From Bordetella parapertussis (GTDB taxonomy: Bacteria; Pseudomonadota; Gammaproteobacteria; Burkholderiales; SG8-41): a stretch of 38,266 nucleotides of DNA. The number at the start of each line of letters is the position of its first letter. The first letter of the stretch is position 1. The position numbers and the translations under genes are program-made. Where the stretch lies: assembly GCA_945906935.1 (NCBI GenBank), contig CAMDSO010000029.1, forward strand, positions 1-38,266, in the 5' to 3' direction. Shown piece by piece: positions 1-38,266 of this stretch. The notes under the pieces were generated by a model that worked only from the letters and a program-made list of their open reading frames with translations, searched no databases and had not been told where the DNA came from.

Positions 1-1730
1 ATGAAGACGCCGTCAATCTTGATGTAATCAACCGGCAGACTTTTCAAATACGCAAACGACGACATGCCCACACCGAAATCGTCGAGTGCAAACCGGCAGC
101 CGAGGATTTTCAGCTCCCCCATCATCGCCGCCGCATTTTGCAGGTTGGAAATAGCGGTGGTCTCGGTAATCTCAAAGCACAGCAGGCCGCGAGGAAGCGC
201 ATGGCGGCTGAAAAGGTCGCGCATAAAATCAAGAAAGCTCGCATCGTTGATGCTGGCGCCTGACAAATTCACCGCATAAAACGCCGTCGTGGTGCCGGCA
301 GTCTCAGCACAGATCACGCCATTTGCGCACTGCTGCGCCAGAAATTCGACCAAGGTGCGGATCACCCAACGCTCAAGCGCGTTCAACAGGTTGTAGCGCT
401 CAGCCGCCGGCATAAACACAGCTGGCGCCACCAGCTGCCCATTGGCATCCAACATGCGCACCAGAATCTCATAATGTGGCGCATCGCCGTCGGCCGCATT
501 AACCGCCACGATCTTTTGCCGATAGAGACGGAACTTATCGAGATCGAAGGCGTGGTTGATACGCGAAACCATTTTCAGATCAGTGCTCTCCCCGCCGCCG
601 TCAGCCACCCCCGGGCGATGGACTTGCACGCGATCACGCCCGCGGCTCTTGGCCTCGTAACAAATGCGGTCGGCCGCCGCCAACACGTTTTCGGCCGGTT
701 CGCTACCATCGATGTCGACCAGGCCGGCGCTGACACTGACACCGAAGCTGCGCGCCTCCCAGACAAAACGAAATTCACGCACCGCTTCGCGCATGGCGTT
801 GGCGATGCGCACCGCCTGCTCGAGCGGGCAGGCCGTCAGCAAGACGCCAAACTCGTCGCCACCCAGCCGCGCCAGCGCATCACTGCCACGCATGTTCAAC
901 TGCATCACCGCCGTAAGCTGACGCAACATCTCATCGCCCGCCGCATGACCGCAGCTATCGTTGACCACTTTGAAATGATCAAGATCGAGATACAGCAGGG
1001 CGTGACGCACGCCGTCGTTGCGCGCTGACTCCAACAAGTCACGCAAACGCAGCTCAAATTCCCGCCGGTTGATCAGGCCCGTCAGCGAATCGTGGCTGGC
1101 CTGCCACGACAACTGGCGCGCCATCTGCTCGATTTCAGTGACATCATGAAAAACTACCACCCAACCTTCTGCCGCTGCCGTCGTGGTCGTGGTCGCCGTC
1201 GTGGTCGCCACCGCTGTCGCCGCCGGCAGACGTGCCATCGAATCCCGCACCGCACAGAGTGTGCCGTCACGATGCAACAACTGCATCACCAGTGCGCGAC
1301 TGCCGCGCCCGGCGTTTTCCTGGTGCAGCAAAGGCAGGCCGGTCTGGTCTTCCACCAGCCGGTAGACCACATCCAGTGGTTGGCCGCGGGCCGCGGCTGC
1401 GGTCCAGCCGGTATAGCGCTCGGCCACCGCGTTCATCGCATCAATACAACCGTCGGCACGCACGCGGATCACCCCATCGCCCATCGCGCGCCAGGTCGCC
1501 TCGGCCTGATCGGCCGCCAGACCCCACGCCGTCTCGTGATCGAGCACGCGTTGTATCATCCACGCGCCCAGCAGCATGCCGAAAGCGAGAAGCGCCAGCG
1601 CAAGCGCGATGGTCGCAATATCGTCGGCGCGCCAGGCCCACAACACCAGCAAGGTACACAGCATCAGCGCGAGCAGCGCACCGAAGCCGGTAATCAGAAT
1701 GGAGCGCAGAGAAATAGGAAGATTAGACAC
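1..1730 (-). CDS. PAS-GGDEF-EAL cyclic di-GMP signalling protein (C-terminus beyond window)
   Basis: Membrane-anchored c-di-GMP turnover enzyme, read on the minus strand and cut off by the window start after about 576 residues. Two hydrophobic segments (about 10-32 and 38-60) are followed by a PAS-like domain (about 72-200). The diguanylate cyclase domain (about 208-372) has an intact GGDEF motif at 290-294 and an RxxD inhibitory site (RGSD, 281-284) five residues before it. The EAL domain starts near 388 and keeps YEILVR at 420 (Ile in place of Ala of EAL), VNLSG at 488, FEITE at 519, DDFG at 550 and KID at 571, so both activities look possible. The last catalytic Glu lies outside the window. 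The start is a GTG just after the mtfA stop; TAA closes the frame seven codons upstream. An Ala/Thr-only run (about 170-187) interrupts the PAS domain. The input sensed is unknown. Confidence 0.93.
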
Positions 1731-1740
1731 GCGCAGCAGC

Positions 1741-2532
1741 TTACCCGATTAGCCCCTGCGACAACACGGGCAGACGTGCCAGCGGTTCCTGTTTATAGAA
1801 AAGACCCAGCTGCGTATAGACCGCCGGATATTCAGAGGCCACCACACGCGGCAGCTCAAAAAATGCCTCGCTCATCACCGCAAAAAACTCCGCCGGCGAC
1901 TCGATGGCATACGGGTCGATCAGTGTTTCTTCATCGGCTTCGACCCGACGCGTGAAATCCTGGTAAGCCTGTGCAAACGCCGCCGCCCACTCACGTCTGT
2001 TCATGCCGGCGTGTAGCGGCGGGAAACCATTGGCATCGCCATTCAACATATCGAGCTTGTGAGCGAACTCGTGGATCACCACATTGACGCCGTCGCCACC
2101 GGTGCGCGGCGCCACATCCGCCCACGACAGGATCACCGGCCCTTGCAGCCACGCCTCACCGGCACGCGGCGCCTGTTCGCGGTGCACCACGCCGTCGTCG
2201 TCGACAAACTCCATACTGGGCACAAATTCATCCGGGTAGACGATCACTTCAACCCAGCCGGCGTAATAATCGATGTCCAGATTCATAATCAGGAGGCAGG
2301 CCTGCATCGCAATCACCAACGGCATTGCCGCCTCCAGCACCAACCCACCCGCGCCATGGATGGACTTGTGATGCAAAAAAAGAATCACCGTCTCGCGCAA
2401 CCGTTCCTGCTCATCGGCCGTCAGGCCTGCCAGAAACGGCAGCTGCGCCAGCGTCTGCCGCCACAATGCCGGATCGAGGGTTGAGCGCACGATGACGCGG
2501 CGGCGCCGCCAGCGCGTGTAGGCTTCAAACAT
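1741..2532 (-). CDS. mtfA: MtfA-type zinc peptidase (M90 family)
   Basis: Cytosolic zinc metallopeptidase of the MtfA family; in E. coli MtfA binds the glucose repressor Mlc and so relieves ptsG repression. Its 263 residues match the family length (265 in E. coli). The zinc motif HEFAH lies at 154-158 and continues into the family signature [14 protein letters not shown] downstream PAEFFAV (Glu215) is the likely third zinc ligand. There is no signal peptide. It lies immediately upstream of the GGDEF-EAL gene, separated by only 10 bp, and downstream of rmuC, all on the same strand, so co-transcription is likely. Whether an Mlc homologue is the partner in this organism cannot be seen here; the family exists in many bacteria without Mlc, so only the peptidase assignment is firm. 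Confidence 0.93.
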
Positions 2533-2558
2533 GCGTTGTCAACGCGACCCGAGGATGC

Positions 2559-3824
2559 TCATTCCGCCGTCCCGCCGGGCAGGGCTTGGGCTTGGGCTTG
2601 AAGCCGGGCCTTGGCCGCAGCCCCGTCCTCCAGCTCAACGCGCTCGATCTTCGCAAAGCGTTCGCTGATTTTGCGACTACTCACATGCACTTCGTCGACA
2701 TCGTGTTTGGCTTGATCGATGTGCTGCGCGAGCTTGTCCATGCGCGACTGGAAACGGCCGAAGTCCGCGCCCAGCTTGCCCAGCTCGTCCTGAATCACGT
2801 GCACCTGTTTGCGCATCTCGACGTCGCGGATGACGGCGCGCGCGGTGTTGAGGATCGCCATCAGCGTGGTCGGCGAGGTGATCCAGACGCGGCGCGCCAG
2901 CGCGTAATCGACGAGGTCGCGGTGGCGCGCATGAATTTCCGCAAACACCGCCTCGGCCGGCAGAAACATCAGCGCACCGTCGCCGGTTTCACCGGGCACG
3001 ATGTACTTGCTCGAAATATCATCGATATGCTTTTTCACATCCGACTTGAACGCCGCTGACGACGCCCGTTCCGCGCCTTCGGCAAACATGCGTTCATAGT
3101 TTTCCAACGGGAACTTGGAGTCAACCGCCAGCATGCCGGTCGGCGGCGGCAGCTTCAGCACGCAGTCGGCGCGCACGCCGCGGGCGAGCGTGTATTGAAA
3201 CTCAAACGCCGATTCGGGCAACGCATTGCGCACAATGGCTTCGAGCTGCACCTCGCCAAATGCACCGCGCGAGCGCTTGTCGCCGAGAATTTCCTGCAAG
3301 CCGACGACGCTGCCGGTGAGTGTTTCGATTTTCTTCTGCGCCTCGTCGATGGTCGCCAGACGCGTCATCACATTGGTAAAGGTTTCGTTGGTTTTCTTGA
3401 AGCCTTCGTCGAGGCGTTCGTTGACCTTGCCGGCGATCAGGGCGAGCTGCTCGTCGATCTTGCCGGTGAGGGCCTGCGTCGTCAGCGCCAATTTCTCCAA
3501 CATCGCCTCGCGATTCTGTCCGAGCGTTTCCGTCAACGTCAGTTGCAGGCGGTGCAGCGTATCGCGGGTTTGTTTGAGCTCGTCGCCGGTGGCGGTGCGC
3601 AGGCGTTCCGAGTTATCGGTGAGTGCTGCGGCGAGACGGTCGCCCTGACCGGTCAGCCCCTGATGCAGATCGGCCAGCATCGCACGATGGCGTTCCTCGA
3701 AGCCCTGCGTCATCGCCGCCGGCATATCATCGAGCCGGCGCTGCAGGGCACCCAAGCGCAATCCAAGGAAGACAATGCCCGCCGCGAAAACCACGAGGGT
3801 GATGCCGATGAGGATTTCAATCAT
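2559..3824 (-). CDS. rmuC: RmuC family DNA recombination protein
   Basis: RmuC homologue of 421 residues. In E. coli, RmuC limits inversions at short inverted repeats, and the family carries a PD-(D/E)xK nuclease-like fold. The sequence shows one N-terminal hydrophobic helix (about 2-23), a long alpha-helical, coiled-coil-rich stretch (about 25-170), and then the conserved core with GDKRSRGAFGEVQLE and the later ADCVLKLPP and LAVDSKFPLENYE segments, typical of RmuC. The C-terminal part (about 340-410) is again helical. The start at 3824 places the membrane helix at the N-terminus, as in homologues. It sits 15 bp downstream of ybbP and 26 bp upstream of mtfA on the same strand. Biochemical function within the family remains poorly defined. 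Confidence 0.93.
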   Translation of the reverse strand: MIEILIGITLVVFAAGIVFLGLRLGALQRRLDDMPAAMTQGFEERHRAMLADLHQGLTGQGDRLAAALTDNSERLRTATGDELKQTRDTLHRLQLTLTETLGQNREAMLEKLALTTQALTGKIDEQLALIAGKVNERLDEGFKKTNETFTNVMTRLATIDEAQKKIETLTGSVVGLQEILGDKRSRGAFGEVQLEAIVRNALPESAFEFQYTLARGVRADCVLKLPPPTGMLAVDSKFPLENYERMFAEGAERASSAAFKSDVKKHIDDISSKYIVPGETGDGALMFLPAEAVFAEIHARHRDLVDYALARRVWITSPTTLMAILNTARAVIRDVEMRKQVHVIQDELGKLGADFGRFQSRMDKLAQHIDQAKHDVDEVHVSSRKISERFAKIERVELEDGAAAKARLQAQAQALPGGTAE

Positions 3825-3839
3825 CCAGCGATTCTACAT

Positions 3840-6317
3840 TCAGGCATCGCGCAGCGCGGCCAGCGGCGGCGTATTCAACACCGCCTGCGCCGCTGCGCGC
3901 AGATTAACCCCCAGACACGCGAGCCCGAACAGCGGCCCGGCCAGCCATACCCAGTGATTGATCTGATACGGAAAATCGAACACCTTTTGCGCAATCAGCC
4001 AGCCGATCGCGGTCGCCCCCACCGCCGCCAACAGCCCGGCAAGTAAGCCCAGCACGATGAACTCCGCGCGCTGCGCCGCCAATACCTGACGGCGCGTGGC
4101 GCCCAGTGCACGCATCACCGCCGCCTCGCGCACGCGTTCGTCGCGGGTCGACAGCAGCGCCGCATACAACACCAGCACGCCAGAGCCGATGGCGAACATG
4201 AAAATGAATTGCACCGCGCGCACCACCTGCGCCACGAGATCCTGCGCCTGCCGCAACAAAGCTCCCATATCCACCACGGTCAGATTGGGAAAGCGCTTCG
4301 ACAATACCTGCGTCAGCGGCGCCTGCGCTGCGGGCAGATGAAAACTGGTGATGTAACTGGTCGCCGCCTTCTGCAGTAGCGACGGCGTGGCGATGACGAA
4401 AAAGTTCACGCGCATCGAATCCCAATCGAGTTTGCGGATGTTGACGATGGGCGCCTCGAAGTGTTCGCCCGCCACCTGCCAGCTCAACACATCACCAAGC
4501 TTCCAGCCCAGCGTGCGCGCGATGCCCTCTTCCACCGACAGCGCACCGCGTTCAATATCATCGGCGTTAAAAGCGCGCCCTGCGCTCAGGCGGTTGTAGG
4601 CCGGCAGCGCCTCCAAATAAGAGAGATTGAACTCGCGTTCGAGCAGACGCCGCCCACGATCCTCGAGACCCTCACTGCTCACCGGCTGCCCGTTCAAGGC
4701 CACATAACGGCCGCGCACCATCGGATAAATCTCGGGTTGGAGCACGCCGTTGCCGGTAAAAAAATCGCTCACAGCAAGGCGCTGATCGGGCTGGATATTG
4801 ACGACGAAACGATTAGGCGCATCGGCCGGTAGCTTGGCCTGCCAGGTCGAGAGTAAATCGCCACGCGTGAAGCTCAGCAACAACAGTGTGGTCAGGCCGA
4901 TCGACAGCGCCAGCACCTGCACCGTATTCGCGCCTGTGCGCCGCCCCAGATTGGCCAGACCAAAACGCCAGGTGAGGCCGCTGGCACCGCTCGAACGTCC
5001 GAGCAGTTTCAAGGCCGACCAGGCCACCACGCCGAAGACTACAAACGCCGCACAAAAGCCGCCGAACACCACCAAGCCGAGCCGCAATTCGCCGGCCTGC
5101 CAGATCACGAGCGAAGCGCAGGCGGCCAGACCCGCCGCATACGCCCACAGCGCCGATTGCCGCGGCGGCCCAAGTTCGCGCCGCAATACGCGCAAGGCCG
5201 GCACGCCCTTGAGTTGCAGCAGCGGCGGCAGCGCGAAGCCCAGCAACAGTACGAGACCCACCGCGCATCCGTGCACCGCCGGTAACCAGCTCGGTGCCGG
5301 CAGTGCGACCTTCAATAGATCAGCGATCAGCCAAACGATCACTGCCTGCCCGGCATAACCGGCGAGCGCGCCGAGCAGCGAGGCGGCGACGCCCAGCACT
5401 ACAAATTCGCGCAATAACAAGGACAACAACTGCGGCTGGGTCGCTCCGAGACAACGCATCACCGCATAACCATCGAGGTGACGCTTGAGGTAATAGCGCG
5501 TGCCCAGCGCCACCGCCACCGCCGCGAGGATCACCGCCAGCAAGGCGGCCAGATTGACGAATTGCGCCGCACGTTCCAGCGTGCCGCGAATTTCGGGGCG
5601 CGCGTGCGTCAGGCTTTGCAGGTTTTCGCCCCGCCCCAGACGCGGCGTAATGTGTTTTTCAAAAGCCACCGCCGCCGCACGCTCACCCGCCGCCAGGATC
5701 GAATAAGAAATACGGCTGCCGGTTTGCACCAACCCGGTCGCCGCGACATCATCCAGACGCATCATCAATCGCGGCGCGAAGTTGAAGAACGAAGTGCCAC
5801 GATCCGGTTCCAGCGTCAGAATCGCGCCAACCCGGAAGCTGCTGTTACCGAGTTCAAGACGCTCACCAACGGCGATCGCAAAGACGCCGGCCAGACGTTC
5901 ATCAACCCACACCTCGCCCGCCGCTGGCAGCGTATCGGTTTCGGCATCCACCGCCCCCGCCGCCGCCGCGATCCGCAGCCTGCCGCGCAAGGGGTAACCC
6001 GCCGACACCGCCTTCACCGCCACCAGCTGCGCCTCGCCTGCGGTACGCGCCATGCTGGTAAAGCTCATGCTCTCGGCTATTTGCAGGCCGTGCGCGGTCA
6101 CCGCTCCACGCGTCTCCTGCGAGAACGCATGATCGGCCACCAGCACGACGTCACCGCCGAGCAGTTGATACGCCTCGTTGGTCAAGGCCTGTTGCAAGCG
6201 ATTGGCAAAAAACCCGGTGCTGGTGACGCTCGCCACCGCCAGCAGCAGGGCCACCGCCAGGACACGCAATTCGCCGGCGCGCCAGTCACGCCACAACAGG
6301 GTCAAGGCGAAACGCAT
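3840..6317 (-). CDS. ybbP: YbbP-like ABC transporter permease (FtsX/MacB superfamily)
   Basis: Inner-membrane permease of 825 residues, partner of the ATPase encoded just upstream. The architecture is typical of YbbP: one N-terminal helix (about 16-40), a large periplasmic region, a first FtsX-type bundle (about 255-425, several helices), another transmembrane segment near 470, a second periplasmic region, and a C-terminal FtsX bundle (about 700-815). The phrase EAAVMRALGATRRQVL near the C-terminus is the coupling segment seen in FtsX-like permeases. In other bacteria ybbA-ybbP lies divergent to tesA, exactly as here. The substrate is not known; lipid or lipoprotein handling has been suggested for the superfamily. 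The ORF starts 6 bp after the ybbA stop, implying translational coupling. Confidence 0.92.
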   Translation of the reverse strand: MRFALTLLWRDWRAGELRVLAVALLLAVASVTSTGFFANRLQQALTNEAYQLLGGDVVLVADHAFSQETRGAVTAHGLQIAESMSFTSMARTAGEAQLVAVKAVSAGYPLRGRLRIAAAAGAVDAETDTLPAAGEVWVDERLAGVFAIAVGERLELGNSSFRVGAILTLEPDRGTSFFNFAPRLMMRLDDVAATGLVQTGSRISYSILAAGERAAAVAFEKHITPRLGRGENLQSLTHARPEIRGTLERAAQFVNLAALLAVILAAVAVALGTRYYLKRHLDGYAVMRCLGATQPQLLSLLLREFVVLGVAASLLGALAGYAGQAVIVWLIADLLKVALPAPSWLPAVHGCAVGLVLLLGFALPPLLQLKGVPALRVLRRELGPPRQSALWAYAAGLAACASLVIWQAGELRLGLVVFGGFCAAFVVFGVVAWSALKLLGRSSGASGLTWRFGLANLGRRTGANTVQVLALSIGLTTLLLLSFTRGDLLSTWQAKLPADAPNRFVVNIQPDQRLAVSDFFTGNGVLQPEIYPMVRGRYVALNGQPVSSEGLEDRGRRLLEREFNLSYLEALPAYNRLSAGRAFNADDIERGALSVEEGIARTLGWKLGDVLSWQVAGEHFEAPIVNIRKLDWDSMRVNFFVIATPSLLQKAATSYITSFHLPAAQAPLTQVLSKRFPNLTVVDMGALLRQAQDLVAQVVRAVQFIFMFAIGSGVLVLYAALLSTRDERVREAAVMRALGATRRQVLAAQRAEFIVLGLLAGLLAAVGATAIGWLIAQKVFDFPYQINHWVWLAGPLFGLACLGVNLRAAAQAVLNTPPLAALRDA

Positions 6318-6323
6318 CGCCGC

Positions 6324-7010
6324 TCAGTCCGCAACCACTGTGCCGCCGGCCAGCCGAATCACCCGCGAGCAGCGTTGCGCCAGCACGCTGTCGTGCGTGA
6401 CGAGTATCAGCGTGGTGCCGCGCTCGGCGTTCAGTTCAAACAATAAATCGATCACGCCCGCACCAGTGGCGGCGTCCAGATTGCCGGTCGGTTCGTCGGC
6501 GAGCAGCAACTGCGGCTGCATGACGAAAGCGCGCGCGAGTGCGACGCGCTGTTGTTCACCGCCAGACAGGGTTTTCGGATAATGGCGCAGCCGTTCACCG
6601 AGGCCGACCCGGCGCAGCATCGCTTCCGCGCGGGCGGCGGCGTCAGGCGCCTGCGCCAGTTCCAGCGGCAGCATGACGTTTTCGAGTGCGTTCAGCGCCG
6701 GCAGCAGCTGAAACGACTGAAACACAAAGCCCAGCGTTTTCGCGCGCAGCGCGGCGCGGCCGTCCTCATCGAGCGCAAACAAAGCCTGCCCCGCCAGCGT
6801 CACCGTGCCGCTGCTCGGCACATCAAGACCGGCGAGCAAACCCAGCAGCGTCGATTTACCCGAACCCGAGGCGCCGACGATGGCCACCGCCTCGCCCGGC
6901 ATGACCTGCAGACCAATATCCTGCAAAATGGCGAGCGGTTGCGCGCCGTTGGCAACGCTTTTGCACAAAGCGCGCGCTTCAATCATGGGGATGGCAGGAT
7001 TCATGTTCAT
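6324..7010 (-). CDS. ybbA: YbbA-like ABC transporter ATP-binding protein
   Basis: ATPase subunit (228 residues) of the LolD/MacB-type ABC family, paired with YbbP. All ATPase motifs are present: Walker A GASGSGKST, signature LSGGEQQRVALARA, Walker B LLLADEPTGNLD and the switch histidine in LVTHDS. Two possible ATG starts (7010 and 7004) are followed by a conserved body beginning near MIEARALCKS. Either start overlaps the divergent tesA start, so each gene's promoter must lie inside the other gene's coding sequence or both share this tiny region. ybbP follows after 6 bp. The assignment to YbbA rather than LolD rests on the ybbP partner and the tesA neighbour. Confidence 0.94.
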   Translation of the reverse strand: MNMNPAIPMIEARALCKSVANGAQPLAILQDIGLQVMPGEAVAIVGASGSGKSTLLGLLAGLDVPSSGTVTLAGQALFALDEDGRAALRAKTLGFVFQSFQLLPALNALENVMLPLELAQAPDAAARAEAMLRRVGLGERLRHYPKTLSGGEQQRVALARAFVMQPQLLLADEPTGNLDAATGAGVIDLLFELNAERGTTLILVTHDSVLAQRCSRVIRLAGGTVVAD

Positions 7011-7617
7011 ACGGATTGTTGTGATCGCTTTTGTGCTGTTAGGTTCCGCAGCGGCCGGTGCAGCGCAGACGATACTGGTGTTTGGTGACAGTTTGTCGGC
7101 GGCTTATGGCATCCGCCAGCAGGACGGCTGGGTGGCGTTGCTGCAGCAACGCCTGCAACAACAGCGCGCGGATTATAACGTGGTCAACGCCAGCGTCAGC
7201 GGCGAGACCTCCAGCGGCGGCGCCACCCGCATCGCCGCGGCACTCGCCACCCATAAACCGGCCCTCACGCTGATCGAACTCGGCGCCAACGATGGCCTGC
7301 GCGGCCTGCCGGTCAAACAAATGAGCGAAAATCTCGCCGCCATGGTGAGTGCGGCACAGAAAGCCGGCAGCCGCGTGGTCTTGATTGGCATGCGCCTACC
7401 GCCCAACTACGGCGCGCAATACACGCTGGAATACGAACAGGCCTTCGCCAGCCTCGCCCGTCGCCAGCAGACCGCCTTCGTGCCATTTTTACTCGACGGC
7501 GTGGCCACCAAACGCGAGCTCTTCCAGGACGACAACCTGCACCCGAATGCCGCAGCGCAAGCGCTGATACTGGAAACCGTTTGGAAAGTTCTCGCGCCCA
7601 TGCTGTCGAAACGCTGA
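7003..7617 (+). CDS. tesA: TesA-type arylesterase / lysophospholipase (SGNH hydrolase)
   Basis: Periplasmic GDSL/SGNH hydrolase of 204 residues, homologous to multifunctional thioesterase I/protease I/lysophospholipase L1. The ATG at 7003 gives a clean signal peptide (FIRIVVIAFVLLGSAAAGAA) with probable cleavage before QTILVFGDS. The four SGNH blocks are intact: Ser in FGDSLS, Gly in SGETSSGG, Asn in LGANDGLRG, and Asp/His in DNLHPNAAAQ. Earlier in-frame ATGs at 6985 and 6991 exist but would put extra residues in front of the signal peptide. The gene diverges from ybbA with start codons overlapping. Downstream, the stop codon TGA is directly followed by the ATG of a small unknown gene. Confidence 0.93.
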   Translation: MFIRIVVIAFVLLGSAAAGAAQTILVFGDSLSAAYGIRQQDGWVALLQQRLQQQRADYNVVNASVSGETSSGGATRIAAALATHKPALTLIELGANDGLRGLPVKQMSENLAAMVSAAQKAGSRVVLIGMRLPPNYGAQYTLEYEQAFASLARRQQTAFVPFLLDGVATKRELFQDDNLHPNAAAQALILETVWKVLAPMLSKR

Positions 7618-8043
7618 ATGGCGGCGCTAAGCGCTCCCGCAACGCGCGCCATGCAGACCACCCTGGACTTCCACGGCTCTGAAATCGACCGCATTGAAGC
7701 GGCAGACCGCGGGCTCACGCTACTGTTTTCCGCTGCCCATGTGCATCGCACTGATGATGGGTCAGGGCTTGGTGGCGTCTCCGGTTTCCTTGATGCGCTG
7801 GAGATGCGCTTCGACAACGCGACATGGAACGGCGCTCTGGCCGATTGCTTGGGCCGGCTGACTGACGGAAAATTAGTGGCCGACGGCGTGCCGCAACTGC
7901 GTCCGGCATTACCCTGCACCCATACAAACGGCGTGAGGGTTGAACTTCAGTTCGCCAACGGCGTGCAATTATTTATGACCGCAGCAAGTCTGGTCTGCCG
8001 CTTTACCAGGGAACCGCATTTCGTCGAGGATTTTCGCTGTTGA
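7618..8043 (+). CDS. hypothetical protein
   Basis: Unrecognised protein of up to 141 residues whose ATG abuts the tesA stop codon (TGAATG), suggesting translational coupling. An internal ATG at 7651 (MQTTLDFHG) may be the true start, because the first 11 residues look like linker sequence. The product is soluble, mixed alpha/beta in character, with no signal peptide, no membrane segment and no recognisable motif; the pattern of short hydrophobic strands (GLTLLFSAAHVHR, GVRVELQFANGVQLFM) suggests a small beta-rich fold. The opposite strand also has open frames here, but co-direction with tesA and normal codon usage favour this one. Confidence 0.6.
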   Translation: MAALSAPATRAMQTTLDFHGSEIDRIEAADRGLTLLFSAAHVHRTDDGSGLGGVSGFLDALEMRFDNATWNGALADCLGRLTDGKLVADGVPQLRPALPCTHTNGVRVELQFANGVQLFMTAASLVCRFTREPHFVEDFRC

Positions 8044-8045
8044 AT

Positions 8046-8100
8046 GTTGTGGTGATTGCACACGCCGCGCGCTAACCCAACGCCGCACCCAGACCACAAC
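8046..8100. repeat. 8-bp inverted repeat between convergent genes
   Basis: GTTGTGGT at 8046-8053 and ACCACAAC at 8093-8100 form a perfect 8-bp inverted repeat with a 39-nt loop. It lies in the gap between the convergent stops of the hypothetical gene and the MFS gene. There is no T-run, so a role as transcription terminator is only a guess. Confidence 0.25.
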
Positions 8101-8106
8101 GCCGGG

Positions 8107-9261
8107 CTACTTTCCGTCAACGCCCTCGGCTTTTTCGCGTGGCCGGCTCATCCAGCCACCGATGCCCATCATCATCCCGTTCAAGATGAACACCGCGGTC
8201 AAACCCGTAAACGAGGCGACCACGCCGAACACCGCCGGCCCGGCCACGCGCATGACGTTGTTCACCGTCAGCCGCAGGCCCAGCGTCTCACCGGTGCGCC
8301 CCTCGGCGCAGCGCGCGAACATCAGCATGGTTGTGAGCGGTTGTCCGCAGCCCATGCCGAGCCCGAACAGGAAGGCCACCAACGCCAGCACCGCGACGCT
8401 GTGGGACACCGGCACCAGCATGAAGCCGACTGCGCCAAAGAAAAACGAATAACACAACAGCCGCTGCTCGCTGAAGCGCGCCACCAATCTCGCCATGCCG
8501 AAGCGGATACAAAACGACGCGAACGCGAACGCTGCGAGCACCACGCCAATGGCACTGGCCGACATGCCGGCGTTGTGGCCGTAGATCGGCATGTAAAACT
8601 GAAACAAGTCGGTGCCCAGTTGCATCAGGCCGCTGGTGATCAACATGCCGCGCATAGTGCGATCTGAGAGCGTATCCATCACCCGCAGTTTGGGCGCGCT
8701 CGAACGCTCGCCGCGCGGCAGACTGCGACCAAACACCAGCAGCAGGATCAACGCCACCACCGACATCGCGGCGATGCTTAAACTGGCGATCGCATGTCCG
8801 GCGTGATCAACCGCGAATCCGCCCGCCAGCGGACCGCAGAAATTAGTGGCGGCCCCGACCAGACTAAAATTTGAAAAATTGTGCACCCGCTCCTGCGAGT
8901 TCGCGCTCAAACGCCCGACCAGTGTTTGCAGATTGACGTGATAGAGCGCCAGCGCCAGGCCCGCCATCGCCGCTGCGATATACAAGGCGGCGACATGCGG
9001 CCAGAAGAACGGCAACAACAAACCGCTGCCGCCGATCAGCGTGCTGCCAATCAAGGGTTTGCGCGGCCCCGTACGGTCGGACATCGCGCCCACCGGCCAC
9101 GACAACAACAACGGAAAAATAAAGAACATCGCGCCGAGCACGCCGACCGACGAGGCCTCGGCGCCGAGCTCGAGCGCGTAGAGCGACAACACCACGCGTG
9201 CCGCGGTCATCGCGGTAAAACTCAGAAATCCCACCGCAAAGGTCAGATACAGCGGCGTCAA
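8107..9261 (-). CDS. MFS transporter
   Basis: Polytopic inner-membrane protein of 384 residues with about 12 hydrophobic helices and the Major Facilitator loop 2-3 signature seen as PVGAMSDRTGPRKPL (about residues 56-70). The N-half/C-half duplication is visible, with a central loop near 190-205 (SLPRGERSSAPKLRVMDTL). The start is a TTG at 9261 preceded by a strong ribosome binding site (GGGGG, 5 nt upstream). It lies 55 bp downstream of selD on the same strand and is probably co-transcribed with it. The sequence resembles drug or sugar efflux permeases; the substrate cannot be inferred. A link to selenium compounds is suggested only by position. Confidence 0.88.
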   Translation of the reverse strand: MTPLYLTFAVGFLSFTAMTAARVVLSLYALELGAEASSVGVLGAMFFIFPLLLSWPVGAMSDRTGPRKPLIGSTLIGGSGLLLPFFWPHVAALYIAAAMAGLALALYHVNLQTLVGRLSANSQERVHNFSNFSLVGAATNFCGPLAGGFAVDHAGHAIASLSIAAMSVVALILLLVFGRSLPRGERSSAPKLRVMDTLSDRTMRGMLITSGLMQLGTDLFQFYMPIYGHNAGMSASAIGVVLAAFAFASFCIRFGMARLVARFSEQRLLCYSFFFGAVGFMLVPVSHSVAVLALVAFLFGLGMGCGQPLTTMLMFARCAEGRTGETLGLRLTVNNVMRVAGPAVFGVVASFTGLTAVFILNGMMMGIGGWMSRPREKAEGVDGK

Positions 9262-9316
9262 GTCTGCCCCCTATGGGCGCGGGGGCGTGATGCGTATCGA
9301 TAGACTGCGGCCGCCC

Positions 9317-10375
9317 TCATGTCACGCGTATATGTGGCTCACCCGCCGACAGACTGCCGATTTCACGGGCACTGGCAAAACCACCGGCGCGGAATATCTC
9401 CATCACCTGCGGCGCCGTGGCGCGGTCGCAGGCGACCAGCAGACCGCCACTGGTTTGCGGATCACACAAGAGCTGGCGCTGCCATTCGGCAAAATCCGCC
9501 GGCAGCTGCGTATGCGGACCGACACTCGTCCAATTACGATCCGAGGCGCCGGTGATGTAACCCGCTTGCGCAAGATGTACTGCGGCCGACAGCACCGGGA
9601 CGTCGGCATAACGAATATCCGCCTGCAGTTTCGAACCGCGGCACATTTCGTGCAGATGCCCGAGCAGGCCGAAGCCGGTGACGTCGGTCATCGCATGCAC
9701 CCCTGGCAGCGCCGACAGCGCAATGCCCGGCGTGTTGAGTTGAGTCGTCACATCGATCATCTGTTGATAGGCTTTTTCGCGTAGCTCGCCCTTTTTCAGC
9801 GCCGCGCTCATGACGCCAACGCCGATCCCCTTGGCCAGAATCAAGACGTCACCGGCCTGCGCCAGGTTATTCCGTTTGATGCGTGCCGGATGCACCACGC
9901 CGATCGCCACCAACCCATATAGTGGTTCGGGGTTATCGATTGAATGACCGCCGGCAATCGGAATGCCCGCCGCTTTGCATACCGCTGCACCACCGGCAAG
10001 AATTTGTTGTGCCGCCTCGACCGGCAGCTTACCCAGCGGTATGCCGAGCAGCGCCAGTGCGAACAGGGGCGTGCCGCCCATTGCGTAGACATCCGAGATC
10101 GCATTGGTCGCGGCGATGCGGCCGAAATCAAACGGATCATCCACGATCGGCAGAAAGAAATCCGTCGTCGCCACGATCGCCTGCTCATCGTTCAGACGAT
10201 AAACGGCGGCGTCGTCACTCGACTCGGTGCCAACCAGCAGGTTCGGGTAGACGCCGGCCAGCGGCGAGTGGGAGAGCAAATCCGCCAGCAACGCCGGCGG
10301 TAGTTTGCAGCCTCATCCGCCGCCGTGTGAAAATGTGGTCAGTTTTATTTTTTGCGGGTCGTTTGATGGATTCAT
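9317..10375 (-). CDS. selD: Selenide, water dikinase, selenocysteine-containing (UGA recoded)
   Basis: SelD makes selenophosphate from selenide and ATP, the selenium donor for selenocysteine and 2-selenouridine. From the ATG at 10375 the frame runs 20 codons, meets TGA at 10315-10313, and continues to 9317, giving 352 residues (E. coli SelD has 347). The TGA falls in the motif HGGG-U-GCKLPP, aligned with the catalytic Cys17 region GAGCGCK of E. coli SelD, with Lys24 matching Lys20; Sec at this site is known in other bacteria, for example Haemophilus. A hairpin follows the TGA (separate entry). Further SelD blocks are LLVGTESSDDAAVY, FDFGRIAATNAISD, GGHSIDNPEPLYG, MTDVTGFGLLGHLHEMC and LLCDPQTSGGLL. 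Without recoding, only a TTG at 10291 could start the gene, and the product would lack the active site. It diverges from selU 18 bp away. Confidence 0.93.
10276..10308 (-). promoter_or_regulatory. Bacterial SECIS-like hairpin after the selD UGA
   Basis: Reading the minus-strand mRNA, nucleotides +5 to +37 after the UGA fold into an extended hairpin. The outer stem is GCAAA/UUUGC, an asymmetric internal loop is CUA opposite A, and the inner stem is CCGCCGGC/GCUGGCGG with one G-U pair; the apical loop is GUU, or wider if the top pairs open. Position directly behind the UGA and inside the coding region fits bacterial SECIS elements, which are bound by SelB. The exact apical-loop residues used by this organism's SelB are unknown. 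Confidence 0.72.
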
Positions 10376-10393
10376 AGGGCCTGTCTCTTCGAG

Positions 10394-11449
10394 GTGTCAT
10401 TGCGTAATAACGAGCCGGTTACCGTAGCACAACTCGCCGAGTTTGACGAGGTGATTGACGTGCGTTCCGAGGCGGAATTCGCCGAGGATCACATCCCCGG
10501 CGCCACCAACTGCCCGGTACTTGACAATGAAGAACACAGCCGTGTCGGCATGCTCTACAAACAGATCTCGCCTTTCGATGCGAAGAAAGTCGGTGCTGCG
10601 CTGGTCAGCCGCAACATTGCGCGCCACCTTGAAGAGAACCTCGCGCAGCGTCCGCGTCACTGGAAGCCTCTTATCTATTGCTGGCGTGGCGGCACACGCA
10701 GCGGCGCGCTAACCTCGGTATTGCAACAAATCGGCTGGCGCGCCAACCGCCTCGAGGGCGGCTACAAAACCTATCGTCGCGCGGTGATCGACGAACTTGC
10801 CGTGGCGCCCGCACGTTTTAACTGGCGCGTCATCTGCGGCCTGACCGGTTCGGGCAAGAGCCGGCTGCTGCGTGAACTGGTGCGCGCCGGCGCCCAGGTA
10901 CTTGATCTCGAAGCCCTGGCCATGCACCGCGGCTCGGTATTGGGCCACCTGCCCGACGCGCCGCAGCCCTCGCAAAAAATGTTCGAGAGCATGGTCTGGC
11001 ACACGCTGCGCGGTTTTGACCCTGCCCGCCCGGTGTTTGTTGAGTCGGAAAGCAAGAAGATCGGTAACCTGCGCACCCCGGAAGCCCTGATCGCTGCGAT
11101 GTGGGCCAGCGACTGCATCCGGCTGGAAGCCCCCCCAACCCTCAGGGTGCCGATGCTGCTCGATGAGTATGCACACTTCGTGCAAGCCCCCGAAGCACTG
11201 GGTGCCAAACTCGACTGCCTGGTGACCTTGCACGGACACGAACGTATCAACGCATGGAAGCAGCTATCGGTGGGAGGCGAGGATGCCCGGCTCGTGCAGG
11301 AGTTGCTCGAACTGCACTACGACCCCGCCTACACCCGCTCAATACTGCATCACTATCCGCGCGTCGATCAGGGTTTGCGCCTGACGGTTGGCGCGGACAG
11401 CGACGCCGAATTCGCGCGGCTTGCGGTGGCCTGCATCGCCGGCACCTGA
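10394..11449 (+). CDS. selU: tRNA 2-selenouridine synthase
   Basis: SelU (MnmH/YbbB) replaces sulfur by selenium at the wobble 2-thiouridine of certain tRNAs, using selenophosphate and passing through a geranylated intermediate. The 351-residue product has an N-terminal rhodanese domain (about 8-135) with the catalytic Cys96 in IYCWRGG, then a P-loop domain with GLTGSGKS (about 148-155), followed by DLEALAMHRGSVLG and VFVESESKKIGN, all typical of SelU. The start is either GTG 10394 or TTG 10400; the purine run GAGGTG just before the TTG could be a ribosome binding site, though its spacing is short. The gene diverges from selD, whose product supplies its selenophosphate. Confidence 0.93.
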   Translation: MSLRNNEPVTVAQLAEFDEVIDVRSEAEFAEDHIPGATNCPVLDNEEHSRVGMLYKQISPFDAKKVGAALVSRNIARHLEENLAQRPRHWKPLIYCWRGGTRSGALTSVLQQIGWRANRLEGGYKTYRRAVIDELAVAPARFNWRVICGLTGSGKSRLLRELVRAGAQVLDLEALAMHRGSVLGHLPDAPQPSQKMFESMVWHTLRGFDPARPVFVESESKKIGNLRTPEALIAAMWASDCIRLEAPPTLRVPMLLDEYAHFVQAPEALGAKLDCLVTLHGHERINAWKQLSVGGEDARLVQELLELHYDPAYTRSILHHYPRVDQGLRLTVGADSDAEFARLAVACIAGT

Positions 11450-11461
11450 GTTGCTGAAAAG

Positions 11462-11761
11462 CTACTGGCTGGCAGCGCAAATTTCCGCGCTACGCACCTT
11501 AGCGAATTGAAAATGGTTGAAGCTGCTGGCGTCCATGGTCTCTTCGTCGTCGCGAAATAGATACAGCGTATGGCCGGCAGCACGGTAACCTGCCAGCAAC
11601 GCCTCAGCCGCCATGCCGGCCGTATAAAGCTCAGCCAACAGCGCGTTGACCTCCTGCTGCGCCGCAGCAACCGCTTCTTCCAGACTTTTGTACTCCCCGA
11701 TTTGGCGCACATCACTGCTCGCACTGGCGCCCCGCTGCAAGACGGACAACTGGTATTTCAT
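11462..11761 (-). CDS. small hypothetical protein
   Basis: Unrecognised 99-residue protein. The ATG at 11761 is chosen because GGGGAG lies 5 nt upstream, a good ribosome binding site; a longer frame to 11845 exists but has no comparable site. The product (MKYQLSVLQRGASAS...) is soluble, with a central amphipathic helix (SLEEAVAAAQQEVNALLAELY) and a C-terminal strand-like segment (HTLYLFRDDEE). There is no signal peptide or membrane segment. It is convergent with selU, 12 bp from its stop. Confidence 0.6.
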   Translation of the reverse strand: MKYQLSVLQRGASASSDVRQIGEYKSLEEAVAAAQQEVNALLAELYTAGMAAEALLAGYRAAGHTLYLFRDDEETMDASSFNHFQFAKVRSAEICAASQ

Positions 11762-11989
11762 GGCAACTCCCCGCAAGGCGACCACAATGCCGGCACGCGT
11801 AAAAATAGTTCCGTTACACATTCCGCACAACCCACCCGCCGCCACTGGCGCAAAAACGCGGTGCCAGTCCCATACTGCTCATGCTTCATGGGGCTGTCGC
11901 ACCGCACTCACAATCCGAGAATTATATTCGACCTGCCGTTTTGCCCCTGAACCATACGCATATGTAATGGCTGCAAGGATATCCACCGC

Positions 11990-12400
11990 TTGTCCAGTGA
12001 GCGCAGCCGTCTCGCAGTTCTGTTCGCTGACGTCAGCGGCAGCACACGCCTGTATGAGCAAATAGGCGACACCGCGGCGTTCAACCAAATCAGCGATTGC
12101 ATTGGGATATTCACCACGGCCGCCAAAACGTGCGGTGGTTGGGTCAGCCAGTCCATTGGCGACGGCCTGATCTGTGTGTTCCCCAATGCCGATGCGGCAG
12201 CACTTGCCGCCTGCCATATGCAAGGCCGCATCAACGCGCGAACGGTATAAACAGGCAAGGTCAGACTCGCAGCCCGGATCGGTTTCTACTGCGGCCCGGT
12301 GGTGCGCACAGGCGACGATGGATACGGCGACAGCGTGCGCCCGGATATCGTCGTGATCCGATTTACCGGCGTCGCCAGCGCAAAAAATGCGGCCACCTGA
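11990..12400 (+). pseudogene. Decayed class III adenylate/guanylate cyclase domain
   Basis: The frame from a TTG at 11990 reads SRLAVLFADVSGSTRLYEQIGD and later SQSIGDGLICVFPNADAAALAAC, the start and central strand of a class III nucleotidyl cyclase catalytic domain (metal-binding Asp in FADVSGST). TAA interrupts it at 12248-12250. The same frame then resumes with RLAARIGFYCGPVVRTGDDGYGDSV, again cyclase-like, before losing similarity after GDSV, where the conserved NVAAR segment is expected; a shift of frame there gives ARISS and a stop. With a poor start, a nonsense codon and a probable indel, I read this as a pseudogene. A rare recoded or split enzyme is less likely. The gap 11762-11989 upstream shows nothing I can name. 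Confidence 0.78.
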
Positions 12401-12447
12401 GCGCCGCCCGAGTAGGCTCTCCACCGCGTGGTCGCGCTGACAGCGGC

Positions 12448-12456
12448 TGCTATAAT
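12448..12456 (+). promoter_or_regulatory. Extended -10 promoter for the arn operon
   Basis: TGCTATAAT at 12448-12456 is a perfect extended -10 element (TGnTATAAT). There is no good -35 hexamer at 16-18 bp upstream, as is usual for extended -10 promoters. Transcription would start near 12463, leaving a leader of about 34 nt before the arnT ATG. No PmrA or PhoP box was recognised by eye. Confidence 0.6.
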
Positions 12457-12496
12457 CGGGGCCCTTTCAAACGACACCCCAATCATCTTGTTTTCA

Positions 12497-14143
12497 ATGT
12501 CGGAACGTCCCCTGCGCGGGGTCTGGATCGTGCTAGCCGCGGCGCTGCTGATCTGGTGCGCCAATCTTGATTACCGCAAGCTCGCCTTGTCGGACGAAGG
12601 CCGCTATTCGGAAATTCCGCGTTATATGGCGCAAAGCGGCGACTGGGTCACACCACGCCTGAACGGCATCAAATATTTCGAAAAGCCGGCGCTTCAATAT
12701 TGGGGCACCGCGGCGGCTTATAAGGTGTTCGGCGAGCACGAGTGGACCGCCCGCTTCTGGCCCGCACTCACCGGCTTTGCCGGCCTGCTGCTGGTCTACT
12801 TTGCGGGCGGCCGCCTCTATGGCAGGCGCGCCGGCTTTTATGCCGCGCTGGTGCTGGGCAGCAGCCTCCTTTACGCGGGCATGGCGCATATCCTGACCCT
12901 CGACATGGGGCTGGCTTTTTTCATGACGCTGGCGATGATCGGTGTCGTGCTCGGCCTCGACCCGCGCGGCAGTCCACAATCGCAAAAACGCTGGATGCTT
13001 GCAGCAGCGGCCGGCTGCGCGCTGGCGGTGTTAAGCAAGGGCCTGGTCGGCATCGTGCTGCCCGGCGCGGTGGTCGTCCTCTATATGCTGATCAGGCGCG
13101 ATTTCAGCATTTTACGGCGCTTGCACCTGTTCAGCGGCGGGCTGCTCTTCCTCGCCATCAGCGCACCGTGGTTTATCGCGGTCTCCATCGCCAACCCGGA
13201 GTTCCCGCACTTTTTCTTCATCCATGAACATTTTCAGCGCTACACCACAACGGTACATCAGCGTTACCAACCCTGGTACTACTTCATTCCGATCCTGCTG
13301 CTGGGCATACTGCCGTGGCTGCTGACGCTGTTCGACGCCCTTGTCACCGCGCTGCGCCGCGAGCGCGACCGCGAGTTCGACGCCACGCTGTTTTTGCTGC
13401 TCTGGTCGGGCTTCATCTTTGCGTTTTTTTCGGTCTCGAATTCCAAGCTGCCCTCGTACATCCTGCCGATCTTTCCGGCATTGGCGCTATTGATCGGCGC
13501 GCGGTTGGCGAAAATACGCGGCCGCACGCTCGCCCTGCAACTACTGCCGATCGCGCTGATGGGTGCGTTTGGCTTGTATGCCACGCAATTCACCGACCGC
13601 CTTGCCTCGGCGGCGATTCCGGCCGAACTCTATCGCGCCCAGATGCCTTGGTTGTATGCGACAGCCGGCGTGTTGCTGGCCGGCATGCTCACCGCCATCA
13701 TACTGGGCTGGCGTGAAAAAACGCATGCGGCCATCATCGTCTGTGCGTTCACCGGCCTCATAACCACACAGCTGGCGGTGACCAGCGAAAGCGCCCTCTC
13801 CCCCGCGCACTCGACCGCTCATCTGGTGAAAAAACTGCCGGCTGATCTGACCCCTGATATGCCCTTTTACAGCATCGGCAGTTATGAACAGACGCTGCCG
13901 TTTTATCTCAAACGCACGCTAACGCTGGTCGAATTCCAGGATGAAATGGCCTTCGGCCTGCAGCAGGAACCGCAGCGCTGGATCCCGACCATCAAGGCCT
14001 TCGAGCCGGTGTGGAACGCGCACCCCTATGCGCTGGCGGTGATGGGGCCGGAAATGTACATCCAGCTACAAAAATCCGGGCTGCCGATGCAACTCATCGC
14101 GCGCGACACCGAACGCGTATTCGTGCGCACGCCACCGCGCTGA
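12497..14143 (+). CDS. arnT: ArnT-like lipid A L-Ara4N (GT83/PMT-type) glycosyltransferase
   Basis: Integral membrane glycosyltransferase of 548 residues (550 in E. coli) that transfers 4-amino-4-deoxy-L-arabinose from undecaprenyl phosphate to lipid A on the periplasmic face, lowering the charge and giving resistance to polymyxin-like peptides. Conserved first-loop residues are present: Asp and Glu in LSDEGRYSEIPR, and Lys in FEKP. About 12 transmembrane helices are followed by a periplasmic C-terminal domain. KLPSYILPIFPALALLIG near the middle is typical of ArnT. The ATG at 12497 is preferred; an upstream in-frame GTG at 12428 would overlap the promoter. It heads the operon arnT-SMR-arnC-arnA(FT)-arnA(DH)-arnD. 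Related GT39 enzymes can use other sugars, but the neighbours fix the role. Confidence 0.9.
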   Translation: MSERPLRGVWIVLAAALLIWCANLDYRKLALSDEGRYSEIPRYMAQSGDWVTPRLNGIKYFEKPALQYWGTAAAYKVFGEHEWTARFWPALTGFAGLLLVYFAGGRLYGRRAGFYAALVLGSSLLYAGMAHILTLDMGLAFFMTLAMIGVVLGLDPRGSPQSQKRWMLAAAAGCALAVLSKGLVGIVLPGAVVVLYMLIRRDFSILRRLHLFSGGLLFLAISAPWFIAVSIANPEFPHFFFIHEHFQRYTTTVHQRYQPWYYFIPILLLGILPWLLTLFDALVTALRRERDREFDATLFLLLWSGFIFAFFSVSNSKLPSYILPIFPALALLIGARLAKIRGRTLALQLLPIALMGAFGLYATQFTDRLASAAIPAELYRAQMPWLYATAGVLLAGMLTAIILGWREKTHAAIIVCAFTGLITTQLAVTSESALSPAHSTAHLVKKLPADLTPDMPFYSIGSYEQTLPFYLKRTLTLVEFQDEMAFGLQQEPQRWIPTIKAFEPVWNAHPYALAVMGPEMYIQLQKSGLPMQLIARDTERVFVRTPPR

Positions 14144-14166
14144 CCCAGGATACGAGGAGCCCGCCC

Positions 14167-14538
14167 ATGAATGCGATCAGCCTTTCCTTACTGATGACCG
14201 GCGTGCTGCTTAATGCTGGCGCCCAATTGCTGCTGAAGGCTGGCACCAACAGCGTCGGCGCCTTCGAATACAGCGCCGCCAACATCGTCCCGATCGGCTG
14301 GAAACTGGCCACCGAACCGCACATCGTCGGCGGGCTTGGTTGTTACGTCATCAGCGTCGTGGTCTGGATCATGGCACTCTCGCGCGTCGAGGTCAGCATC
14401 GCCTATCCGCTGCTCTCGGTCGGCTATGTCGTCAACGCGATTGCCGCCTATTACCTGTTTGGCGAGGCGGTGACACCGATGCGCCTGACCGGCATTGCCA
14501 TCATCATCATCGGCGTGTGGGTGGTCGCACGGTCGTAA
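14167..14538 (+). CDS. arnE: SMR-type L-Ara4N-phosphoundecaprenol flippase subunit (ArnE/ArnF-like)
   Basis: Small four-helix membrane protein of 123 residues of the EmrE/SMR superfamily. Helices lie at about 4-22, 38-58 (weaker), 64-88 and 95-122; the segment SIAYPLLSVGYVVNAIAAYYLFGE is the SMR signature region. In E. coli ArnE and ArnF together flip L-Ara4N-phosphoundecaprenol to the periplasmic side. Only one such gene is present in this operon, so it may act as a homodimer or pair with a distant partner. GAGGAG 7 nt upstream supports the ATG at 14167. It lies between arnT and arnC. ArnE and ArnF cannot be told apart by eye. Confidence 0.85.
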   Translation: MNAISLSLLMTGVLLNAGAQLLLKAGTNSVGAFEYSAANIVPIGWKLATEPHIVGGLGCYVISVVVWIMALSRVEVSIAYPLLSVGYVVNAIAAYYLFGEAVTPMRLTGIAIIIIGVWVVARS

Positions 14539-14541
14539 ACG

Positions 14542-14555
14542 CCCGATGCATCGGG
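14542..14555. repeat. Perfect 14-bp palindrome between arnE and arnC
   Basis: CCCGATGCATCGGG reads the same on both strands. It sits 3 bp after the flippase stop and 14 bp before the arnC ATG. It could be a regulator site or form a small hairpin in the mRNA; no T-run follows, so it is not a standard terminator. Confidence 0.4.
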
Positions 14556-14569
14556 TAAAATCCGGTGCC

Positions 14570-15544
14570 ATGAACACACCCCAGGTCTCGGTCGTCATCC
14601 CGGTCTACAACGAAGAGCAGACGCTGCCGTTGTTGTTTGCGCGCCTTTATCCGGCGCTCGACAAGCTGGGCCTCGCCTACGAAATTATCTTCATCAATGA
14701 CGGCAGCCGCGACCGCTCGGCGGCACTGCTGCGCCGTCAATACGAACAGCGCCCCGATGTTACGCGAGTGGTATTGTTCAACGGCAACTTCGGCCAGCAC
14801 ATGGCGATCATGGCCGGTTTTGAAAATGTGCGTGGCAGCCGTATCGTCACGCTCGACGCCGACCTGCAGAATCCGCCCGAGGAAATCGGCAATCTGCTCG
14901 CCGCCATGGATGCCGGCCACGACTACGTCGGCTCGATCCGCCGCCAGCGCCAGGACTCGGCCTTCCGCCGCTACGCCTCGCGCGCCATGAACTGGATGCG
15001 CGAACGTATCACCAAGATCCACATGACCGACCAGGGCTGCATGCTGCGCGCCTACGACCGCGCCATCGTCGATGCGATCACCAGCAGCCGCGAGATCAAC
15101 ACTTTTATACCCGCGCTGGCCTATAACTACGCAGCGAATCCGACCGAGATCATGGTCGCGCATGAAGAACGTGCCGCCGGCGAATCCAAATATTCGCTCT
15201 ACAGCCTGCTGCGTCTGAACTTTGATCTGGTGACCGGTTTTTCCATCATGCCGCTGCAGGTGTTCTCCCTGATCGGGATGACCGTGGCGGTGCTCTCGGT
15301 GCTCAGTTATATCGTCGTTATCATCGAACGCTGGGTGCACGCTGACAGCCTCAGCGCCGGCCTGCTCGCCCTCTGGGATCGCGACATCCTGCAGTTCTTC
15401 CTCACCGGTCTGGTGTTGTTCGGACTGGGTTTACTCGGCGAATACATCGGGCGCATCTACCAGCAGGTGCGTAGCCGTCCGCGTTTTCTCATCCAGGCAA
15501 TACTCGAAAAACCGGACACTGCAGGTGCGCGCCTTGCTCCATAA
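14570..15544 (+). CDS. arnC: Undecaprenyl-phosphate 4-deoxy-4-formamido-L-arabinose transferase
   Basis: GT2-family, DPM1-like transferase of 324 residues (322 in E. coli) that moves the formylated amino-arabinose from UDP to undecaprenyl phosphate on the cytosolic face. The GT-A domain (about 1-230) has VSVVIPVYNEEQTLP, the DXD motif in TLDADLQNPPEEI, and GCMLRAYDR; two C-terminal transmembrane helices (about 232-262 and 275-305) end in GLGLLGEYIGRIYQQVRSRP, the conserved ArnC tail. The ATG at 14570 places the catalytic domain at the N-terminus as in homologues; a longer frame from 14495 would add 25 unlike residues. Next genes encode the formyltransferase and decarboxylase that make its substrate. 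Confidence 0.93.
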   Translation: MNTPQVSVVIPVYNEEQTLPLLFARLYPALDKLGLAYEIIFINDGSRDRSAALLRRQYEQRPDVTRVVLFNGNFGQHMAIMAGFENVRGSRIVTLDADLQNPPEEIGNLLAAMDAGHDYVGSIRRQRQDSAFRRYASRAMNWMRERITKIHMTDQGCMLRAYDRAIVDAITSSREINTFIPALAYNYAANPTEIMVAHEERAAGESKYSLYSLLRLNFDLVTGFSIMPLQVFSLIGMTVAVLSVLSYIVVIIERWVHADSLSAGLLALWDRDILQFFLTGLVLFGLGLLGEYIGRIYQQVRSRPRFLIQAILEKPDTAGARLAP

Positions 15545-15610
15545 ACAAGCGCTACGTATTGCGCCATCACAATCTGCGCTTGATGTGGCGACAGCCGCCG
15601 CCAGCGCGTG

Positions 15611-16546
15611 ATGACTTCAGCCGTCGTCTTTGCCTATCACAACGTCGGCGTGCAGTGCCTGAACGTACTGCTGCGCCACGGCGTCGACGTGCGTCTCGTG
15701 CTCACGCATACCGATAACCCCGCCGAATTCATCTGGTTCGACAGCGTTGCCGCGTTATGCGCTGAGCATGGCATTACAGCCATCACGCCGGAAGACGCCA
15801 ACGCGCCGGAAATCCTTGACCGTGTGCGCGCCCTGCAGCCAGATTTTCTCTTTTCGTTTTACTACCGCAATATGCTGCAGCAACCGGTGCTCGATACCGC
15901 GGCCTGCGGTGCGCTCAACATGCACGGCTCCTTGCTGCCCAAATACCGCGGCCGCGTACCAATTAATTGGGCGGTGATACGCGGCGAAACCGAGACCGGC
16001 GCAACGCTGCATTACATGACCGCAAAACCCGATGCTGGCGACATTGTCGGTCAGCAGGCAGTCCCCATCCTGCCTGACGAAACCGCGGCCGCTGTGTTCA
16101 GGAAAGTCACGCAGGCCGCCGCTGAGGTACTCGACCGCAGCTTGCCCGCATTGATCGCCGGCAACGCACCACGCATCCGGCAGAACCTCACCGAGGGCGG
16201 CTATTTTGGCGGACGCAAACCGGCCGACGGTCTAATCAACTGGCAGCTCAACGCGCGCGCGATCCATAACCTGGTGCGTGGCGTGGCCCCGCCCTACCCG
16301 GGTGCATTCACAATGCTGGCAGGCGGCACGCTGAAAGTATTCCGCACGCGAGTCTGCAACGCCACTGCGGCTGGCGGCACCTCACCCAGCCTGCGTGCAG
16401 ACGGCGATGATTGTCTGGCCGTCTGTGCCGACGGCAGCACGCTACATTTGATCGAGATGGCATTCGAAGGCCAACCTTACACCGGGCGCGACTTTCTGGC
16501 ACGCTTCGGCGACAATCCGATAACACTGGAGACCACGCAGTCATGA
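15611..16546 (+). CDS. arnA: UDP-L-Ara4N formyltransferase (stand-alone ArnA N-terminal half)
   Basis: Formyltransferase of 311 residues equivalent to the N-terminal half of E. coli ArnA; it formylates UDP-L-Ara4N using 10-formyltetrahydrofolate. Conserved pieces include FAYHNVGV, TDNPAEF, FSFYYRNML, the catalytic Asn and His in LNMHGSLLPKYRGR, INWAVIRGETETGATLH, and the catalytic Asp in PDAGDIVGQQ. The C-terminal part (about 205-311) is the OB-like subdomain. In E. coli the decarboxylase is fused to it; here translation ends and the decarboxylase gene begins in an ATGA overlap. A GTG three bases upstream (15608) is an alternative start. No strong ribosome binding site is visible. Confidence 0.92.
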   Translation: MTSAVVFAYHNVGVQCLNVLLRHGVDVRLVLTHTDNPAEFIWFDSVAALCAEHGITAITPEDANAPEILDRVRALQPDFLFSFYYRNMLQQPVLDTAACGALNMHGSLLPKYRGRVPINWAVIRGETETGATLHYMTAKPDAGDIVGQQAVPILPDETAAAVFRKVTQAAAEVLDRSLPALIAGNAPRIRQNLTEGGYFGGRKPADGLINWQLNARAIHNLVRGVAPPYPGAFTMLAGGTLKVFRTRVCNATAAGGTSPSLRADGDDCLAVCADGSTLHLIEMAFEGQPYTGRDFLARFGDNPITLETTQS

Positions 16547-17586
16547 AACGCATACTGATACTCGGCGTCAACGGCTTTATCGGCCACCACCTGTCAAAAC
16601 GCATCATCGAGACCACCGATTGGGAGGTCTATGGCATGGATATGCAGACCGAGCGTATTTCGGATCTGCTCGACCAACCGCGCTTTCATTTTTTTGAAGG
16701 CGACATCACGATCAACAAGGAATGGATCGAATATCACGTGCGCAAATGCGACACGGTGCTGCCGCTGGTGGCGATCGCCACACCGGCGACCTATGTCAAG
16801 GAACCGCTGCGCGTCTTTGAACTCGATTTCGAAGCCAACCTGCCGATCGTGCGTCAATGCGTGAAATACGGCAAACGCGTGGTCTTCCCCTCGACCTCCG
16901 AGGTCTACGGCATGTGCGAAGACGGCGAGTTCGATCCGGAAATGTCCAACATGGTGCTCGGCCCGATCAACAAACCGCGCTGGATCTATTCCTGCGCCAA
17001 ACAGTTGATGGATCGCGTCATCCACGCCTACGGTATGCAGGAAGGGCTGCAGTACACGCTGTTCCGGCCGTTCAACTGGATCGGTGCAGGGCTCGACAGC
17101 ATACACACGCCGAAAGAAGGCAGCTCGCGGGTGATCACGCAGTTCCTCGGTCACATCGTGCGTGGTGAAAATATCAAACTGGTCGACGGCGGCACGCAAA
17201 AACGCGCCTTCACCTACATCAGCGACGGCATCGATGCGCTGATCAAGATCATCGACAATCCAAACGGTATTGCCAGCGGCAAGATCTACAACATTGGTAA
17301 CCCCACCAATAATTATTCGGTGCGGCAGCTGGCTGAGATGATGTTAAAGCTTGCGCTAACCTATCCCGAGTATCAGCCGACCGCGAAGAAGGTCAAACTG
17401 ATCAACACCACCTCGGCGCAGTACTACGGCAAGGGTTATCAGGACGTGCAAAACCGCGTGCCGAAAATCACCAACACCCGCGGTGATCTGAAATGGCGTC
17501 CGCAGGTCGACATGAAGACCGCGCTCAAACATATTTTTGATGCGTATCGCAACGATGTCGCCGAAGCGCGCAACCTGATGAATTAA
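16543..17586 (+). CDS. UDP-glucuronate decarboxylase (stand-alone ArnA C-terminal half)
   Basis: NAD-dependent SDR-fold enzyme of 347 residues equivalent to the C-terminal half of ArnA. It oxidises and decarboxylates UDP-glucuronic acid to the UDP-4-keto-pentose that ArnB would transaminate. The Rossmann motif GVNGFIGHH is at the N-terminus; catalytic Ser and Glu lie in STSEVYG, Tyr and Lys in WIYSCAKQ, and the Arg equivalent to E. coli Arg619 in YGKGYQDVQNRVPK. Its ATG overlaps the formyltransferase stop (ATGA), so translation is probably coupled. The high match through LPLVAIATP and FRPFNWIG supports this over other epimerases. A single gene symbol is not assigned because arnA is normally the fusion. 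Confidence 0.93.
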   Translation: MKRILILGVNGFIGHHLSKRIIETTDWEVYGMDMQTERISDLLDQPRFHFFEGDITINKEWIEYHVRKCDTVLPLVAIATPATYVKEPLRVFELDFEANLPIVRQCVKYGKRVVFPSTSEVYGMCEDGEFDPEMSNMVLGPINKPRWIYSCAKQLMDRVIHAYGMQEGLQYTLFRPFNWIGAGLDSIHTPKEGSSRVITQFLGHIVRGENIKLVDGGTQKRAFTYISDGIDALIKIIDNPNGIASGKIYNIGNPTNNYSVRQLAEMMLKLALTYPEYQPTAKKVKLINTTSAQYYGKGYQDVQNRVPKITNTRGDLKWRPQVDMKTALKHIFDAYRNDVAEARNLMN

Positions 17587-17599
17587 TGTGACGTCGGCT

Positions 17600-17686
17600 G
17601 TGAGGGGTAAGACGTGAGGCGCCAAAGCGTCGCTGGAAAAACGCTCGAGCCATGATGTCCGCACCGCCTCTCCCCTTACGCTTCAC
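17600..17686. repeat. Imperfect long inverted repeat in the arn operon
   Basis: A 22-nt arm at 17600-17621 (GTGAGGGGTAAGACGTGAGG...) and one at 17665-17686 (CGCCTCTCCCCTTACGCTTC...) are largely complementary, about 16 of 22 positions, with a 43-nt loop. It fills most of the 121-bp gap between the decarboxylase gene and arnD. It may be a partial attenuator, an mRNA-stabilising hairpin, or a remnant of a dispersed repeat. No T-run follows. Confidence 0.35.
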
Positions 17687-17707
17687 ACATCCTACCCGCC
17701 GCCAGAA

Positions 17708-18628
17708 ATGAAAATTGCGCTGAAGATCGACGTCGACACCTATCGCGGTACCCGCGAAGGTGTGCCGCGTCTGCTCGAAACCCTACAGCGCCACCAGGCA
17801 GGCGCGACCTTTTTGTTCAGCCTCGGCCCCGACCATACCGGGCGCGCGGTGCGGCGTGCATTCCGTCCCGGCTTCATGAAGAAAGTTTCGCGCACCTCGG
17901 TACTCGAGCATTACGGCATCGTTACTCTGCTCTATGGCACGCTGCTGCCCGGCCCTGATATCGGTGTGCGCTGCGCTGACATTCTGCGCAGCGTGCGTGA
18001 CGCCGGCTTTGAAACCGGCGTGCATACCTGGGATCACGTCAAATGGCAGGACGGCGTTACGGACGCGAATGCCGCCTGGACGCTGGATCAGATGCAACGC
18101 GCCTGCAACCGTTACGAACAAATCTTCGGCGAGCGGCCGCATGTGCACGGCGCGGCCGGCTGGCAGATGAACCGCCACAGCTACCGTCTGACCCAGAAAA
18201 TGGGCTTCCAGTACTGCTCGGATAGCCGCGGCAGCAAGCCCTTCATTCCCGTGATCAACGGCGAACTCATCGACTGTCCGCAACTGCCGACCACCCTGCC
18301 GACGCTCGACGAATTGATCGGAGTCGATGACATTACCGTCGACAACGTGGCCGGCCACCTGCTGCGCTTGAGCGCCGACGGGCGTGCCAGCGGTCATGTC
18401 TACACACTCCACGCCGAACTCGAAGGCATGAAGCTGTTGCCGGTGTTCGAGCATTTGCTCGAGGGCTGGCGCGCCGCCGGCCACGAACTGGTATCCCTGC
18501 ACGACTATCACAACGCCTTCGAACCGACGACATTACCGCGCCACGTGGTGATCAACGGCGAAATCGCCGGGCGCTCTGGCACCCTCTCGCTGCAGAAGGG
18601 CGAGTTTCTGGCCGACGCCGGCATTTGA
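17708..18628 (+). CDS. arnD: 4-deoxy-4-formamido-L-arabinose-phosphoundecaprenol deformylase
   Basis: ArnD, a polysaccharide deacetylase (NodB/CE4-like) fold enzyme of 306 residues that removes the formyl group after transfer to undecaprenyl phosphate. Near the start, LKIDVDTYRGTREGVPRLLE matches E. coli ArnD closely; metal ligands are expected in IDVDT and the HTWDH motif (VHTWDHVKWQ). GAAGWQMN, YCSDSRG, QLPTTLPTLDELIG and VYTLHAELEG are further ArnD blocks. There is no signal peptide, consistent with the ATG at 17708. It is the last arn gene, followed after 111 bp by bcp. The gap contains a 7-bp inverted repeat (ACACGGT/ACCGTGT, 18628-18663) without a T-run. Confidence 0.93.
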   Translation: MKIALKIDVDTYRGTREGVPRLLETLQRHQAGATFLFSLGPDHTGRAVRRAFRPGFMKKVSRTSVLEHYGIVTLLYGTLLPGPDIGVRCADILRSVRDAGFETGVHTWDHVKWQDGVTDANAAWTLDQMQRACNRYEQIFGERPHVHGAAGWQMNRHSYRLTQKMGFQYCSDSRGSKPFIPVINGELIDCPQLPTTLPTLDELIGVDDITVDNVAGHLLRLSADGRASGHVYTLHAELEGMKLLPVFEHLLEGWRAAGHELVSLHDYHNAFEPTTLPRHVVINGEIAGRSGTLSLQKGEFLADAGI

Positions 18629-18739
18629 CACGGTTGCATTGAGTTTTGATGACGGCACCGTGTAGGCGCCGGCTTGCTACTGCCTCCTGTTTCCTCCACA
18701 ATGAATCTTGACTTTTTTAGCGTAAACCCTCAACCATCC

Positions 18740-19207
18740 ATGCCCAAACAGACCTTTGCCGATTTCGAACTCCCCGCCACCAGCGATACCCTGTTTAAAC
18801 TCTCCGCCGAGCGCGGCCACCCGGTCGTGCTCTACTTCTACCCAAAAGACAACACGCCGGGCTGCACCACCGAGGGCCAAAACTTTCGCGACCTCTATCC
18901 GCAGTTCTGTAAATTGAAATGCGCGATCTTCGGCATTTCGCGCGACAGCCTGAGATCGCATGAAAATTTCAAGGCCAAGATGTCTTTCCCCTTTGAGCTG
19001 CTGTCTGACGCCGAAGAGAGCGCGTGCAAGCTGTTCGAAGTCATCAAAATGAAAAACATGTACGGCAAACAGGTGCGCGGTATCGAGCGCAGCACCTTTG
19101 TCTTCGATGGCGCAGGCGCGCTGGTACGCGAGTGGCGCGGCCTCAAGGTGCCCGGTCACGCGCAGGAAGTACTTGAGTTTGTGAAGACCCTGGATTCCGC
19201 CACTTGA
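18740..19207 (+). CDS. bcp: Bcp-type peroxiredoxin, 1-Cys-like
   Basis: Thioredoxin-fold thiol peroxidase of 155 residues (bacterioferritin comigratory protein, PrxQ family) that reduces hydroperoxides. The active-site block is FYPKDNTPGCTTEGQNF, with the peroxidatic Cys in TPGC. The resolving Cys that many Bcp proteins have five residues later (C-x4-C) is absent (Asn-region GQNF), so it should behave as a 1-Cys form or use another thiol; Cys residues occur later at CKLKCAIF and ESACKLF. The ATG at 18740 gives the usual N-terminus; an upstream ATG at 18701 would add 13 residues. phoH follows after 66 bp on the same strand. Confidence 0.9.
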   Translation: MPKQTFADFELPATSDTLFKLSAERGHPVVLYFYPKDNTPGCTTEGQNFRDLYPQFCKLKCAIFGISRDSLRSHENFKAKMSFPFELLSDAEESACKLFEVIKMKNMYGKQVRGIERSTFVFDGAGALVREWRGLKVPGHAQEVLEFVKTLDSAT

Positions 19208-19273
19208 TCCCACACGCCCGCCGGTATTACCGCGGCTACACCGCTGCCCCCACGCCTCAGCCACAGGAGTGAC

Positions 19274-20701
19274 ATGACCCCGCGTCGCACTGCCCCGCCC
19301 TCCACGCGGAGCCGGTCCCCCGGCACCAAGCTCTTCGTCCTCGACACTAACGTGCTCATGCACGACCCGACCTGCCTGTTCCGGTTTCAAGAGCACGACC
19401 TCTACATTCCAATGGCCACGCTCGAAGAGCTGGATGCCAACAAGAAAGGCGTTTCCGAAGTCTCGCGCAATGCGCGTCAGGCCAGCCGCTTTCTTGACGA
19501 GATTATCAGCCCGGTCGAACACGCCATCGCCGAAGGCATCGCGCTGCACAGCCATAACAGTGGCGAGGCCAGTGGCCGCCTCTTCCTGCAAACGGCATCG
19601 ATCAGCGGAGAACTCCCGGCACGACTGGCCGGCGGCAAGGCCGACAACCAGATCATCGGCGTCGTCCGCCATCTGCAGGACGCGCAACCCAAACGCCAGG
19701 TCATCCTCGTCAGCAAAGACATCAACATGCGCATCAAGGCGCGCGCGCTGGGGATGGCGACCGAGGATTACTTCAACGACAAGGTGCTCGAAGACACCGA
19801 TCTTCTCTACACCGGCACGCGCGAACTCGGCGCGGATTTCTGGGACAAGCACGCGCGCGGCATGGAGTCCTGGCAGCAAAACGGGCGCACCTTCTACCGC
19901 CTCAGCGGCCCGCTGGTATCGCAGTTGATCGTCAACGAGTTCGTCTATCAGCAAGCGGCCCAGCCCCTCTACGCGCGGGTGCGCGAGATCACTGGCAAAC
20001 AAGCGGTGTTGGAGACACTCACCGATTACAGCCATCAACGCCACAACGTCTGGGGCGTCATCGCGCGCAACCGCGAACAGAATTTCGCCCTCAATGCGCT
20101 GATGAATCCGGAGATTGATTTCGTCACACTGCTCGGCCAGGCCGGCACCGGCAAAACGCTGCTGACACTGGCCGCCGGCCTGATGCATACGCTGGAGGTA
20201 AAAACCTACAGCGAGATCATCATGACGCGCGTCACCGTACCGGTCGGCGAGGACATCGGTTTTCTACCCGGCACCGAGGAAGAAAAAATGAATCCGTGGA
20301 TGGGTGCGCTCGATGACAACCTCGACGTGCTCAATAAAGGCGACGACGAAGCCGGCGAATGGGGACTTGCGGCGACACGCGATCTGGTACGTTCGCGCAT
20401 CAAGGTGAAGTCATTGAACTTCATGCGCGGCCGCACCTTTCTCAACAAATACCTGATTATCGACGAAGCGCAGAACCTGACGCCGAAACAGATGAAAACG
20501 CTGATCACGCGCGCCGGCCCGGGCACCAAGGTGGTGGTGATGGGCAACATTGCACAAATTGACACACCCTACCTCACTGAGGGCAGCTCGGGACTCACCT
20601 ATGTGGTCGACCGTTTTAAAGGCTGGCCGCATAGTGCGCACATCACGCTGCAACGCGGCGAGCGCTCAAGACTCGCTGATCACGCCGCCGAAGTGCTCTA
20701 A
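19274..20701 (+). CDS. PIN domain-PhoH fusion protein (PhoH2-type ATPase)
   Basis: Cytosolic protein of 475 residues with an N-terminal PIN ribonuclease-like domain (about 18-150; acidic start FVLDTNVLMHDP) and a C-terminal PhoH ATPase domain (about 270-475). Walker A is GQAGTGKT at 288-295 and Walker B is LIIDEAQNLTP. Family members of this architecture (PhoH2, YlaK) act as RNA helicase/ribonucleases. AGGAG 4 nt before the ATG supports the start. The last four bases overlap the stop of the convergent membrane-protein gene. It is downstream of bcp and probably shares its transcript. No antitoxin-like small ORF precedes it, so a toxin-antitoxin role is not supported here. Confidence 0.92.
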   Translation: MTPRRTAPPSTRSRSPGTKLFVLDTNVLMHDPTCLFRFQEHDLYIPMATLEELDANKKGVSEVSRNARQASRFLDEIISPVEHAIAEGIALHSHNSGEASGRLFLQTASISGELPARLAGGKADNQIIGVVRHLQDAQPKRQVILVSKDINMRIKARALGMATEDYFNDKVLEDTDLLYTGTRELGADFWDKHARGMESWQQNGRTFYRLSGPLVSQLIVNEFVYQQAAQPLYARVREITGKQAVLETLTDYSHQRHNVWGVIARNREQNFALNALMNPEIDFVTLLGQAGTGKTLLTLAAGLMHTLEVKTYSEIIMTRVTVPVGEDIGFLPGTEEEKMNPWMGALDDNLDVLNKGDDEAGEWGLAATRDLVRSRIKVKSLNFMRGRTFLNKYLIIDEAQNLTPKQMKTLITRAGPGTKVVVMGNIAQIDTPYLTEGSSGLTYVVDRFKGWPHSAHITLQRGERSRLADHAAEVL

Positions 20702-22017
20702 GGCAATGAGACGGCGACGCGCTCGTAAATCTGCAGCACGATCAAGCTGAGCAGCAGCATCTGCGCGCTGAACACGCGGTTGCGTTTTAACAACGCGCGC
20801 GTCGGAATTTGATAGCGCGCATGCACGGCGAGTATGGTGTTACCCAGCGGGCAGGCGGTCAAACCGATCGCCCACGGCATCAGCAACGACATGGCGAGCA
20901 GATTAGGATCCGGATTCAACTGCGCGATCCACGGCCCAACCACCATACCAAGTATCACCGGATGAAAACCCAGCCAGGCGGCCACCGTCATGGCAGTGGC
21001 GGTATAACCGGCCTCGGTAGCACCGAAATGATTGAACGGCAGGCCGAGTTCAAAGGCGGCCACCGCGCCGGCCATCCCCGCCGACAGCACACCGGCAGCC
21101 ATGAACAAGGCCATCTCGCCGCCCATTTCCGGCAGACGCACATCAATCACGCGGCGCAGTGCGGCGCCGGTCAGACCACCGTCGCGCAGCAGCAGCGTCA
21201 AGACCGTGAGGATGGGTGCGGTCAGTGTGATGATGGCCAGCACCGGCCACGCCGGCTGCAACTCATGAATCAGCAACACCGAAACGACCAACGCCGAAGG
21301 CAGCCACAAGGCTTCCGGACGCAGCGGATAACCAGCGAACTCGCGCGCATGATGGTGGCGGCTTGAAGACAAGGTCAACCAGCTGATCGCCAGGCCCAGC
21401 AACGCCAGCGGCAGACCGATGCACATGAGGCGCGTCAGACTCGCGCCCGGCGCGAAGGTCAGCGCCACCGCCATCGCACCGTAGAACGGCGACCAGACCG
21501 CACCGATGATGAAAGATTGCGACAATGCCGCTGCCTGATCCAGCGTCAATCGCGTACGTGCACTCAGGCGGTCGGCAAAAATCGCCACCGCCGAATAATT
21601 GATCACAGCGCCGAACAGATGGACGCCGATCAGCGTGCGAAACAACGCACCGCGTCCGCGCGGCAGCGTTTCCCCGCCCGGCCCAGGTTGTGCGCCGATC
21701 AACTGCAGGAAAGACACCGCGATCAACATGCCGACCAGCGGCAGGTTCTGTGTCAATGCACGGATAAAAAAGCCACTGTGTCCGGCCAGCGTCCCCGTCA
21801 CCACACCGGCAGTGCCAAAGGCCAGTAACAAGGCGATGACACGGCGCTGCAGCGGCTTGACCTTGTGCCAAAGCATGATGCAAGCCGTCCAACAGATGGC
21901 GCCGGTGATCCAGTCCGGCCACGCCGGTACCATCTCGCCGGCGACCGCCAGCGCACTGACCGAGGCCAGCAACCAGGCCGCGACGCGGTCGCCGCCCGCG
22001 TACGAACGCTCGGGCAC
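20698..22017 (-). CDS. Polytopic membrane protein, probable transporter
   Basis: Hydrophobic protein of 439 residues with roughly 11-13 predicted membrane helices and a short charged middle (SSSRHHHAREFAGYPLRPE, about 220-240). The two halves each contain an amphipathic break rich in Gly/Pro (AVWSPFYGAMAV; IGLTACPLGNTILAV), reminiscent of the discontinuous helices of ion-transporter superfamily permeases. That family assignment is an impression only. It starts at 22017, one base overlapping the SDR stop, so the two genes are probably co-transcribed, with the SDR first. The substrate is unknown. Confidence 0.8.
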   Translation of the reverse strand: MPERSYAGGDRVAAWLLASVSALAVAGEMVPAWPDWITGAICWTACIMLWHKVKPLQRRVIALLLAFGTAGVVTGTLAGHSGFFIRALTQNLPLVGMLIAVSFLQLIGAQPGPGGETLPRGRGALFRTLIGVHLFGAVINYSAVAIFADRLSARTRLTLDQAAALSQSFIIGAVWSPFYGAMAVALTFAPGASLTRLMCIGLPLALLGLAISWLTLSSSRHHHAREFAGYPLRPEALWLPSALVVSVLLIHELQPAWPVLAIITLTAPILTVLTLLLRDGGLTGAALRRVIDVRLPEMGGEMALFMAAGVLSAGMAGAVAAFELGLPFNHFGATEAGYTATAMTVAAWLGFHPVILGMVVGPWIAQLNPDPNLLAMSLLMPWAIGLTACPLGNTILAVHARYQIPTRALLKRNRVFSAQMLLLSLIVLQIYERVAVSLP

Positions 22018-22790
22018 TACAAGACGCCGGAGAGGCCGCCGTCTACGTTGATGCAGGTGCCGGTGACATAGCTCGCCGCATCGGAAGCGAGAAAGGCGAT
22101 CACATTGGCCACCTCTTCCGATTCGCCAACACGCCCCATCGGGATGGTCTTGCCGGTTTTCGTGTAGTGCTCTTCAACGCTGATGCCGGCACGGGTTGCA
22201 CCACGCGCCTGCTGCATAGACTTGATCTTGCCCACCGCCACCACGTTCACCAGAATATTGTGCGGCGCGAGTTCCTTCGAGAGCCCCTTCGCCAATGCGA
22301 GCCCCGCGGCGCGACTGACGGTAGTCGGAAACTGCGCAGCGCCAGGCTGCTTGGCTGCCACCATGTTGAGATTGATGATGCGACCACCGCCTTGTTTTTT
22401 CATATGCGGGATGACGGCGCGGGCGGTGTAAATATGCGCCATTACCTTGACGTCGATATCCTTCTCCCAGGCCGCATCGTCGACCGTGTCAAACGCCGAC
22501 TGACCGGTGGCGCCGGCGTTGTTGACGAGAATGTCGATGCGGCCGAATTTCGCCACAGTTTCCTCGACAAAACGCGACATGTCGGCGGCCTTGGTGGCGT
22601 CCGCAATGCTGGTCATGACGGTACCGCCGGCGGCACGGATTTCAGCCGCGAATTTTTCCATAATGTCTCCGCGGCGGGCGCAAATGGCAACACTCGCCCC
22701 GAGCTCGGCCAATCGCAGCGCGGTGGACCGACCGATGCCCTCACTGCCGCCAGTGACTGCGGCAACCTTACCCTTGAGACTCAGATTCAT
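22017..22790 (-). CDS. SDR-family protein with non-canonical catalytic residues
   Basis: Rossmann-fold short-chain dehydrogenase/reductase homologue of 257 residues. The cofactor motif GGSEGIGRS and the structural NNAG (LVNNAGATG) are intact. The active site is not: the usual Ser strand reads RIINLNMVAAKQ, and the Tyr-x3-Lys position reads TTVSR (in QFPTTVSRAAGLAL), so Tyr and Lys are replaced by Thr and Arg. It may bind NAD(P)(H) without standard reductase chemistry, or belong to a divergent SDR branch. GGAGG 7 nt upstream fixes the ATG at 22790, rather than 22814. The C-terminus VTGTCINVDGGLSGVL is typical. It overlaps the membrane-protein gene downstream by one base. Confidence 0.88.
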   Translation of the reverse strand: MNLSLKGKVAAVTGGSEGIGRSTALRLAELGASVAICARRGDIMEKFAAEIRAAGGTVMTSIADATKAADMSRFVEETVAKFGRIDILVNNAGATGQSAFDTVDDAAWEKDIDVKVMAHIYTARAVIPHMKKQGGGRIINLNMVAAKQPGAAQFPTTVSRAAGLALAKGLSKELAPHNILVNVVAVGKIKSMQQARGATRAGISVEEHYTKTGKTIPMGRVGESEEVANVIAFLASDAASYVTGTCINVDGGLSGVL

Positions 22791-22888
22791 GGCATTCCTC
22801 CCTGTAGTTTGCATCAGATTTTCGCATATCGCGCCGAGCGCCGCTGCGACTATGCGCTAAAATCAAAGCCTCAATACGAGGATCTACC

Positions 22889-23131
22889 ATGCAAAAATTA
22901 TTTGATGAAGAAATGCATTCAGCACTGCAACAGCTGATGGACGAAACCATCGAAGCGCTGCAGATGGCCAAAGTCAGCCCGGATGTCGACGATCTGGGCG
23001 CCACCTTTGCCGTTGCGCTGCTCAAGCTCGGCCTCGCCACTTCATTCATCGATAGCAAACACCCCGGCTTTGCGCGGGATGTCGAAGAAAAGCGCCAGCG
23101 CGTGCTGACCGCCTTGATGCCCCGGCACTGA
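22889..23131 (+). CDS. small hypothetical protein
   Basis: Unrecognised acidic, mostly helical protein of 80 residues (MQKLFDEEMHSALQQLMDE...), without signal peptide or membrane segment. A GAGGAT ribosome binding site lies 5 nt upstream of the ATG, and a -10-like TAAAAT at 22858-22863 precedes it, although no -35 is evident. It diverges from the SDR gene and is 16 bp upstream of the cysteine desulfurase gene, so the two are likely co-transcribed. It could be an accessory of the desulfurase, but nothing in the sequence proves it. Confidence 0.65.
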   Translation: MQKLFDEEMHSALQQLMDETIEALQMAKVSPDVDDLGATFAVALLKLGLATSFIDSKHPGFARDVEEKRQRVLTALMPRH

Positions 23132-23147
23132 TCACCGAAATCCCGCC

Positions 23148-24314
23148 ATGTCCGCCCTGCCCACACTGCCTGTCTACCTCGACAATTCGGCCACCACACC
23201 GGTGGATCCACGTGTTGTTGAAAAAATGCTGCCCTGGCTGACGAGTCGCTTTGGCAACCCTGCCAGCAGCTCGCATGCCTTTGGTCGCGAAGCGCGTGCT
23301 GCGGTGGAGGCCGCGCGCGGAGCGGTGGCGCGTTTGATCAACGCCGGCTCGCAGGAAATTATCTGGACCTCCGGTGCCACCGAGTCCAACAATCTGGCCC
23401 TCAAAGGCGCCGCACTGGCACAGTCCGCGCGCGGCCGCCATCTCGTTTCGGTGCAAACCGAACACAATGCAGTGCTTGATACGCTGCGCGATCTGGAGAC
23501 ACGGGGCTTTGCGATCACGCTGCTGGCCCCGCAGGCCAACGGCCTGCTGGACCGCGGCCGGTTTGAAGCGGCACTGCGGCCTGACACCAGCGTGGTTTCT
23601 GTCATGCTGGTAAACAACGAAATCGGTGTGATCCAGGACATCGCGGCGATCGGCACAATCTGTCGCGCGCGCGGCATCTTGCTACACGTCGACGCCGCAC
23701 AGGCCACCGGCAAGGTGGCCATCGATGTGAAAACCATGCCGGTGGATCTGATGTCATTAACGGCACACAAAACCTACGGCCCCAAGGGTATTGGTGCTCT
23801 CTATGTGCGCAAAGGCGTCGCGGCACTGGCGCCACAAATGCACGGCGGCGGCCATGAACGCGGCATGCGTTCGGGCACGCTGGCGACCCATCAAATCGTC
23901 GGCATGGGCGAATGCTTCCGTATCGCCGGTGAAGAGATGGCGCTCGAAGTGCCGCGCCTGCGCGCGCTGCGCGACAAACTGCACAGGGGCCTATCGGCGC
24001 TTGACTGTGTGCGCGTCAATGGCGATATGCAACAACGCATCGCCAATAACCTGAACATCAGCGTGATGCTGCCCGATTGCGACCAGATGATTGCGCTGCT
24101 CACCGATGTGGCGGTGTCTTCAGCTTCGGCCTGTATGGGCGGCGGCGCCTCCCATGTGTTGCAAGCCCTGCATGGCGGTGCGGCGACGCCGAATGCCATC
24201 CGCCTCACGGTCGGCCGCTTCAATACCGCCGAGGAAATTGACTTTGCGCTGAATTACCTGACGGAAAAAATCAGGGAATGTCAGGCGCGTAAAACTGCCA
24301 CCGCCCTCGCCTGA
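23148..24314 (+). CDS. Cysteine desulfurase (NifS/IscS class)
   Basis: PLP-dependent enzyme of 388 residues that takes sulfur (or selenium from selenocysteine) from cysteine to give a persulfide and alanine. YLDNSATTPVDP, the HNA motif in TEHNAVLD, the PLP lysine Lys208 in TAHKTYGPKG, GGGHERGMRSGT, and the catalytic-loop cysteine Cys329 in SSASACMGGGASHVL are all present. The long mobile loop marks it as the class I (IscS/NifS) type rather than SufS. There is no isc or suf scaffold gene next to it, so the sulfur acceptor is unknown. A role in supplying selenium to SelD is possible but unproven. It follows a small gene by 16 bp. Confidence 0.93.
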   Translation: MSALPTLPVYLDNSATTPVDPRVVEKMLPWLTSRFGNPASSSHAFGREARAAVEAARGAVARLINAGSQEIIWTSGATESNNLALKGAALAQSARGRHLVSVQTEHNAVLDTLRDLETRGFAITLLAPQANGLLDRGRFEAALRPDTSVVSVMLVNNEIGVIQDIAAIGTICRARGILLHVDAAQATGKVAIDVKTMPVDLMSLTAHKTYGPKGIGALYVRKGVAALAPQMHGGGHERGMRSGTLATHQIVGMGECFRIAGEEMALEVPRLRALRDKLHRGLSALDCVRVNGDMQQRIANNLNISVMLPDCDQMIALLTDVAVSSASACMGGGASHVLQALHGGAATPNAIRLTVGRFNTAEEIDFALNYLTEKIRECQARKTATALA

Positions 24315-24331
24315 GCCGCGTTTAGCGCGGC
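24315..24331. terminator. Short hairpin between convergent desulfurase and dsbC genes
   Basis: GCCGCG-TTTAG-CGCGGC begins one base after the desulfurase stop, and its loop and right arm run over the 3' end of dsbC, whose stop codon is in the loop. The stem is 6 bp and GC-only. There is no T-run on either side, so terminator function is uncertain. Confidence 0.3.
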
Positions 24332-25032
24332 GTCTGATTCATCAGGCGCTCGAGATTGGCCGCCGTCACCATCCCGTTCATCGGCGCACCATCCGCGAAG
24401 ATCACCGTTGGCGTGATTGAAATGCCGAGCTTGCTGCCGATTTTGTCGATGTCTTCAATCGGCGTCACGCAGCTCCCTTTGGCGGTAGGACGCGTACCTT
24501 TTTGCATCCACTCATCCCAGGCCTTGCCACGATCAGGCGAGCACCAGATGGCTTTCGAGAGCTCGGTCGTACCCGGAAAACGCTTTTCGATCGGATACGG
24601 AAACAGATAGATCGTCACATTGTTGAGTTTGGCGAATTCCTGTTCGATGCGCCGGCAGTACGGACACATCGGATCTGAAAACACAATCAACTGGCGGCTG
24701 CCATCGCCTTTGACGCGCTTGATCGCCAGATCCAGCGACGGTAGTTCCTTGAGGTTTAGTGCGGTCAGTTTGCGAAAACGCTGCTCGGTCACATTCAGCG
24801 AAGTCTTGGTGTCGATCAACTCGCCGATCAGAATAAAACTCATCTTCTCGTCGGTGTAATGCAGACGCCCATCCATGTAGACCTCGTAGAGGCCGCCATA
24901 CGTCGTCTTCAGTACGCTCTCGATTTTGGCCTGTGGAAATTTGGCCGCCATCAGTTTTTTAACAACAGTCTCATCGGCCGCAGCCAGACCAGCCACCATC
25001 AACAGCGTCACCCACACGACTGCTCGCCACAT
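24322..25032 (-). CDS. dsbC: Periplasmic thiol:disulfide isomerase DsbC
   Basis: DsbC/DsbG-family protein of 236 residues with a signal peptide (MWRAVVWVTLLMVAGLAAA), a short dimerisation domain (about 20-80), a linker helix, and a thioredoxin domain with CPYC at 123-126 and a cis-Pro loop in SITPTVIF. A second cysteine pair (IWCSPD and KGSCVTP) matches the structural disulfide of E. coli DsbC. It reshuffles wrong disulfides in periplasmic proteins and is kept reduced by DsbD. GGGAGG lies 4 nt upstream of the ATG at 25032, favouring it over 25053. A secreted four-Cys protein is encoded just upstream on the same strand. Confidence 0.93.
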   Translation of the reverse strand: MWRAVVWVTLLMVAGLAAADETVVKKLMAAKFPQAKIESVLKTTYGGLYEVYMDGRLHYTDEKMSFILIGELIDTKTSLNVTEQRFRKLTALNLKELPSLDLAIKRVKGDGSRQLIVFSDPMCPYCRRIEQEFAKLNNVTIYLFPYPIEKRFPGTTELSKAIWCSPDRGKAWDEWMQKGTRPTAKGSCVTPIEDIDKIGSKLGISITPTVIFADGAPMNGMVTAANLERLMNQTPR

Positions 25033-25141
25033 ACCGCCTCCCGCTTGCACCAATGATTGTCGTCACATTGTAAGCCAACGCTGCCATTCTCCGGCCGCCG
25101 CCCATCGAGCCGCGCCGACCGGCAGTCGGGCTCACGCCGTA

Positions 25142-25678
25142 TCAGCGACGCGGCGGCAGATCGCGCAAACCGACGAAGCTGTGATCACAGTAACCCGGCT
25201 CGGCATGCGTTTTTATTTTTTCATAGACCGCATCGGGATCGATCATCACCGCCGGATCAAACAAACGGATATGCGCAGCACCGTACGTCACGCAGACGCC
25301 GCGTTGCGCATCCTGCGCCAGACAGCTGTGCACCGTGGTCAGGCGGTAGAGGCCACCAATGTTATCAATAAAGTGGATCGCCTTCGCGGTGTGCCGCACT
25401 GTCACCGTGCGCGGTCCAGCCATGCGGGTATAGATCGCCTGCGCGCTGGCGCGATCCATATCGATATTCTGAAAATGCACCAGTGAGTCGGCCCGTCCCT
25501 CCACCATGATCGGGTCGCCGCTGGTGGCGTCAATGCCGTATTTCTTATAGAAGGCGCAATGCACGTAGCGCGAACGCAAGAGGTTGCCGAGATCAACCTC
25601 GCCGGCAGCAGTCGCCGGCTTGAACATCACCGCAGTCAATAAAAGCAGAAGTGGCGCACAGAAGTCACGCAGTTTCAT
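25142..25678 (-). CDS. secreted four-cysteine hypothetical protein
   Basis: Unrecognised protein of 178 residues with a clear signal peptide (MKLRDFCAPLLLLLTAVMFKPATAA) and probable cleavage before GEVDLG. The mature part has four cysteines (RYVHCAF, VHSCLAQ, RGVCVTYG, PGYCDHSF), enough for two disulfides. The start at 25678 is chosen for the signal peptide; a longer frame to 25768 would bury it. It lies 109 bp upstream of dsbC on the same strand, so it may be a client of DsbC, though this is an inference from position. It diverges from the hydratase operon. Confidence 0.7.
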   Translation of the reverse strand: MKLRDFCAPLLLLLTAVMFKPATAAGEVDLGNLLRSRYVHCAFYKKYGIDATSGDPIMVEGRADSLVHFQNIDMDRASAQAIYTRMAGPRTVTVRHTAKAIHFIDNIGGLYRLTTVHSCLAQDAQRGVCVTYGAAHIRLFDPAVMIDPDAVYEKIKTHAEPGYCDHSFVGLRDLPPRR

Positions 25679-25805
25679 TACCGGAAAAGCCGTCGCTACG
25701 GTCATGTGTCGGAAGGCGCAAAGTGTGCCTGTTTGACTGCACGCTGTCCATTTGCGCAAGCACTGCAAGGCGACGTTTTTATCATCGGTTACCGCGCCCC
25801 GTCCC

Positions 25806-25834
25806 TTGACACACCTGCAGCCCGCAGCTAGGCT
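25806..25834 (+). promoter_or_regulatory. Sigma-70 type promoter for the hydratase operon
   Basis: TTGACA at 25806-25811, a 17-bp spacer, and TAGGCT at 25829-25834 give a perfect -35 with a weaker -10 (3 of 6). The start of transcription would be near 25841, about 30 nt before the ATG at 25871. This is the best -35 in the window. Confidence 0.55.
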
Positions 25835-25870
25835 CGAGCGCCCTTCGATTCAGTCACTTCGAGCATACCC

Positions 25871-27139
25871 ATGGGAATGACGGCGGTTGAAAAAGTACTC
25901 GCCCGCACCGCCGGACGTGCGCAGGTGCAGGCCGGCGATGTCGTCTATCCCGATCCCGACTTCATCATGATTCACGACGGCCTGGTACGCGGTGTGCGGC
26001 GCGAACTCGACGCCCTCGGCATCGACCGCCTCGCCGCGCCGGACAAGGTCATGATGGTGACCGACCATGAGGTCATCTACGGCAGCGCGCGTGCCGCCGA
26101 ATTCGGCGTCATCAATCGCGCTGCAGCCAAGGCCTGGGGCATCAAAAACTTTTACGATGTAGGCCGCGGCGGTCACGGCCACATCTTTCCGATGGAAAGC
26201 GGGCTGCTGCTGCCGGGCATGTTTTATTTCGACAACGACCGCCACGCCACCAACGCTGGAGCGATTGGCGCCTTCGGCTTTCGGGTCGGCGCTGAAATCA
26301 GCCGCGTGCTGGCCACCGGCACCAACTGGGTGATGGCGCCCAAAACCGTCAGACTGAGCTTGCGCGGCACACTCACAGACGGCGTGCATGCCCGCGACAT
26401 CGGCTTTCGCATCGCCCGCCTGCTCAACGACGGCGCGCTCGCTTTCGACCTTGATTACCGCGTGCTGGAGTTCGCCGGCGATCTCGACCAGTTCGATCTC
26501 GCCGCGCGCACGGCGCTATGCAATTCACCCACCGAGATGCGCGCCTATGGCGTCTTCTTCCCGCCCTCGCAATCCATCCTCGAACGCGCGCGCGCCAACG
26601 CCAAACGCACATTCACACCGGTCTATGCCGACGCCGATGCCAGCTACGAAGACAGCGCCACGCTCGACATCAGCGCGCTCGAACCCCAAATCGCTCCACC
26701 CGGCGGCATCCACAAATCGTTTGATATCAGCGCCGCCGTCGGTCAAAAAATCGACCACGCTTTCATCGGTGCCTGCGGCTCGGGCATGTACGAGGATTTT
26801 GCGGCGGCCGCCGCGATCTTGCGCGGCCGTCAACTCGCGCCCGGTGTGCGCATGTTCATCGCGCCGGGTTCGCAGCAATCGAGCCGCCGGCTGTTGGCCG
26901 ACGGCCTGATGCAGATTTTTATGGAAGCCGGCGTCATACCACTGCCGGCCGGTTGCGGACCCTGCAATGACGCGGTGGTCGGCCCGCTACATGGCGGCGA
27001 AGTCTCGATCTCCACCGCGTCCAACAGCAATGCTGGCCGCTTCGGCGCGAAGGATGCCTCGCTGTTTCTCGGCAGCCCCGCCACCGTCGCCGCTTCGGCA
27101 GTCACCGGCGTCATCACCGACCCGCGCACGCTGGTCTGA
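25871..27139 (+). CDS. Divergent LeuC-like hydratase large subunit (aconitase superfamily)
   Basis: Large subunit (422 residues) of a two-gene aconitase-superfamily hydro-lyase. All three 4Fe-4S ligands match LeuC: Cys in FIGACGSGMYED and the pair in PAGCGPCND; the C-terminal PATVAASAVTGVITDPR also matches LeuC's SPAMAAAAAVTG. However, substrate-side motifs are altered: LeuC CGDSHTATHGAFG reads DNDRHATNAGAIG, GSCTNSR reads GACGSGM, and STSNRNFEGRQG reads STASNSNAGRFG. So it should be an iron-sulfur dehydratase with a substrate other than isopropylmalate. It is followed after 18 bp by the small-subunit gene and preceded by a good promoter. Homoaconitase, dimethylmaleate hydratase and maleate hydratase-type enzymes are relatives; none can be chosen from sequence. 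Confidence 0.85.
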   Translation: MGMTAVEKVLARTAGRAQVQAGDVVYPDPDFIMIHDGLVRGVRRELDALGIDRLAAPDKVMMVTDHEVIYGSARAAEFGVINRAAAKAWGIKNFYDVGRGGHGHIFPMESGLLLPGMFYFDNDRHATNAGAIGAFGFRVGAEISRVLATGTNWVMAPKTVRLSLRGTLTDGVHARDIGFRIARLLNDGALAFDLDYRVLEFAGDLDQFDLAARTALCNSPTEMRAYGVFFPPSQSILERARANAKRTFTPVYADADASYEDSATLDISALEPQIAPPGGIHKSFDISAAVGQKIDHAFIGACGSGMYEDFAAAAAILRGRQLAPGVRMFIAPGSQQSSRRLLADGLMQIFMEAGVIPLPAGCGPCNDAVVGPLHGGEVSISTASNSNAGRFGAKDASLFLGSPATVAASAVTGVITDPRTLV

Positions 27140-27157
27140 GCACAGGATATCCCCGTC

Positions 27158-27703
27158 ATGGCCGGTGAAATCGAACAAACCAACTGGTATTACAAGGGCT
27201 GCTGCTACAAACTTGGCCACGATGTGCCGCATCCCGGCGGTGTCATTCCGCTTCAGCTGATCACCGCACGCGAATTCGATCCGCAAAAACTGATACCCCA
27301 TCTGTTTGCTGAAACCGATCCGGGCTTTCACCAACGCGTGCAAGCCGGCGACCTGATCGTCACTGGCCGCAATTTCGGCATGGGCCCGAAGATGAACGGC
27401 TATATCGCGATGCAGGCCTTGGGCCTCGGCCTGATATGTGAATCGATGCCTTTTCTCGCCTATCGCGCCGCTATTGGTTGCGGCCTGCCGGTCATGACTG
27501 ACTGCTTCAATGTCAGCGAACTTTGCGAAAGCGGCGACGAACTTGAAGTCGATTTCCGCTCCGGCCTGTTTTTTAACCGCACACGCGATATCCGCAAGGA
27601 ATACCCACCGCTCCCCGAAGCGTTGCAGGACATTATCGCCGTGGGCGGCAACACCGGCTGGCTCAAACGCTGGTGGCAGGAACAACAGGACACGCCACGC
27701 TGA
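27158..27703 (+). CDS. Divergent LeuD-like hydratase small subunit
   Basis: Swivelling-domain partner (181 residues) of the upstream LeuC-like protein, recognised by IVTGRNFGMGPKMNGYIAMQ and the following GLGLICESM...GCGLPVM, which track LeuD through its barrel. In LeuD the loop after GRNFG is CGSSREHA and its Ser and Arg bind substrate; here it is MGPKMNGY, so the substrate-binding signature is lost. The N-terminus carries a CC pair (YYKGCCYKLGHDVPHPGG). The ATG at 27158 has AGGA about 10 nt upstream. The end is 8 bp from the yjfM-like lipoprotein gene, which may be on the same transcript. The true substrate is not known. Confidence 0.82.
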   Translation: MAGEIEQTNWYYKGCCYKLGHDVPHPGGVIPLQLITAREFDPQKLIPHLFAETDPGFHQRVQAGDLIVTGRNFGMGPKMNGYIAMQALGLGLICESMPFLAYRAAIGCGLPVMTDCFNVSELCESGDELEVDFRSGLFFNRTRDIRKEYPPLPEALQDIIAVGGNTGWLKRWWQEQQDTPR

Positions 27704-27710
27704 CGCTGCG

Positions 27711-28082
27711 ATGAAAAAACAACGTGCACGCCGCATCCAACTGGTGACCCTGGGCACAGTCATTCTCGGCGCCTGCTCAAACGCCGATGTCCCCAAGGAT
27801 CGCTACGCCTATAAATCGCGTCCCGAGTGTGTGCAGGATTGGGGCGAAACGCATTGTGAAAATCCTCCACAGGGTCGCACTGGCAGCGCTGCCGCCGCCT
27901 ATTTTCTTGGGCCGCGCTTTAATTCAATCGTTGAAACGCCGTCAGGCAAACACATCTGGAGCGGCAGCGCCGAGATTCCCGCCATCAATCCCGATACGGG
28001 ACAATCGATGCGTGGTGCCGTCAACATCGCCCGCGGCGGCTTTGGCAACAGCGCGGGCGCCTACCAGTCCAGTGGCAGCTGA
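27711..28082 (+). CDS. YgiB/YjfM-like lipoprotein (DUF1190 family)
   Basis: Small lipoprotein of 123 residues. A positively charged start (MKKQRARR) and hydrophobic stretch end in the lipobox LGAC, so Cys is probably lipidated. ECVQDWGETHCE parallels DCVAEFGEGQCQ of E. coli YgiB, and the tail RGGFGNSAGAY parallels YgiB's RGGFGES, which identifies the DUF1190 family. Function is unknown. The ygiC/yjfC-like gene starts 2 bp after its stop, reproducing the ygiB-ygiC and yjfM-yjfC arrangement. The start at 27711 is chosen because the signal sequence begins there; the longer open frame upstream is overlap with the hydratase gene. Confidence 0.83.
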   Translation: MKKQRARRIQLVTLGTVILGACSNADVPKDRYAYKSRPECVQDWGETHCENPPQGRTGSAAAAYFLGPRFNSIVETPSGKHIWSGSAEIPAINPDTGQSMRGAVNIARGGFGNSAGAYQSSGS

Positions 28083-28084
28083 GC

Positions 28085-29206
28085 ATGCAGCGTCTGCCCT
28101 GCACGCCGCGCCCGGACTGGCGGCAAAAATTCGAGGCGCTGGGCTTTTCTTTTCACTCCGATGATGGCGGCTATTGGGATGAATCGGCGTGTTATCAATT
28201 CAGCGCCGCGCAGATCGATGAAATCGAAGCCGCTGCGGAAGAGCTGCATCGCCTCGCGCTGGCCGCGGTCAAACATGTGATCGAAGAAAGTCGCGGCGCG
28301 GAACTCGGTATCGCACCGGCGCAGATGGCCCTGATCGAGACGTCCTGGCGCACGAATGCGCCGTCGCTCTATGGCCGCTTTGATCTTGCCTATGACGGGT
28401 ACCAGCCACCGAAACTCCTTGAATACAACGCCGACACCCCGACCTCGCTGCTCGAAGCGGCGGTCGCGCAGTGGCATTGGCTCGAAGAAAGCGGACGCGC
28501 CGATCAATTCAACTCGCTGCATGAGCGGTTGATCGCACGCTGGGCGCATCTCTTCAACACGCTGCCGCCCGGCACGCCCGTATATTTTTCATGCATCAAA
28601 GGCAACGAGGAAGACCGCGTCACCCTCGAGTATCTGCGCGACACCGCGACACAGGCCGGCATCGCCACGCGTTTCATTTATATCGAAGACATCGGCTGGA
28701 ACGGCAAGGCATTGGTCGATCTCGACGGCGCGGCGATCGGTGCGTGGTTCAAACTCTATCCGTGGGAATGGCTGATGCGGGACGCCTTCGGCACGCATCT
28801 CGCCGCGACCTCGATGCACATCATCGAGCCGGCGTGGAAAGCGCTGCTATCGAACAAGGGCATACTAGCTATCCTCTGGGAGCTGTTCCCCGAGCACCCG
28901 AACTTGCTGCCGGCCTATTTCACGCCCGATTACCTGGGTGCGAGCTTTGTCGTCAAACCGTTTTTCTCGCGCGAGGGAGCGAATATTTCCATCGTCGATC
29001 GCACACAGCCGCTGACGACACCGGGCCCGTATGGCAACGAACCGAAGGTCTATCAGGCACGCGCCGCCATCCCGGCCTTCGATGGCCGCTACCCGGTGAT
29101 CGGCGCCTGGATCATCGGTGACGACGCTGCCGGCATGGGCATCCGCGAGGATGTCACGCCGGTCACCACCAACAGCAGCCGCTTCATTCCACATTTCTTC
29201 GCCTAA
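28085..29206 (+). CDS. YgiC/YjfC-like ATP-grasp protein (glutathionylspermidine synthase family)
   Basis: ATP-grasp amide ligase homologue of 373 residues related to the synthetase domain of glutathionylspermidine synthase. Key segments are SLYGRFDLAYDG, KLLEYNADTPTSLLEA (metal/ATP-side acidic residues), ILWELFPEHPNLLPAYF, FVVKPFFSREGANI (Lys and Arg near ATP) and PVIGAWIIGDDAAGMGIRED. It lacks the amidase domain of the full enzyme, as do E. coli YgiC and YjfC. The substrates are not established. It is tightly coupled to the upstream lipoprotein gene (2 bp gap) and 12 bp upstream of the DUF350 membrane gene, suggesting one operon acting on a cell-envelope or polyamine-linked substrate. Confidence 0.9.
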   Translation: MQRLPCTPRPDWRQKFEALGFSFHSDDGGYWDESACYQFSAAQIDEIEAAAEELHRLALAAVKHVIEESRGAELGIAPAQMALIETSWRTNAPSLYGRFDLAYDGYQPPKLLEYNADTPTSLLEAAVAQWHWLEESGRADQFNSLHERLIARWAHLFNTLPPGTPVYFSCIKGNEEDRVTLEYLRDTATQAGIATRFIYIEDIGWNGKALVDLDGAAIGAWFKLYPWEWLMRDAFGTHLAATSMHIIEPAWKALLSNKGILAILWELFPEHPNLLPAYFTPDYLGASFVVKPFFSREGANISIVDRTQPLTTPGPYGNEPKVYQARAAIPAFDGRYPVIGAWIIGDDAAGMGIREDVTPVTTNSSRFIPHFFA

Positions 29207-29218
29207 ACGGAGTTACAC

Positions 29219-29632
29219 ATGGCATCCTGGGTCAACGAATTCGGCGGCGGCATCAGCGCCCATCTGCTCTACTTTGCATTGTCGATCGCACTGATCGGCG
29301 TCTTCATCGTGCTCTACACTGCGATCACGCCTTATCGCGAAATCGCCTTGATCCGCGCCGGCAACCAGGCGGCAGCGGTTTCATTGGGCGGCGCGGTGCT
29401 CGGCTTTGCCCTGCCGCTGGCGCAAGCGGTGGCACAAAGCGGTGACATTGATGACATGCTGACCTGGAGTGCGGTGGCGCTCGCCGCCCAACTCGCCGCC
29501 TACGGAGTAACGCGACTGCTGCTGCCGCAACTGCCGCTGGACGTCAAAGAGGGTAAACTCGCGCCTGCGATATTTCTCGCGGCCCTCTCCATCGCCATTG
29601 GCGTGCTCAATGCAGCCGCCATGACCGAGTGA
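29219..29632 (+). CDS. YjfL-like DUF350 membrane protein
   Basis: Four-helix inner-membrane protein of 137 residues of the DUF350 (YjfL) family. Hydrophobic helices lie at about 12-34, 47-70, 80-100 and 115-135; the conserved TPYREIALIRAGNQAAAVSLGG segment with polar/charged residues between helices 1 and 2 is typical. GGAG 6 nt upstream of the ATG supports the start. DUF350 genes often accompany yjfC-type ATP-grasp genes, as here. The family is thought to be duplicated in longer members; this one is a single unit. Biochemical role unknown. Confidence 0.87.
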   Translation: MASWVNEFGGGISAHLLYFALSIALIGVFIVLYTAITPYREIALIRAGNQAAAVSLGGAVLGFALPLAQAVAQSGDIDDMLTWSAVALAAQLAAYGVTRLLLPQLPLDVKEGKLAPAIFLAALSIAIGVLNAAAMTE

Positions 29633-29656
29633 AGCACTCCGGAAGCAGCACACCCC

Positions 29657-31792
29657 ATGTCCTCCGTCACACCGAAACCGATCAACAGTTACCGCAAGTT
29701 CTGGGCGCACCGCTTTGGCATAGCGCCTTTCCTGCCGACCACACAGGCCGACATGGAGGCACGCGGCTGGGACAGTTGCGATGTGATCATCGTCACCGGC
29801 GACGCCTATATCGATCATCCGAGTTTCGGCATGGCCCTGGTGGGACGGCTGCTGGAGGCACAAGGCTTTCGCGTCGGCATCATCAGCCAGCCTGATTGGC
29901 GCTCGGCCGAAGATTTCAAACGTCTGGGCAAGCCCAATCTGTATTTCGGCGTCACCGCCGGCAATATGGATTCGATGGTGAATCGTTATACGGCTGACCG
30001 CAAACTGCGCTCCGACGACGCCTACACACCGGACGCGCAAGCGAACAAACGCCCCGACCGCGCGGTGACCGTCTATAGCCATCGTTGCCGCGAAGCCTTT
30101 CCCGAAGCCAACGTGGTGATTGGCAGCATCGAGGCCAGCCTGCGCCGCATCGCGCATTTCGATTACTGGTCAGAGACCGTGCGCCGCTCAGTGCTGCCCG
30201 ACTCGAAAGCTGATCTGCTGTTATTCGGTAATGCCGAACGCGCGCTCATCGAACTGACGCACCGCCTCGCTAAAGGCGAGGCTATCAGCACGATCCGCGA
30301 TCTGCGCGGCACGGCATTTATGGCGTCGTCTGGCTGGCGCCCCGAAGGCTGGCGCGAAGTCGACTCAAGCACCGTCGACACACCAGGGGCCATCCAGCCG
30401 CATACCGATCCTTATGAGATGAAGGAAAAAAACCCGGTGATGCCGCCAAGGAATGCGGCCCCGACCAGCAATGTGCAGACGATCCAGTTCGTTGACCGCG
30501 CTGCAAAACTCGCAGCAAAAATGCAGGAGCGCGCACAGACCGTAATCCGCCTGCCAGCCTACGAGCAGGTCAAAAGCGACCCGGTGTTGTATGCGCATGC
30601 CTCGCGCACCTTCCACCTCGAATCCAACCCGGGCAATGCACGCGCCCTGGTGCAGGCGCATGGCGAACGCGACGTGTGGCTCAATCCGCCGCCGTTACCG
30701 CTCTCAATGGCAGAAATGGATTTCGTCTACGGCATGCCGTATGCACGCGCGCCGCACCCGGCTTATGGCAACGCGAAGATTCCGGCGTGGGAAATGATCC
30801 GCTTCTCGGTCAACATCATGCGCGGCTGCTTCGGCGGCTGCACGTTTTGCTCGATCACCGAACATGAAGGCCGCATCATCCAAAGCCGCTCCGAGCAATC
30901 GATCCTGCGCGAAATCGAAGAGATCCGCGACAAGACACCAGGCTTCACCGGCGTGATCTCAGACGTCGGCGGCCCCACCGCCAACATGTACCGCATGGCC
31001 TGCAAGGACCCAAAGATCGAAAAAGCCTGCCGGCGCCCTTCATGCGTGTTCCCCGATGTGTGTGAAAACCTCAATACCGATCATGCGCCCTTGATCAGTC
31101 TCTACCGCAAGGCGCGCGCCCTGCCCGGTATCAAGAAAATATTCGTCGCCTCGGGGTTGCGCTACGACCTCGCGGTCAAATCACCGGAATACATCAAGGA
31201 ACTCGCCACCCATCACGTCGGCGGCTACCTGAAAATCGCGCCGGAACACATCTCCGAAGGCCCGCTCTCCAAGATGATGAAGCCGGGCGTCGGCAGCTAC
31301 GACAAATTCAAGGAAATGTTCGACCGCGCCTCGAAAGAGGCCGGCAAGGAACAGTATCTGATCCCCTACTTCATCGCCGCCCATCCGGGCACCTCCGACG
31401 CCGACATGGTGGAACTGGCGTTATGGCTGAAGAAGAATGATTTCCGTCTCGACCAAGTACAAACCTTTCTCCCCACGCCGCTGGCGACTGCCACCGCCAT
31501 GTATCACACCGGAAAAAATCCGCTGCGCAAGGTCACCAAGACCTCGGAAACCGTGGGCATCGTCAAAGGCGCGCGCCAGCGCCGCCTGCACAAGGCCTTT
31601 CTGCGTTATCACGATGCGGAGAACTGGCCGATGCTGCGCGAGGCCTTAAAGGAGATGGGACGCGCCGATCTGATCGGCAGCGGCAAACATCAGCTCGTAC
31701 CGGCGTTTCAGCCGGCGGGTACGGGCATCGGCGCCTCCATGCACACAAGACGCCGCCCAGTGGTGCAGCGTCGTCAGCAGCGTCTGCGCTAA
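29657..31792 (+). CDS. ygiQ: YgiQ family radical SAM protein
   Basis: Large radical SAM protein of 711 residues. The N-terminal domain (about 1-320) starts with [21 protein letters not shown], characteristic of YgiQ. The radical SAM core (about 375-620) has the iron-sulfur motif CFGGCTFC (Cys391, 395, 398) in [18 protein letters not shown]. It has further conserved cysteines near 458-475 ([17 protein letters not shown]). The C-terminal tail is basic and poorly conserved. Members are widespread, and their reaction is not settled. It follows the DUF350 gene by 24 bp and may be the last gene of that operon; it is convergent with the ATP-grasp gene. Confidence 0.92.
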
Positions 31793-31828
31793 CGACGGCA
31801 CAGCGTTCGAGGCCGCAGGCGCGTCGTT
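31791..31828. terminator. Inverted repeat between convergent ygiQ and ATP-grasp genes
   Basis: AACGACG (31791-31797) and CGTCGTT (31822-31828) form a 7-bp inverted repeat that fills the gap exactly, from the ygiQ stop to the base before the opposite stop. A short T run (3) follows on the plus strand. It may act as a weak bidirectional terminator. Confidence 0.35.
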
Positions 31829-32845
31829 TCAGCGGCGTGAACGGTAGCGCTTGAGCGCGGTCTCGACGATCTTCGGAATCAACCGTTCGTAGGGAATGCC
31901 GACGAAACACAGATTGCGGCCCAAGGTGTTCGGCGTTAGATCCGAATTCGGATTTGCTTCGATAAAGACCAGCCGCCCCTCATCGGTCAGGCGGTAGTCA
32001 AGGCGTCCGTAATCGCGCATCTGGAGGGCATGAAAGGCGGCAACGCTATAGGCCTGCACCTGTCGACGCACCACCGCCGGCAATTGCGCCAAACGATAGC
32101 TGACGCGCCACTTCGTACGATAAGCCCCGTCATTCTTGATGCGATAAGTGGCAAAGGTCGGCGCATTCTTGCCTCGGCTACCGACCACCATTTCAGTCGG
32201 TGCCAGCACTCGCGGTTCATTGCCCAGCAGGCCGACGTAGATGTCGCGCCCCGGAATGTATTCCTCGCAAATCAGCGGCTCTTTCAGGCGCGACCAGATC
32301 GAACGCGCGCGCAGCTTCAACTCACGCTCGGAACGCACCAGAGAACGTTTGCTGATTTCGTCGGAGCCATCACCAAGCTGGGGTTTGACGATCAGCGGAT
32401 AAGGCAGTCCGGGATTCACCACCGGTTGCCCCGGGCGCAGCGTGAAATGCTGCGGCACATCGACGCCAGCGGCAGCCACCAGCCGTTGCGCACCGGCTTT
32501 GTCACGCGAGCGCTGCAAACCCGCCGGCCCGCTGCCGGTGTATTTGAATTTCATCATATCGAGCAGCGCAGCGATCGCGTAATCCTGCGTGCGATCGCTG
32601 TCGACCCACTCGGTGAGATTAAAGACAATGCGCGGCTTTAATTCGCGCAGACGCTGCAACGTAGCCGGGATGTCGGGACCAAACGGCACCACCACCACCT
32701 CACGATAACGCGCACGCAAGGCCTTTAAGACATGCCTTTCCATGCTGCCGCGATCGAGCACAAAGCCGCCACTACTGCCGACCTCCCCCATCTCGACATC
32801 GACCAGCATGACGACGTCACAGCGTTGCTTTTTTTGCACTGTCAT
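31829..32845 (-). CDS. ATP-grasp ligase, D-Ala-D-Ala ligase-like
   Basis: ATP-grasp protein of 338 residues resembling D-alanine-D-alanine ligase. It has an N-terminal Rossmann-like domain (about 8-110; VFNLTEWVDSD), a central segment with ATP-binding lysine in YPLIVKPQLGDGSDEISKR, ICEEYIPGRDIYVGLLG, and the metal-binding end MRDYGRLDYRLTDEGRLVFI-EANPNSDLTP. The EANP(N) signature is typical of the family (EANTLPG in Ddl), but the altered end argues against true Ddl. It is not in a peptidoglycan cluster. It is convergent with ygiQ and divergent from the Bug receptor gene. Substrates unknown. Confidence 0.85.
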   Translation of the reverse strand: MTVQKKQRCDVVMLVDVEMGEVGSSGGFVLDRGSMERHVLKALRARYREVVVVPFGPDIPATLQRLRELKPRIVFNLTEWVDSDRTQDYAIAALLDMMKFKYTGSGPAGLQRSRDKAGAQRLVAAAGVDVPQHFTLRPGQPVVNPGLPYPLIVKPQLGDGSDEISKRSLVRSERELKLRARSIWSRLKEPLICEEYIPGRDIYVGLLGNEPRVLAPTEMVVGSRGKNAPTFATYRIKNDGAYRTKWRVSYRLAQLPAVVRRQVQAYSVAAFHALQMRDYGRLDYRLTDEGRLVFIEANPNSDLTPNTLGRNLCFVGIPYERLIPKIVETALKRYRSRR

Positions 32846-32874
32846 CGGTGGATTTTACCTGTGCTCACCAGTCG

Positions 32875-32903
32875 TTGCATTTGCCGGGGTGCACTGCTAT
32901 CTT
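32875..32903 (+). promoter_or_regulatory. Candidate promoter for the first Bug receptor gene
   Basis: TTGCAT at 32875-32880, a 17-bp spacer, and TATCTT at 32898-32903 match 4 of 6 bases in each hexamer. A second AT-rich box, TATAAA at 32921, could be an alternative -10. The gene's ribosome binding site AAGGAG is 6 nt before the ATG. Confidence 0.45.
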
Positions 32904-32950
32904 GAATAGCGAAGCGGGCCTATAAAATTGCTCGCCATAAGGAGAAAAAA

Positions 32951-33919
32951 ATGACTTTGATGCATTTACGCGTGCTGTTCACACTGTTCGCGGTGGCCGC
33001 CACCGCACTGTACGCCGGATATTCCTCGGCTCAACCCTGCCCCGAAAAAAATCTGATTTACTGGCAGGCCTTTCCGGCCGGTGGTGAATCCGATATTTCC
33101 GGCCGTCACCAGCAAATGGTGCTAAAGAAGAAATGCCCGAAGTTTGAGATGGCGTTGCAATACAAACCCGGCGCCGGCGGCGGCCTGCTGTGGGGCCAGT
33201 TGAACGGTCTGCCCGGCGATGGCTACAACATCGCCGGCGTGAATCTGCCGCATATCTTCCTGCAGCCGCTCGAAGGCGAAGTGCAATACAAGACCGAGGA
33301 CATCACACCAGTCTACTGGTTTCACTACACGCCGGACGCCATCGTAGTGGCCAGTGACAGCCCCGTGAAAACCTTTGCGGATCTGATCCGCATGGCGAAA
33401 GCGCAGCCGGGCAAACTCACGCTCGCCGGCTCCGGCACCAATTCCGCAAACCACGTTGCGCATGAAAAACTCAACGGACTCGCCGGCATCCAGACCACCT
33501 ACGTACCGTTTAAGGGTACCGGCGACCTCACCACCGCGGTGATCGGCCAGCATGTCACCGGCGCCATGTCGTACAGCGCCTTCGCCATCAATACGAAGGA
33601 AAAAGTACGCGCACTGGCAGTGGCGCTCGACAAACGCCATCCGCTGCTGCCCGATGTGCCGACCTTCAAGGAGCTCGGCTACGACTGGGTGGACGGCGCT
33701 TACCGCGGTATCGGCGTACCGAAGTCAACGCCACCGGAAGTAAAAAAACGCATCTCGGATTTGTGGACGGCGCTAAACAACGATCCGGAAATGAAAGAAC
33801 TGGCCTTCAAGAGCGGCTTCGAACTGGTCAATGTCGGCGTGGATCGCATGGACGCCTTCATGAAAGAACGGCAGGCGGCGTATTTGATTTCGGCGAAGCG
33901 ACTCGGTCTGCTGAAGTAA
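32951..33919 (+). CDS. Bug-family (TctC-type) periplasmic solute-binding protein
   Basis: Periplasmic binding protein of 322 residues of the tripartite tricarboxylate transporter receptor (Bug) family, which capture carboxylates and related acids. It has a signal peptide (about 1-27) before QPCPEKNLIYW. The family frame FPAGGESDISGR (phosphate-loop-like substrate site), NHVAHEKLNGLAG and TYVPFKGTGDLTTAVIGQHVTGAM is clear, but AGG is more usual in place of the SDISGR details. No TctA or TctB permease gene is in the window, so it is an orphan receptor. It ends in a strong terminator. The next gene encodes a second Bug protein on the opposite strand. Confidence 0.9.
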   Translation: MTLMHLRVLFTLFAVAATALYAGYSSAQPCPEKNLIYWQAFPAGGESDISGRHQQMVLKKKCPKFEMALQYKPGAGGGLLWGQLNGLPGDGYNIAGVNLPHIFLQPLEGEVQYKTEDITPVYWFHYTPDAIVVASDSPVKTFADLIRMAKAQPGKLTLAGSGTNSANHVAHEKLNGLAGIQTTYVPFKGTGDLTTAVIGQHVTGAMSYSAFAINTKEKVRALAVALDKRHPLLPDVPTFKELGYDWVDGAYRGIGVPKSTPPEVKKRISDLWTALNNDPEMKELAFKSGFELVNVGVDRMDAFMKERQAAYLISAKRLGLLK

Positions 33920-33940
33920 TATCTTTCATCGACCATGTAA

Positions 33941-33967
33941 AAAACGGAGCTACGGCTCCGTTTTTTT
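33941..33967. terminator. Rho-independent bidirectional terminator with UACG tetraloop
   Basis: AAAACGGAGC-TACG-GCTCCGTTTT, followed by more T and preceded by A, forms a 10-bp stem whose closing C-G pair and UACG loop match the very stable UNCG tetraloop class. A-tract and T-tract on the two sides let it work on both strands. It serves the plus-strand Bug gene (22 nt after its stop) and, on the minus strand, the convergent second Bug gene 80 nt away. Confidence 0.9.
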
Positions 33968-34046
33968 ATTGCCCCTATAGTCGGTCGAACGCAAGCATGC
34001 GCATGCGCCAGCGCAACAGCGGCATCAACCATGACGACAGAAAGTG

Positions 34047-35021
34047 TTAATCCGGTTTGACGCCAGCCTCGCGGATCACCCGGCTCCAGACTTCCTTTTC
34101 ACGCGTCAGCAGGTTGCGTAATTCTGACGGCGGTCCGCTTAATGGTTCTGCCCCTTGCGCAAGCAGGCGACCGCGTATATCGGGCTGCTGCATGATGGCG
34201 GCAATCGCCTGATTGAGGCGGTCGATGATGGCCACTGGTGTTGCTGCCGCCGCCAGTACCCCAAACCAACCGCTAGCCTGAAAACCGGGCAGCCCGGATT
34301 CGGCAATGGTGGGCAACTCCGGCACCACCGCCGAGCGCCGCGCACTGGTCACAGCGAGCCCGCGCAGCGCACCACTTTTAATATGCGGCACCAGCACGAG
34401 GACGTTATCGATCGCCGCGTGCAAACGCCCGCCCAGCAAATCAGGAATCAACGCACCGGTACCCTTGTATGGCACGTAGAGCAACTCGATCCCGGCCTGA
34501 CGTTTAAGCAGTTCGCCGCTCAAACGTTGCACCGAACCCGGTGTCGATGCCGCGAGGTTGATCTGGCCGGGACGAGCTTTAGCAAATTCAATCAATTCCG
34601 CCATCGTTTTGACCGGCAGCGCAGGATGTACAGCCAACAAATACGGGGACGTTGCAAACAGCGCGACGGGCGCGAAGTCTTTCGCCGTATCGAAGGGCAA
34701 TTGCGGATAGAGACTGCTCAGAACGCCAAACGACCCCGCCGCCATCAACAGCGTATAACCATCGGGCTGCGACTTGGCGACGATTTCCGTGCCAATGATG
34801 CCGCTCGCCCCGGGCCGGTTTTCAAACACCACCTGCTGCCCCAGACGTTCACCCAGCTTCGCTGCCAGCAAACGACCGAGCAAATCGGTAGAACCGCCCA
34901 CCGGCAGGCCAACGATCATGCGGATCGGCCGCTGCGGGTAGGGCTGGGCCGCAAGGCCGTATTGCGGCCCAGCCAACAACCACATCACCAGGAGCAGCAG
35001 CCCCCTCAACACGTTTTGCAT
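34047..35021 (-). CDS. Bug-family (TctC-type) periplasmic solute-binding protein
   Basis: Second Bug/TctC receptor, 324 residues, convergent with the first. AGGAGG a few bases upstream of the ATG at 35021 favours it over an ORF start at 35048. A signal peptide (MQNVLRGLLLLVMWLLAGPQYGLAA) precedes QPYPQRPIRMIVGLPVGGSTDLLGR, the standard Bug start; FENRPGASGIIGTEIVAKSQPDGYTLL, AASTPGSVQRLSGELLKRQAG and LLYVPYKGTGALIPDLLGGRLHAAIDN follow the family exactly. Its ligand is probably a carboxylic acid but cannot be named. No transporter permease is nearby. It is clearly a canonical member, unlike the first receptor, whose start is more divergent. Confidence 0.93.
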   Translation of the reverse strand: MQNVLRGLLLLVMWLLAGPQYGLAAQPYPQRPIRMIVGLPVGGSTDLLGRLLAAKLGERLGQQVVFENRPGASGIIGTEIVAKSQPDGYTLLMAAGSFGVLSSLYPQLPFDTAKDFAPVALFATSPYLLAVHPALPVKTMAELIEFAKARPGQINLAASTPGSVQRLSGELLKRQAGIELLYVPYKGTGALIPDLLGGRLHAAIDNVLVLVPHIKSGALRGLAVTSARRSAVVPELPTIAESGLPGFQASGWFGVLAAAATPVAIIDRLNQAIAAIMQQPDIRGRLLAQGAEPLSGPPSELRNLLTREKEVWSRVIREAGVKPD

Positions 35022-35055
35022 ATCCCTCCTCTCCGATACCAGCAACACCAGCCGT

Positions 35056-35489
35056 CTAGTTGAAGTTAGCTATCCGGCGTGCAACGCCACTCAGTTCGAC
35101 GATGTGCCTGCCGGTATTGTTGCGGTCGACCATATAGACATAACTGCGAGACATAACTGCGAGACATAACCGCGGTCATCCAACTCAACGGCATTGGTTA
35201 CGATCGCAGTCTTGCAATGCTGTTCGCTCTTGCCACTGATGATGCCTTTTTCGTCAGCCGGACAGCTCGGCCGGGTATTCTTGTTTGTTGCCGGAATATA
35301 ATGACGGATCTCGCGCAACGCATAGGGATCGCGCAAGTCGAGCGCGCGCAAACCGGCATTGAACCAATGCGACAAAAAAATCCACTTGTGACAAATCTGC
35401 GTTAGATTGGTTTGTGCTCGATGCGGACCAAAACGCGCACCGCGCGAACGCAACGCAGAACACGCAGCAGCGCCTGCGACCCACGCCAC
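35056..35489 (-). pseudogene. Remnant of an LVIVD-repeat protein, frameshifted by a tandem duplication
   Basis: On the minus strand, WFNAGLRALDLRDPYALREI, HYIPA and NAVELDDRGYV match the C-terminal repeats of LVIVD-type beta-propeller-like proteins. After DRGYV the frame runs into unrelated SQLCLAVMSIWS and stops at 35091. The cause is visible: a 13-bp unit is present 2.7 times (35136-35170). Removing two units restores DRGYVYMVDRNNTGRHIVEL, the expected family ending, and a TAG at 35058-35056. The 5' part is also lost, since only about 45 unrelated-looking residues precede WFNAGLR. So this is a truncated, frameshifted fragment. The region fills the gap between the second Bug gene and the molybdenum hydroxylase gene. 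Confidence 0.8.
35136..35170. repeat. 13-bp tandem repeat, 2.7 copies
   Basis: AGACATAACTGCG occurs at 35136-35148 and 35149-35161, followed by a partial AGACATAAC at 35162-35170. The two extra units (26 bp) break the reading frame of the LVIVD remnant on the minus strand, where removal of 26 bp restores it. Confidence 0.9.
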
Positions 35490-35492
35490 ACA

Positions 35493-37763
35493 CTAACCGG
35501 TCTTCACCACCTGCTCGTTCAACGCTGCCTTCACACGTACCGGCAACATGGGCAATGCGCGCATGCGCACACCGGTTAATCGGAATACCGCATTGGCGAT
35601 CGCCGGCGCCATCGGCGCCACGCCAATCTGCCCCGCGCCGGAAACCGGCCCCGCCGCACCGTCAACAAGGTGAATTTCGATATCCGGCATCTCATCCATG
35701 CGGGGCACCGGATAATCATAAAAATTCGCGTGCTGAACTTCACCGCCTTTGATGACGATCTGTTCCCGCAGCCCCGCCGACAGGCCCCAGATGATGCCGG
35801 TCTCCAGTTGCTGCCGTAGATGTTTGGGCTGGATCGCGGTGCCCGGATCGGCCACCGCCCAGACCTTGTGCACCTTGATCGCACCACTCACACGATCCAC
35901 CGATACTTCGACCGCCTCGGCGATCTGGCAATTCCACGCACCCCCGTGGTTATACGCCACGCCCAGCGCGCGACCGGCGCGTGGACGATCCCATTCACAC
36001 CGCTTGCGCAGTTCTTCGAGAACAAACCTGCCGCGCGCATCGGTCATCAATTCGATGCGCAGTTGCAGCGGATCTTTTTTCAGTTTGGTCGCTACCTCAT
36101 CCATAAACGATTCGACGGCGAACACCGTAAAGCCGTTGCCCACCGCGTTCCAGTAACCCACCGGCACGCCGCCGGCTTGATGCACGTATTCATGGTGTTT
36201 GTTCGCAATGTCATAGGGCTGCACCATGCCCACCGCCACCGAACCGTCAAAACCGGGATTCTTGTCCCAGACGATTTTGCGCGCTCTGACCAGCACCGAA
36301 TCCGCCACCAGCCGGTGACTCCACGCCGTGACTTTGCCGTCTGCGGCGAGCGCCGCATCCATGCGCTGCGCACTCAGCGGCCGGTAGGCGCCGTGTTTGA
36401 CGTCGTCCTCGCGACTCCAAATCACTTTGACCGGCTTGTTCATCGCCTTGGAGAGCAGCACCGCCTCGGCCGTCATCAACTGCTCGGTCTTGGCGCCAAA
36501 ACCGCCACCGACAAAGGTGGTGTTGATGCGGATTTCTTGTTCCGGCACGCCAGTGATCTTCGCGCACACCTGCTGCGCCCAGGTCTGCCCCTGGGTCGGC
36601 ACCCAGACATCGACTTCATTGCCGCGTACCCAGGCGGTGGCGTTAAACGGCTCCATGCAGGCATGATGCACATGATCGGTCAGATACTCGGCCGACACGG
36701 TCTGCACCGCTTGCTTGAATGCCGCACCGAAATCACCTGCGTTACCCACGACGCGCCCGGCTTTATTGCGGTCACGCGCAATGCCAGCCCATTCAGTTTT
36801 CTTCGCCTCGCTATGGTATTGCGAGGCGAGCTCACCCTTGCGCCACACCACTTTCAGCACGCGCTTCGCCTTGACGGTGGCCCAGTAATCCGTGCCCAGC
36901 ACGGCGACGGCATGATCGAGCGCGACAACCTTCACCACGCCCTGGATTTTCATCGCCTCGGTATCATCAAAAGACAGCGGACCGTTCTCAGCCCCCGTGC
37001 CATAGAGAGGATGCGGCGTGTTGGCGATCGGCGAACGTGCCAGCGAGGCGTAGAGCATCCCCGGTATTTGCACGTCGATACCGTATTGCGCGCTGCCGTT
37101 GACCTTGGCGGGCACATCGACGCGCCGTACGTCACGGCCGATCAAACGCCATTGCGCGCGCGGCTTCAAATCCTGTTCGGTCACCAGCGGCGGATTGTTG
37201 ACCACCTCACTGAACACCGCGATCTCGCCATAACTAAATTCGCGCTTCGATGCTGCATGCAGCACCTTGCCGGGCGCGGTGGTGCATTCGGCCATCGGCA
37301 CATTCCAAAACTGCGCGGCGTTGATCAGCATGATGCGACGCGCCTGCGCGCCGGCCAATCGCATGATCATCCAGTAACCGCGCGTTGAATTGCTGCCGCC
37401 CACACCCTGCACGCCGTAGTAGGCGGGGTTGATGTAATCCTTCGCCGCCGGCGCCTGCTCGACCTCCACCTGCGCCCAATCAGCATCGAGTTCCTCAGCC
37501 AGGATCAGCGGCAGCGAAGTCATGATGCCCTGCCCCATTTCCGCCGTCGGACACATGATGCCGATGCTGTTATCAGGCCGGAAATGTACCCAGGCATTGG
37601 CCTTCAGTCCATCCTCGCAGGCGCGTGCGTCAAACACCTTGAACAAGAGATTAGGGCCGAAGGTAAAACCCAGCGCCAGGCCACCGGTGCGCTTCAACCA
37701 ATCGCGGCGCGATTCATTGATAGGTACGATTGAGCGCATGGCTCCGGCATGCAAGGTGGCCAT
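35493..37763 (-). CDS. IorB-like molybdopterin-binding hydroxylase large subunit
   Basis: Large subunit (756 residues from the ATG at 37763) of a xanthine dehydrogenase-family molybdenum hydroxylase of the isoquinoline 1-oxidoreductase/aldehyde oxidoreductase (IorB) type. A twin-arginine motif (SRRDWLK, followed by a hydrophobic stretch) near residue 20 suggests Tat export. Cofactor-contact regions such as FRPDNSIGIMCPTAEMGQGI, QGVGGSNSTRG, FVGGGFGAKTEQ and AYNHGGAWNC are present. In the usual catalytic motif GGVGEPG the Glu is Gln (SGAGQIG, about residue 712, codon CAG at 35630-35628). The partner 2Fe-2S gene overlaps just upstream. No third (FAD) subunit is visible, typical of IorAB, which uses other electron acceptors. 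The substrate is unknown. Confidence 0.9.
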   Translation of the reverse strand: MATLHAGAMRSIVPINESRRDWLKRTGGLALGFTFGPNLLFKVFDARACEDGLKANAWVHFRPDNSIGIMCPTAEMGQGIMTSLPLILAEELDADWAQVEVEQAPAAKDYINPAYYGVQGVGGSNSTRGYWMIMRLAGAQARRIMLINAAQFWNVPMAECTTAPGKVLHAASKREFSYGEIAVFSEVVNNPPLVTEQDLKPRAQWRLIGRDVRRVDVPAKVNGSAQYGIDVQIPGMLYASLARSPIANTPHPLYGTGAENGPLSFDDTEAMKIQGVVKVVALDHAVAVLGTDYWATVKAKRVLKVVWRKGELASQYHSEAKKTEWAGIARDRNKAGRVVGNAGDFGAAFKQAVQTVSAEYLTDHVHHACMEPFNATAWVRGNEVDVWVPTQGQTWAQQVCAKITGVPEQEIRINTTFVGGGFGAKTEQLMTAEAVLLSKAMNKPVKVIWSREDDVKHGAYRPLSAQRMDAALAADGKVTAWSHRLVADSVLVRARKIVWDKNPGFDGSVAVGMVQPYDIANKHHEYVHQAGGVPVGYWNAVGNGFTVFAVESFMDEVATKLKKDPLQLRIELMTDARGRFVLEELRKRCEWDRPRAGRALGVAYNHGGAWNCQIAEAVEVSVDRVSGAIKVHKVWAVADPGTAIQPKHLRQQLETGIIWGLSAGLREQIVIKGGEVQHANFYDYPVPRMDEMPDIEIHLVDGAAGPVSGAGQIGVAPMAPAIANAVFRLTGVRMRALPMLPVRVKAALNEQVVKTG

Positions 37764-37765
37764 GT

Positions 37766-38233
37766 TCAACCCGCTTTCGCCGCGCGCTCAATGGCGGCGA
37801 TGATGCTACGGTAGGCTCCGCAGCGGCAGATGTTGGTCTTCATGTGCGCGACAATCTGTGCGCGCGTGGGTTTGGGATTGTCTTTCAACAAGGCCGCCGC
37901 CCGCATGATCTGGCCGGACTGGCAATAGCCGCACTGCGGCGTTTCCTCGGCGATCCAGGCTTTTTGCAAGGGGTGTTCGCTGGTCGTTGACAAGCCTTCG
38001 ATCGTCGTCACCTGCGCGTTCGAGAGTGCAGAAATCGGCCGCATGCATGAAAACACCGCCTTGCCATCAACGTGCACTGTGCAGGCGCCGCACTGTCCGA
38101 CGCCGCAGCCGTATTTAGTACCGGTGATCTTCAGGTTTTCACGCAATACCCACAGGAGTGGCGTATCGGGATGCGCAGTCACGGTATGGCGTTTGCCATT
38201 GACCGTGAGCGTCGTCGCCGTCATCTGTGCCAT
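37766..38233 (-). CDS. IorA-like 2Fe-2S small subunit
   Basis: Electron-transfer subunit (155 residues) with two 2Fe-2S clusters, partner of the large hydroxylase subunit. The plant-ferredoxin type cluster uses Cys43, 48, 51 and 63 ([18 protein letters not shown] and FSC); the second uses Cys101, 104, 136 and 138 (CGYCQSGQI and NICRCGAY). All eight are intact. It has no signal sequence and is expected to be exported with the Tat-tagged partner as a folded complex. A strong AGGAGG ribosome binding site lies about 5 nt before the ATG at 38233. Its stop is 2 bp from the large-subunit ATG. The 33 bp between it and the window end hold nothing further. Confidence 0.95.
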
Positions 38234-38266
38234 CGCCCCTCCTCTCCCGCCCTCGTGCGGGGCCGT

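Follow-up and report, generated by a model that had tools for sequence, protein, structure and literature searches.

The selD gene on the minus strand of the analysed stretch, a contig of 38,266 nucleotides (hereafter the window), almost certainly encodes a selenoprotein form of selenophosphate synthetase, in which SelB and a hairpin after the UGA would direct selenocysteine (Sec) into position 21 in place of the catalytic Cys. The sequence-only reading had proposed a Sec-containing SelD here, and this proposal appears well supported by features read from the nucleotides: a single interrupted frame, a UGA conserved across the family, a hairpin under raised constraint and the genes of the Sec machinery elsewhere in the genome.

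The selD frame, its neighbour and the Sec machinery

The features to which the text refers are the following.
9317..10375, minus strand: selD, selenophosphate synthetase, 352 residues with predicted Sec at residue 21 (the TGA stop is counted in the coordinates)
10313..10315, minus strand: UGA codon 21, predicted Sec at the catalytic Cys position
10282..10300, minus strand: apical hairpin of a presumed bacterial SECIS element, with eight pairs (10300-10293 with 10289-10282) and a GUU loop (10292-10290)
10289..10291, minus strand: TTG, the start of the default caller; Leu codon +8 past the UGA, made up of the second and third bases of the loop and the base that opens the 3' strand of the stem
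10394..11449, plus strand: mnmH (selU/ybbB), tRNA 2-selenouridine synthase, divergent from selD and a second user of selenophosphate

The frame opens at an ATG (10375-10373), is interrupted only by the TGA at 10315-10313, in the context SHGGGUGCK, and continues for 331 codons to a TGA stop at 9319-9317. The sequence-only reading was thus accurate in placing the TGA at codon 21 within HGGG-U-GCK and in setting the start ATG 20 codons ahead of it, with the SelD body following in the same frame. The positions of Cys/Sec-21 and Lys-24, the latter three residues past U21, are ones that we take to be essential in SelD. With the TGA translated as Sec, the protein matched both curated SelD models above their cut-offs, NF002098 with 512.6 bits (cut-off 299, residues 8-344) and TIGR00476 with 428 bits (cut-off 125, residues 11-319), and both matches spanned the TGA. 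Residue 21 aligned with Cys17 of Escherichia coli SelD (PDB 3u0o; residues 9-317, 328 bits; the number 17 is taken from this alignment), so that the in-frame UGA occupies the catalytic position held by Cys in the E. coli enzyme.

When no recoding was allowed, selD was listed as 9317..10291, a frame of 324 aa from the TTG, which is the truncation that had been anticipated from a default caller. The TTG start removes 28 codons; the figure of 28 that the earlier reading gave for the upstream part holds for this loss and not for the distance from the ATG to the TGA, which is 20 codons.

MnmH scored 493 bits (cut-off 266), with a GTG as its first listed start. Only 18 bases (10376-10393) separate this GTG from the selD ATG, and the promoter at selD/mnmH therefore probably lies inside the opposite gene. 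The divergent order was found in 30 of 34 Sec-SelD loci, and in the other 4 no mnmH was present within the fetched stretch. The interval between the UGA and the start of the aligned part of mnmH measures 79 bases here and is longer in 20 of the 28 Sec rows listed. Further along the plus strand, the window encodes ArnT-like (12428-14143) and ArnC-like (14495-15544) glycosyltransferases, both below the NCBIfam cut-off, and an AhpC/TSA-family match without a UGA (18749-19123).

As contig C29, the window belongs to a draft assembly of 4.64 Mb (259 contigs, 97.5% complete, 3.28% contamination). The expectation that the organism should possess SelA, SelB and tRNA-Sec was borne out when the rest of the genome was searched: all three were found on contig C149 (9268 bases), with SelA at 604.6 bits (cut-off 267.9), SelB at 427.8 bits (cut-off 242.25) and tRNA-Sec, encoded by selC, at 75.5 bits (cut-off 47) with the anticodon UCA. 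C149 most likely belongs to the same genome as the window, since its SelA, SelB and intervening flavoprotein are 96–97% identical to those of G001 (97% for SelB), a genome of the same genus that carries the nearest SelD, since the gene order is equal and since its G+C content (0.600) is similar to that of the window (0.607). The flavoprotein, located between selB and selC (L128:306-1208, minus strand), is thioredoxin-reductase-like, scoring 232 bits against TIGR01292, below the cut-off; it lies in the same place in 8 of 11 stretches from relatives, while the stretches of G037, G047 and G042 showed none.

Established knowledge of the pathway makes Sec insertion, enzyme activity and feedback the most likely consequences of this gene set. 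SelB, bound to the hairpin, would bring Sec-tRNA(Sec) to UGA codon 21, and Sec-21 would replace the catalytic Cys ahead of Lys-24, placing a selenol in the flexible active loop. SelD would then make selenophosphate, which SelA would use to charge tRNA-Sec. The selenophosphate would thus feed the synthesis of SelD itself and of other selenoproteins, making the enzyme dependent on its own product, while the divergently encoded MnmH would use it for 2-selenouridine in tRNA.

A constrained hairpin after the UGA

Bacterial SECIS elements follow a rule of spacing from the UGA and carry a G in the apical loop. In this gene the first base of the GUU loop lies 21 nt past the UGA, and the hairpin has z-scores of −4.36 (71 nt) and −3.09 (49 nt) against dinucleotide shuffles; over all 34 Sec genes the mean z is −1.39, with negative values in 33. 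Searched against Rfam, the window gave no match at gathering scores. The E. coli selD gene presumably has no SECIS element.

Constraint on the RNA after the UGA is raised in the Sec group only. Over codons +1 to +11, synonymous identity among the 34 Sec genes is 0.78, which no other of the 320 windows from the UGA on attains; the remainder of the gene stands at 0.51 (sd between windows 0.06), whereas the 72 Cys genes show 0.52 there and 0.53 outside codons +1 to +11. Of the 34 Sec-SelDs, 33 retain the four apical pairs, vs 8 of 72 Cys-SelDs, and the loop begins with G in all 33 stem-keeping Sec genes (GTT in 29, GGT in 4). At codon +8, Leu is found in 29 of the 34 Sec genes and is written TTG in every one of them, with GTG in the remaining 5; of the 1141 Leu codons elsewhere in these genes, CTG is the most frequent (557) and TTG accounts for 160.

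Among 1000 synonymous recodings of this gene, 7 fold as well as the native sequence; for six other Sec genes the numbers were 62, 198, 111, 98, 65 and 387 of 1000. The apical pairs are easier to retain: random synonymous recodings kept them in 210–292 of 1000 cases in six of the seven Sec genes tried, and in 19 of 1000 in the seventh (L104). Given that recodings often keep the stem and that Cys genes encode other residues at these positions, the contrast in stem conservation between Sec and Cys genes is weaker than it looks, and part of it stems from the protein sequence.

Covariation was also considered as proof of the hairpin and was dropped, because the hairpin sequence hardly varies across the 34 Sec genes. 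In their alignment (A3), compensatory changes were absent in the first register and limited to three cells at one pair in the second, RNAalifold found covariation in 0 of 4 consensus pairs, and the shuffled controls were not beaten; two other alignments with uneven cuts (A1 and A2) were not used for counts. The lower stem follows two registers in different sub-groups. With compensatory change almost nil, the argument for a SECIS-like hairpin just after the UGA, with G in its loop, rests on synonymous constraint, position and the contrast between Sec and Cys genes.

Conservation and origin of the UGA, and other readings of it

Sixty genomes were sorted by their best SelD match among the matches listed: in 37 (own genome included) a single in-frame TGA interrupts a close SelD, in 13 the close SelD has no stop, 3 have only a distant SelD-like protein, and 7 have no close match. 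The motif could be read in all 37 TGA genomes, in 30 among 106 distinct loci (34 U, 72 C) and in 7 among 13 further loci chosen by position (7 with U and 6 with C, of which the Cys locus L139 is sequence-identical to L061); it was also read in 6 of the 13 genomes without a stop, all of which have Cys. Within the family, the UGA is present in 35 of 36 genomes, that is, in every genome with a close SelD; the 36th (G035, 73% complete) has no close SelD among the matches listed. Of the eight named Sec loci (L048-L052, L057, L096, L104), seven are titled Betaproteobacteria or beta proteobacterium and one 'uncultured bacterium'; L048-L051, judged to be duplicates of G012, G011, G004 and G010, were excluded from all later counts.

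On maximum-likelihood trees, the Sec state requires two changes, one for a large clade and one for L104. The large clade holds 33 rows with support 94/74 in the first tree and 40 rows with support 90/89 in the second, which was built from 75 rows, namely every Sec row (41) and a selection of 34 Cys rows. In both trees L104 is placed among Cys genes, behind starred branches. With the root placed for drawing only, two gains of Sec in SelD appear to be the simplest reading of these sequences. The second Sec-SelD lineage (L104:6049-6102, plus strand) comes from a betaproteobacterial genome titled Baikal-deep and is without the common apical stem. On the first tree, the SelD of a contig titled Lentisphaera araneosa (L105) falls inside the betaproteobacterial Cys group, and this contig is possibly mislabelled or contaminating.

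These data bear on three other readings of the TGA. It could be a nonsense mutation in a Cys-SelD gene, or an artefact of sequencing or assembly, as might be suspected in a single draft assembly with the fragmentation and contamination given above and in a family of proteins where Cys homologues are common (72 of the 106 distinct loci). However, the identical codon stands at the identical site in the 37 genomes and in named public contigs, and synonymous constraint is raised in the TGA genes only, which makes an error extremely improbable. A start at TTG 10291, with the upstream frame untranslated and a protein devoid of the catalytic residue, would agree with the open 324-aa frame from that codon, but the residues ahead of the TGA are conserved as protein (mostly R/K-L-T-x-x-S-HGGG), and the NF002098 match begins at residue 8. 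The TTG itself is explained by the hairpin, given its invariable use for Leu at codon +8 in genes that otherwise prefer CTG. A SelD lacking the loop and its Cys/Sec is expected to be inactive, and we regard this start as highly unlikely.

Readthrough of the UGA with an amino acid other than Sec, whether near-cognate suppression or a reassigned code were responsible, is likewise very improbable: selD itself stops at a TGA, the Sec machinery is complete and six other UGA codons of this genome coincide with active-site Cys motifs, as alignment bore out for four of them (see below). No point in favour of another amino acid was found in this analysis. Insertion of Sec at UGA-21 is the reading retained in what follows.

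Further selenoprotein candidates and the Sec trait in the family

SelB was detected above its cut-off in 33 of the 37 TGA-SelD genomes, 4 of the 13 with a close SelD without a stop, none of the 3 with a distant SelD-like protein and 2 of the 7 without a close SelD. The four TGA-SelD genomes in which SelB was not found above the cut-off are G008, G012, G029 and G034; G029 has a SelB piece at a contig edge, below the cut-off, and no such piece was found in the other three (80–91% complete). Among the matches listed, a formate dehydrogenase with a TGA occurs in 8 of the 37 TGA-SelD genomes and in none of 28 others of the 37, while G032 shows only a C-terminal formate dehydrogenase piece. All four selB-bearing genomes with Cys-SelD have a TGA formate dehydrogenase. 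In the own genome, TIGR01553 gave nothing above the cut-off and no stop, and PF00384 gave four matches without a stop, so that no Sec formate dehydrogenase was found with these models.

According to PMC1794560 (2006), Sec organisms that lack FdhA have Sec-SelD, and the paper puts forward the hypothesis that in such organisms the Sec trait is maintained by SelD as a selenoprotein. The distribution of formate dehydrogenase and SelD described above agrees with this statement in the main. Two genomes depart from it, G035 and G037 (97% complete): both have SelB, and the matches listed include no close SelD and no TGA formate dehydrogenase for either; a G037 locus (L164, G037:C5:67000-75500) contains selA, selB and tRNA-Sec. 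The own genome resembles the hypothesized case of PMC1794560 in having UGA-SelD and MnmH with no Sec FdhA found, and differs from it in that SelD is joined by six more UGA candidates.

Since no Sec formate dehydrogenase was found, SelD was considered as the sole selenoprotein of the genome, an idea rejected on account of these six in-frame UGA codons, which bring the candidates to seven with SelD. They correspond to active-site Cys motifs, three in peroxiredoxin/thioredoxin-fold proteins (FTNAU, WUDIC, FTGGU) and three in AhpD-like proteins (CNYU, CQYU, CKYU). The genes are listed below.
L177:2472-3026, minus strand, own contig C43: peroxiredoxin-/ResA/TlpA-like UGA gene
L177:3072-3620, minus strand, own contig C43: peroxiredoxin-/ResA/TlpA-like UGA gene, adjoining the previous one
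L178:2174-2632, minus strand, own contig C40: peroxiredoxin-/ResA/TlpA-like UGA gene
L192:1212-2588, plus strand, own contig C126: AhpD-like CxxU gene
L193:1690-2325, plus strand, own contig C4: AhpD-like CxxU gene
L194:1940-2572, plus strand, own contig C228: AhpD-like CxxU gene

A TGA was present in 3 of 12 matches in the AhpC/TSA search of the own genome and in 3 of 42 in the AhpD-like search (PF02627). In alignments with PDB entries, four of the six UGA codons, those on C43, C40 and C4, fell on a Cys of the relatives. The best NCBIfam match of the three AhpD-like proteins was NF053654 (YciW-related (seleno)protein), at 72–81 of 310 bits, far below the cut-off. PF02627 (carboxymuconolactone decarboxylase/AhpD) has 42 matches in this one 4.6 Mb genome, some of them two per gene. 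The SelW-like model PF10262 had no match in the own genome, and the five thioredoxin matches (PF00085) were without a stop and yielded no UGA candidate. Within the window, a scan of open frames for other UGA codons near Cys returned 22 contexts by context alone, none of which was taken as a selenoprotein; the scan missed the SelD UGA itself and is too blunt to exclude others.

Sec-SelD as a kind is well known and ordinary, and Haemophilus provides its classic example. What is seen here shares with known Sec-SelD/SPS2 an N-terminal loop with UGA as its catalytic codon, the hairpin downstream and selA, selB and selC elsewhere in the genome, and differs only in the host group, here an uncultured betaproteobacterial family of environmental bacteria that has been little studied. 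Among bacterial selenoproteins, SelD is one of the most widely distributed (PMC5029168, section 14; likewise PMC13188914). What makes the present case interesting is its lineage, together with the candidate selenoproteins around it. PMC1794560 credits Betaproteobacteria with a single selenoprotein family, FdhA being the only selenoprotein named for them, whereas seven candidates are described here; an organism with at least six selenoprotein genes counts as selenoprotein-rich (PMC5029168, section 14). A literature search covering articles without their supplementary tables returned no report of Sec-SelD in Betaproteobacteria, and the groundwater-genome survey of Deng (2026) may cover the group.

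Tentatively, we suggest that a whole betaproteobacterial family could have turned SelD into a selenoprotein (L104 having done so separately), mostly without a Sec formate dehydrogenase, and that in this genome SelD could be part of a larger set of thiol-peroxidase-like selenoproteins, with the thioredoxin-reductase-like gene of the selA-selB-selC operon as a possible reductant. For annotation, a standard ORF call loses the catalytic end of SelD, a truncation to which automatic gene finding is prone in genes of this kind, and the misleading TTG start arises from the hairpin itself, the element most likely to guide Sec insertion. The family allows the 2006 proposal, in which Sec-SelD can sustain the Sec trait, to be tested at the level of a family. 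If the scenario is true, Sec-SelD, not formate dehydrogenase, would anchor the Sec trait in this group, and the Betaproteobacteria would join the groups with several selenoproteins.
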